A stretch of DNA of 55,912 nucleotides from Perkinsus marinus ATCC 50983 (lineage: Eukaryota; Perkinsozoa; Perkinsida; Perkinsidae). Under the pieces are notes generated by a model. That model was not told the origin of the DNA, ran no database searches, and saw only the letters and a program-made list of their open reading frames with translations. A program made the translations under genes and the position numbers. Shown here piece after piece: positions 1 to 55,912 of the stretch. The stretch is from assembly GCF_000006405.1 (NCBI RefSeq), contig NW_003203663.1, forward strand, positions 91,281-147,192, read 5' to 3'. Position 1 is the stretch's first letter. Each line of letters starts with the position of its first letter.

Positions 1-564
1 AGTTTTTATTTTCCTGAACCTCGGGCAGCCCGAGTCGGGCTTGTCCATTATCCAGGGAGCAAGTCAAGAATTTCAGTCGTTTGCTATACACTCCACGGCG
101 TTCAGTACGTACAACAGTACCTACTGTAGAATCAAGTTATAGAGAACAACTTGTAACAGTTGTAGCTCTGAGGATTTAGCATTACATTCGTTATAGGTAT
201 ATAACCCACCAGGGGACGATGAATTGACATGATATTGTACATTTCCGCTGCCTCCCAAAAAATATACTATTTTCAGTTTCACCACTCTTAGAAAGCGTTA
301 TTTTTTCACGCGGATAGTCGAACTCTCGCTAGGGAACGCGGAGACTGTCTCGGATGAGCCGAGTCGGCACTGTCATAACCGATGCCAATTTGGCATTGCC
401 AAATGGCCTTCCTAGATCAAAACACTCGTGCCACAGCCTAAGAAAGTCGAATCAAGGATTCTGGCTGGCGAACTGTTACACGATGAGCTTGCTTGAATGT
501 TCCCTGAACGATAGACGGAGTTCAACATCAAACCTCCCATGGGTGTAGCGAAACAAACGGCACG

Positions 565-1575
565 ATGATCAGAACCGATGAGGAGGAAGCCTACATCCTC
601 AGCTTCTCGCAACTCGATGTAGTACTTCACGATGAGTACCCAGGCACGCTCTGCCATCCTAGGCTAAATTTTACGAGTTTCGCTGATATACAGCCCCAGG
701 TCGATCGAGATAACATCAGCATTCACGTCGGAGCCTATGGTGTGTTACTCGCATTGCGAGTCTCGCAATACGTCTCTTGGTCGGCGCAGTTGACTTCACC
801 TCTAGAGACTCTAAGTATCAATGAGAAGAGGTCTAAGCGGGACCGGCAGGGCGGGGGTGGGATGCGCAACAGCGTTAAGTTCATTTGAGAGATATCCACG
901 TTCTGCTGTAGGCCAGCCACGAGATTGTATCGATCTCATATCTAACAACCAAATGTTTCTTCAGTAACCAACTCACAGGATTTCAGCGGGCAGGAGAAAC
1001 GCTTGAGCATTCATCATAGCCTGGATGCCTGCCTTGCAAATGGATACGGCCTGTTGCTGCATCGCTTCGTGTATGGTGACCTGTACAGGATTAGGCGGCT
1101 CTAATACAGCCCCGTTCACTTGGAATTTCCTATCAAATACGTTAACGATCACTTCCCAGTTCTATGTCGACCCGTACACTACCATTGTCAGTGAGGATGA
1201 TACCACCGAGATCGATAATGACGTCATTCGAATCGAGGTCTCGAGCAACTCCGGCGGTCTAGCCAGCAGCAGTGAATGCCTTGCCGCTAGCATATACCAT
1301 ACGTGAAAGGGAATCAGATACCCACCCGAGCAAGATGTTTCATACACACAAAACAACGCTCCATTATCACGACTCGAGGAATTGGCTCTTGTTTATACTT
1401 GGATCGTCAACTATACAGACGTTGAGGTCGGCTCCGATCTTCATGCCCTCCTTTCTAGTTACCTTCAATACTTCATCTGATCAAGTCACTGTAATACACA
1501 GCTGCAGACACAGATATGACCTCAGCGGTAGCTCCTGTGGCTTGATCGATATCCACCATGACGTCGAATGGTTCT
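565..1575 (-). pseudogene. Degenerate MCM helicase fragment (AAA+ core, possibly MCM6-like)
   Basis: Read on the minus strand, short segments in MCM order remain. A Walker A-like stretch lies near 1371-1437 (DDPSINKSQFL, where MCMs have GDPSTAKSQFL). A Walker B-like stretch lies near 1153-1213 (ILTDNGSVRVDIELGS, where MCMs have LADNGVCCIDEFDKM). An IHEAM segment lies near 977-1083 (VTIHEAMQQQAVSICKAGIQ), and an SRFDLF-like segment near 792-908 (SRLDLFSLI). The segments sit in different frames with stops between them. The Walker A glycine and the Walker B glutamate are changed, and the N-terminal OB domain is missing. MCM proteins form the replicative hexameric helicase; this copy cannot encode one. 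Some breaks could be introns, but the lost catalytic residues favour a pseudogene. Confidence 0.6.
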
Positions 1576-1739
1576 CAGTATAACCTCTGAGTGATCCTAT
1601 CCCCCAATATGCAGCACCAACATGACGAACACGACACGGGAGGGAATAGCTCGGTAACGGGCATAAACCATTAACGAGGCCTCTGAATAAAGGTTAACGC
1701 GTTATAATACAAAGTGCTGGGCGATGCTGCAGGTAGCAA

Positions 1740-3086
1740 TCACTGAGACACAGCAGCAGCCATCAGAGCCGCTCCAACGCCCGAACCATCACTACTATGT
1801 ACTGTATGAATGAGAGATGCCATGACATCTCCAACGATCTTACTGAATGCCATAGAGAGGCGATCTGGATACTGATACCCCTTGAGATAGAGAGAGCCGT
1901 CGACTCCTATTGTCAAACACCGAGGCATCCCGTGGTCCACGCAGACCTCTCGCATATGTCTTTTATTTTCCCGCCCAATGCCGCATTTCTCAGCGACAGC
2001 TGCCAGACCAGCAGCGCAGAGATTAGCACTTCTTTCTACCACAGCATCACCAATGGTGCGGAAAACAACACGTACAACCTGATCGTCGCAGTTCAAGCCG
2101 TCATCCTCTAGGGCAGCACATACGAATTTGGCATCAAGAGGCCCTTTAGTGAGAAAATCGGGTAACTGCTTGTTCGCTGCGTAGCCCTCAAGAACATCCA
2201 GACACGCCAGCCGAGTAAGCTCACCGAGATACATGCCGGAAATCGTCTTCTCATACAGCTGTTTGCCAGGATTTGGCGACGCCTCATCAACAGCTCGATC
2301 ATATTCATTGAGGACCTTCTGAACGTTCCTGAAGTTGTATCCACCCCATTCAGTGTTGACGATCAAGTTACCAAGAGTAGGGTCAGAGTAAGCAGCATTG
2401 GTACCGGTACCAATGATCATACCAATCTTACACGTGCCGCAACCCTCGAACTGATAAGCGCAAGTCATCAATGTACCGACGGTATCGTTACACAGCGCCG
2501 CCACGCTAATAGGGACGCCCCGTTTCTCCATCGCTCTCGTTAGTAGTGCTGCCGGGTCCTCTCCAACCACTCCTGCTGTCGAGAAGCCTTTCGTCCACTC
2601 AACCAAAGTGCCGCGGTTGATAGTCTCCTGGCTCATAGGGAAGGAAAAGGTAAAGCCAGCAGGAATCACACCTTCATCCTCAAACTTGTCCGTCATCTCC
2701 TTCGCTGTGAGCGCTATGAAGTCGAACAAATCATCAGAGGTGCTACTCATAACGTCCTTCGGTATAGCCTTGCGATGTTCCGTCACTTCCGGCTTCTCTC
2801 CATGGCCGAGCACCACTCGGAGCACCCTAAGGTACGTCCCACCCAGATCGAGAGCATAGAAAACACCCTTCTCATATCCACGTGGGAGAACGTCTATGTG
2901 CGTGTTCAACATCTTGATGCTAGAGGCGCTAGAGGGAGCTCCCAATCCCTTACCGACTTCCCAACCAGCTCTCATTTCACGCAAAAAATCATCTTTCACC
3001 TCAACCAGCGTCGGTGCCGATACATCGAACTTGTCCAGAACTTCATCAAGCCGATTGGACACTTCGGCATCCAGGATGTCGGTCAT
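1740..3086 (-). CDS. Hexokinase, copy 1 (448 aa)
   Basis: ATP-dependent hexose phosphorylation, the entry step of glycolysis, presumably cytosolic. Family motifs in order: phosphate-1 loop ALDLGGTYLRV, sugar-binding FTFSFPMSQ and WTKGFSTAGVVGEDP, catalytic-Asp segment CNDTVGTLM, phosphate-2 loop IIGTGTNAAYSDP, EWGGYNF, and the C-terminal adenosine region SSDGSGVGAALMAA. The frame is open 59 codons further upstream, but the start at 3086 is chosen because MTDILDAEVSNRL aligns with the start region of the neighbouring copy. Single exon, about 450 residues as in one-domain hexokinases. It lies downstream of and in the same direction as copy 2 and is about two thirds identical by eye, so it is a tandem duplicate. 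The Asn of the GGTN signature is Tyr here. Function as a hexokinase is near certain; full activity is not. Confidence 0.93.
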   Translation of the reverse strand: MTDILDAEVSNRLDEVLDKFDVSAPTLVEVKDDFLREMRAGWEVGKGLGAPSSASSIKMLNTHIDVLPRGYEKGVFYALDLGGTYLRVLRVVLGHGEKPEVTEHRKAIPKDVMSSTSDDLFDFIALTAKEMTDKFEDEGVIPAGFTFSFPMSQETINRGTLVEWTKGFSTAGVVGEDPAALLTRAMEKRGVPISVAALCNDTVGTLMTCAYQFEGCGTCKIGMIIGTGTNAAYSDPTLGNLIVNTEWGGYNFRNVQKVLNEYDRAVDEASPNPGKQLYEKTISGMYLGELTRLACLDVLEGYAANKQLPDFLTKGPLDAKFVCAALEDDGLNCDDQVVRVVFRTIGDAVVERSANLCAAGLAAVAEKCGIGRENKRHMREVCVDHGMPRCLTIGVDGSLYLKGYQYPDRLSMAFSKIVGDVMASLIHTVHSSDGSGVGAALMAAAVSQ

Positions 3087-3927
3087 TAACCGTAAACAGA
3101 GTAAGGCTAGCCAACTACAGGAGATCAGATCGACGTCAGATCGACACAACGTCAAGGAGTATTTGACTCCCTTGTCTGTCGCGGCTATACGACTCAGGCG
3201 AAGCGCTGGGAGACGAAAGCGCACAAAAAAACCAACCGGAAATACAGTACGATAACTAAGCAATCAACTACCAAGATTATCTACAGGTGTCCTCAAGCGT
3301 AGCACCCTAGACCCATCTAAGCTTCGCAATCACATTATAGAACGCCTACTGGCTGAACTACGCCAGCTGACAGTCATACTCACCATAAGTACTAAAGCAA
3401 CGCAAGATCACGCGATGCCGCAGAGGTTATCATATCACAAACAAGCCACCTTATCACCAATTTGAAGAAAACCATTAACACAACTTCCCAACACAACTCC
3501 TAGGAATCCGTTGTAAGATAATGATGAATGTACGGTCTCTAATGACATCATTCACGCTAGACGATAACTAACGATGAAGTGACGTCTTGAGAAGGATCGC
3601 AGAAGCAGTAGTGGTAGTAGCAGTGGCAATACTTACACGACTCTTCACTATAAACAAACAAGAATATCAGATGCCCAATCACCAGGAGAAGGGCCGATGT
3701 TATGTAAGTTATTAACAGTAGTGGAAGCAGCATCGGTATCTCTCAAAGGAACGAACTAAGTGCAGTAGGCAGGTAACTTAACCATCGCCATAAAAGCTTA
3801 TTAGATAAGGCACACATCCGACAATAACCATGATGGTAGAACTACCGAGTATAAGTAGATAAATTACAACAAGGGTACAACAGCATTAACTCATTGACAG
3901 TAATCGACCACTCGCAACAACAACAAC
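3087..3927. other. Intergenic spacer between the two hexokinase genes
   Basis: About 840 bases with only short open frames. It must hold the 5' leader of copy 1 and the 3' end of copy 2. A possible acceptor (ttggctag) lies about 20 bases upstream of the copy 1 start on the minus strand. No further structure was recognised. Confidence 0.5.
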
Positions 3928-5271
3928 TTATCGAGAGACGGCAGCGGCAACAAGGGCAGCCCCAACACCAGAGCCATCGCTACTGTGAACAGTGTGAACT
4001 AAAGAAGCGGCTGATTTACCAATGATCATAGCAAAGGCATCATCCAAACGCTGAGGATAACGATAACCCTTCTGATAGAGGGAACCATCAACACCAATAG
4101 TCAAAGACCGAGGCATGCCATGAACAATGCAAACCTCACGCATGTGACGCTTCTCATTGTCCATGATATCGCACTTCTGAGCAAGAGCCGAAAGCGCAGA
4201 CGCACAAAGGCGAGCACTACGCTCAAGAACAGCTTCACCAATGCCACGGAAAACAGTCATGATAACCTCATCATCGCAACCGAGGTTATCGCCTTCCAAA
4301 GCGGCGCACACGTACTTCGTATCGAGGCCCGACTCGTTGAGGAAGTCAGGCAAATGAGCTGAATAGCCCTTGAGGACATCACGGGTGGCCAAACGGGTCA
4401 ACTCGCCCAAGTACATACCGGAGATCGTCTTCTCGAAATACTGCCTACCCTTGTTGGGGGAAGCCCTGTCTACATCTTCATCATAGCAGTTGAGAACTGA
4501 AGGAACCTCCTTGAAGTTGTATCCACCCCACTCACAGTTAATGACCAGATTGCCAAGAGTAGGGTCCGAGTAAGCAGCATTGGTACCGGTACCAATGATC
4601 ATACCAACTCTGCAAGTACCACAACCTTCGAACTCGTAGGAGCAAGTCATGAGGGTGCCGACAGTATCGTTACACAGAGCAGCAACATAAATCGGAACAC
4701 CCTGCTCCTTGAAGGCCTTATTGAGCAACTCAGCAGGGTCCTCTCCAACAACACCAGTAGCGGAGAAACCCTTAGTCCACTCGATCACCTTGCCATGGTT
4801 GATAGCAGACTGGCTCATGGGGAAAGAAAAAGTGAAACCAGCAGGCATAAGATCATCATCATGGAATTTGTCAGTGAGCTCCTTGGCGGTAGCGGCAATA
4901 AAACCAAAGAGATCCTCAGCAGTACCACCCATAACATCATGAGGGATGGGCTTCCTGTTCTCGGCAATCTCAGGTTGCTTCTCACTGCTAAGCACAACAC
5001 GGAGAACTCGTAGATTGGTTCCACCAAGATCAAGGGCGTAGTAGATGCCAGCCTCATGACCACGAGGGAGCACATTAATGTGAGAGGTAAGCATCTTGAC
5101 GCTAGATGCCTCAGGAGGGGCACCAGCACCCTGACCGGCCTCCCAACCGAGCTTCATCTCGTCCAGGAAGTCGTCCTTAACCTTAATCATCACATCCTTA
5201 GAAACCTCGAATTTACCAACGGCTTCCGTCAAACGATCGGAAATGTCGCTGGGAAGCGTGGTAGAAACCAT
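3928..5271 (-). CDS. Hexokinase, copy 2 (447 aa)
   Basis: Second hexokinase with all signature loops intact: ALDLGGTNLRVLRV (canonical Asn present), FTFSFPMSQ, WTKGFSATGVVGEDP, CNDTVGTLM with the catalytic Asp, IIGTGTNAAYSDP, EWGGYNF and SSDGSGVGAALVAA. The frame continues 17 codons upstream of 5271, but that start is favoured: a pyrimidine-rich stretch ending in ccttccag sits four bases before the ATG on the minus strand, as expected for a trans- or cis-splice acceptor, and MVSTTLPSDISDRL aligns with the start of copy 1. Single exon. It is upstream of copy 1 in the same orientation with about 840 bp between, so both may be transcribed from the same side. It is the more conserved of the pair and probably the main enzyme. 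Confidence 0.95.
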   Translation of the reverse strand: MVSTTLPSDISDRLTEAVGKFEVSKDVMIKVKDDFLDEMKLGWEAGQGAGAPPEASSVKMLTSHINVLPRGHEAGIYYALDLGGTNLRVLRVVLSSEKQPEIAENRKPIPHDVMGGTAEDLFGFIAATAKELTDKFHDDDLMPAGFTFSFPMSQSAINHGKVIEWTKGFSATGVVGEDPAELLNKAFKEQGVPIYVAALCNDTVGTLMTCSYEFEGCGTCRVGMIIGTGTNAAYSDPTLGNLVINCEWGGYNFKEVPSVLNCYDEDVDRASPNKGRQYFEKTISGMYLGELTRLATRDVLKGYSAHLPDFLNESGLDTKYVCAALEGDNLGCDDEVIMTVFRGIGEAVLERSARLCASALSALAQKCDIMDNEKRHMREVCIVHGMPRSLTIGVDGSLYQKGYRYPQRLDDAFAMIIGKSAASLVHTVHSSDGSGVGAALVAAAVSR

Positions 5272-6197
5272 TGTTCTGGAAGGTTTGTAAAAACTGCGAT
5301 CCAGTTTTGAAAGAGCACTCACAGCTAAATTCCAATTTCACAGCGGAGCGAAGGCCGAAAGATAAATTGCATTAGAAAAGCCACCACCGGTAATCGTACC
5401 TCGGACCTATCTCATTGCACGCGTAAAACATCATCGTATTCATCAATTTCCACAGCTTCCACAGCGTTGCTTAGCCGAGCAGTCCCGAGGGATGAATCTG
5501 GCTAGCCTAGATCCTCGACTCTAGCACAATGAGTATCTTCAACATGAATAGAATCGAATCAATCCGACTCTGTTGATGCCCGTTCGTGCTGTCCTTAGCC
5601 AGTCGTCTTCCGCCACGAGTTCTACGGGCAACACAATTGGTTGAAAAAATCCTCCAACAACTTCTACAGACTTCAACCACTGGGATGGAACAAACATTTA
5701 GTTTAAAACTAGTACCAAATGAGCTCTTCAATTAACAAAGACATGTAAGGTGTCGGAAAGGTTCTTGGAGTTTTGGAAAGATAATATCTCGACTCGATGG
5801 CAATCATCTATCTAGCGGGCCATGTTCTCTTGCATGCTAACCCGGACTGTGACACGCAGACCGCGATGTACGATGGAGAATCCAACAATTGGTAACTAGC
5901 AAGGATCTCAACTTGGAAGCTGTTTCGTTCGATGCGTAGTGAACATTTAGCTATGAACATCCCTCATTAACGTCACAATATCGCGTCACAATTTGTAGTC
6001 GCATGGTATATCGTATTATAGATTCAATGTCTTATACAGGGATGTCACCCTTCCAGGTGCATTGAGTAGCCATTTTCTCATTCGGGTGCATTGAGTAGCC
6101 ATTTTCTCATTTGTAGCCTACTACAACGCAAATCTATTCTGGACAATTTCTGGTAAGGTTTGTTGTCAAGTATATATCTAATGGTCACTAATGAACA
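5272..6197. other. Intergenic region containing a spliced-leader-like direct repeat
   Basis: About 0.9 kb between the hexokinase 2 start and the stop of the next minus-strand gene. Only short open frames are present, none with recognisable product. The one notable item is the 29-base-period duplication at 6057-6112, listed separately. Confidence 0.5.
6057..6112 (+). repeat. Tandem pair of spliced-leader-like motifs
   Basis: A 26-27-base segment is repeated once with a 29-base period. Each copy contains GTAGCCATTTT followed by CTCA. The dinoflagellate/Perkinsus spliced leader contains GTAGCCATTTT followed by GGCTCAAG, so each copy matches 11 bases and then lacks two. Relic leaders are known in genomic copies of reverse-transcribed dinoflagellate mRNAs. 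No plus-strand gene follows here, so it could be chance. Confidence 0.3.
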
Positions 6198-9105
6198 TCA
6201 TTGAGAAGTGGCGGTCATACCGCCTACCGTTATACTCTTGCGGGCTTCGTTCAAGACTTCCGCAACTCTCCCACCCAGTAATTCATCGTTGTCTCGCATC
6301 TTCAGCTCAACAACGAAGGTTGGTATTGATTTCAGAACGACTTTGAGCAGAGCGTGTTGCTTCAACCTGAGATCTACCACAAGTTGGACCGCTCCTTCGC
6401 GTAGGCTCATATAGTCTTCTCTCAAGTCTCCCTTTCTGTCTCGGAAAATAACATCTACGTCTTCTACTGTAGGCGCCTTTCGAACAGTTCTTTTCGCATC
6501 GGCATCCTTCAACAATAATGCAACAACAAGATGCCTTCCAGTCGGCCAAAAAACCCGACTTCCTTCCGGGTACTCGATGGGCAAATTTGATTCTAATGTC
6601 AACTCCCATAGCCACTCTTCTGCGTTCGTGCCGAGGTATACCCTCTGACTGACGAAACTCGACCGCTTCGGCGCTGCCGAGATCGATGGGAACATCTCGA
6701 AAGTGCATCCCTCGCACCATTTCCACCTGCTCATCTGTTCTTTCACAGATCTGGATAATCGTCTACCCGTCATGTCAATTTGCGAATCACATTTCGAGCA
6801 CTTAGCCCCGTCCATACCACGCCGTGAGCTAATGCTATCGCCAAGCACACTGCTTGATTGGACAGATGGAGTGCGACAAGGTGACGATTCGTTTCGAGCA
6901 TGCTCTTGATTATCAGTCTTGGGCAAGTTGTCGAGACTCTGCCTTCGCAGTGTTCCTTCTATTCTCAACAGTCGTGGTTCTGGAGGTTGCACTCCCTCAA
7001 TTGTAAGTTGTGATGGCGTGCTGACGGTAGGCAGACCATACACAGGGACGTGCCGTTCTACAACAGGCTTTGGGTCGATAGCCGTCTTCCCTTTGGCCTC
7101 ATTACGCCTGGCGATTTCGCTCTTCTCTAGTATACTGGCCATCGTTCGAGACAAATGAAAGCGCCTCCGGGCTGCTCGAGCCAAGTCCGCTAGCACCCTG
7201 CCATCGACAGGATACGCTCTTTCTGCTTTCTCGCAGACCGCTTTTGCCCGGAGTGCTTCCTGCAGTAGGTCACTATGAAACTGTCCCAATGGAGATCTCA
7301 GCTCGGTCACAGTCTTCTCGTCAACTTCACAATACGTTCGTCGCATAGGCGGTGCGCTGAGGATAGTAGGCGGGTCCTTCGTTTCAACCTTAGCCTCGGG
7401 CGAGTCCTCAAGGGCACCGTTCCCAACCTCAGACATGTCCGCAGGTTCTTCAACCAACGTCACTGGCCGCTCGCGGTTATGCTTGAATAACGTCTTGCAC
7501 TCGTCAATGATGGTCTCAAGTCTCGTCGGCACGCCAGAGTTCCAGGCTGGCTTTGGCCTATCTTTATGGTGCACTAGAGAGTGAACTCTTTTTGCAGCTG
7601 CGAGATCCGCACCTTCCTGCGAGCTGTTCGCTGATATATAGGTCCTCGGTGCTCCTCTTATAGAAACGAAAGTCGTAGAACCTATAACACACACAGGATG
7701 AAGTGTAAGGACGAAGATTAACGTAACATCAACTGAAACCAGGCCTACTTGGCAGAGGAGAACTGCTCCCACGCTTCTGAACTCGGTCCGCTTCTTGAAC
7801 CGTCCGTGTTGCAGACTCTAATGGTGTGGATGGCCTCATAGCTGAAGGCACCTTTCGATGTTCTGAATACGTCATGGTGGGCATAGGAACTCTCGGTGGC
7901 AAGCCGTACGCATGCGCAAGGATCTGAATGGATCGAATGATGGGCTCACCGACAACGCGAAGTCGCAGAGATTCGGTATTCACCTCTCGTGACATCTCGG
8001 CCACCGTTGCCCTTGGTAGATTTGAACTGTTCATGGCGTGTGCCAGAGCATCTATTCGGAATCCTGAGTGGACATCAGCCAGCCAGCCCCTCGGCAATGG
8101 GGCATCTTGCAAGCCCAGTAGGTCAATACTATGACCCCCTGTCTGTCCTATTGTATCCTCCACTACACTTTGTCTTGTTCCCCTGCCCATAAACTTGGGC
8201 AACTCTACCGGATCACTACTGCTTGTACTCGACAGTGAATAGACCTCGGAATCCGAGTAGCCCTCAAGGATATCCAACGCACTCTTGCCAATCACTGGCC
8301 TAGGAACAAACCGATTAAGAAGGACACCGGACGCCGTGTTGTGTGGGTCGGGCGGATCCACATCCTCCTCCTCAGCAGCGACCTCCTCTGCATTCAACTT
8401 TGACTGGGAGTCATCATCGTGATCATCAGAGGTGGGTTTATCCTTCTCCTCGCGAGCCCACCAGTCCATGATACCTCCCATTATCCCTTCGCGATTCTCA
8501 GAGACTTCCTTCGCTGGTGCAGCTTCTCCCACGTCAATCAGCGTGGGAGGCACCACTTCTACGCTCGCCAAGAAGTCGTCCCTCAAGACGCGGCCAGCCT
8601 CCTGGCGCGAGCTTGCGGTGGATACCCGCCGCTTCCGATCCATTACGACAGGAGGGCTCAATGAATGCGATGTTGCTCCAATGTCTAGACCGTGATGGGA
8701 GCTAGACTGTTCACCCACAGAAGGCGGTGGCTCCATATTCATAATAGAGCGCTCGGCACCACCACCATCTATAAGCCTCCCTCCAGTCTCGGTCGTATTC
8801 ACTGTTGGTGATTGCCATACCCAGCCAGTCGCCGACTGCCAGTTCCTAGCTAGCAGATCCGTGAATCCCCCACCTTGTTGGTTGCCCTCCTCTGGAATAG
8901 GAGGAGTCTGATGAACGTCAATCAAGTCAGGTTGGGATCTCCTTAGACCTGGACCAGAGGTAGCAGCGCCACTCCCTCGCCTGGTAGATGACGAAGAGAT
9001 CCGTGGGTACTCAATGACAGACTCGCCCTTCTCCCCAAAGGCCCCGATGCTGGCCAAGTCACCCAGCTCGATAACCTCAGGGCTATCCGCAGAAGAGGAC
9101 GCCAT
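6198..9105 (-). CDS. Unknown 946-residue protein with a CxxC-CxxC pair, two exons
   Basis: Exons 9105-7749 and 7681-6198 on the minus strand, with a 67-base GT-AG intron (donor GTAGGC, acceptor TTATAG). The joined frame is 947 codons including the stop, and both phases fit. The N-terminal half is acidic, Ser/Pro-rich and probably disordered. Around residue 745-780 there are two CxxC pairs (CSKC and CEGC) about 25 residues apart, which could bind zinc. The C-terminal 150 residues look folded (YPEGSRVFWPTG; QLVVDLRLKQHALLKVVLK). I do not recognise the family. The start follows an acceptor-like ttcctag about ten bases upstream. It may be lineage-specific. No signal peptide or membrane segment is evident. 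Confidence 0.75.
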
Positions 9106-9405
9106 GGCTACTCAGACTAGGAAGCCCAAACATTAAACTGAGGCACATCATGCTGGGTGCCAAGTTTATATCCTAAGCAAGCAGCGCGAAGTAAACTCTA
9201 CGAGCCTCCGGCTAATATTTCGAAGCAGTTTTTTACGAGCGCCGCGGCCCATGTGGACGGAGCTCAGACCCTCGGATTGACAACATAACCAGTCGTTGAT
9301 AAGAAGCCTGGCATATTGGTAAGAGTTAGCAAGAGTGCAAGAAACATAAACGTATAATAGCCAGTAGTAGTATTAACGTGATCCACTATGATCGTGGTGG
9401 GAGTA

Positions 9406-11248
9406 TCAGTCAGTCGACTTCTGTGCCATCTGATTGCCAGCCATTCTGGGATTCGCCTTCTTCTTAGCCTTATTCTTCCTATAGCTTCCATGCTGAACAA
9501 GGAAGCCAGTACGCTCATCAGTGAATAATACAGCGGAGAAGCTCTCTGTAACCGAACAAAGGCGCTCAACAAATGGCAAACAGATTTCTCAACGACTCAG
9601 CTCAAGCGCTCCTACCAGTTTGGTGTCCATCCTCGCATTCTCAGTACGCATGACCTTGTAGTTATTAGTGCTCTCATCAAGAGCCGCCCGAATACGCTTC
9701 TTATCATGCTGGATGGCCGTCTCCTTAGCTTGCATATCATTCGCCCGAACCTGCCATACTCCCAGTAGAGCCCCCACAGCAAGGCAACACCCACATGTCG
9801 TAAGAAGGATGCGTCCTTCGTCAACTGCCGTTTGGCTCCTCTACGCTCCTGTTTATACTGTCTCTTCATCTTCTGCGTCTCATACAGGATAGGGTCCTTG
9901 CCTGATCACACCCATAACAGACCTCCACATAGGAAGACTACTTACCCTTGATGTGACTCTGTGCCGAGTCTGGATCGTAGAAAACTGGTTCCAAGCTGGG
10001 CACCGCTATAGGGCGGAAGGCATGCAGACGGAGCCTTGCATGCGGACCCAACACCAATCGCGACAGAGATGGGCAGTATCTAGAGAGAGAACGATGAAGG
10101 TCCTGGCGAGCTAGCGACTAGAGGCACTTCTGAATAACAATCTGAAGACCTGCCTTCTCCTCCGGGCCGGCCTGCATGCACACTCGTCGCGTCAGCAACT
10201 TCGCCGTTTCTTGCTCAGTCTGACACCACCACCCATCCATTCATGGCAAATACACAAGAGGAACTCCTCATTTCCTCTCAGCCAAACGGTAGGAGAAAGC
10301 GCATTCGAACTCACCTCGGTGCCACAGCGCATGAGGCGTCCTGCAAGCTGGAAAAAAGCTGGACTATATCGCTTCGCCGGCTGGAGGAATTCGTACCTAC
10401 CCCACACTACGTCAGCGACAGCCGACTGACCACTCTCCCCTACAGTAGAGCGAGCAGCCTCATGTCTTGAGTACAGCACGCCCATTGCTCTAATAACATC
10501 AGTGCAGGCTGTACAACTCTGTGCCTAGATAGAAGAACATTTCCACCAGCAAGAACATGGGAAAATCACATGCGTACTACCTAATATCAGTGGTCTGGAA
10601 TACAGTAGCAACAATATGCAACATATTGATGGCCTTAGCGTCAGGGCGTCTAGAGTTGGCGTAGGCCCCAATCAAGTTCATAGTGAAGTAACTAATGATG
10701 AGTATGATGAAATGTGAAACCAGGAATTAGTGTTACTCAGTAGCGCAGTCTGGCATAAGCCTAGCAAGGTCGATCAAGGGGGCTCGAATGAGAGGCAACA
10801 TCCTTATCTCATGATCAGCGAGGTAAGAGAAGAGGGAGCTCAAGAGCACCTAATAATCGTACTAACCCTCGTAGACCCCAGCCCCGACCAGCACTACTAC
10901 CCGCAGCTGGCGAGGCTCAGAGCGCTCATCTGGGGTGTTGTGGCAGGCGATGAGACGGAAGACCAACTTGGCTCGACCTGACCATGGTACATCCATTATA
11001 GAAGTGGTAAGCATCAGCATTAATTCAACTCACTCAGTGGGTCGAAAGTAGTAAGCAACTTCTCCATAGCATCACCATCTTGCGGACACGACACGGAGAA
11101 TGGTAGACCCGCCTTGTCCTCCGATGCAGTGTTAGTGAAGGCGTCGAAGCCAACAGGGAGCTCAGTAGGGTATTGGACTGATGTACCCTCTTCAGCAACT
11201 GACATCCAGATGTGTTGTGATCGAATACTCCGAATTGAACTATAGTGT

Positions 11249-11320
<72 letters not shown>

Positions 11321-11325
11321 CACTA

Positions 11326-11358
<33 letters not shown>

Positions 11359-13868
11359 TCACTACCCCTCTCTTCGGCAGTAGTGTACTCGTCCACAGCC
11401 TGAGCATCCTCATCATCGATATCAGAGTCGCTCTCATCGACCGCTAGCATGGCTAGCCTCTCGTTGTCATCAGCAGCAACAGCGCCACCGTCTTTCTTCC
11501 CTGTATCCTCAATATCCTGCCAGTTCAACAATGCCGACTAAATACGTCATACCACTCCACCAGTACCTCCTCCTCTTCCTCATCATCTTCGGATTCTACT
11601 CCAGCGGCCTCTTCCACAGCTTCTTCAGGCACCTGTGCTCAGCGAAATAACGAGCCACATTCTATCTTCTCTATTTTTGTCCAATCACGTCGAGCGGTAA
11701 CTTACCTCGTCTCTTTCTCCCCCCTCCTCATCGAAGGCAGCATCCTCATCTTCTTCTTCTTCTTCTTCTTCACCTTCCTCCTCCTCTCCCTCACCCACAT
11801 CTTCTTCTTCCTCTAGCGATTCTTCTACGCTAGGCTCATCGTTCAGCATTCTATTCTTTCTTTGCTCCTCCAATTTCTCGAGTCGTTTAGCATTCTCCAA
11901 AGCCACCTCTTCTGAACTCATCAACCTAAGGAGGAACTATCGGCATCTGCTACTGAGACATGCAGCAATGCGACCGAGTTTCGCCAGCAACGCGATACAG
12001 AATACGATACAAGATATAAGCAAGACAACGGAGACAGTGCCCGTCAGACGTCAATGCCAAAGCTTCCTCATTAGAAACTACACCGCTTCCTTTACAGACT
12101 AAACGCTCATGCCTGGACATTTCCCAGGACAAAAAAAATCCTCCTCTGCTTCGCTACCAGCAGCCGAGACAGCTACTCCTCGGAAGTGTTGGTTGATTCT
12201 TAGTCAGAGTACAGGAACGACTAGACTCACCTATCAGCAGCCTTGGCCGAATGGCCACCCTCCATCATCAACTGCTTGCTGATCATATCGAACTCATCCG
12301 GCCCCTCAGACGACAGAGCGTTGGCCGCCTTTATACCCTACGACGCAAACACTGTTAGTAACCGTCTTTGGGCGTTCAACCTCCCTCACCTCAATACTGT
12401 ACTTGTTGGGTCTGAACTTCAGGGAGGGTAAGATTCCCTTGTAGTGAGCATCTAAAGCATTGAGCTCTTCTTCCTGAAATTACAAGATAAACCTTATCTC
12501 GGCCAGTACGCCTCCTTTAAAGGGCTTATCCTGAGCACTACATGCTTCATCTTCTCCCTCTGTCTGTCCGCCTTGTATGCCTTAGCCTTAGCCATGATCT
12601 CCTGGTAGAGGTCCTGCTTGTTAGCATGCTTGCCGTGTTCAGTGGTCTTCATCAGCTGATCAGACAATCTGCTACAACACTCAGATGCCTACATCCCACC
12701 TCAGCCTCTATCTCCTTCTTGAGCTCCTCATCGTCATCCGAGTCGCTGAGTGGATCCCCGCGGAGCTCATCAGCCGTCATGGTCTTCACTGGTTTTCCAC
12801 CGTGTGTCAGCAGGTTATGCTACCACATTCAATATAACCAACCGATCCTAAGTGCATCCCTCGACATACCTCAACACCCTCAGCTGAACCCTCTCCTTCT
12901 TCCTCATCTTCCAACCCAAATGCTGCATTACGCTTCTTCTTGCTCTTCTCCTGTTGCCGGATTCGCTCCTTCCGGAAGCGTGCCGACGCCAACTCGTCCG
13001 CCGTCATGCCTCGGGCCTTCGCGTCTAATCGCCTGTCAAACCACACATTCATCATCACAATCAACATGGTGTGATTGATTGGAAGAACTCGTAGCTGTCA
13101 CTAAGTTATTCATGAAAGCAAACACGACCACTATGTCCGAGTGGGGTCGCTATGCCACAATGGGGCCACCATATCTGTGTGAGGCCGCTATGCCCGATTG
13201 AGGCCACTATGTCCGAGTGGGGCCGCTGTGCCAGAATGAGGCCACTATGTTCGGATGGGGCCGCTACGCCAGAATGGGGCCACTATGTCTGTGTGGGGCC
13301 GCTATGCCCGATTGGGGCCACTATGCCAACACAGGGCATCTCTGCCCGAGTGGTGCCACCATAACCGAGTCAGGCGTTTGTGTTTCACAAACACATATTC
13401 CTAGTCGCGTATATGAACCTGTCGTCCGTTGGCATAGCGGCCCCATTCCATCAATAGGTTGATGCATAGTACTGTGGTAAGCTACACAATCGCGAACAGA
13501 TAATATCATAGTTAAATCGCCATGAGGAGGCCCTGGACAAAATTACCTGTCCTTGAAGGAACCAGTCTTGCCAAGGGCTCGGAATTCCTTCAGCAACGAG
13601 TCCTTACGGGATGTCTTAGCGTAGGATTTACTCTCCGACATATTTCGACGCGATCCATGTTGCTGCGCCTGTGAACAGAGAGAACTTCCACGACATCGCA
13701 ATCCCTACACTGTCCGACACGCTTCAAACCAACCAATATTACCATTCCCAATACGGGCTTTCGAGCCGTCTTGTTGGCCCGCATGTCGAACTGATTGAAG
13801 CCTGAACCATCAGAGGGCCGTTGACGGTCTCGGCTCGACAGCTTGTTGGCCGTCTTCTTGGTCGGCAT
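9406..13868 (-). CDS. NOP14: NOP14 small-subunit processome protein, about 20 exons
   Basis: NOP14 is a nucleolar factor needed for 18S rRNA processing and 40S subunit maturation. Frame-consistent exons read on the minus strand give the family landmarks in order: N-terminus NQFDMRANKTARKPVLG; RKDSLLKEFRALGKTGSFKD; a basic stretch RFRKERIRQQEKSKKKRNAA; acidic TADELRGDPLSDSDDDEEL; PDEFDMISKQLMMEGG; EEVALENAKRLEKLEEQRKN; a long Glu/Asp tract; the central part (GLPFSVSCPQDGDAMEKLL, LIACHNTPDERSEPRQLR, HIVATVFQTTDIR, YEFLQPAKRYSPAFFQLAGR); and the C-terminal basic block (YDPDSAQSHIKG, KRQYKQERRGAKRQLTKDAS). Total about 850-900 residues, normal for the family. Most introns are 47-100 bases. Three hold repeats or are long (11.3, 12.1 and 13.3 kb). 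The last one or two junctions near 9.5 kb are uncertain. RLP24 lies 170 bp upstream on the same strand. Confidence 0.88.
11249..11366. repeat. (TAC)n microsatellite inside a NOP14 intron
   Basis: About 39 trinucleotide units, nearly pure. On the coding strand it reads TAG/AGT repeats and starts exactly at a GTAGTG donor. If read through, one frame would be poly-Ser, but the downstream NOP14 exon (GLPFSVSCPQDG) is in another frame, so the repeat is best placed in an intron. Confidence 0.8.
13129..13377. repeat. 19-bp minisatellite in the second NOP14 intron
   Basis: About 13 units of 19 bases, consensus ggccgctatgccngantgg. Units with ggccAct and ggccGct roughly alternate, giving a 38-base higher-order period. 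A single inverted copy lies at about 13429-13447. The open frames in it are products of the repeat and are not genes. Confidence 0.8.
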
Positions 13869-14038
13869 CGGCTTGAAGCTGTACCAACTGCACAACTCCA
13901 ACTGCGGCCCCTTCAATAGGCAAACTCAACCACCAATCATGCGATCGCCAGGAGAAACCTTCCAGTAGTAATGTGACGTGAAGCTAGTTGTGTTGTAAGT
14001 AGTGACGTATACGCAGCGGATGCGGCCTCCCTCTACAT

Positions 14039-14799
14039 CTAGTCCGAGTCGGTACCACCATCGACATCCATTCTCTGGACCTTCTCTGCTTGAGCCGGCA
14101 GAGCTCCTTCCTTGCGTTTGAGCTCCTCCCGACGCTTCATCTGGTCCAGCTTGGTAATCGGCTTCTTGAGGAGCTCGCCTAATCATGAATACGTGTTCAG
14201 TCCTAACCCCAACTCCCGCTTGACTACCCTGCTTCGCGATCTCCTTTTCGGCAAGGTGAATGCGGACCTTCCTCTGTGCAGCCAACCTGTTCTTCTGGAA
14301 CCTCTCCTTGCGTACCTAATACCAACGTTAATCTAGCACATCACCTACTATTGCTACCGTTCTGATGCGATCAACGATCTTCATCGCTCGGACTGTCTTC
14401 ACCCACAAGTCGCGATCGTATTTCACCTAGATATGGAAACATGACCCACCGTATACTCATTTATCCTACAGGAGTGTTCCTCTTCTTCTCGAAGTCGAAA
14501 GTAGAGTCAGTAGTCATCTCCTTACCATGGGCAGCCCTAGGAAACATATCTCTGCTGACCCACGGGGACTGATCGCTTTACCTGTATGCCTTGGTCCAGG
14601 CAGCCTTACGAGGGTTGTGCTTCCGCTTGAAGTGACGATGGCACTTCGATCGGCAGAAACGGAAGATCTGAATAGAAGGCGACTGGAGCACTCTGTCGCT
14701 TCTGCCTATCACGAGTACCTTGCCGTCATTCCGTACGAACATCACACCATGACCAGGATAGATATTACTACTGCAGTACCAGCACTTCTCGATACGCAT
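14039..14799 (-). CDS. RLP24: RLP24 (L24e-like 60S assembly factor), 6 exons, 176 aa
   Basis: Rlp24 rides on pre-60S particles and is later replaced by ribosomal protein L24. Exons on minus: 14799-14719, 14667-14582, 14536-14470, 14426-14358, 14315-14228, 14178-14039. All phases fit and sum to 177 codons. The L24e zinc-ribbon region is clear: [54 protein letters not shown]. The extension typical of Rlp24 rather than L24 follows: [40 protein letters not shown] and a Lys/Arg/Glu-rich helix. It ends in an acidic tail (DVDGGTDSD). Introns are 42-51 bases. It is divergent from the E2 gene at 15181 and tandem with NOP14, another ribosome-biogenesis gene. Confidence 0.95.
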
Positions 14800-15180
14800 A
14801 CTACTGAAATTTACAGGGAGCCAACTGAGAATCCGGCAAGTCGATACGGAGCCTCGAGAAAGGTGCAAGAGTATTCGTGCACATCAAGCAATAGCATCCA
14901 CTGCGGGAGGGCTAAAGAGGTTGCGAGGAGCAATTATGAGCGGCCACAATTCGCCTCCCCGTCTACAACTTGGGAGAGCTCGGGCGAGCGCGGGTGTCTT
15001 CGACGGAGCGAAGTGTGTCCGATTCCACGTTTTTGTGGGAGTGAATTATACGCTCCGGTACTGAGTGTACTGGTAACCTGTTATCTCTACGGTCCGTTCA
15101 TCTTCCTAAATGCTGACAAGTGCGGAATATATATTCTTCGTTGTGTACGACAATTCGTCTATAATAGTTCTTCCTAAAGT

Positions 15181-15840
15181 ATGTCAACCGTCGCGCGTCG
15201 GCGACTGATTCGAGATCTCAAGAAGCTTCAACAGGACCCACCTAGCGGCGTTAGTGCGGCTCCAGCCACGGACGATATCATGAGGTGGACTGCGGTCATG
15301 TTCGGGCCAGAAGATACGCCATGGGAGGGAGGTAGGACGAAAGAGCGCAATGGTTGGGGACACCGTGTCACACTGGAAGGTACCTTCCAACTCGAAGTCA
15401 CGTTTAGTGAGGAATTCCCGACCAAACCTCCTCGAGTGCGGTTTCTCAACCCCATGTTCCATCCTAATATCTACACGAATGGCGAGATATGTCTCGACAT
15501 ACTCCAGAACCAGGTATGAATCTTCATCGCTGAGAAAAAGATACGCTAGTCGAGAGAGGACTTTGTGCTTATCAGTGGTCTCCTATATACGACATAGCCG
15601 CCATTCTAACGTCTATACAGTCATTGCTATGTGATCCCAATCCTAACAGTCCAGCGAATAGCGAAGCAGCTAGATTATGGAGCGAGAACCGGAGAGAGTA
15701 ATATCATATCGCCTTCCATTCTCTAGCCTAGTAGTCCTACTGTGCGCAGGTATAATCTCAAGGTAGTGCAGTGTGTTGAAGACTCCTGGGCAGTTGCCGA
15801 TGAATTGACGAAGGATATGAGTGACATTGATGAGGAGTAA
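15181..15840 (+). CDS. RAD6/UBE2A-type ubiquitin-conjugating enzyme, 4 exons, 165 aa
   Basis: E2 enzyme that carries ubiquitin on a cysteine; the RAD6 group acts in post-replication repair and histone H2B ubiquitination. Exons 15181-15331, 15380-15513, 15576-15697 and 15750-15840 join in phase to 166 codons. Landmarks: [40 protein letters not shown] (across the first intron), the HPN motif in MFHPNIY, the catalytic Cys in [28 protein letters not shown] and [11 protein letters not shown]. After the UBC fold comes an acidic tail ([13 protein letters not shown]), as in yeast Rad6 and unlike animal UBE2A/B. The 382-bp gap to RLP24 must hold both divergent promoters. Confidence 0.93.
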
Positions 15841-15972
15841 TAGAGGTAATGGTTTGAATGCATAACAATAAGTGTACAATTTGTTTCCAACTATACTTGT
15901 GCTTTCCCTATCAACTATCTCGTGTTGGCCTATGGGTTGGTCAACTGCTTTTTCAAGGCAGTTAACTTTAAT

Positions 15973-16641
15973 ATGTCGTCATACTGGGCTGTTCGTAAGT
16001 CTTCCTCTCCAGCGAGTCCTCAGCATCTTAGAGAACGCTTTCGTGAGATGCCCAAGAACAGTCACATTTACTCATCCTCCAATTTGAGACGTTTGGTAGC
16101 CTCCCTTCCTCATCCGTTCGCCGCGCGAGGGGCACTTGTGAATTTTTTCAGATTCGTGTTCCTATCGCTCCCGATTATGATGAAGCTTGTAACACTCTTG
16201 CCACACATCCCGAGGATCAGCCTGAGTGAGTCCCTTGATCAGTCCAACCTGTCAGTAGGAATTATCCCTCAGATTTGGCAATCGGAGAAAGGTGAGGACC
16301 GAGGAGGTCACCTATGGAACCCCAACTGGTCACAAGAGCCTTCGTTTGGACTTCCTCCAAAGCCATGAGGAATCCGACGGCTCCTCTGTGGCATCAAGTA
16401 AGCTGAGGTGTGGTATTAGTAGGGGTAGAATCATTCCTCGAACAGGCTAACGAGTCGGGTAGTTACTTATCGATATTAGTGGGCATGTGCTCCCACAAGC
16501 CATCCAAGTTTTTAGTGATAATGTAAGTAGCGTTCTCGCTCTCACATGCTACCGGTTCTCTTCTCGAACATTGTTCGTGTATTTCCCAGGTTCCCATTTC
16601 GCTACCGTTTTATTGATTTTGAGGAGCCTCCTTTTGATTAA
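15973..16641 (+). CDS. Unknown 152-residue protein, 6 exons
   Basis: Six exons (15973-15994, 16013-16095, 16152-16225, 16273-16397, 16420-16522, 16590-16641) with GT-AG borders join in one frame of 153 codons including the stop. It starts MSSYWAVPSPQHLRERFREM and ends RYRFIDFEEPPFD. It is hydrophilic, with no signal peptide or membrane segment, and the family is not recognised. Consistent phases across six exons make a real gene likely. The stop TAA lies one base before a good GTGAGC donor, and the phase there matches the next coding exon at 16748, so this may instead be the first part of the following gene. Confidence 0.55.
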
Positions 16642-16747
16642 GGTGAGCTCTGAAGAGTCTATAAATAGCTGTCCCAGGATTCGAACCTGGGTCGTTCCTA
16701 TGATAGTGTCCTGTAGCCATACTTACTGCTTGTTCCACCTTATTAGC

Positions 16748-18869
16748 CTATCATTTCTGAGATGAGCTGCTGTCCACGGAGCCGTCTCTCCTTGATGCAG
16801 CCTATACAGATCAGCTCATCTCCTCCAAAGAGCGCCTCACCGTTTTTCTGACCCAACAGGGAACCGTTGGTCCGGCGACGCTCCGCGGTACCAAATTATT
16901 TTGATCAACTGTGCTCACCGACAACTTGAACTTGTCATCTCACGGAGATCCAGTTCTGGTCGTTCTCGCCTACGCGGTGATGCCTTGATGCGGTTAGCAC
17001 ATGGCAAGCGGCGACGGCTCTTTTTCTGGTGCTACTGCTCTGGCCTTATAGTTTATGGTATTTTTTGTCCATCGGCGTTGCAGTCCTCAGCCGCCCACAG
17101 TTGATAAGATGTTTAATAGTGTTTCTCTTGGCTCGTTCGGGACTTGGATTCTCGTCAATCATTCGTCTAGAGATGTCGGGCTATTGGAGTGGGGTGGATC
17201 CACTTGATAGTGTGTTGATGCTGATACTGTCAGTTCAATCTTCAATGGAGGGGAAGTTCAACAAGAATGAACGGGAAGTAGCCAGTAGCGCTTGCTCGTC
17301 CGCTTCCAGACTGAATTCGTGGGAGGATCTTTCTGAAGTGAGCGGAGAGCGTGGGGCTCCTTTCTGTGCAGTACCGCAAACGTACCTCTTGGAGTGTCGC
17401 GATTTCATAGAGATGATACAGCATCAGTGATAGTGCCCGTACGTGGCAGGAAACTGAGCCGAAATCCCTCCGCCGATCTCAGTCAGCCCGAGCATCACAG
17501 TCGAGCCCCAGCAAGGCTGGAGAAAGTAGATTCATGTAGGCTATATATGTTACTGAGTCGAACAGAGGCCAACTTGGTCACCTCAGGCTACCTGATCGGC
17601 CCGTGAAGACTGCCTCTGTTACCACTATCCCATCACTCACCGACATTCGTATCAGAATAACTGAAAAAGCGGAGGTGTCGACTGATCCTGCGCAGGAAGC
17701 TGTGAGCGACTACTGGTTATTGTGTAGAGCTCCATTGACTGTTGTTCAGGATGTTCATAATGCAGAGCTCTGTGCTAGACTGAAGCGTGTGGAGGATAGA
17801 GTAGAGAGGATCCGATCGAGTCTAGGGAAGTCGGCCGAGTGAGTACTGTCATCGTTGACTGCTTTTATAGTGTGGAATACAGAGTCCGTGATACGAAGAT
17901 GGGTGGGCACGGGATAGCTAAACCCTTCAAGCTCTGTAACAGAAGATTGATACCGGAAGGGAGTCGACCTTCATCACCACCTGGAAGATCCCGAGCCCAT
18001 CCTGTTGATGGCGATCATCGGGAGCCTTCACTGGTGCAGACTCCCGTGCGTCTGATATCACCCGATTCACTAGAGGCAGGGTCTAAGCAAGTAGAACAGC
18101 TCAGTCATGGGGCAATGTTCTGTACGTGGTAGTCTTTCAGGTGGGACCAGATTCTGGATCAGTCGGCTCGGTTGTGAAGGCATCGAGTGCAATAGAACGA
18201 TGTGTGGATAGGCTCTGTTCGAAGCGGATGCGGGATTATGCTGATCTGAAGACCATGTCCCCCGAGTGTCGCAAGGTGAGCACTCATCAGGGTACGTACT
18301 CATTGTGAGTACTACTACTGCTGAATCAGGCAACGCTACGGCTTTTTGAAGGGATGTCCGTCGATTTGGACAACTTACGGCGACAGATCAGGTTGGTCGG
18401 TCTTCTCATCACGCTATACACTGTTCGCTTAAATGCACATCTCAGACAAGAGCTGGCCCGTCTGCGTGGCGATGAACTAGATAAGGACCAACTTCTTCGC
18501 CTTCCCGAACGCCCGGCTACCAATCGAGCTCTTGAAAAACCGATCAGATTGGTAGCTCCGGCCAAGGTGGGTTTTGGTGGCGTATTGTGCATCTCTGTAC
18601 TTGGAGAATCTGTTCAGAAAGTAGCTCGGTCCTCTCCCCAACCGTCTCCGGCAGTGGTGGGCCCGTCACCGACCCTGTCACCAACGTGTCACCACATGAT
18701 GCCTGATCGGCCGAAGAAGAAAGGACGTGATGCAAACCCTGTCACGAAGTGTGCTGTACAGTCCCAGTCGAGGCCACTCTGGACTAACAGAGCTCCCGAG
18801 CCGGACGATAGTGTACTGCTGCCAAATCGCCTCACGCCGCAACAGCAAGTGAGGCTACAACATGAATAG
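16748..18869 (+). CDS. Unknown multi-exon protein, 5' end uncertain
   Basis: A series of plus-strand coding segments separated by short introns: TEPSLLDAAYTDQLISSKER (from 16748), VDKMFNSVSLGSFGTWILVN (about 17.1 kb), MEGKFNKNEREVASSACSSA (about 17.25 kb), ELCARLKRVEDRVERIRSSL (about 17.77 kb), a Ser/Pro-rich part near 18.0 kb, and VDLDNLRRQIRLVGLLITLY near 18.36 kb. It ends at the stop at 18867-18869 after a Pro/Arg-rich tail. Parts look helical and possibly coiled-coil. No family was recognised. Exon borders are only partly worked out, and the first exon was not found, or is the gene at 15973-16641. Confidence 0.5.
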
Positions 18870-19503
18870 GGGGGGACGTGCTTGTCATTTCATGTGTGCT
18901 GTGCGATTCATGATGAATGGGGTTTGCAAACTTCGTGGAAAAGTCTAAGACGTTGTATATTGTTGGTGATGTATCTTTCGGAACTGGAACCCCAAATTTT
19001 TGTCCCCTATGCCACGGAGATTAAACATAAGGATTTTGAGATTCCCGATTTTCGGAACATGGTTGTGAGGAGAGCCTACCGAATGGCGTAGTCGTATTGA
19101 ATATGATGGTTGATCACCGACGTTGGAGCTGTCCTTTCAGATGGTGTTGTCGCCTTATTCCAGAGGTAGGAGGAGCATCCATTGCCGGTGTAAGGACGAA
19201 GAGCCTTGAAGACGCCTTTGCATGCATGTCCATTAGCATTGATGTGTTACTAAAATGTACACGTTGTTGTTCACTTATCTAGCGAGGTCGAGTTAACGTG
19301 CATTCCGACTGATTATATCTACCATCGCAGGGTGGGGGAGAAATCATAGACGGGCATTTTCCACGGATGTAATATTCACAACACAAAGGGGTTGTAATGA
19401 CGTCTGTTACTGCACGCTTACCATCCAGCCTATCATGAGTTGAGTGGTGGTGATACATCTCAGCTATGGTGACTCGCTCCTTCTCGTTGTTGGTTCGGCC
19501 TCC
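18870..19503. other. Intergenic region
   Basis: About 630 bases with short open frames only. It should contain the upstream region of the redoxin gene at 19504. Nothing else was recognised. Confidence 0.4.
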
Positions 19504-20187
19504 ATGTCCGCATTAGCTGGAAAGACTCTGCTCACTCAAGACGGTACCGAAGTGAAGGCTGACGATGTATTTTCCCAGAAGGATAAAATTGCTCTGTATG
19601 CGGTACTTACTATCACTACAGTTTTCAATCGAGGGGGCTCAGATACTTTTCGGCACACTGGTGCCCCCCTTGCCGCAAGTTCACTCCTATCCTCAAGGAG
19701 TTCTATGAAGTCAGTGCTTGTTGCTTTTAGGTCGGCATAGGTGTATGTCATTCCAGGATGTGAAGGAAGAGGATGAGGACAAGTTGGAGATCATCTTTGT
19801 ATCCAGCGACAAGTCAGAAGAGGAGCAGGTCGGCTTTAGAATCTTCGCTGCGGTTTTTCTTCATACTGCGCACTGTGATAGGTTGAGTACCACAAGCAGG
19901 ATCACGGCGAGTGGCTGAGAGTGCCATATGGGGACGTTGAGACGAGAGACGCTCTGAAGAAGGAGTTTGGAGTGTGCGCGGGGATAGAAAAAGAGAACCT
20001 TGGCATCATCAACAATCACAAATCTGGAATACCATGTCTAGTTGTACGCCGAAATGCCGGAGTTGTCGATGCTGCTACTGGGGGCGTGGCTCAGGTTCTT
20101 GATGAGGACAAGCAAGGCGTGAAGGTCTTTGATGGTGTAAATGACGTGAAGAACATGGGCCCAATAGCCGTCGATATGAAGTGGTGA
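19504..20187 (+). CDS. Nucleoredoxin/tryparedoxin-like protein, 4 exons, 178 aa
   Basis: Thioredoxin-fold disulfide reductase. Exons 19504-19595, 19643-19709, 19757-19828 and 19882-20187 join to 179 codons with all phases fitting. The active site WCPPC lies in [20 protein letters not shown], with the tryparedoxin/nucleoredoxin-type FTP following. Next come [25 protein letters not shown] and the cis-Pro segment SGIPCLVV. The start at 19504 gives [14 protein letters not shown], which fits the family N-terminus; the frame is open further upstream. No signal peptide, so probably cytosolic or nuclear. The first intron uses the donor GTATGC, which restores the conserved ALYFSAHW junction. Confidence 0.9.
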
Positions 20188-21192
20188 TTATGATTACACT
20201 ATTAATGCATGCAGCGGGGTTCACCTGTTCTTCTTGTTGTTGTCACAGTGGGGTAAGGAGAGCATCGATAGCTACTTGCCCTATAACAGGTATAGGTCGC
20301 AGTGGTAGTTGTAACATATTGCTCACCTGAATGCAATCTCGCTCGGCTCGAATAGTAGTAGTTGAAGTATAAGTCCTCATGCATAATGTCATTCGAACTC
20401 TCGGTGCTCACCTCTTCATTTACGGTCACCACAGCTGCGGCTTTCCCACCATTACAGAGGCTTGAGGTACCGGCAGGGCGGAACTTCTCCCATTGGACTG
20501 CGATTTGAACAAATTATGGTACCCGCGATCTACAGAGAGAATTTACTTTTCCGGTATGATTCCCTGTTCGTACTCAAATTGACTCGGGATTTGTTCGGGG
20601 ACCTACTATTGCATGCTCATGCAAATTTATATCCTCCAATGATGTCGGCGGTGCCATGATGAACACTAGCTGCATCATTGCGAGTGCCATAATTGGCTGT
20701 ATGCCACTAGAGCAAGCTAGAGGCGGATCGAGTCTGTTGAAACCCGATATAGGGGTTCGCTTGTGTATCCACAGATTGCGGGAGCATCATAATGCTCAAC
20801 GCAAGTGGTGATCCCAGCGAGGCTGGGCGCGCGCGGACGCTAAAAGCGGAGCGATGCACGTGGATGGTCCCGATTATTAGACTGCCGTGAGCACCATATT
20901 CACATATCCTCATGTGCATGGTCAGCAGCGCTATTGCATCCGCGTTGTTTTTTTCTACAGAAATCCTCAGTGTTGGTGCTGTTGTGCCTTACCTTGGACA
21001 TTTGACCTGCCAACACTCTCAGTGGTAGCACACTTTCAGTATCGCTCAGGTTGACGTGTTTATGCTCGAAGGACTACCATACACCACCGATGTCTTGGGA
21101 GAGCTCTGAGTGAGGTTGCGTTGAACCCCAGCTGTTCTTCTGCAGTTTCTGTTCCTGTATTGTTCTTTGTCGTAACTGGTCCAATTATATAT
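20188..21192. other. Intergenic region, about 1 kb
   Basis: No gene could be supported. Several frames of 60-76 codons exist on both strands without recognisable similarity. The channel frame starting at 21193 is open upstream to about 21121 but has no earlier ATG in that stretch. Confidence 0.4.
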
Positions 21193-23576
21193 ATGCTGTC
21201 CCCGTGTTCACCAAAACCTAAAGCGCAACCGTCCATTTCGAAGCTCGACACGACTTCCTGCTCTGGCTCCGAGACCTATTCCAGTGCCGGCGGCGGCTCT
21301 AAGAAGGACTGCGCCTCAGAGGAAGAGATGGAGGTCCTCCTCAGGGCCTCACAGTTCAAGGAAGGTGTTAAGGGTATCGAGAGCCATGACTACTTCTGGG
21401 ACCATCCTACGATACACGACGGGTCTATACCGGTGGGACCGAGTGGCCCCTTGGATCCTCGAAAGCCCTCCTCATATAGCCCATTCATAGCTCAGTGGGT
21501 CAAATGGATTCTAACTATCGTCGAGGGGGCCGTGATAGGAATATGTCGTGGCGTCATTCTAATTGGTTCGCATTGGTTACTCGTTGGCAAAACTGATGCT
21601 ATGATCCACTGGCTCAAGTCTGATAACCCTGGTTGCGCTATGCTCATCTGGATAGCCATCGGCGTACCACTCATCTGCTTCATCGGCTGGGGTGTCTCCT
21701 ACATGTCCCCTCTTGCGGGTGGTAGCGGCATCCCAGATGTGAAGGCTTATCTCAATGGCGTCATGGTGCCCAAGCTGATGAGGTTCTGGGGGATAGTCTG
21801 GCGTATCCTTGGTCAGATAGTAGTGGTCGGCACTGGACACTATGCAGGTACTACCCAACACGTTCCGACTATATCCGTTCGATATTTTGGTTTTTTTTAG
21901 GTAGTGAGGGCCCTATGGCTCATCTTGGTGCGATCGTTGGTGCTGCGGTAGCACAAATGCATGCAAGGAACAAATTCTATTTGAAAGCGCTATTGCCGTT
22001 CTCAACACAGAAAGTTAAAGATGAGTTCGTGTCGATGGGCGCCGGCATGGGTGTAGCGACAGCCTTCGAGGCTCCTATTGGAGGTATGTTGTTTACAATA
22101 GAAGAAGCATCAACATACTGGCCACGCGAGCTGTACTGGAGATGTTTCTTGGGCTGCATCATCGCTAGTTATATGACTCGGTTGACAGCGCAGTACTTTC
22201 AATGTAAAGTGGAGGGTTCATGTGTCAACCTTGCTGGTGGTATGCAGTTCCCTAATGCAGATGAGAGTTACTTCCACGTTTGGGAGTTTGCTTGCTTCAT
22301 CCTTCTGGGTATATTCTTTGGCCTCATGGGTGCTACCTTTTGCCAGGGCGTGCGCTACTTCCAATACTACAGACGCGTATTCTTTCATCTTTATTCCAAC
22401 GGTAAGGATCGTCGAAGATTTGGGCAAGTGGTCGAAGCTGGTTTGGTCATGATCATCACTATTCTATTGGCTTATGGTGTATCCTGGTCGGAGATGGGCG
22501 CGTGCAAACCACTGGATGGTCAGAGTTACATACCGAACGACGGCATTCAGGCGGCTATGTGTGATGAAGGAGTCGATATGGGCTACTATAACCCCTTTGC
22601 AGCTATGCTCCTCACTGATAGGGACACCTCAGTGAAGTGGCTATTCTCACCTCGACTAGGCGAAGCGGAGTTCCCACAGGGACAGTTGGCGGCTGCTGGC
22701 TTCATCATATTCTTCCTCACTCTACTAACATATGGTGTTGCCATCCCTGCTGGTTTGTTTGTCCCCAACATCATGTTGGGTGCCTGCTTTGGTCGACTCT
22801 TCGGTCTGTGGGTCGGCGACTGGGCCTCCAACCCTGGTGTGTACGCTGTTATGGGCGCTGCTGGTATGATGGCTGGCTTTACTCGTATGACCATCAGTCT
22901 TACAGTCATCGTCATCGAGCTGGTTGGAGACTTACGACTGCTTCCTGCAGTGATGGTTACTGTAGTTGTGTCGAAGCAAGTGGCTGATATGTTCAACAAG
23001 GGAGCGTACGATATAGTATCTGAGCTCCGTGGGTACCCTTATATCGAGGAGCTCAGTATTTACGATGAACGTAATATGGCTGGTCGTGATGTAACCTATC
23101 GGATGTCAGCGGCGCCCTTGTCTGGTTTTGGCGAAGTTGAGAGTCTGGGCAGAATCCAGGAGGTGCTCTCGAGCTGCACTCACAATGCTTTCACTATTCA
23201 GGATCACAGTCACAGGCTTCTAGGTGTGGTGATGCGGTCCAACATCGTTGATTGGGTAAAGGGACAGGGTGGTGTCGTCTCGGCTAATACTCGACTGAAC
23301 TTGCTCGATCTCACGAACCGCACCCCGACAATAGTGTCAGAGCTAACACCATTGGCTCAAGCCTATACCATATTCCGTAATTTGGCTCTGCGACATATGA
23401 TTGTGGTGGATAAGGACGACGCTAATCGTGTGGTTGGTATAGTTACTCGGAAGGATATCGTTGAAAGCATGGAGGATGCAGCTGAGGATTATAATAGATC
23501 CAAAGATGGTGATGATACCATGTCTCAACGTTCCTCAACGGCAGCAGCCTCTTGTTCCCTTGATGGTGCCTTGTGA
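21193..23576 (+). CDS. CLC-family chloride channel or Cl-/H+ exchanger with CBS domains, 776 aa
   Basis: Membrane anion transporter. Two exons (21193-21847 and 21901-23576) with a 53-base intron join to 777 codons. The intron splits the filter motif, which reads GSEGPMAHLGAIVGA after joining and keeps the gating Glu of GxEGP. Other CLC signatures are PLAGGSGIPDVKAYLNG and GVAIPAGLFVPNIMLG (the GxFxP filter). About ten hydrophobic helices lie between residues 80 and 580. The C-terminus has two CBS-like parts (residues about 630-700 and 710-765; HMIVVDKDDANRVVGIVTRK). The N-terminus is hydrophilic and Ser-rich. Length fits eukaryotic CLCs of the endomembrane type. Channel versus exchanger cannot be told from what I can see. 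Confidence 0.93.
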
Positions 23577-24758
23577 TCTACTACTGGTCATACCGCTCAT
23601 AGCTCATGATCCTATGCTTGCACTCACGTCCTTGTTGTCGCCAGTTTGGTGGCTTATCGCAACACGCAACGTCGATGTCGCTATTTCTACTACTCTGCAA
23701 TTGTGCTCAAGTATCGACTTAGTAATTGTTTATCTTCACTTCAAATCTGTTCAGAAGTGGGCGAAGGCTTTTCCCCGCGTGAGTAGCGGCTGGCTATCTC
23801 GTGTGATCGCCTCCCTACTCCGATTCCTCGTATTTCCTCCCCTTGTCGCTATCAACATTCTGTGATTGGAGATGACAGTATCATCGACGATAACGGTTCC
23901 GAAGTCGTTGATCGCTCAGTGCTCTACTTCTCGAGTTCATTTTGCGCGACACTGGAGTTCTCTAACACTTATAGTATCCAATAACAGAATTTTGTGGAGT
24001 TCGTCAATGTCTCACTACGTTCGTTTATCGCATTTCTCCAAATTCATTTCCCGAAGCTCCATTGAGCATCAAATACTCTATCCTAAAGATTGGAGATTGC
24101 GGCCATGGAGGATGTACAGGATGGTCATACTTCAGCCGCATAAGACATGCTGTCATAGCTATGGAGTTCCATGCTATAATCCACCTCCGTTCGAGAGCTT
24201 TGATTACTCTGTTGATGAGCCTTTGAAGCGTTGTGGTACTCTTTTGATCTTTCTTACCTGGACCCCACACAAGATGGATCCAATCTGCCACCACCCACGA
24301 GTCAACGTGTTGATTGTTTACCTGTTGGTGATTTCGGTAAGGCTTCTAGCGTCTCAAAGCCGTAATGGAAACCCTTGTAGCCTAGATACACATTCAGAAT
24401 ATATCTCGTTGACAGCGATGCTACCATTTTCGGACCATAAGATCAAATATTATACTTGAAGTATGAGCGGCATTCGGTTTTCTCTGGAAGATTCATTTCG
24501 ACTACAACATTTCCTGGTCCAATAAAAATAATTGTAAATCAAATCCAACGAATTTCACGCTAAGTTGAGGAGTGTTGCCAAATTCAAGTAATTGTCAAGT
24601 CGAAATCATTTTGTCACCGAAGATTCTGGCTGTATGTCAGGATGTCTCTCAACAGTGTGCGGACAGTGTACGCTGTACAGCCTACATGGCAAGTTCTTAG
24701 GTAGCGGTTCCCGAGGCCCTACAACTCCATAACGTTGAACTCATGTAATACATGATAA

Positions 24759-24779
24759 CACTCAAGCTGAGTGACTCAA
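24759..24779. repeat. 14-nt fold-back duplication (one mismatch)
   Basis: x=C, W=ACTCAA, n=G, W'=CTGAGT (perfect would be TTGAGT), x'=G, W=ACTCAA. Same spacing as the other members: the second W starts exactly 14 bases after the first. Confidence 0.7.
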
Positions 24780-24865
24780 GCTGTTGATCCACAACAACTT
24801 TAATGCATGATCCAATCTGGCTGGATATAAGTTATATTATTAACCTGTTTCAAATACCGTACTTT

Positions 24866-24910
24866 ATGTTGCCCTCAGCGAGTGATAATATCACTCGCTG
24901 AGGGCAACAT
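24866..24910. repeat. 45-base perfect palindrome, 22-base arms, one-base axis
   Basis: Left arm 24866-24887, axis A at 24888, right arm 24889-24910, no mismatch. It ends 15 bases before the left LTR. Its sequence is unrelated to the other long palindrome at 32097, which has the same 22-1-22 dimensions once a later insertion is set aside. Confidence 0.95.
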
Positions 24911-24925
24911 GAGGTACCTACGAGG

Positions 24926-25113
24926 TGTTGCTTCTGGTCCCTTTCATAGTCAACCCAACAGTTAGTGATGGTGCTTGCGGTAGTGGAGATAACAAAGAGA
25001 ATCAAAGGTTGATACACCAATCTATATTGTACTTGCGTGCTACAGCTAATAGAAAATGCTGAAGAATCACAAGGAAACAAGTTGGTACCATACCTAATCC
25101 GCGTACAGCAACA
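24926..25113 (-). repeat. 3' LTR of the retrotransposon
   Basis: 188 bp, TGTTGC to GCAACA, identical by eye to the copy at 30263-30450. On the element's strand it is the downstream LTR. Confidence 0.93.
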
Positions 25114-25330
25114 CTCCGGCCAGGGCCAGAATTGGAGCTGATCGCTGACATAGACTTTACCGCACGATTTGGGATTCTACTGAACAACAGACGGATAATA
25201 ACAGAAAGAATTCAACACCTGACGATGTTGAGACAATTAACAATTCTATCGAAGCTCAATACTAGTCTAATCTCAGCACCTCACCTCAAAGAAGCATACT
25301 GCAGCCGTCGCAAGCTCAACCCACTCATCT

Positions 25331-27763
25331 TCACTGCCAATCCGTGCTAGTCGCTGTGGCTAGAGGAATACTCGCCTCATCTGGTAGTAGTCGTAAATTG
25401 CCGACGAAATGGCGTCCCAGCTTCTTCTGGTCTCTGTCCTCGAGTTCGACCAAATACTTGGTAACAACACCGCATACTCGGAAAGGACCAGTCATCATAG
25501 GATCTAACTTACGCCTCTGGTGACGCACGAGCATCACGTGTTGTCCCACGCGCAACTCGGGAACTCGACGTCCGGGCTGGCGTGCCAGTGACGCCTCGCT
25601 CTTATTCCTGAGAACGTAGTTGTGGATAGTATAAATATCGAAAGTAGATGCATAGACTCGTTGCATATTCTTAACCATAGACCGAACAACATCACTCTGA
25701 AGAGCTGCTGGAAATCCTTGAAGAACATTAGACCACTTAGTAGCTTGTTCCGACAATCGACGTGGTTGTAGCGAGGTAGGAGCAGTAGCACCGTGATGGA
25801 AAAAGAGATCAGCAGGGGCAACGGGACAATTCACATCACTCGGAACATTGTTATAAGCCCACACTGCACATGGAAGCAGGCGATACCAATCACGGAGCTG
25901 TAACCCCGAATCTTCGATGATAGTGCGCATGATGTTGTTCAACAAACGATGGGGTATTTCTTGCCAAGAATTCAGCGGAGACGAATGAGCAGGTAAGAAT
26001 TTCCAATTCCATTGGAAAAGCTTCTGAGCTGCCAATCCAACTTTCGATAGGAATCTACCATCGCGATCACTTATTATTAAAGATGGGAATCCAACGGAGA
26101 AGAAGCAGTCCACCAGCGTCTCCAGAGTAGAATCAGCATCATGGCAGAACAATGGTCTTGCGATTACAAACTTCGACGCCGAATCGACCAAGACCAGCGC
26201 GTACTCAACCTTGTGAGGTGGGTCATCGGCCAGAGAAGGAGAAACAAAGGGACCTATAAGGTCCACTCCGATCATCTCCATCGGTATAGGACTCTTAGAG
26301 GGGACTGTACCCAATCCTCCGGCCCGCAACACGCAAGAGCCCTTGAACTTCACGCAGGTGGCACAGTTTTTTGCATAACGTCGAGCATCTCCCGATAATC
26401 CAGGCCAGTAAAAGTCTCTGCTCAGCAACCCTGGCAACTTCGATGTCCCAATGTGACCATAGATGGTATGGATGCGATCGACAAGGCTTCTCCTGCAACT
26501 CTGAGGTACAAAGACTTGGACATGGTCGGCAATAACTGGATGTTTCTTAACCAATACATCGCCGTAATGGTCGTTGATAACATGATACATGTCCTTGTGA
26601 CGATCGTCGTTGCGCTTGATGGCTAACTTGATGTGGGTTACCTCGTCGTCACTCTCTTGAGCTCGCCGTATCCTTTGTAAGACATCGGCGATTTCTGTAG
26701 CAGAGCATTGGTTCTTGAGATGGGACAAGAGAGGAGATGCATTCCCAATAGTCGTAAGGGCCAGTGGAATCTGGAGGGGATCAACACTTCCTTCCTTGAT
26801 CGCCGTGAGAGTCGTCCTTAAACACTTGTAGTCCACTGCATCACTTGAGCCCCTTGATAAGCAGTCGGCTGGGTTCAGAGGTCCCGGTATAAACCGCAGA
26901 GTAAGGTGCAAGTCGTTGGCCAACTCAATGATAGAGGCAATACACGTTTTTTCCCATGTTGGTAGATCCGGTGAAGGACTGCCATCTCGTAGAGCCTTCC
27001 TGACACGTTGGAAGTTGGCAGAATTGTCAGTATAGACATACAACTCTCGAGTGGCTTCCTGTTTGGAGAGATTAGGAAGTAGTTGCTGCTTGACGAGGCT
27101 AAGACCATATCTAAGGGATAACAGCTCCTTGCGCACGATGGTCCATGGGAGATGTGGTAGCTCATGTAGCATGGCTTTAGCATACACCCTGTTCATGTTA
27201 TTGTCGAGAACAGTACACCCATGAGCGTAGCTTGAGCTATCAACGAAGACGTGTAGAACTTGATGGTCAACCATTCGAGGGACAGGCTTCGGGCACTTGA
27301 GAGCTTGGTAGACTTTGTAGAATTCACGATACAAAGGGCCTGGTAAGAGTTGATCAAATGTGATGCCACATCGATGAGCATAGCGAAGTACAAGTTTGCC
27401 ACGGAGCACGGTTTCAGCGACGGTACCAAGTGGGTCATAAATGCTGGCAAGCCACGATAGCGCTTCTCGAAGGGTTAGTGGAGAGACGGACTGGAAGACA
27501 TTTGAGCTGAGATTAGGGACATCACTCGACTCTAAGATGATGGGAGGATCAACATACTGAAGGACCGGTGACGGTAAGTCACGTATAGGCATGACTTGTA
27601 AACAATCAGTAGGACCATCCCACAGCATTCCAAAAGCTTTAACACGCCCAGTGTGATCCTCATGACACTCCTTAGCCGGACCGAGCCAAAACCCGTGCGA
27701 GCCGAAGACCGATCTAGTTTCTACAACGACGGTGTCTCTGGTAGAAGAATCATTAGTAATGAT
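25331..27763 (-). CDS. Retrotransposon pol, 3' part: end of RT, RNase H, integrase
   Basis: The frame is open from 27763 to the stop at 25331. It starts just after the RT catalytic YVDD of the previous frame and continues with the RT thumb/connection (GFWLGPAKECHEDHTGRVKA), then LSWLASIYDPLG. RNase H follows with Asp in HVFVDSSS, Glu in RKELLSLRYG, Asp in YVYTDNSANF and NPADCLSRG. The integrase zinc site is HHCC-type (IYGHIG, CATCVKF), and the core has Asp in GVDLIGP, Asp in SDRDGRF and Glu in NSWQEIPHRLL. It is in the -1 frame relative to the upstream pol frame. The break coincides with the fold-back at 27750-27770. The element-encoded enzymes would copy and insert the element. Confidence 0.88.
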   Translation of the reverse strand: MITNDSSTRDTVVVETRSVFGSHGFWLGPAKECHEDHTGRVKAFGMLWDGPTDCLQVMPIRDLPSPVLQYVDPPIILESSDVPNLSSNVFQSVSPLTLREALSWLASIYDPLGTVAETVLRGKLVLRYAHRCGITFDQLLPGPLYREFYKVYQALKCPKPVPRMVDHQVLHVFVDSSSYAHGCTVLDNNMNRVYAKAMLHELPHLPWTIVRKELLSLRYGLSLVKQQLLPNLSKQEATRELYVYTDNSANFQRVRKALRDGSPSPDLPTWEKTCIASIIELANDLHLTLRFIPGPLNPADCLSRGSSDAVDYKCLRTTLTAIKEGSVDPLQIPLALTTIGNASPLLSHLKNQCSATEIADVLQRIRRAQESDDEVTHIKLAIKRNDDRHKDMYHVINDHYGDVLVKKHPVIADHVQVFVPQSCRRSLVDRIHTIYGHIGTSKLPGLLSRDFYWPGLSGDARRYAKNCATCVKFKGSCVLRAGGLGTVPSKSPIPMEMIGVDLIGPFVSPSLADDPPHKVEYALVLVDSASKFVIARPLFCHDADSTLETLVDCFFSVGFPSLIISDRDGRFLSKVGLAAQKLFQWNWKFLPAHSSPLNSWQEIPHRLLNNIMRTIIEDSGLQLRDWYRLLPCAVWAYNNVPSDVNCPVAPADLFFHHGATAPTSLQPRRLSEQATKWSNVLQGFPAALQSDVVRSMVKNMQRVYASTFDIYTIHNYVLRNKSEASLARQPGRRVPELRVGQHVMLVRHQRRKLDPMMTGPFRVCGVVTKYLVELEDRDQKKLGRHFVGNLRLLPDEASIPLATATSTDWQ

Positions 27764-29445
27764 TCATTACTAGCAACTACTAGATCATCGACATAGTCAA
27801 CGATAGAGTAGTCATGGGCAACCGACGTACGACGATGTACTTCAGATACCATCTCATGAGTGCTATAACGTAGTATAGCGGGCGATGGTGGGAGACCCAT
27901 GACTACACGATTAAACTGATAATATTCTCCTTCGAAGTAGAAGGATACCCACGCCTTCGAAGCTTCAGAGAGCTGTATCATAAGGAATGCCCTATGAGAA
28001 TCGAGTAAGGTTACATGCTTATAACATCTCATAGCGAGTAAACTGGGCGTACAAGAAATAGGTCCAACATCGCCCTTCGACAACAAGTTCTGAAATATGC
28101 GACCATCAAATACTGGCCGACACGGCGTAGTGAGACTATCCTTGAGTACAGCAAAGTGTGGCAACAACAACTTCACGCCTGAGACGTCAGTCTTACGAAT
28201 TATATCTTTAGCGAGATAGTCATCAATAAGCTTCTTATAGCAATCATAACAATTATTGCGTTTTAACGATCTAATGAGCTTCTCATCACGTTTGACAACG
28301 CTCGGTACATCACTCATACGAAAAGTCTCTGGGCGCTTATTGGTGAGCCACGGAAGATTGAACGTATAACGAGTCACTCTACTCTCACTACTAGATTCGC
28401 TATTCAAAGCCTGAGGTGAACAATCTACAGTATAACCAGTGAAACACTTTTTAATAGAATCATCATCATCATGGTCTTCACTTGGCTGTAGACTGCATAG
28501 GAAGATAGGGCCTTCATCCGAGTCCTCATCGTCAATGGAGTTGTCTTCATTCTCGGCATCGCTTGGCTCTTGGACAATGTGGTTGACTTGGTCTTGATTG
28601 CCCTTGGCCGGTTGATCGTGTGATGATGCACCACACCTGAGAACAGTAGTAGTGGGCGATACACATATGGCCATGTCCATTAGCCGAAGGCCGCTTAGTC
28701 CGATAATCATCTCGGACGTTAACGTCGGTATTTCGAGTGCACTTAGGCAAACGTGACGACCCTTTGGTAGCTCTATGTAGAAGGTAATCTCTTTGATAGC
28801 CGAGACCTCGTGACCATCCGCTAGGAGTATGCGACGATTCACCTGTCGTGACCCAGCAACGGCTCCGGCTTTCTCCAATGACTTGGTCAAACTTTGACGT
28901 ATATATACTCTAGCAGCACCGGTGTCGATCATAGCCGTACATTTCAGGGGTTTCGCCGCCACGAAACTTATTTCGGTGTAGAGGGGGTCAGTGCCAGTGT
29001 CCATCTCGGAGAGCATGCTAAGAGGGTGGACCTTGGGATCTTGTTTATCCTCTTGTCGAATATTGCTTGAGGCCGTCGTCATAGGCTCTTGAGCTGAATC
29101 ACTGTGTGATCTCGAGAGATCAGTGGCTAGAGTCGGTTGAGACTTATCGACAGCTTTAACTCCCCTGCAAATATGCGCCACATGACCAGATCCCTTGCAT
29201 CGTCGACATTGAAGATTCTGGACACCAACTTTCTGGGACAGACGGCAAGAGGAAGTCTCATGGGAACCTCCACAGGACAGACATCTGCTAGATAACGAAG
29301 CTGGTTCAGTGGCTTCGCAAGCGCTGCTGATATGACCAATACGGAAGCATCGGCAACAGCGGTTGTTATCTCTCAGGACCTTGTAGTTAACACGACGTGG
29401 TGTAGATTCAGCAGCAGCATTGGTGTTATTGTTGAGGTCCTCAAC
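27721..29445 (-). CDS. Retrotransposon pol, 5' part: zinc knuckles, protease, RT
   Basis: Read on minus. Zinc knuckles come first (CRCFRIGHISSACE, CLSCGGSHETSSC, CRRCKGSGHVAHIC), followed by a retropepsin-type aspartic protease (AMIDTGAARVYI, later SEMIIGLSGLRLMD). The RT then has LPHFAVLKDSL, PCRPVFDGR, the first Asp region HVTLLDSHRAFLMIQL, VVMGLPPSP and the catalytic YVDD in SIVDYVDDLVVAS. The frame ends at 27721, a few codons after YVDD, because of a shift. At its 5' end it is -1 relative to gag, and the switch falls at the fold-back at 29432-29452. No X XXY YYZ slippery heptamer was found in either overlap. Confidence 0.85.
   Translation of the reverse strand, partial: VEDLNNNTNAAAESTPRRVNYKVLRDNNRCCRCFRIGHISSACEATEPASLSSRCLSCGGSHETSSCRLSQKVGVQNLQCRRCKGSGHVAHICRGVKAVDKSQPTLATDLSRSHSDSAQEPMTTASSNIRQEDKQDPKVHPLSMLSEMDTGTDPLYTEISFVAAKPLKCTAMIDTGAARVYIRQSLTKSLEKAGAVAGSRQVNRRILLADGHEVSAIKEITFYIELPKGRHVCLSALEIPTLTSEMIIGLSGLRLMDMAICVSPTTTVLRCGASSHDQPAKGNQDQVNHIVQEPSDAENEDNSIDDEDSDEGPIFLCSLQPSEDHDDDDSIKKCFTGYTVDCSPQALNSESSSESRVTRYTFNLPWLTNKRPETFRMSDVPSVVKRDEKLIRSLKRNNCYDCYKKLIDDYLAKDIIRKTDVSGVKLLLPHFAVLKDSLTTPCRPVFDGRIFQNLLSKGDVGPISCTPSLLAMRCYKHVTLLDSHRAFLMIQLSEASKAWVSFYFEGEYYQFNRVVMGLPPSPAILRYSTHEMVSEVHRRTSVAHDYSIVDYVDDLVVASNESLLMILLPETPSL
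27750..27770. repeat. 14-nt fold-back duplication inside pol
   Basis: Plus strand: TCATTA (27750-27755), G, TAATGA, T, TCATTA (27764-27769), C. All 13 constrained positions match. In the element's orientation this is x-W-n-W'-x'-W. It lies at the frame break just after the RT catalytic site; 14 bases is -1 modulo 3, and so is the break. Confidence 0.95.
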
Positions 29446-30284
29446 TTGAGGACACCGGTTCTTGGTTGACTCTGGTCAGGGGCATTGATACCAGCCAGAG
29501 TCTCAGTGCTGGACTTGAACATATTCTGAGCTGTGGTAGCTCGAGCTCGATTTCTGAGTAATCTCACCATCTCTCTCGGTTCTCTTTCCTCGGCAACCCA
29601 CTCTGCTACCCAGTCCTTGTAAGGCGATGTCGTAGTCAGTAGCAGCTTCTCTACTAGATCTTGATCCGAGATATGGTGCTTGTTGTGCTTCAACAGTACC
29701 CGTTGCCTCTCTAATTCCTTGAGGTACACCTCGAAGGACTGAGTGTGGGATTGCTGGGTCTGCTGCCACTTGGCGAGGAGGAGAGTTCGCATGGAAGGAT
29801 CATAGTAGTTCACGTACAGTTCAGTTAGGATATCATTGTAGGCATGCTCGAACCATTCAAGAGTACGTTGAACTTGAAGAAGGGACTCAGCCGTGCTGAC
29901 GAAGATCTCTTCGACCACCTCAGTAGTTAACGAGTTCACAAGGAGATAGTAGGAGTGTGGGAAGCCTGTGACCCAACCATTCAATCTCAGCCTGACATTG
30001 AGCTGGGAGAGGAAGCCGTCCAGACCACGTGGGTCTTCTGTTCCCCTGAACTTGCTCATGAGGTCGGCTTCCTTCCTCGCATCTTTACGGGCGTCCTCGT
30101 AGTCTTTGGGCCTCAAAGGGGAAGGGTTGGTCTCGATAGAAGTCTGCTGTACCACTGGGGGCCCTTGTGGAGGGTCTTGCCCATCCTCCTCAATTGGCGG
30201 GGGAGTCGCTGAACTCGAAGTTGCAGTCTTCTCCTTATGGGGGGAGTTCTTTCTCGGATGATTGTTGCTTCTGGTCCCTTTCAT
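29373..30284 (-). CDS. Retrotransposon gag (capsid part)
   Basis: Open from the ATG at 30284 to a stop at 29373. The N-terminal 60 residues are Pro/Lys-rich and disordered. A helical capsid-like part follows (DGFLSQLNVRLRLNGWVTGF, QSFEVYLKELERQRVLLKHN, DQDLVEKLLLTTTSPYKDW). The zinc knuckles expected at the end of gag are in the -1 frame and are listed with pol. The start codon lies inside the 5' LTR, 21 bases before its inner edge, so the first codons come from LTR sequence; the next in-frame upstream options are not ATG. The last 20 or so codons of this frame, after the fold-back, are probably not the original sequence. Confidence 0.8.
   Translation of the reverse strand: MKGTRSNNHPRKNSPHKEKTATSSSATPPPIEEDGQDPPQGPPVVQQTSIETNPSPLRPKDYEDARKDARKEADLMSKFRGTEDPRGLDGFLSQLNVRLRLNGWVTGFPHSYYLLVNSLTTEVVEEIFVSTAESLLQVQRTLEWFEHAYNDILTELYVNYYDPSMRTLLLAKWQQTQQSHTQSFEVYLKELERQRVLLKHNKHHISDQDLVEKLLLTTTSPYKDWVAEWVAEEREPREMVRLLRNRARATTAQNMFKSSTETLAGINAPDQSQPRTGVLKLRTSTITPMLLLNLHHVVLTTRS
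29432..29452. repeat. 14-nt fold-back duplication at the gag/pol junction
   Basis: Plus strand: TTGAGG (29432-29437), T, CCTCAA, C, TTGAGG (29446-29451), A. All constrained positions match. It sits where the frame of the capsid part gives way to the -1 frame that carries the zinc knuckles and protease. Confidence 0.95.
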
Positions 30285-30450
30285 AGTCAACCCAACAGTT
30301 AGTGATGGTGCTTGCGGTAGTGGAGATAACAAAGAGAATCAAAGGTTGATACACCAATCTATATTGTACTTGCGTGCTACAGCTAATAGAAAATGCTGAA
30401 GAATCACAAGGAAACAAGTTGGTACCATACCTAATCCGCGTACAGCAACA
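30263..30450 (-). repeat. 5' LTR of the retrotransposon
   Basis: 188 bp, identical by eye to 24926-25113. It is upstream on the element's strand and contains the gag ATG at 30284. A frame on the same strand reads through the whole LTR in both copies, but has no recognisable product. Confidence 0.93.
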
Positions 30451-30577
30451 GAGGTACAACATGAGGCATATCACTGTGGTATGCCATAAAAACGCTGACC
30501 ATGTGCGAAGTATCTACAACTAATGACTGCGGGTAGAGTCAGTCAGTAGCTGATTGCCACGAAAATACCATCCCACC

Positions 30578-31225
30578 TTACCTTTCAGAGTCATCGAAGC
30601 CACCAAGCTCGGCCATTGATCTGTGCGTTGCACGCTGCCAAGTGTGCAGGCGATAATCGGTTCGGGTTACCCCGTTCGGCGCAGGATCCAGAGCGTGCTC
30701 CGCAAGTTCCCGCTTGTAGATATTCTCAGAAGTCGCCCAATAGTGTTGTATATGTGACAACTGTAAGGCGCTGCCCTCACTATAGTCACATCAGCGAGCT
30801 CATCCATTCCCGGTATCATCACCCCCACTTGGCTGTGACAAGGGATATTATCCACAACCACTGCAACTTTAATGAATTCCGGCAACTCCATAACTTTTTG
30901 GACCACCCGTAGCGAATACACTAACCCTTCTATGAAGACCTCTTCCTTGAAACTGATAGTATACGAGTCCATGGCTTTCGCCGTATACTGATATGCAGTG
31001 CGTATCGGATTCTCGTGTGTTGGGTAATATATTCATCGCTCTCGACCCACTTTGCTTTCCACATACGTATCCGGGATACGCTCGGAGATTTTGTAGGACC
31101 TACAAAATATACCGAGATTTGTTTCATCTTGGTATAGGATAGTACAGTCATCAGCTGATAGCTGTAGCAGTCGCTCTGCATAATGTTCGCGTTTATTGCG
31201 ACTAACAGCTGAGTTCACTCCTTGT
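30578..31225 (-). pseudogene. Broken Tc1/mariner-type (IS630 superfamily) transposase
   Basis: On minus, about 31.2 to 30.58 kb, fragments of a DDE transposase: TILYQDETNLGIFCRSYKIS (first catalytic Asp in DETN), then KVAVVVDNIPCHSQV (second Asp), then VTIVRAAPYSCH followed, after a frame change, by YWATSENIYKRELAEHALDP. Tc1/mariner proteins have D-E-T-N, V-D-N and PYS-x-NPIE in this order. At least two frame changes and a stop interrupt it, and the N-terminal DNA-binding part is missing. A perfect ten-base-arm palindrome with a one-base axis (31088-31108) lies inside the DETN-KIS segment. Terminal inverted repeats were not found. The LTR element sits about 130 bp away. Confidence 0.7.
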
Positions 31226-31628
31226 GACTGTGCTGTAACAGCCTCATTTTACCTGAACTACATTCAGGAGAACACAGAGGATGAGAGATTTCTACTTGCT
31301 TAAAGGTGAAGAGCTTCATTACGAGATGTCTGGAAAGTGTGCTGATTCTGAGGTCCACTCTAAATTTTTCGTGTATCGATTCTTCCATCTGTCCAAGGGT
31401 TAAATGAGCAAGAGCAAGGCAGAACTGGGCTCGTCAATTCTCAATATGAAGACATCTCCCTCTCCCTTGCGTTTTTAGGGGCTTCATCCCGCGCAGCTCG
31501 GGCCACACTAGCTTCCTGAGCCGGCTTGCCGCCGTCGCGAGTTTTGCGTCGTTGATTTCGGCTACATCTTTCAAATCAAAGCCCTTGTCTTTGGCTCACG
31601 GACCTCACGGTGAAATTTGTTGTACTTA

Positions 31629-31649
31629 CCACGCAGTGCGTGGCACGCA
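31629..31649. repeat. 14-nt fold-back duplication
   Basis: x=C, W=CACGCA (31630-31635), n=G, W'=TGCGTG, x'=G, W=CACGCA (31644-31649). Exact. Confidence 0.95.
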
Positions 31650-31861
31650 AACACCCTGTCTTTACACTACATCGAGTGCTGTCTCCGGTGAAGACAGCGT
31701 GAAGACCCTTCACATACTTCACGCAGTGTGTTTTCATAGTTCGAGTCCAGTAAAGGTAAGGAGATCACCCTTACCATCATATGCTCCAACTAACTCAATC
31801 ATTCGAAGATCAATCTTCTCGAGGAGCGCGTCAATATCAGCCTCCGAGGCTCTATCAACGC

Positions 31862-31880
31862 TGGCTCCAAGTTGGAGCCA
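31862..31880. repeat. Palindrome, 9-base arms, one-base axis
   Basis: Perfect arms 31862-31870 and 31872-31880 around G at 31871. No trailing copy of W, so it is not a 14-nt fold-back. Confidence 0.9.
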
Positions 31881-32096
31881 CACACACGGAAGGAGATATA
31901 CAAAACAAGATGAGCTCAACGGCAGTAGGCAGTACTCAGCAGGATGTCAGAAAGTTCTTAGACCAATTCAACAACTCGATCGCGGATATCAAGTATTATG
32001 CAGATTTAAAGAAACTGGCTGGCGAGCTAGAATATCAGGGTCTAGACGTCGAGTTGATACAGAGACGCTTCCTGGACTCAGGCCTCGCCAACCAGA

Positions 32097-32155
32097 GTCT
32101 TCATAACAGTGGTTGGAGGCTCCAACCACTGTTTAACAGTGACTGTTATGAAGAC
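32097..32155. repeat. 45-base palindrome interrupted by a 14-nt fold-back
   Basis: Left arm 32097-32118, axis G at 32119, right arm 32120-32133 plus 32148-32155. The 14 bases 32134-32147 interrupt the right arm. They form the fold-back c-ACTGTT-t-AACAGT-g-ACTGTT (32127-32147). Ignoring them leaves perfect 22-base arms. Confidence 0.93.
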
Positions 32156-32751
32156 GGCCGCTGGCCTCTCATGTTCGCTGTCCCTTTTCATGATCAGTTC
32201 TCTGAGCTATTCAGGCGGACGCTCTATGTTGGGAGGATATAATGCCATAATGCCATAGTGCATGTGCAAGTCGGCGTTTTGGAGCAAGCTTATAAGTCAG
32301 GCTGATGGCGCTGTAACAGACACTCTATGTCAAATGGTGGTGTTACTGAGTGTGTACTTCTTCACCAAAGGATTATTTGGCATTTTAAGGCCCTCAGTGA
32401 GTACTCTCTGCGAGATCTAAGGTGATGTCTTGCTTGGTAGCTACAGTATCCATGGCAGTGAACATGTCCTTGCTATGTATAGTAACATAACGGATAATAA
32501 TTACTATGAGCTGCCTTCTCTTGGCACAATCCTTCATTTCTATATGCTCGATGTGTTGCGTTGTTGTAAGGAAATTGTATCCTACAATATCTGCGCCGGA
32601 GAGAGTCTGTTGATTGTTCTGCCGACGAGATAGTGTTTGCTCATAACTCACCAATAGTATTATACTGTCACTGTGACACATGACAGTGTCACATTAGGCC
32701 ATAAGCGTTTGCTCGGAGTTGCTGAGAGCACCAGCCAGCAATACTACACGG

Positions 32752-32800
32752 ATACTTAGTAAGTATTACCTACCATCAAGTTGAGGACCTCAACTTAAGG
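32752..32800. repeat. Two adjacent 14-nt fold-backs, one mismatch each
   Basis: First (32752-32772): x=A, W=TACTTA, n=G, W'=TAAGTA, x'=T, last W=TACCTA. Second (32780-32800): x=G, W=TTGAGG, n=A, W'=CCTCAA, x'=C, last W=TTAAGG. Confidence 0.85.
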
Positions 32801-33067
32801 GCTTCAAGTCATTTGTGGTCCTATTTCCGGCGAATTGACTAGGTGATTGCGTTTAAAAGATGGAAGCTCGCAATCAGTTGAGCCAGAGTGGGTTTCAGCA
32901 GGAAGAAAATGAAAGTACTAGTGAAATTTATCGATCCTTCTCCACTCGCTAATGTGTTGCTAATACCACAGAGGAATGGTACCGCGAATGGACTTAAAGT
33001 GCAACGCAGATATCTGCTAGGCGATAGCACGATGGTATGCGGGCGCATACTATGCGCTTCAACACTC

Positions 33068-33088
33068 GATGGGTTACCCATCATGGGT
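33068..33088. repeat. 14-nt fold-back duplication
   Basis: x=G, W=ATGGGT, n=T, W'=ACCCAT, x'=C, W=ATGGGT. Exact. A related 15-base-period version (TATGCG-GG-CGCATA-C-TATGCG) lies at 33036-33056. Confidence 0.95.
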
Positions 33089-33437
33089 ATATAGTGTATG
33101 TCTGAACCTATCGATATTTTCATTGGGATATGCTCTTTGGGAGGGTAGAAGGCAAGCTATCCTTGACGCTGTCAAGCTGACAGCGTGAAACGTTGTATGA
33201 TAATATTAGAGTTCTCAACATCCCGAATATTCGCTGTCCAATCCTATAGGGTTAGTGGAACCCAACAGAGAGGATTGAGGGAATAAAAAAGGCTTAATTA
33301 AGCTTGATCAGCCTCATCATGAGGTGACCGTTTCATCATGCGGTGTGGCGGGCGCAGTGGCCTCAAAGATACAGAAATAGTGTTGAAGCCTTGTAATGCG
33401 TTCGACTAGGAGAAATATATACAGTGTGCTGGACACG

Positions 33438-33458
33438 CCCATAACTTATGGGCCATAA
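33438..33458. repeat. 14-nt fold-back duplication
   Basis: x=C, W=CCATAA, n=C, W'=TTATGG, x'=G, W=CCATAA. Exact. Confidence 0.95.
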
Positions 33459-33615
33459 GTCTATATTACAATGTTATGCTTGGAAATGCTGGAGTGCTGG
33501 AAAGCTAGGATCCACCTATGAGGTGGTAATGGACTATCGGCTATACTGTGGGGTATTGCGAATTAACGTTCGTAATGTTCAACATCATTGGAACTACAAT
33601 GAGTTCTGAACTGCA

Positions 33616-33648
33616 AGAAGTGTTTGTCTGAATCAGACAAACACTTCT
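33616..33648. repeat. 33-base perfect palindrome, 16-base arms, one-base axis
   Basis: Arms 33616-33631 and 33633-33648 around A at 33632, no mismatch. Confidence 0.95.
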
Positions 33649-34161
33649 GCTCATGGGAATGACATACTTGGATATGAGAATGGTATCTTGAACTTGAATC
33701 TTCGTCAACGACAACAATGGGATTGCGTTAGTCAGAGGGGATGCGGTTTCGAAAGATTTCGGAGGGAAATTTTCCAGTGGAAATTTTCCTGCCATTCCCT
33801 GGAGCTCGGAGAAATAGAAAAAATAGGAAAAATGCCAAAAGTGGCAAAAAAGGACGAGAAAATTGCAAAAAATGGTAAAAACAAAAAAGAGGAATCTGTT
33901 TTAATTACCACGGTGGAACTATTATTCCCGGCTGAGAAAAGCGAGCATATTTTGCAGCACTGTGGCTAAGAACCACTCAACTCAAAAGAACTCAAACCTT
34001 GTTTAAACAAGTATGTTCATGCTAGCATGAATGTATTTGCATTGACTGTAGTCATGTGATGCCTGAACGCTATTATGATATTGCTGGCGTGTGTAGAGGT
34101 ACGAAACGGTACGATGATGAATCTCCGAGGAGCATCAGTGGGTTCCTGTACTGTCATCCAG

Positions 34162-34287
34162 TAACTGCGGCGCAGTTATAAAAACCCGCTACCCCTGTGG
34201 GTTCCAAGTTGGAACCCACAATGGCCGTAGGAATTCCGAAATGCTTCTCCATTGTTGGAACTTCCAACAATGTAGAAGCATTTCGGA
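34162..34287. repeat. Cluster of three palindromes with one-base axes
   Basis: 34162-34178 (8-base arms, axis G), 34196-34220 (12-base arms, axis G) and 34235-34287 (26-base arms with one mismatch, axis C at 34261). Confidence 0.93.
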
Positions 34288-34889
34288 TAATCCATGCTGC
34301 ATTCACGTACTTCACGCACTGTGCTTTCATCAGTAAAGCCCACGAATTGTGGGCTACAATAACCTCCGTGGCTGGTAGCCATGGAGTAACTAGCCTCCAG
34401 AAACTAACCTCAAGATAACCATATCTCCATTTGGAGTATCCACGGCTCAAGATCGTGATAGGATAATAAAACTGTCCGACCCGGATTCCGAAGAAGGAGA
34501 CATCGTTCATGAGCTTCACGTTCCCAATTGTCAGCCGCACAACCCCGCCTTGTATTGATGAGGTCTTTCCACGCATCATACTTGTAGCATGAGCTTCGCC
34601 ACTAAACTTTCTTCTGCTTGAGAAGATCATTGCGAGTTTAAGCCTTCAATAGTAGTTTTGCGGCATTAACACCGATCTGTGCCACGTCAAGACGAGAACA
34701 TTTGCGATGAAATCATGAGTATGTGTGAGATGCCCTAACGTTTCTGTGCGCCGTTTTTGTGCGCATGTGATCTCACGTGCAGGTCACCCTAATTGCTCAT
34801 GCAACATGGTGGCACTTAGCTGCTGTATCGCAACTTTATTAGCGCCTAACCAGTAGACTCGATCCCTCGTTCTTACCAATCCGATTCAA

Positions 34890-35276
34890 ATGATTCGCCT
34901 CCTCACCAACATCCTGGTTATTGCCTTGGTCGCCGCCGATAACGCCTGCACCGATGCTGATAAGAAAACCATCAAAGGCACGCTCTTCCCCGGTTACCTT
35001 TGGTACTGTAGTAAGAAGGCCCTCTTAGATCCAAAGGGCGTCATCCCGAAGTGCCTTGAGGACGGTTGCAAGCTCACGGACAAGTGTGCCGAGTGCTTTG
35101 GTGAATTCGGACAGTGTGGATTGTCTTGCGTTACACAGTGCTTGACCAAACCCTCTGATCCGGAGTGTAAAGCCTGTATGGAGAAGCACAACTGCAATAA
35201 GCCACTCCTGACCTGCACAGGCCTATCCGAGATCATGCCTGGCCCGACGAAGGAGTCTCAGACATGCCCTCACTGA
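34890..35276 (+). CDS. Small secreted cysteine-rich protein, 128 aa
   Basis: Single exon. The first 17 or so residues are a signal peptide (MIRLLTNILVIALVAADNA), with cleavage likely near the Ala-Asp. The mature part has about 15 cysteines in patterns such as CLEDGC, CAECFGEFGQCGLSC, CTQCL-like spacing, CKAC and CNKPLLTC, so it is probably extracellular and disulfide-bonded. No known domain was recognised. It is short and intronless and sits alone in the repeat-rich region, as species-specific secreted proteins of parasites often do. A role towards a host would be speculation. The start is the only ATG before the signal peptide. Confidence 0.8.
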   Translation: MIRLLTNILVIALVAADNACTDADKKTIKGTLFPGYLWYCSKKALLDPKGVIPKCLEDGCKLTDKCAECFGEFGQCGLSCVTQCLTKPSDPECKACMEKHNCNKPLLTCTGLSEIMPGPTKESQTCPH

Positions 35277-37243
35277 TGTCTATCTCATTTCAGTGCTCCT
35301 CGGAGTCAAAACAACTTTCCCGAGCCTGATTATGCAGAAAGTCTGTTTTGACATTCCGATACCGCCGCTCTTCCGGTGTCTAACACTGTCTTTGTTATGG
35401 GGTTTCCACAACCCTCGAAGATTGTATGAAGGTCGCTCCGGATGGCGTAGGTCTCTTTTCCGAACAATCCGCTTTTCGACATTTGGCAAACGATTAAGGG
35501 TGGACATCCACCGATTTTTTCATCGGGTATAAACCGATTTATCATCAGTTTGATCGTGCTGTGTTGTGTTGTGACTTGGGGTGTTCAAACAACTGCGGGA
35601 TCCTGAACGAATGTATCAGTCAACGATTAACTTTCCAAGAAATAAACTCAATCCGATGTTGGATAATGTTATATCATCAACGCCACAACGTCCTGGGACA
35701 GGTTATTCGTTCGAGTTTGAGAAAAAGCTATGACTTCGGCGCGCACCTGTGATATGATCTCTCAAGCAACGCGAAGGCTCTTTCACCATCGCTTCCCGTA
35801 CAAGCCTTTACCTCCAGGCCGATCCTCAGTGAGCTCGCTTTCCAATTAGTAAAAACGTAGTTTTGGAATGACCAGATGCCCCTCGGGCATCAAGCGTATT
35901 CCCAAGACTCCAGCGCACTCACTTCATCAGCGATGAGATTTACTTCCCCTTATGACACGAATAGCCACACGTTGTGACGAATGCAGATATACCCGGATCG
36001 AATGTTCTGCGGCTATCAGTCACCTATCTCTGGTCTAGCAGCTTGTGGGTGAGGAAGCCTATGCAGGGCTTGTAAGACGCAGCCACCGCATGCTCCCCAG
36101 GGGGTCTTTCTCATAGCACATGATACGACTCAGTTCCTATACTTCGCTCAGCTCTTCTCGATTCGTCCGCTTCTCGACCCGACTCGGGAGCCTGTGAGAT
36201 CGAGTCTAATTCAACCTTCTCCAGAGTTCAACCTTCCATTCTCAGAGTTCAACAGTGGTTGTGTTATTCACAACTGTTGAATTAAGACAGCTAAGGTAAC
36301 GAAAAATGACGAAATTCTATCCTCAACAGTTGAGGATACAACAAGCTGCTCTCGACATCATCTCAAGAAAAATTAACACACAGACAATAGGAGTAACGTT
36401 TCTGGGGAAGCACACCTCTACCCCGCAGCTAATATCCAACACTTGGAAAATTCCTAAACGACGACAAACAGTCGCAAGCATAAGCGGGGATTCCTCTAAT
36501 TTTCATTTCGATCAAGTCACACCAACAGCAGGATCCAGCCTGGACCCATGAGGGGGTCTGCACGGAGGCTAAAGGACCACAAGTGGTGACAAGGAGACTA
36601 CTCACGGGAGTTTCTTTCCCAACTATCTTCGGTATCGTAAAAAGAAGACGCTGCCGATTCGGGAATGTGTCCCTTGGATTCGGAAATCCATTGTTCCGAA
36701 ACGTCTTTGGAATGGCTGCGGCTCAAGGCACCCCACACCACCGACGAAATGTGCTCAGTGTTTCGGACAGTGGTCATCACTCCGTGATGAGCAATGCTGG
36801 GAGGACTCTCTGGTAACCACTGCAGGAGCTGTATTGCAGAACTCAACTGCTGCAACAAGCCTTTTCAGTAAATGTGCAGGGCTGCACGATAAGCTCGCGG
36901 AGATATACTATATACTGCCTGCTCTCGAAAGTTTTCGGAGGGTGAGCGAGTGGCTAGCTGCTCATTCCTGGAATAGCACGTCCCGGTTCTCCCCAGTGGT
37001 TGGTGATGTAGAATACACTTACTTGCGAATACGAACGGGACTAAGACATGAGGACAAGGAGGAGCTGACGACGGCGATAAAAAAATAATGCCAATCACAC
37101 TATAAAATAACGCCTCGCCATATCACTATCACTACACCGGTTCTTTGTATTCACAAATAACTAGAACACAATTAGGCCGAGATTAAGTCACTCGATGATA
37201 TTATGAAGTACGAGATAATAGCAGTAGAGGACTATTCCATGTT
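35277..37243. other. Gene-poor region
   Basis: About 2 kb. No gene could be supported. A plus frame at 36834-37088 has helical, gene-like composition (ESFRRVSEWLAAHSWNST) and could be a leftover exon. A ten-base-arm palindrome with a one-base axis lies at 36318-36338, and a loose inverted repeat near 36228-36275. Confidence 0.4.
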
Positions 37244-39105
37244 CTAATTAGCAAAGGGGGGCATTCCCGCTTTCTCACGTTCCGTGGGCTCGTAGTGAAC
37301 CAGGAACTTCTCGATAGCACCGTACTTACCATTGTTCCATCCGTCCTGAAATACACAACACTGCACTAGCCGAATGAAAGCAAGCGTTAGCCGGTCGGAA
37401 GCAATCTTGGGTTTCCCATTTCAAAGATCAAAAACGTGCATTATTTTTATTTTCCGCGCAGTGCACGGAAATCGAACTCATATTTTGAATTCTACTTTGC
37501 GGAACAATCCTCCTAGTCGACGAAAATCCAATTCCATTTGCCAAATTCGAAATTGAAATAGTGTAGATTTCAAAAAAACTTCATCACTAGATGTGTCCAC
37601 GCTATATACGATACCGACAATAATGCAGAGGAGGCATCCCTACACTGTAACCGACATTTGGGGACTCACCTCTGTACGGACCAGCAGCTTGCCGTTAACT
37701 ACATCGATTTCCACCTGGGTTGACCCAAAGGAGTAAAATTTTCGGTTGATTCTTTTGATCGGCACCGCCGAAGAGGTGCTGTTGTAGAACTCCTCAACTC
37801 TGAGACACCACACAGATGAGGCCCGTGGGATGTCCCGCCCAATAACCTCATGTCCACAGGATCATCGCGATTCATGCTATGATATGGGAAAGCTGGATCG
37901 CCCGTCAGCAAGGGATGAATCTGTAGCTTGCCCGATGAACCAAGACCACCAGGAGACTTCCTGATACCATGCCAGCACCGATGATGATAGTCATCTCCAG
38001 GTAGCGTTTACCTAGGGCTCGGAGTTCCCTTGCTCTCCCTAGGGCTTGGCCTGCTTAGAGGGCGAGAGGTCGAAGCGCCCTGAACGGGAATGAATCCGAT
38101 CAAAGCCCAACTACAGTTCCTTGCGGACCATGAACGTCTTGAGTCGTCGAACTTCATCTCTGAGATCATCTATGAGCGCATCCTTAGACGCGAGTTGAGC
38201 CTTGAGCCTCTTAATAGACTCGCCATGTGGACTCTGTAATAGCATAATTCCATTCTGAGAGTGGTCAGGCTGGTCACCTCTCCCGTGGGCCCATTGAAAC
38301 CTGGATGACTCCTGGACTCCAGCTCCTGTTCAAGCTGTGTGATGTACTTGGCTTTCGAGGCCAAGGAAGCTTTCAAATCCGCGATCTGCTTCACCAACAT
38401 CAACACTACTACTACACCAACATTGCCCTCCTCACCGTGCGTGATGCCGGCGTGCCAGCCTTAGCCGGAGAATTCTGAGGAGGCGTGCATCAATCCCTGC
38501 CCCATCACAAGGCCAGATACTACCTTGACACCTTTCGACGGGGTCATCGAGGTAGAAGGTTTCTGCATCTGAGACTTAACCTTCCGCTACCGATACCGTA
38601 ACACACCCAATTTACCTCAGGCTGTTGAGGGGCCTTCGATATGGCCTGAGGCTGGGCGACTCGACTGCCTGGTGGGGCCTGGAATGCTTTCCCAAGGCCT
38701 GGACCAACCACAAGGCCTACGAGAAAGCAACACTAATGCAAGTGTAGGATGAGCTCCACTACTTGCTCTGCCGTTAGGATTCCCCACGACCTGAGGAGCA
38801 CCCTGACCGAATGCCATAGCGAACCTCCCAGCCCCCATAGGAGGGAGACCTTGGCCCGGGACTTGAGCCTGGCCCTGTGGTGGTTGGACAGGACGCCCAG
38901 CTGTATCAGCCGCGTGCTGTTGCTGCTGTAGTGGAAGCGCCGGAGCGACATTGAACGGCGAGGCCTATCGAGACCGAGTCGCAAGACGAAACCTCTTCCA
39001 GCAATATCCTACCGTGAATTGGGCTGGCTGCCTTAGGTTGGTGCCTCCAAACATATGAGGGAACTGGGGCATGGTACCTTGCTGCTGCTGCTGTTGACCG
39101 AACAT
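37244..39105 (-). CDS. Gln/Pro-rich coiled-coil protein with a GAS2-like C-terminus, multi-exon
   Basis: Read on minus. The N-terminus is Gln/Pro-rich (MFGQQQQQQGTMPQFPHMFG; VAPALPLQQQQHAADTAGRP). A coiled coil follows (QIADLKASLASKAKYITQLE; LKAQLASKDALIDDLRDEVR), then a basic Ser/Pro stretch (SRPLSRPSPRESKGTPSPRK). The end is RVEEFYNSTSSAVPIKRINR, KFYSFGSTQVEIDVVNGKLL, then VRTEDGWNNGKYGAIEKFLV. The last part resembles the GAS2/GAR microtubule-binding domain, where a Lys/Val-rich strand is followed by MVRVGGGW and a helix. A microtubule-associated role is inferred from that. Exon phases were checked for the C-terminal half; whether the part ending near 38.11 kb is a separate gene depends on one weak donor (GTCCGC). 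The start is uncertain. Confidence 0.5.
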
Positions 39106-39227
39106 GTGCAGGGATCCAAACGTAACTACCGCCGATACTAGTCTACTGATCCTGTTATAAAAAATGCAGCTGTAAAGACAGAAACCACAAGGCATGAACA
39201 GTCATAGACCTCGGCCGTGACGAGAAC

Positions 39228-40595
39228 ATGAACACCTCAGTGACACAACACTTCAGCACAGCGACTGCTACTGTCCTGTCCCCAAGGCACGACATATTCA
39301 GACAACGCCTTCCCCACCATATCATCGTCCATCATCATGCCGAAGGACATCCCGGAGCTACCGCTTCCAATGGCCACTTAAGAATAAGTTGTTCTATGAA
39401 TCAAACTTCTGTCCACGTCCCATACTGGCTATTCCAGATTCTTGCTCATGCGTTTCAAAGCAACGGTTATCATACCACTCCTCTCCCACATCTCATCAAG
39501 ATCCGACCATCAGAACTTCAATCGATGGCAGCAACAGCATATCGAATGGCTCTATCAACGAACTCGGTATTCCTTGGAAAACCCATGGCCTATCAAAACA
39601 GCTGCGGAGGAAGAGAAGTAACCGTGGGCGAGCAACTCTACTCTCTGTCAGCCCGAACAGACTGAGCTAGGATAAACTCGCCTAATCCCCTCTTGAAGGG
39701 TTGAGGATCATTGACCAGGACCACGACTCACTCGCTAGGCGATTGACCTCAAAACACTTACCCTCACATTGAACAACACAAGTAGTGAGCATTTCATGCA
39801 CAGTAATAGTAGAAGGACTCGACTAGTATTATCAAGCAAGCGTCATACAGACAGACTATATGTATGTCCCTGTATGTATTGCCGCACTGTATGATACAGT
39901 GCGGCGAAGAATCTTACTTGTGCGCAAGATTCTTCCCTGCGCATGCGTGCGTGGCTCCACCTCCCAGCTGTTAGTGATTCGCCCATTGATATAACACTCC
40001 ACTGAATGTAATTGCAGGAGAATGCCTTACGAGGCCTGGTCATACTCCATAGACGACGTAGACTGTCATCATCATAAGCTTAGCTGAGGGATTCCTCCAA
40101 CCGATAGAGACACGCTGTGTGCTACGGGGAATTGGGACAGCGATAAGGATGCAGCAGCACCCTCTAATGGGCATCTCAACTCGAAACGCCCCTAATGGGA
40201 ACACCTCTCCGGCAGCGTGCGAGGACGAGGGGCGTGGTCTTCAACAGAACCTTCATATTATCAACAAGGTCTTGGGATTAGCTGAGCAGCCTTCAAGCAT
40301 GAGATGCTTTGACTAAGGCGGAAACATAGCTGATTTCAAAGACCACACCCATTATCGCCCCGGATCCTTGGGCACCCTTCAAGATCACCTCGACCTCACT
40401 GCAGAGCCGTTCTCCTTTCACTCACTCGCTGCCTCCCCCTACAGAGAAAGGTCTACCGAGGCAGCTGAATCCCTCTCACTCAGCAGAGACCGGTGCAATG
40501 GGGATCTACATATCTCCCATCGCTTCCCGTCAGGCATAATGGTCACCCCCGCCAGCTTTATTCGAACTGAACACAACCAGAAGGATGTAGAATAG
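39228..40595 (+). CDS. Unclear plus-strand gene, several exons
   Basis: Open plus segments that look coding: ELQSMAATAYRMALSTNSVF (about 39.5 kb), NGNTSPAACEDEGRGLQQNL (about 40.2 kb) and a longer Ser-rich end (DLTAEPFSFHSLAASPYRER) to the stop at 40595. Exon borders were not worked out and the start is a guess. The tandem hairpins at 39881-39935 would lie in an intron. The gene would be convergent with the RCC1 gene ending at 40755. No domain was recognised. Confidence 0.3.
39881..39935. repeat. Two adjacent hairpins
   Basis: A palindrome with perfect 12-base arms and a one-base axis (39881-39905, G at 39893), immediately followed by an inverted repeat with 10-base arms and a 10-base spacer (39906-39935). 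Confidence 0.95.
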
Positions 40596-40754
40596 GGAGG
40601 AAACCAATTGGAGTCATGAGATTCCATCCAGCATGATACGATACGCACTAGCAATATTCTCGTGCGCTGTAGAAGGAGTCCGCATTTGACGCACTAGCCG
40701 ATGCACCATCGACAGACCTGCAATACTCAGTCACCTCGAAATGCCAATCGAGAC

Positions 40755-42825
40755 TCACTGGTTAGTCTCCTCCTTAAGCGACAATGCCTCTGGTAGTGTT
40801 CCCTTGAAGGTATCCAACGCTGTAAACCCTGAGGGGCACAAAGGACTGTCTCGCAAGGTCCCACAAGACTCACCAGAGTTTATAAGCCTAGACTGCTGAA
40901 GGACGGGAGCTGATAGAGTTGAATGGCTAGCACCACCATCCTGACTACTGCTGTCCCCTATCACCACAACGCTAGAATCCTGTCCCAACCCTACAGCGTG
41001 TACCTGAAGGCCACCAGACCCACCAGCACTAAAGCCAGAGCAAGTGTCACCTTGGCGTGGGACAAGGAGTATACCATTCGAGGATGGAGGACCGAGGTCT
41101 TCAGCCGACTACTGATGGCGACCCCTGGGGGCCTCCTATTCTCCTTAGTGGCCCCTTCATCATCTTCCTCATCCCATCCAGTATCGACGTGCTCCCCGAC
41201 CATGCTAGATCTCGGCCCATAGTGGTCCCTCTGGTGTATCAGCTTCCCATCTCCACTATGGCCCCACGTATAGAGATGTCCTTCCGAGGTCACTAAGGCG
41301 CTGTGTCGAGCACCACAGGCTACCACCACTTCGGTCTGCCCGACATCCACGGCTACAGGCTTCGGCTTTCTCGTAGTCCTCGCCTCCACTTTGCTACTGC
41401 TAACACCACACTGTCCAGCCCTGTTGTCCCCGAAGGCGAGGACCCCGCCACTCCCAGTAACAATCAAAGCGTGACGGTCTCCGCACGCCACCTGCTTGGC
41501 CCTGACCCCCTCCAGAGCTTCGATCCTCGAGACGCTTCCCTCAACAGCCACTCTAACGGAGTTGGATGAAGGCAGCTCGCCATATGTGTCATCGCCCCAG
41601 CCATAAACCACTCCGGTTCGATCCGCAGCAAGGGCAAAGTGCGCCCCAGCAGAAATACTAGAAATCTCGACATCGTTACCAAACTCATTCAGAAGCTTCG
41701 GCGTCGGTATGATCTGTCCGAACGCCGAAACCCCCCACTGGTAAAGAGAACAACACCGCACAACACGCTCAACCTCCAGGCTGATACCACTACCACTCCC
41801 CTCTACGACTTGCTCCTCATGACCAGCTACCGCGACTGGACTAGATAACACAATGGCTTCCAACCTGAACACCTCACCAGAAGGGGTGTACCACAGACCA
41901 ATGCCACTATGGATGGACCATGGTGTGTCGGGAGTGAATGCATGAGGACTAAAGGCCAATAGCCTACCACCTCTGTGTAGTTCCCATCTACTACGCTCTA
42001 GACTAGGGCATAGGGAAATGGTACTCGACTGCTGAGTATACACAACTTGGCCCTCTCTTGAGGTAAGCCTATCCGAACGGACATAGCATCCATCGAATGC
42101 GTGTGCACTAGTGTCATCACGGCGTAAATAGACGTAGTGGCCCGCTAAAGTCAAACTGAACTTAGCCACAGCTGACGTAGTAGTGTCCCTCAAGCATAGT
42201 TCCAAGGGGCTGGCCAATGCATTAGAGGCTACCACCAGGGAGGGGTTGCACCGAATAGCAACTGCCCCTGGCCGAGCCCTGGTGATGACCTATGACAAAC
42301 AGTACCAAACATTGGGAAACCCGAACTAAGGAAATTTCGATACAACTTAAGAAATTCTTATTGGTTTCCGTACACATCTACACGGATTCGTATGTAAACA
42401 AGGAAATTCGCAACATGCTCGGCCGAGAAGGCCCCCCTCTCAGAGTGAGGTGGTGCAAGGAGGACACGCATGATAAGAGGAACGAACATATATTCCAATA
42501 TCGGTACCCAAGCCCGATCATCCCCTTGATCGGCCAGATAAAGGTGAGCCGAGGGCCGACCTCTGGACCGCGGACACCAACGCACAAATACTGGACGGTG
42601 ATTGTAGTAGTCTCCGGTAAAGAAGTAGCTACCAGACATATCCTCCTTTCCTACCCAGCATGAGCCTGATGACAATCGTTCAGTCCATTGGGCGAACGCC
42701 AGTGTGGTCAACTAGATTCTTGGTAAGGTCTGGAGATTTTGTTGCGGTGAATACAACAACAACAGCAGAAATAACAACAGAAACAACAACAGAAACAACA
42801 ACAGGAACAACAACAGGAACAACAG

Positions 42826-42859
<34 letters not shown>

Positions 42860-43122
42860 CAATATCCAGTCCAACTCCCTCCCGGCACAGCAATTGGCCA
42901 TTACGCCCTCTCAAACACACTGTCAAAGCTAAAGTATCAGTGGTGATGACCTCCTCGCCTAGTGTCACCATCAACCCTTTCCAACTGAATGGGATCATCC
43001 CTTCCGCCACTATAACCGTCTCCACCTGATATCAGCTCACTTGAGACTAACACAGCCGTCAGGGCATACTTTACGAGTAACAAAAGCATAGCTACTCCTC
43101 CCACGGGCCGCGATGTGACCAA
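40755..43122 (-). CDS. RCC1-repeat protein A with hydrophobic leader
   Basis: Read on minus. The first exon encodes a leader (MVTSRPVGGVAMLLLL) and splices in phase to VETVIVAEGMIPFSWKGLMV. Later exons carry a GDYYNHRPVFVRW-type segment and, from 42235, a long exon with a related FDGCYVRSDRLTSREGQVVY part. RCC1 blades follow: SLYQWGVSAFGQI, ISAGAHFALAADRTGVVYGW, VACGDRHALIVTGSGG, CGARHSALVTSEGHLYTWGH. A 57-base intron near 41.0 kb leads to VHAVGLGQDSSVVVIGDSSS, and the frame stops at 40755. RCC1 blades form a beta-propeller used for binding partners; the family is broad, and the leader argues against a nuclear RCC1 orthologue. The second intron contains TAG and CAACAG repeats. Exons between 42.24 and 42.72 kb are uncertain. 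Confidence 0.7.
42750..42860. repeat. CAACAR-type and (TAC)n microsatellites in an intron
   Basis: Plus strand: imperfect acaacag/acaacaga units (about 42756-42825), then about ten TAC units (to about 42859). As in NOP14, the TAG repeat on the coding strand begins right at the GTAGTA donor. Confidence 0.8.
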
Positions 43123-43319
43123 CAGTGTAGCTTCCGCTCCCTATGATGTCCAGTCGACTCGGACTGCTCACATGACCTCCCTTGATAACTACAAAAGAAC
43201 ACTCTAGGAGTGTTGAGATATATGCTTGCTTTCCTCAGCTAAGCTCAGGAGTTTCTTCACTTACAACAGGAGATTATATACGAGATGTATAGAAAACCAA
43301 CAGGAATTCCCCAGAATCA

Positions 43320-44769
43320 TCATATAGTCACCAACACATGTAGTTGACCTTGTGCATATTTTCCCAACCCGACACTGCATCCCACTATCGTATTCTCCAC
43401 TACTGCGTCCACTCACCAGAGTCTATGGTAGACCTCATCCTAAGCCCTATACAGTCGGCGTGGCCCCAGACCAGTACCTTACGGAAGGATGAGGCCTACT
43501 CCCGAGGAGCCACTACTGCCCTACCTCACCTGATCATCAGCATCAATGCACAGGCTATGGTACGACCCCGTTGCTAAGGATGAGGCCACAAGCTCCTCCT
43601 CACCAGGGCCTATACGTACCGGAGTAACCTGCCGAGCTATGCGGCTCACACTACGAGAGGCTCCTACCTCTCGAACGACTTCCTTTGTACTACCCACACC
43701 ACATTGACCGTATTCATTCCTGCCAAAAGCATATACCCCACCTTGAGAAGATCGTAGGAGAGCATGCCCAGCTCCAACTGAGACCTGACGAGAAGCCCCT
43801 CTAGCCGGTGCACCCCGGGTTGTAGGCCATCACTCACCACTACACAATGAAAAATGTGCCCAAAGTGTCCAAATAAAGAAATTCTGGAAAACTCAAGGAA
43901 ATTCCAGCAGGTTTTCGCATATTTCTTCGAGTGGCAGAATGAAAATTCTGAGGAAATTTTGGGAAATTCTCATTGATTCATGTACATTTCTACATGGATT
44001 CGTATGTTAACGTGTATACTTAGCGAGGAAACTGTCAAGCTCAGCTGGGGAAAGCGAACATATTTTCAGCGCTGCTGTACTACCTCATCTATCCTACGAT
44101 TAGCCAGCACGCCTCCCTCCAACACAATAGGAGCGCTTACCAAAGCACCATCCCATTTTCCTGTCGACTTACTGCTAACCTACCCAGTAGACATTGCCGA
44201 ATTAAAGACCCTCATGAGCCTACCACACGTGGCTGATCAGCATTAAAACTGAATGACCGCTTGCGATGATAATTCTTCTTACGACTGCCAACAGCCCCTT
44301 CCCGACCTTCCTCGGCATTACCAACATCAATAAGGCCAACGAAGGGCGCCCCATATACGAGCACTTTGGTATGCGTCTCAGCTGGTGGTGGTAGACGCAA
44401 CCCTCCGCCTGCCAAAACAAGCGCTAGAGCATATCCCCTCCAATAGACGTCAGTACTACCCTGTGCTTCAAATGTGGCTGACAGGACGGTGGTGGAGTCG
44501 TGATCCAGGATGTCCTCTAGAGCACGATCTCTAGTACCACTCCCGCCGCAACAACGCATACATCAAAGGAGGTGACCAGTTGCTCCTACCACCCTCCCAA
44601 AGCCTCTGACTGAGTACTCAATGACAACTACTGCCTTTGAATAGGAAACTTCAACAACGGTGAGTATTACTACGAGTCTAGTTACATCTAACGCGAGGCC
44701 AGACACAAATGTTATTATCAGCTCAAAGTACACCAGTGGGATGATCGTCAATGGTCGTAGTATCCTCAT
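43320..44769 (-). CDS. RCC1-repeat protein B with hydrophobic leader
   Basis: Read on minus, the start at 44769 gives a signal-peptide-like MRILRPLTIIPLVYFELIIT. Downstream exons include VYWRGYALALVLAGGGLRLP and KVLVYGAPFVGLIDVGNAEE. RCC1 blades follow (VYAFGRNEYGQCGVGST; ATGSYHSLCIDADD, then VLVWGHAD after an intron), and the end is CSVGLGKYAQGQLHVLVTI with the stop at 43320. It is a tandem neighbour of RCC1 gene A with the same plan, so probably a paralogue. The start ATG overlaps the stop TGA of the upstream repeat protein (ATGA). Intermediate exon borders near 44.0-44.2 kb were not resolved. Confidence 0.6.
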
Positions 44770-46160
44770 AGGACTCTCCTGGCCGCCTTAGCCGCCTTCT
44801 GCTTGGCCCTACGTTCCTTCTGGCTCTGCTTGCCCTTCCTGGAAGACTGACCAACAGTAGCTGACCTCTCAGGGCTGCCCTCCGACTCCCCTCCAGCCTT
44901 ATTATGATGATGTTTCTTCCCAGATGACTTCTCCTCCTTAGCTTGGGTAGCGGCCTGCTGCTGGACTTGACTGTAGAGTAGTTGTCGTATCTGCTGCTCA
45001 GCTTGCTTCCTCTGTATGTTCTGGACAAGAGCCTCCATCAACCTCTCGGTTTGCTCAGGCTCACTAGAGGAGGCAACCTTAGTGTGAGGCGGCACCGTCT
45101 CAGGGCTGGATTCGGCATCATGCGCAGAGAGCTTCTCCGTCACATCCTTCTCAACTTCCACCTCAACCTCGGCCTTCTTCGCAGAAAGCTCGGGCATCGA
45201 CGCGGTAATAGTTGCTGACGCCTCATTCTCAGTAGAAACGACCACCGGAGCCTCCTCGGCCTTCGTAGCGGCCACCGGGGCCTCCTCGGCCTTCGTAGCG
45301 ACCACCGGGGCCTCCTCGGCCTTCGTAGCGACCACCGGGGCCTCCTCGACCTTCGTATCGGCCACCGGGGCCTCCTCGACCTTCGTATCGGCCACCGGGG
45401 CCTCCTCGACCTTCGTATCGGCCACCGGGGCCTCCTCGACCTTCGTAGCGGCCACCGGGGCCTCCTCGACCTTCGTAGCGGCCACCGGGGCCTCCTCGAC
45501 CTTCGTAGTGGTCACAGGGGCCTCCTCGACCTTCGTGGCGGCCACCGGGGCCTCCTCGACCTTCGTAGCGGCCACAGGGGCCTCCTCGACCTTTGCGGTG
45601 ACCACAGGGGGCTCATCAGCCTTTGCGGTGACCACAGGGGCTCCCTCGGCCTTTGCGGTGGCCACGGGAACCTCCTCGACCTTCGTAGTGGCCATGGGAA
45701 CTTCCTCGACCTTCGTAGTGGTCACAGGGGCTCCCTCGGCCTGTGTAATGGCCACGGGGGACTCATCGACCTTCCCTCCAGTATGGGACGTGACAAAAGC
45801 TGATTGTACAGCAGCCTTGGGCACTTGAGTAACTACAGTGTCCATAACCACCTGCTCCTGACGCTTCTCGACCGATGTCGGCTTTGGCCCAGGGGTAGAT
45901 GCAGCAGAGGTAGCTGGGGTCGGAACGGGGCTGCTCTCAGCCTCCCTCTTCCTGGACGGCAATACCGCAGCGACGCTGGTGGCAGTGACCTCCGATACAC
46001 TCTCCACGGGCTTCTTAGAAGGAGAAGCCACCTTGAGGGTGTCAGCCACAGTAGCAGTAGGCCCAGGGGACTTAGGCCCTATTACGGGTTTACTACTGCT
46101 AACTGGGGGTGGGGTCGGAGCCTTTGGTGATCCGAAACAGGAAGAGCAAGAATTACCCAT
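44766..46160 (-). CDS. Probably acylated low-complexity protein with decapeptide repeats, 464 aa
   Basis: The frame is open to 46187, but the ATG at 46160 gives MGNSCSSCFGSPK, a strong N-myristoylation site (Gly2) with nearby cysteines suited to palmitoylation, so membrane attachment is likely. It is followed by a Pro/Ser-rich part, then about 18 repeats of a ten-residue unit of the form ATKVEEAPVA (codon region about 45226-45780), a Glu-rich part and a Gln-rich helix (RKQAEQQIRQLLYSQVQQQA). The C-terminus is very basic (KGKQSQKERRAKQKAAKAAR). Single exon. No family was recognised. The repeat is a 30-bp minisatellite and probably varies in number. Confidence 0.75.
   Translation of the reverse strand: MGNSCSSCFGSPKAPTPPPVSSSKPVIGPKSPGPTATVADTLKVASPSKKPVESVSEVTATSVAAVLPSRKREAESSPVPTPATSAASTPGPKPTSVEKRQEQVVMDTVVTQVPKAAVQSAFVTSHTGGKVDESPVAITQAEGAPVTTTKVEEVPMATTKVEEVPVATAKAEGAPVVTAKADEPPVVTAKVEEAPVAATKVEEAPVAATKVEEAPVTTTKVEEAPVAATKVEEAPVAATKVEEAPVADTKVEEAPVADTKVEEAPVADTKVEEAPVVATKAEEAPVVATKAEEAPVAATKAEEAPVVVSTENEASATITASMPELSAKKAEVEVEVEKDVTEKLSAHDAESSPETVPPHTKVASSSEPEQTERLMEALVQNIQRKQAEQQIRQLLYSQVQQQAATQAKEEKSSGKKHHHNKAGGESEGSPERSATVGQSSRKGKQSQKERRAKQKAAKAARRVL
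45226..45780. repeat. 30-bp coding minisatellite
   Basis: About 18 units encoding the decapeptide above, some almost identical (such as the 45340-45430 block), others diverged at the edges, consistent with recent expansion in the middle. Confidence 0.9.
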
Positions 46161-46549
46161 AGAAAATGCGAAGTAAACCGGGAACAAACGTAAGGGAACT
46201 TAATAATACCGATGATGTCACTAAAGAATTGCATGAAAATTGCACGAAAAGTAGCGTCTCGAGTGACCCAACTTGCACTTTGTAACGCAACAGAGTGGAA
46301 TCGAAAAGGACACAGTACTCACGAGCCGACGATAGGCATCTAAGCTTCTAAGACTCGGTAGTGTTTATGGTAATCTAACTTGTGTGTGTGTTAACCGAAT
46401 AGTGACAACATAGGACGTTAATTAGGCACCACCACTACAAGCTCAATATTAACCAATGATGACTACAGATGAAGAGATTCATGCTGATCCCTCTTAGAGA
46501 AAAAAAGGATAGAAAATACAGTCGTTGTAACATGGGAGTATTCATCAGT

Positions 46550-48759
46550 CTAATACTCCTCCACAGTGCTTGCGTCACTGACTCTCACAACAACTCCGCT
46601 ATTGGTGTTGTCGTTATTGTCATTCAATAGCAGACAAGACCGTTTAGCAGGAGGAACCGTCATAGCCAAGACCTTGGCAGCAGGCGGCTTGATATCATCG
46701 TTGGAATAGGCGGCTTTACGCTTCGGTGAGGCTTGAGTCGACTTCGACAACGACTGCTTCGACTGCCCATGCCCTGAGATGATCAACTAACATTGACTAA
46801 CAACATCTTCCAACGCGACTGTTTCCTTAATAACATTTACAAGAGCTCCATACAACCCCCCCAAGTTTACGTTGCATCAGAGCCTTTTTGAAGTCTTCAA
46901 TGGCCTCATCCAATTCTTTCGAACTTTTACCCACGCAACCACCTCGAACGAACTCAGCCTGTTGGATACTCGTAAGGCTACCCGGACGCACTACACGTAG
47001 CCAGCCATGTAAGGCACCGTACTCTCCCTCAGGCCTGAATGCTCATCATTATCAGCGCACTCCAGCAACCAGACAAGGTCTTACCAGCCTAGGGCATGGA
47101 CAATGACGTGAGCTATGAGGACGAGAGTACGACCAAGACCCGCATGGCAGTGTAGGGCGATAGCCGCATTAGGACGCTTTTGTAAGACCTAGGCCAGACA
47201 GATTGTGGCCATCCCTCACTGACACTCTCACCTTAGTCATGGACTTATACGCGGTGATGAGGACCTCTGCACTTGGTATGGAGCCGTCTCCTAGTGGGAT
47301 ATCCGTGTGCTCTATGGACTCAGGTAAGATAGCGTCAGGATCATACCAACCTATACAAGACAAGCGAGTCTAATACCACACCTCTAGTACTTCATGAGAT
47401 AATCAACACCAGAGAGTCTAATACCACACCTCTAGTACTTTACGAGATAATCAACACCAGAGAGTCTAATACCACATCTCTAGTACTTTACGAGATAATC
47501 AACACTAGAGAGTCTAATACCACACCTTTAGTACTTTATGAGATAATCAACACCAGAGAGTCTAATACCACACCTCTAGTACTTTATGAGATAATCAACA
47601 CACCATATCGCTGCCCTCACTACGCGTTTCATCATTCCTTTCGAGCATCTGGTTGATTCTCAATATAAGGCCAACGTTGAGCTCCTGTAGCTTGCCCACT
47701 AGACTGACTTCACCGCTCTCTTCCGTTTGAGGCAGCGACGTAGGAGTCGTTGGCGGTGATCGAGACTCCGACATCGTATCCGAATCGAAATCTGAACAAG
47801 GCGTGGTATGACAATAATAACACTTTGCCACAGCTCACCAGATCTACTAATTAGACTGGTTCTGCTGAATCCATCATCAATAGTGACAGGATCCGGCATT
47901 GCCAAGAACAGACCAGGTACCACCCAAGTCGCGCTGTACTTCACCCTCAGAGCTCTCCACTCAGCTACATCCGGATACCATCCCTTCTCGCGAGCAATAA
48001 GCAGTCCTCGAGCGCAGTCGATGGGCTTCAACGCTGCCAACTTGGGCGTTGCGATATACACGAACGGGTTTGGGAAGGCAGCAATACCAGCAGTAGAGAA
48101 CATATCAACCACCGAATCACAAGAGTACCCTCTCCTCAATACCAGATAGCACATGAGCATCGTAACAGCATTCGATGCCGCCCCCACGAATGGTGAGGAA
48201 ATCATGACCAAAACCTTACTCGCCTTAGCCGCCGATTCCACCTCAGATTCAATGCTATCGCAGAATCTAGATATCTACACAAGCAGCATTCATCACACTT
48301 ACGCACTCCGAAGGATTCCTCCCACCTGCCAGAAGCTCATCGGACCAAAATGCCTATTGCTAGCTACTCCCTGATGCACATAGATAGCACAGTTCAATGC
48401 ATAGTCATTTTCAGCACAGTACAACACTGTTTCGCCACCAATATGCGTGGCAATAAACTCCTTAGCATCCCCTGTAGGCTGAACCGAGCCTAAGGAGACC
48501 AAGTAGTCTCAACATGGCAAGTCGAGAGCCAACCTGGGGACTGATGCCTATGCATCTTTTTCACAGTGTTGGAGTGTTCTTCATGACACTTCATATAGTC
48601 AACACATGTCTTACAGGTAGTAGGGACGTTACCAACCTAATCTCTGCTATGGTCGCTACCACCGCCTGACCTTCCTACCCAACAGAACTTCTCCGGGACA
48701 ATCCACACAATGCGTGGCTGCTTCCCGTTCTCTGATGCACTACTGGTGACTGAGCTCAT
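46550..48759 (-). CDS. CDC14-type dual-specificity phosphatase, multi-exon
   Basis: CDC14 removes phosphate from CDK-type sites and acts in mitotic exit, at spindles or at basal bodies. Minus-strand exons give both CDC14 domains. The N-terminal DSPn part has MSSVTSSASENGKQPRIVWI, NRHFGPMSFWQVGGI, SNAVTMLMCYLVLRRGYSCD and YSATWVVPGLFLAMPDP. The catalytic part has LQELNVGLILRINQM, EHTDIPLGDGSIPSAEVL, the signature ALHCHAGLGRT (HCx5R, catalytic Cys and Arg present) and GWLRVVRPGSLTSIQQAEFV. The tail is Lys/Ser-rich (QASPKRKAAYSNDDIKPPAA) and ends at 46550. The canonical loop is HCKAGLGRTG; here Lys is His. The intron between RNDETR and WYDPDAI is filled by a 48-bp tandem repeat. Some exon borders between 46.8 and 47.1 kb are uncertain. 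Confidence 0.85.
47366..47602. repeat. 48-bp minisatellite, about five copies, in a CDC14 intron
   Basis: Units start at 47366, 47414, 47462, 47510 and 47558 (last one partial). They differ by one to three bases each. They fill nearly the whole intron. Confidence 0.95.
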
Positions 48760-49264
48760 GATGATGCTGTTTATAACGCGGAGGGACAGGGCGGGAGGAG
48801 GAATAGGGACGTGGAGCAATCACCAGCTTTGGCGCAAACAAACACTACGACCAATCCCGGTACACTTGCATGTCACCAAAATACACCTCTAACAACAGAA
48901 CAGAGATATTCACAGCTGCCGCAGCTGAGCTACGCTTCGATAGTTCCTATTTCTAGTGGAAATGCCATTGTCTTCGCAGACCCACCACCTGGCAGGTTGC
49001 TTGCTACTACATTGACACGCCTCGGTCCGTACAGCCGTAGGAGTTGACAAAGGCCGCTCACAACACTCACAACCACATCTCAGAAACCGCAGAAACGCAT
49101 TGGCAACGAAGCGAAGGACCTTTTTTTCAATAGAGCATCATCGACCCGCTCAAGCGTCATACTTCTTAGTATATCTATAATACATAGATTGATAAAGAAC
49201 AAACTTAATCCAAGTCAGCCACATTGGTAGCACCTGAAACTACCTCTAACCAACTACTACCACC
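48760..49264. other. Region upstream of CDC14
   Basis: A plus frame at 48811-49047 lacks an ATG start and has no known motif. Nothing else was recognised. It lies between two genes transcribed leftwards, so it should hold the CDC14 5' leader and the 3' end of the next gene. Confidence 0.4.
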
Positions 49265-51432
49265 TCAACTACTACTCTTAGTCCCGTTGTCCGATGGCAT
49301 AGCACTCATTCTCAAAAGGCTAACTCCTTTATCAGAGAACATCTGCTCATCATTCACAGCATCCAACAACTCCTCAAGGCTCAGACATGCCACAGGACGC
49401 TGTTGAAGGTCCGGCCGTGGGAATAGAACCTGCGCATAAACACTACGCACGTAGCATCAAGACCAAGGCCCATAACAACCCCAAATCTAATGAGAGTAGA
49501 TCCGTAGCATTCCCATTGTAGGGTCGAGCCGAAGCCAGATGCCCTTGCTTATTACATATACTATATCACTCTTCTTACACCTCTCCGACTGAATGAGCGG
49601 CGAGTCAGCAGCTGCTACCATATAACTGAGAAAATAACCTATACCAGGCCAAGTAGCCTCGCAACCACTCCATACACAAATTGTAGTTCTTTCCTCTTGT
49701 CAAACTTGCCACTATCGATGGCATCCGATATCGGCTTCATCAACTTCGCCGCGTCCTTCATAGCTGTTAAAATAACCATGTAAGTAATCGAGCTTACAAT
49801 ACTTCTATTACTCTTGGTGATAGCAACAACTACGCCACTCTTATCGTCGCTCGCCTGCAACAACCTCATCGTAAGCCCTTCCTCGTTGGTACCTAGACAT
49901 ATACACTAAAACATTCCATAATACGATATGTAATAACCCCACTTTTAACCCCATATTTTTTTAGGGATTTTTATATATAATATCTACTATACTTATCATC
50001 AAGCTTTACATGATCAAAGATCTATACCGATCTTCACAGAAATATGCCAAAGCCAATAATACTTATAATAAATCCTGGATCGCTATTAAGAAGCATAATA
50101 CAACTACTTACCTTCCAGACGATCACTAAGACCGTCGATGAGCTCGATAGGGGTAGAATCCCCAAGCGCATCGATGCCCTCCGGCCCAGCCTTGATCATC
50201 TTCACAATCTCCAACTGCTGCGTCCGCTCTAACCGAGTATGCTCCTTAGCAAACGCCTTGTCGTTGGTCATATACCTGATCAATGAGTCCCCTACCATCA
50301 CACGGACAACTCACTTCCCAACAGCACTATGCAGAACTGCCTTGTTCACAACAATATCCGCATATCGAGCCACAACTGCTGCCTCAGCCGAGTCGTTAGC
50401 TTCCTGCAGGCCAACACCCAACTCTGCTTGATCAGCCTAAGGTAGCAGCATTAGACAAGTGGCCGGCTCAAGGGCAGACTACATCAACTGGATGCGGGTG
50501 CTTCCGCCAGAACTCCTTCAGGGTCTTCCGTAGTCGTGCCAATTTTTCAGTATTCATAGTCTCCAGGATCTTCAAACACATGTCCAGTGTGAGAGCCTCG
50601 GGCATCTCGAATACTAAGCCCAATAAATACATCAAATTCACCTGAATGCTACTACCTGGAATGATAGGCATCTTCCCCTTAGTCGCCGAGGCGAACATAT
50701 CCTCTACCCCCTTCTCGAACTGTTGTATATGTTCATCATTCTCGTACCGCTTTTGGGCCGCCTCTACCTCCTCCGCCGTGACACCATACCTACTCCCAAC
50801 ACTCCATGGTTAGGTCAATGCCGCATTGACTACTACTTCTGAAGCACCTGTTTCTGCGTCTCCTCAAGCTTCTGCTGAATGCCCTGCTGGAGTATCATCT
50901 CGGTGAGCTGATCGTCCGTCATTTGATTGGACAACCCCTTTTGAGCCAATGCGGCCTTGACACGTTCTGAAGAGACGAGATACACATTCATAGTAAACAA
51001 CTCATTCACTCACGAGTCATCTGAGCCATCTCCCTGAGTACACCATGCATGTCAACAAGCAGATCGTCGGTGATGAGCTTCAACTTCTCCAAGTCCAACA
51101 TTTCCTCCTCGTCGTTGCCTGATCACCCATAATCGATACATCGGCAGAGCTGCGGCGGCCCTCCCTCAACTGGGGGGTTGAACGCCGTTCATATGGTTGC
51201 TATTCCACAGAGGTTACAATGCAAGCATAATACGCCTTACTCTTGCGCAGTCGTTGTCGTCGAGTGTATAAATAGTATGCAGCCCCCAGTGCTAATGTAG
51301 AAGCGCTCGCCCCAGTAACGATCTAAAATAGGATAAGTCATGATGGCTGTCAGTGAATCAACTGACCTTAGCGCTTTTGGAAAGACCATGCGACTTGGGC
51401 TGGGCAGTGGCATCAAAGGCTTCTGAAAACAT
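49265..51432 (-). CDS. Unknown protein with one N-terminal membrane segment, multi-exon
   Basis: Minus-strand exons: MFSEAFDATAQPKSHGLSKS (start 51432), then a single hydrophobic span (GASASTLALGAAYYLYTRRQ). A helical cytosolic-type part follows: MLDLEKLKLITDDLLVDMHG, SNQMTDDQLTEMILQQGIQQ, GVTAEEVEAAQKRYENDEHI, VNLMYLLGLVFEMPEALTLD, TLKEFWRKHPHPVDVV, EHTRLERTQQLEIVKMIKAG and AMKDAAKLMKPISDAIDSGK. The last exon (VYAQVLFPRPDLQQRPVACL) stops at 49265. All segments are in the same order and direction with short introns. I do not recognise the family. The single span followed by Arg/Lys suggests a membrane anchor, perhaps in mitochondria or the ER. The small exons near 49.5 kb are unsure. Confidence 0.6.
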
Positions 51433-52060
51433 TGTAAGAGAGGAACCACAAACACTGAGGTGGGAGGAGATCCAGAGAGTTGGAAATTCGATGCAACCGC
51501 TTTAACAATCTTGAAGACAGCAGCGCTCCGCTCACAGTGCAGTCCAGCTCTCTACCTATGTAGCTCGGTAGGCAACAACTAACGTGGTCAATGAGGTTTC
51601 GAAGTCCGTCGAAAATATCAGGACAAAGATAAGGCATCTACCCGTTGACACTACATGAACACTACTAGGGATGTGAATGAAATATAACAATCATGCACGG
51701 CAGTTCCGTGACGGCACCATCTCATATGATCCTACACGCCTATCGGCCGGGCCTTACAGGGCTGTGAGCGTTTCAGTGACTTTTCTGCATTACGTGAAGA
51801 CCCATCACGTAATGCAGTTCAGTCGTGATTAGCCTCAAATTTTCCGGGAAAGTTCCACATACCACAAGCTGCCCAAACAAGTCGACGGGAGTGTAACATC
51901 CCACAGCGCATCCAGAGGGTATCTCAAGGACATTCGCGGCTAAGATGCGCAATTCTTCACTTAGCGCGCGCCCGAGTAATCGATAAAAACACGACGCAGC
52001 AATGTTCCATCGTCGACCCAAGCATTTCCATGGCAGTAGTTCTCTTCCGTATTGCGTAGC
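51433..52060. other. Intergenic region between divergent genes
   Basis: About 630 bases that should contain promoters for the genes at 51432 (minus) and 52061 (plus). It holds an inverted repeat with 13-base arms and a seven-base spacer near 51784-51816. The minus frames here have no recognised product. Confidence 0.4.
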
Positions 52061-53274
52061 ATGTTGCTCTCGTTCGCATCGTCGAGTCTTGGCCCGCTGC
52101 CTCCCGAGTCGGCCAGTAGCGTTACGAGTCCTCCAGTGCCGAAGCGAGGCATACCAAGAGGGGAAGGGGTAAGCCTCTGAAGCTGAGGGAAGCCCACGTC
52201 TGAATTCAGGTCAAGGTCGCCTTGAGGGAATGGTCAGGGATGTATCATCGGCGACAAATAGAGATATCTGAGATGACAGCTCACGTAGAGTCGCTGAAAC
52301 GCCAACGGAATGCGCTGTTGAGCGAGGTTACTGAGCAAGACACCAAGCTGGCGTCTCTGGGTACACAGTTGACCAAACAGGTGGACCAGGGAGCCATCAT
52401 ATTCAACCGGGTGCACACCTATTCTTTCAGAGGGATGAGGAGATCCCAGCGATGAAACTTCGTTATGAAAATGCGACAAAACTGAAGCAAGACCTCGACC
52501 GCGAAGTTACCGAACAGCGGACAGCCACCCGGGACCTATCAAAAAAGAGGACAGCTCTTACGCAGGATATCGAGCGGAAACGCAGCGAGCTGACGTAAGC
52601 ACGTCAGTGGTTGAGGTAGGGTCTATAATGCTGACTCAGGAGTGTTAAGGCAAGGAGGGACTCAATCGCGACGAAAATTCGGGAGCTGGCGGACCGAAGA
52701 GAGCGTGCTGAAAAACAGAAGGCCCAACGTGAAAAACAGCTGGGCAGGGGACTTGAGAATCTGAGGAGAACTCAAACTGACATCCTCATGGCCCAACGAG
52801 ACATAGCAGCTCTGAAAGAGGGTATATCATAACTCGTCTGTAGAGGACTAGATGGACTAGGATCAGGTATCAACGTCTGTGTACATTCTACCAGCGGTGG
52901 TACTGGCCTGCCCGTCGGCGCTCGAGGCATACCCTCTGCTGTAGCAACTCATGAACGACTAGCAACAGCTCCCTCTGCCGCTAAGTGAGCTCTCAATGTT
53001 ATCCTAATCTACGATGGGAAGCCCATCAGGTAAGACATCGTTTTTGCTTCAGATCCGATGAGTTCCCAGCAGCTAGTGCCACGCCTCGTATCGACTCTGA
53101 TTCGGTGAGTTCCCTGGGGTCGAGTGTCGTATTGAAAGTTGTATGTCCCAGATGCAGGCACCGAAGAGTGCGAGGTTTAGGAGGCCCCCACCAGGGATGG
53201 TCTCACTGATCAACGCTACAGCCCCTGTCTCTACCAGCAGTCCGGTAGAGATTATTGAGAAACCATTAGAGTGA
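52061..53274 (+). CDS. Coiled-coil protein, 7 exons, 303 aa
   Basis: Exons 52061-52168, 52210-52380, 52431-52594, 52640-52821, 52867-52984, 53053-53104 and 53158-53274 join in phase to 304 codons. The short N-terminus is Ser/Pro-rich (SSVTSPPVPKRGIPRGEG). Residues of about 37-210 are a nearly continuous coiled coil rich in Glu, Lys, Arg and Gln (SLKRQRNALLSEVTEQDTKL; KLKQDLDREVTEQRTATRDL; ELADRRERAEKQKAQREKQL). The C-terminus is Ser/Pro/Thr-rich and ends SPVEIIEKPLE. Coiled coils give no specific family; a cytoskeletal or scaffold role is only a guess. The ATG follows a possible acceptor (gcgtag) by one base. Confidence 0.82.
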
Positions 53275-53987
53275 TGGCATTTACCAGTCTATATGATGTA
53301 CATGAACCACCATCTGTCGTCGCCCTTGTTGTTCTAGTTGTCAGTGGGAGGGTTTCAGAAATCGTTTGTTGCTCACACTAACCTTCCGAATTCCGCAATA
53401 GAACTTGACAAGTGACCATCACTGCTCCTTTATCAGACAATAGACAAACGTGAATCAAACTCAGCATAAAAACTGGGGTGAAGCATCAGTGTTAGCCAAT
53501 GTGCTAGCTTATTGTGCACCAGCGAGTGTTAGCTCGCATCGAAGATATCGGTTGTGTTCTATAGACGTATGTGTCGGACATGGGAATCCTGTATATCAGG
53601 TTTATTCGAGCGTTAAGAACCTTTACGAACACTGCAACACTTTGAGCTGAGACCAAGGAGATTGCTAGAGTGAAGGAAGTGCTCTGTAACGACGGCACAT
53701 GTTTTCGAATGAGTATCCTCGTATTAAAAAGGACAGCTATCACAATAAACTCAGCTTAACACAATCAAAATCGCTAGTAACCTGCTAGTAGAAAGTATCA
53801 TCATGTTTTTTAATTTTGGTATCAGCTTTCTTAGTACATTGCTGACGTGAGTGGGGAGGAGTAACTGAGTATTGAGTATTGATGATATTACTAATTCTCT
53901 ATTACACGCTTCAGAACCAGAGGTTGATATTGAGCCACTTCTGTTTTTTACATTGTTCAGTTTTTTGTCCTAGCTTTTTCTTTCATA
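53275..53987. other. Intergenic region before the CD36-like gene
   Basis: About 710 bases with no supported gene. Just before the next start is a pyrimidine-rich stretch (ctagctttttctttcata) with AG sites 15-30 bases upstream of the ATG, suitable as a splice or trans-splice acceptor. Confidence 0.45.
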
Positions 53988-55912
53988 ATGGCCTCCGACA
54001 ACAAAGCAGGGAGTTGCTGCTGCCGGTGCAAACCCTGGGTTTTCTTCATTCTGTCTGCGGTTGCCGTTGTGATATCTATTGTCTGTTTTGTCATAGCCAT
54101 AGTTGCTATGGTACCGTTTTATAATGCCTTTATTGATGGCATTAACTATGGACGGTTCATCGATAACACCTACCAGACCACTGACTGTGAAAACATGGTT
54201 GCTGGTGATGCTACCTGTGGTGGTAAGGCTTATGATGCCTGGCTTATGAGCTCTGATGAACTGTACAACACATGTATGAGTGATCAGGAACCGTCATCAA
54301 GTGCTGTCGCGCTCAGTTCGGCGTGGTGTGATGCCAGCTCCGATGACTGCTCTAAGGACATGTGCCAGAAGGGTATGCAGTATGATTACTATGCATACAA
54401 CTTGACTAATCCCGAGGAGGTTTTGAAGGGTGCCAAGCCTATTGTGCAAGAGCTTACTCCTGTGCACACGGCCATGAGCATCACTAAGAACGAGTCCTCG
54501 GTTGATACTGATCTCTGGAATAAGGAAGGTATCGCCCATTGGCAGGAGAAGGACGAGTATGTCTTCTTCAAGGACGATGAGACTGACCTTATGAACCGGA
54601 AGGTTACTGTTGGTAACTTTGCACTTTTGAGTAATCTCGAAGTTGCTGATATGTTTTTGAACCCTATTGAGATGATCGAAACTGTTGGTGGTATCATGGC
54701 TTACCATGTTATGGCCAACAACTTCGTCGACGGGTATGGTAACCTGAGTGCTACGACAAGGGCGGCTATTGAGAAGGAATACAAGACACCCGTCAGTGCT
54801 ATCAAGGGTCAGTATTTCGAAGGTGGTCTTGCTAAGGCTCTTGGTGCTGCAAATGATGACTCTGGTGAATTGTCATTGGAACCCTTCGCTGATTTGTTCG
54901 GGAAGAGGTCCGACATGGTATTGCCTACTAGTATGGGCAGCGACTATTTCGGCTTTGCCTTTGGTTGCCCTGCTAAGCAAGATCGGTCAACTGGTAGTTG
55001 CCATCTCGACTCTAACAATGCGGATGACAAATCTTTGGCGGAGAATATTGACTCTACTTTTTCCGCTAGCGCCAAGAAAGCTCTGTGGAACCTTATCTAC
55101 GGTACCAAGATCTCGGATACTAAGTCTGTGCTTACTGCTCTATTGCAACTGAAGATGATGGTCAAGCCGAATGAGCTTAAGTCCTTCCTTACGCAAATGC
55201 GATACGCTGGTTCGTATGCTCTCTACAATTTGCCTTGGTTGAGGCACTCTCTCTTGCCTGTCACTGATCCTTCTTCTGACAAGTACGATTCGGATTACGA
55301 CTACTACCCAAAATTCGTCAAGCTGACAGTTGGTGAGCTGTTGGGATTCCAGGATCAGTCTAAGGTTGACAAGGTCACTGGTATGCCTTTAACTATGGCA
55401 CTTTCTGCTACTACTTACCCTGTTACCGAACAGTATCGTGCCAGCTTCGTGGAGGACTGGATGGGATTGTATTACTTCAAGATGTCTAACGGCATGGAGT
55501 ACAACTGTGCATTCGATCCCGATTGCACGGCTCAGGATGAGTTCAAGGCAAATGGTACATGCACTCCTGATGATAAGTGTCATCCCAACTATGCAGCTGG
55601 TTTCGATGTGAAATACGTGCCGGGTACTCTGAATGGTCACGGTACAAACGACTACCATAAGGTTGGTGCTATCGACAAGATGTTTGTCAGTCCTGTGTTC
55701 TCAACGGCTGAGATGAAGCTCACTAAGAAAGACCAAGATTATAATGGGGCTACTATTGATGTGTGGGATCTCGCGGACCTGGCTTTCAGAAATGAGAACT
55801 GTGATGGTTCAGAGGATGATAGTCGAGGAATCGATTGCGACTCGCCTTATTTGACTCTGAATTTGGGCACGTTCAGTTCTCCGAAACCGAATCTAGTGAG
55901 GACTCCTATCTT
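53988..55912 (+). CDS. CD36/scavenger receptor class B family protein, partial (first 641 codons)
   Basis: The frame is open from the ATG at 53988 to the end of the window, so the C-terminus and second membrane span are missing. The N-terminus is a short Cys-rich cytosolic tail (SCCCRCKPW) and a membrane span (VFFILSAVAVVISIVCFVIA). An ectodomain follows with family landmarks: YAYNLTNPEEVLKGAKPIVQ (family has FNVTNPEE and a following KP-x-x-x-E), EKDEYVFFKDDET, and several Asn-x-Ser/Thr sites. Many cysteines are present (about 18). CD36 proteins bind lipids or lipoproteins at the surface or in lysosomes (LIMP-2). Single exon so far. The family is divergent here, so substrate is unknown. Confidence 0.8.
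   Translation, partial: MASDNKAGSCCCRCKPWVFFILSAVAVVISIVCFVIAIVAMVPFYNAFIDGINYGRFIDNTYQTTDCENMVAGDATCGGKAYDAWLMSSDELYNTCMSDQEPSSSAVALSSAWCDASSDDCSKDMCQKGMQYDYYAYNLTNPEEVLKGAKPIVQELTPVHTAMSITKNESSVDTDLWNKEGIAHWQEKDEYVFFKDDETDLMNRKVTVGNFALLSNLEVADMFLNPIEMIETVGGIMAYHVMANNFVDGYGNLSATTRAAIEKEYKTPVSAIKGQYFEGGLAKALGAANDDSGELSLEPFADLFGKRSDMVLPTSMGSDYFGFAFGCPAKQDRSTGSCHLDSNNADDKSLAENIDSTFSASAKKALWNLIYGTKISDTKSVLTALLQLKMMVKPNELKSFLTQMRYAGSYALYNLPWLRHSLLPVTDPSSDKYDSDYDYYPKFVKLTVGELLGFQDQSKVDKVTGMPLTMALSATTYPVTEQYRASFVEDWMGLYYFKMSNGMEYNCAFDPDCTAQDEFKANGTCTPDDKCHPNYAAGFDVKYVPGTLNGHGTNDYHKVGAIDKMFVSPVFSTAEMKLTKKDQDYNGATIDVWDLADLAFRNENCDGSEDDSRGIDCDSPYLTLNLGTFSSPKPNLVRTPI

What the first reader, a model, noticed from the sequence alone, without database searches (positions are those of the whole stretch)
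24759..33458. A family of exact 14-nt fold-back duplications with a fixed architecture x-W-n-W'-x'-W
At least six sites fit exactly (27750-27770, 29432-29452, 31629-31649, 32127-32147, 33068-33088, 33438-33458) and three more with one mismatch (24759, 32752, 32780). Each has a 6-nt word W, one free base n, the reverse complement of W, the complement of the base before W, then W again, so the second W always starts 14 bases after the first. The words differ almost everywhere (TAATGA, CACGCA, ACTGTT, ATGGGT, CCATAA, ACTCAA), so it is the geometry that is shared, not one repeated sequence. Thirteen positions are constrained; with even base use the expected number in this window on both strands is about 0.002 exact. 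It looks like the product of one defined process: fold-back copying with a one-base turn, an insertion that duplicates 6 bp, or an excision scar. I know of no described element with this form.
Basis: partly seen in the sequence, partly recalled or inferred. Interest (0 to 1): 0.92.

Follow-up and report, generated by a model that had tools for sequence, protein, structure and literature searches.

The report
Scars of departed hAT jumping genes
The repeated 14-base fold-back insertions are best explained as healed wounds left where hAT-type jumping genes inserted with an 8-base target copy and later cut themselves out, and they are unusually uniform in this Perkinsus-like protist, so they may show how its cells open and rejoin hairpin-ended DNA.

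Summary
The exact form is K[1-7] + reverse complement of K + K[2-8], with K an 8-mer (22 nt, a 14-nt gain). The window has 8 exact copies; 169 kb of readable sequence from the same genome has 34 exact and 77 with up to 2 mismatches, against means of 0 and 0.6 in Markov controls. K=7 gives 1 exact and K=9-13 none. Paralogues show 14-nt gains at a single K. An 8-bp unit with one-base hairpin turns is the signature of hAT excision: target duplication, a cut one base outside the element, hairpin-capped flanks. Five further sites keep two opened hairpins apart, both loops fitting one 8-mer. The genome, from a relative of Perkinsus, holds hAT transposase domains, and three hAT elements are flanked by 8-bp duplications. 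The repair step is inferred: hairpins opened about 8 nt or more from the tip, tails annealed through the inverted 8-mers, gaps filled. This is an unusually uniform variant of a known scar type. In the window, two scars coincide with the two frame changes of a Pao retrotransposon.

The parts
20..41 (.). 14-nt excision scar, exact, K=CTCGGGCT
382..403 (.). 14-nt excision scar, exact, K=ATGCCAAA
747..768 (.). 14-nt excision scar, exact, K=ACTCGCAA
   Evidence: absent from the list
24866..24910 (.). long single palindrome, 22-nt arms, 1-nt loop: possibly one retained hairpin
   Evidence: assignment inferred
27749..27770 (.). 14-nt excision scar, exact, K=ATCATTAC; lies where the Pao pol frame changes
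29431..29452 (.). 14-nt excision scar, exact, K=GTTGAGGA; lies where the Pao gag and pol frames change
31629..31650 (.).
32097..32155 (.). 1-nt-loop palindrome whose right arm carries the scar at 32127-32148; the left arm (32097-32118) keeps the sequence without the 14 nt
32127..32148 (.). 14-nt excision scar, exact, K=CACTGTTA
32752..32773 (.). 14-nt scar with one mismatch
32780..32801 (.). degraded 14-nt scar (two mismatches in the 22-nt form)
33068..33089 (.). 14-nt excision scar, exact, K=GATGGGTA
33438..33459 (.). 14-nt excision scar, exact, K=CCCATAAG
33616..33648 (.). long single palindrome, 16-nt arms, 1-nt loop: possibly one retained hairpin
   Evidence: assignment inferred
34196..34272 (.). 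two-hairpin scar: 1-nt-loop palindromes centred at 34208 and 34261, both loops fitting K=GTTCCAAC; the right palindrome extends to 26-nt arms with one mismatch
48913..48934 (.). 14-nt scar with one mismatch
51696..51717 (.). degraded 14-nt scar (two mismatches in the 22-nt form)
25333..27763 (-). open frame of the Pao retrotransposon (Peptidase_A17 and Integrase_H2C2 over their cut-offs; rve below), opening inside scar 27749
27723..29475 (-). open frame of the Pao retrotransposon (RVT_1), its ends overlapping scars 29431 and 27749
29375..30338 (-). open frame at gag position of the Pao element (no Pfam match), ending just past scar 29431

Best explanation
Each site is the repaired donor site of a hAT-superfamily DNA transposon that inserted and later left. 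Insertion duplicated an 8-bp target K = x-W-n' on both sides of the element. On excision the transposase cut one base outside the element on each side and joined the flank's free end to the opposite strand, leaving hairpin ends with one-base turns: xW-n-W'x' on the left and nW'-x-Wn' on the right. The host then opened each hairpin at about 8 nt or more from its tip on the 5'-ending strand, giving 3' tails nW'x' and xWn'. These tails are exact complements because both come from K. They annealed, overhanging flaps were trimmed and gaps filled, giving xW + nW'x' + Wn', a net gain of 14 nt. When the tails did not anneal, the two opened hairpins were joined with filler (five sites) or one was trimmed away (long single palindromes). 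Shown by sequence: the geometry, K=8, one-base turns, 14-nt gains at single K sites, hAT elements with 8-bp duplications in the genome. Inferred: that hAT elements stood at these sites, where the hairpins were nicked, and the annealing step.
For: Exact sites peak at K=8 alone. One search scanned duplications of 5 to 12 nt for pairs of one-base-loop palindromes consistent with one K: 40 at 8 nt (34 scars at spacing 7, 5 with filler, 1 cross-pair of tandem copies), 7 at 5 nt, 1 at 7 nt, 0 at 6 and 9-12 nt. The five with filler lie in L007, L017, L022, L024 and window 34196. Empty sites: one search found 17 distinct gaps between paralogues (alignments of at least 75% identity and 100 nt); the two of 14 nt are both scars (L023, L025). 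A third (L017 versus L012, about 66-72% identical) differs by 14 nt over a scar, split by the aligner. Window 32127 has an unscarred palindrome arm. hAT dimerisation domain at 14 places, all over the cut-off; three hAT elements bounded by 8-bp duplications and terminal inverted repeats, two of them with transposase frames confirmed. Target preference: T at position 2 or A at position 7 in 29 of 66 positions, 16.5 if even. Published hAT footprints are palindromes centred on the complement of the base next to the element, with arms to 20 nt and frequent microhomology in yeast (PMC5873905, passages). Mre11, Artemis/Pso2-like and Pol-theta-like matches are present.
Against: No locus was caught in all three states (empty, occupied, scarred). 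Short footprints with 1-3 nt palindromes, common for hAT in other hosts, are at most weakly in excess (11 seen against about 5 expected for the forms summed), so the spectrum differs from published ones; footprints with deletions cannot be recognised from one genome, so 'dominant' means among recognisable forms. At L017:194/228 the exact arms are only 6 and 7 nt, just short of the 8 nt that the annealing step needs. An Artemis/Pso2-like gene is present, so far-from-tip opening is not explained by its loss. Inexact K=7 forms also exceed the control (36 against 5.75 with <=2 mismatches). Comparison of L026:6124 with L029 and L030 gives 17 nt, not 14, and window 382 and 747 against L031 were inconclusive. 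Two overlapping palindromes in L028 have 3-nt loops and do not fit. Activity of the hAT elements was not tested.
Confidence: 0.88

Rival explanations
1. Replication template switching: the polymerase turns back on the opposite strand for 8 nt and returns, giving the inverted copy between two partial copies (the four-point model).
For: The product can be written in that notation, with the two switch points at each end one base apart (inference). Such events are described in great apes (PMC7954356, passages).
Against: Nothing in that model as I understand it fixes the inverted piece at 8 nt. Lengths 7 and 9-13 give 1 and 0 exact sites against 34. It does not predict the five sites where two separate palindromes share one K with filler between.
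Confidence: 0.04
2. Excision scars of another 8-bp-duplication superfamily that also leaves hairpin flanks, such as Merlin or a Mutator-like element.
For: Merlin-type DDE_Tnp_IS1595 domains occur at 4 places in this genome, 3 over the cut-off. Merlin is reported in Perkinsus marinus, and 8- or 9-bp duplications are given for the superfamily (PMC8101967, passages).
Against: The one-base offset is the cleavage described for hAT. Three of the four elements found with 8-bp duplications enclose a hAT domain. No ends or duplications could be defined for P. marinus Merlin. The mosquito Mutator-like Muta1 excises mostly precisely in yeast when the duplication is present (PMC5225508, passages). Mutator-like domains were not searched for in this genome.
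Confidence: 0.05
3. Assembly or library artefacts (fold-back chimaeras).
For: Inverted fold-backs are known artefacts of some amplification methods (recalled, no call).
Against: Artefacts would not be expected to have a fixed 8-nt unit, to cluster (25 of 34 exact sites in 48.7 kb of hAT neighbourhoods, 9 in 120.5 kb of contig C3, from the table) or to show decay (43 of 77 hits carry 1-2 mismatches, a few of them shifted hits on exact sites).
Confidence: 0.02
4. Chance palindromes or DNA composition.
For: None.
Against: 34 exact against a mean of 0 in 20 order-2 Markov replicates.
Confidence: 0.001

Closest known systems
hAT (Ac/Ds, Tam3, Hermes, TcBuster) excision footprints with P-nucleotides
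   Same: Palindromes centred on the complement of the base next to the element, hairpin intermediates, use of microhomology (PMC5873905 and PMC1978519 passages; TcBuster PMC3499496 passages). The 8-bp duplication of hAT is recalled and fits.
   Different: Published footprints are heterogeneous and often keep few hairpin bases (in Candida at most 3, 28 types in 128 clones; in yeast arms to 20 nt; all). Here, among recognisable forms, one product with the whole inverted 8-mer dominates: 34 exact sites against 5 two-hairpin sites.
V(D)J coding joints with P-nucleotides
   Same: Hairpin-capped ends, off-centre opening, palindromic additions (recalled; likened in PMC1978519).
   Different: No target duplication (recalled), so the two tails are not complementary and no fixed product results.
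Short template-switch mutations (four-point model)
   Same: Local inverted copy beside direct copies (PMC7954356, passages).
   Different: No link to transposons and no fixed length in that model; here the length is fixed at 8.
Introner elements of Amoebophrya
   Same: Alveolate insertions with inverted repeats and direct repeats (PMC7789003, passages).
   Different: Those are introns with 8-20-nt inverted repeats at their ends and 3-5-nt direct repeats; the 14-nt scars have no body, and 14 is not a multiple of three.

Membership tests
hAT excision footprint | 8-bp target duplication as the unit | tested here: met
   Exact sites peak at K=8; three hAT elements with 8-bp duplications
hAT excision footprint | Palindromes centred on the complement of the base next to the element (one-base hairpin turn) | tested here: met
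   Required by the scan, which gives 40 hits at length 8 and 0 to 7 at other lengths; 1-nt loops in excess without that requirement
hAT excision footprint | Site was once a single K, then gained bases | tested here: met
   L023, L025; L017 versus L012; palindrome arm at window 32097-32118. L026:6124 gives 17 nt; window 382 and 747 inconclusive
hAT excision footprint | hAT transposase in the genome | tested here: met
   PF05699 at 14 places, all over the cut-off; frames of 842, 760 and 703 aa matched as whole proteins
hAT excision footprint | An occupied allele with a hAT element at the same site | not tested
   No other strain of this species was at hand
hAT excision footprint | Typical short footprints (1-3 nt palindromes) present too | tested here: inconclusive
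   11 seen against about 5 expected for forms with 1 or more bases kept on each side and fewer than 8 in all (summed)
Template-switch mutation | Variable length of the inverted piece | tested here: not met
   34 exact at 8 nt, 1 at 7, 0 at 9-13
Merlin excision scar | Merlin element with 8-bp duplication and ends beginning GG | tested here: inconclusive
   Domain at 4 places; none of the 4 hits of the end-plus-duplication search begins with GG, but that search covered contig C3 and hAT neighbourhoods only

The most novel reading that the evidence does not exclude
In this Perkinsus relative, hairpin ends left by hAT transposons are opened well away from the tip by one dedicated 5'-strand incision and healed almost only by annealing the two inverted copies of the target duplication. 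This gives one stereotyped +14 scar written thousands of times across the genome: a countable, datable record of excision and of hairpin repair, perhaps driven by a domesticated or developmentally timed hAT transposase.
Probability: 0.25. Interest if true: 0.72.

Novelty: new variant of a known kind. Interest (0 to 1): 0.52.

Why it matters
Transposon excisions usually leave traces too varied to recognise without the donor sequence. Here the scar can be recognised from one genome alone, so excisions could be counted, dated by decay and mapped. The fixed product constrains how hairpin-ended DNA is opened and rejoined in an alveolate lineage where, as far as I recall, this repair has not been studied. 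The scars also matter for annotation: 14 is not a multiple of three, so a scar in a reading frame shifts it.

Tried and rejected
Rejected: a 6-bp duplication around a free base (the last base and the loop bases show that K is 8). Rejected: template switching as the main process (fixed length, two-hairpin sites). Rejected: 'lack of end joining explains it', because Ku-like (weak), Artemis/Pso2-like, Mre11 and Pol-theta-like matches all occur. Considered and not adopted: Merlin, Mutator-like elements, introners.

Led nowhere: the DNA search for paralogues of the region in the finding listed 20 matches, none reaching one of its sites; window 1-1000 led to L031 and L032, where the scar comparisons were not decisive; the L022 paralogues cover none of its scars; L033 was fetched and not used; a sequence search of one transposase against solved structures found nothing. 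The first run of the shuffle control stopped with a script error after printing the real counts and was redone as Markov controls. Ten paper searches (listings only) showed no title or abstract start that I recognised as describing the fixed 14-nt form. Yu et al. 2004 is not held; Lazarow 2012 and Huefner 2011 were seen only as cited in PMC5873905. Of seven papers I saw passages found by term, none in full.
Full report
WHAT IS THERE. The full form is one base longer than stated: an 8-mer K appears as its first seven bases, then its whole reverse complement, then its last seven bases. In the window this occurs 8 times exactly and 3 times with one mismatch; the same form with units of 6, 7 or 9-15 gives no exact site. 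Over the non-duplicate sequence then held (196,106 nt, 169,183 readable) there are 34 exact, 57 with up to one and 77 with up to two mismatches for K=8; 1, 4 and 36 for K=7; none for K=9-13. Some inexact hits are shifted readings of one site. Twenty order-2 Markov replicates average 0, 0 and 0.6 for K=8, and 0, 0.3 and 5.75 for K=7, so inexact K=7 forms are also above control; I did not find out why. The 34 include two tandem copies of one site in L024; 33 different K words occur.

WHERE. The window is part of contig C3 of a 54.46 Mb, 347-contig genome. Its hexokinase is 68% identical to those of Perkinsus marinus and P. olseni, the two best of the 120 matches listed, so the organism is taken to be a Perkinsus relative. 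Sites cluster: 9 of 34 exact sites in 120.5 kb of readable C3, 25 of 34 in 48.7 kb around hAT domains (summed from the table). The second set was chosen for hAT domains, so the contrast shows association with transposon-rich DNA, not a random sample. If C3 were typical, about 4,000 exact scars would exist genome-wide; that is an extrapolation from one contig.

GAINS. Between paralogous copies L023 and L025 (about 90% identical) two 14-nt gaps are exactly two scars, one in each copy, the other copy having a single K; the distinct gaps in all qualifying alignments were nine of 1 nt, one of 2, two of 3, one of 11, two of 14, one of 20 and one of 43. L017 against L012 gives a third 14-nt difference over a scar, at about 66-72% identity and split by the aligner. 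In the window, the scar at 32127 lies in the right arm of a palindrome whose left arm has the sequence without it. Less clean: L026:6124 differs from two paralogues by 17 nt, and the scars at 382 and 747 could not be compared clearly with L031.

WHY hAT EXCISION. An element with an 8-bp target duplication, cut one base outside its ends and leaving hairpin flanks, gives left and right ends xW-n-W'x' and nW'-x-Wn'. Both loop bases are then complements of the outer bases of K, which is what is seen. The strongest test is the set of sites where the two opened hairpins were not annealed: a palindrome with loop n, filler, then a palindrome with loop x', both fitting one K. Scanning duplication lengths 5-12 gave 40 pairs at 8 (34 scars, 5 with filler, 1 cross-pair of tandem copies), 7 at 5, 1 at 7 and none at 6 or 9-12. 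Exact arms at the five filler sites are 6-18 nt. Single palindromes with one-base loops and arms up to 22 nt also occur and would fit ends where the other side was trimmed. The genome carries hAT dimerisation domains at 14 places. A search for duplications next to terminal inverted repeats found 16, 4, 2, 0 and 4 cases for 4, 5, 6, 7 and 8 bp and 0 for 9-12 bp; three of the four 8-bp cases enclose a hAT domain, and the transposase frames of two of these three match the Pfam hAT model as whole proteins. The K words prefer T at position 2 or A at position 7 (29 of 66 positions, 16.5 if even), which resembles the hAT target preference as I recall it.

HOW THE 14 NT ARISE (INFERRED). If the hairpins are opened 8 nt or more from the tip on the 5'-ending strand, the 3' tails contain nW'x' and xWn', which pair over all 8 bases. 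Annealing, flap trimming and filling give exactly the observed product whatever the precise nick. Joining of complementary partial tails adding up to 8 would give the same sequence and cannot be told apart. Forms keeping 1 or more bases on each side but fewer than 8 in all number 11 against about 5 expected (summed), so tip opening, common elsewhere, has left little recognisable trace here; deletion-type footprints cannot be recognised from one genome. In yeast hAT footprints reach 20-nt arms and mostly use microhomology, in Candida at most 3 nt (PMC5873905, passages). Genes able to serve have matches: Mre11, Artemis/Pso2-like, a family A polymerase exon whose best solved match is DNA polymerase theta, and a weak Ku match. 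None of these roles was tested.

EFFECT IN THE WINDOW. The Pao retrotransposon at about 25.3-30.3 kb on the minus strand is open in three successive frames: 30338-29375, 29475-27723 and 27763-25333. The two changes of frame fall at the scars 29431 and 27749, and by the coordinates each change has the direction that a 14-nt gain gives. The scars therefore probably broke a frame that was once continuous.

JUDGEMENT. What remains unusual is that one recognisable product dominates, that it can be read without knowing the donor, and that it is frequent.

Noticed in passing
L028:4029-4108: Two overlapping palindromes with 22- and 18-nt arms and 3-nt loops, unlike the one-base-loop scars.
   Followed up: partly
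window 24866-24910: Perfect 22-nt-arm palindrome with a one-base loop next to the Pao element.
   Followed up: partly
window 24921-25113 and 30275-30450: The same stretch stands in direct orientation at both ends of the Pao element and recurs elsewhere in the genome at 79-94% identity over parts of it: probably its long terminal repeats.
   Followed up: no
L018, L019, L020: Stretches identical over about 2,398 nt on three contigs (C79, C157, C333), with the same three scars in each: recent duplication or assembly redundancy.
   Followed up: no
G000:C60:621343-621723: Merlin-type transposase domain in a 353-aa open frame, as reported for Perkinsus marinus.
   Followed up: no
window 1740-5322: Two neighbouring hexokinase-like genes in the same orientation (the first matched by Pfam; the second judged by likeness of its translation).
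   Followed up: partly
all held sequence: Inexact K=7 forms of the same geometry exceed the Markov control (36 against 5.75 with up to two mismatches).
   Followed up: no
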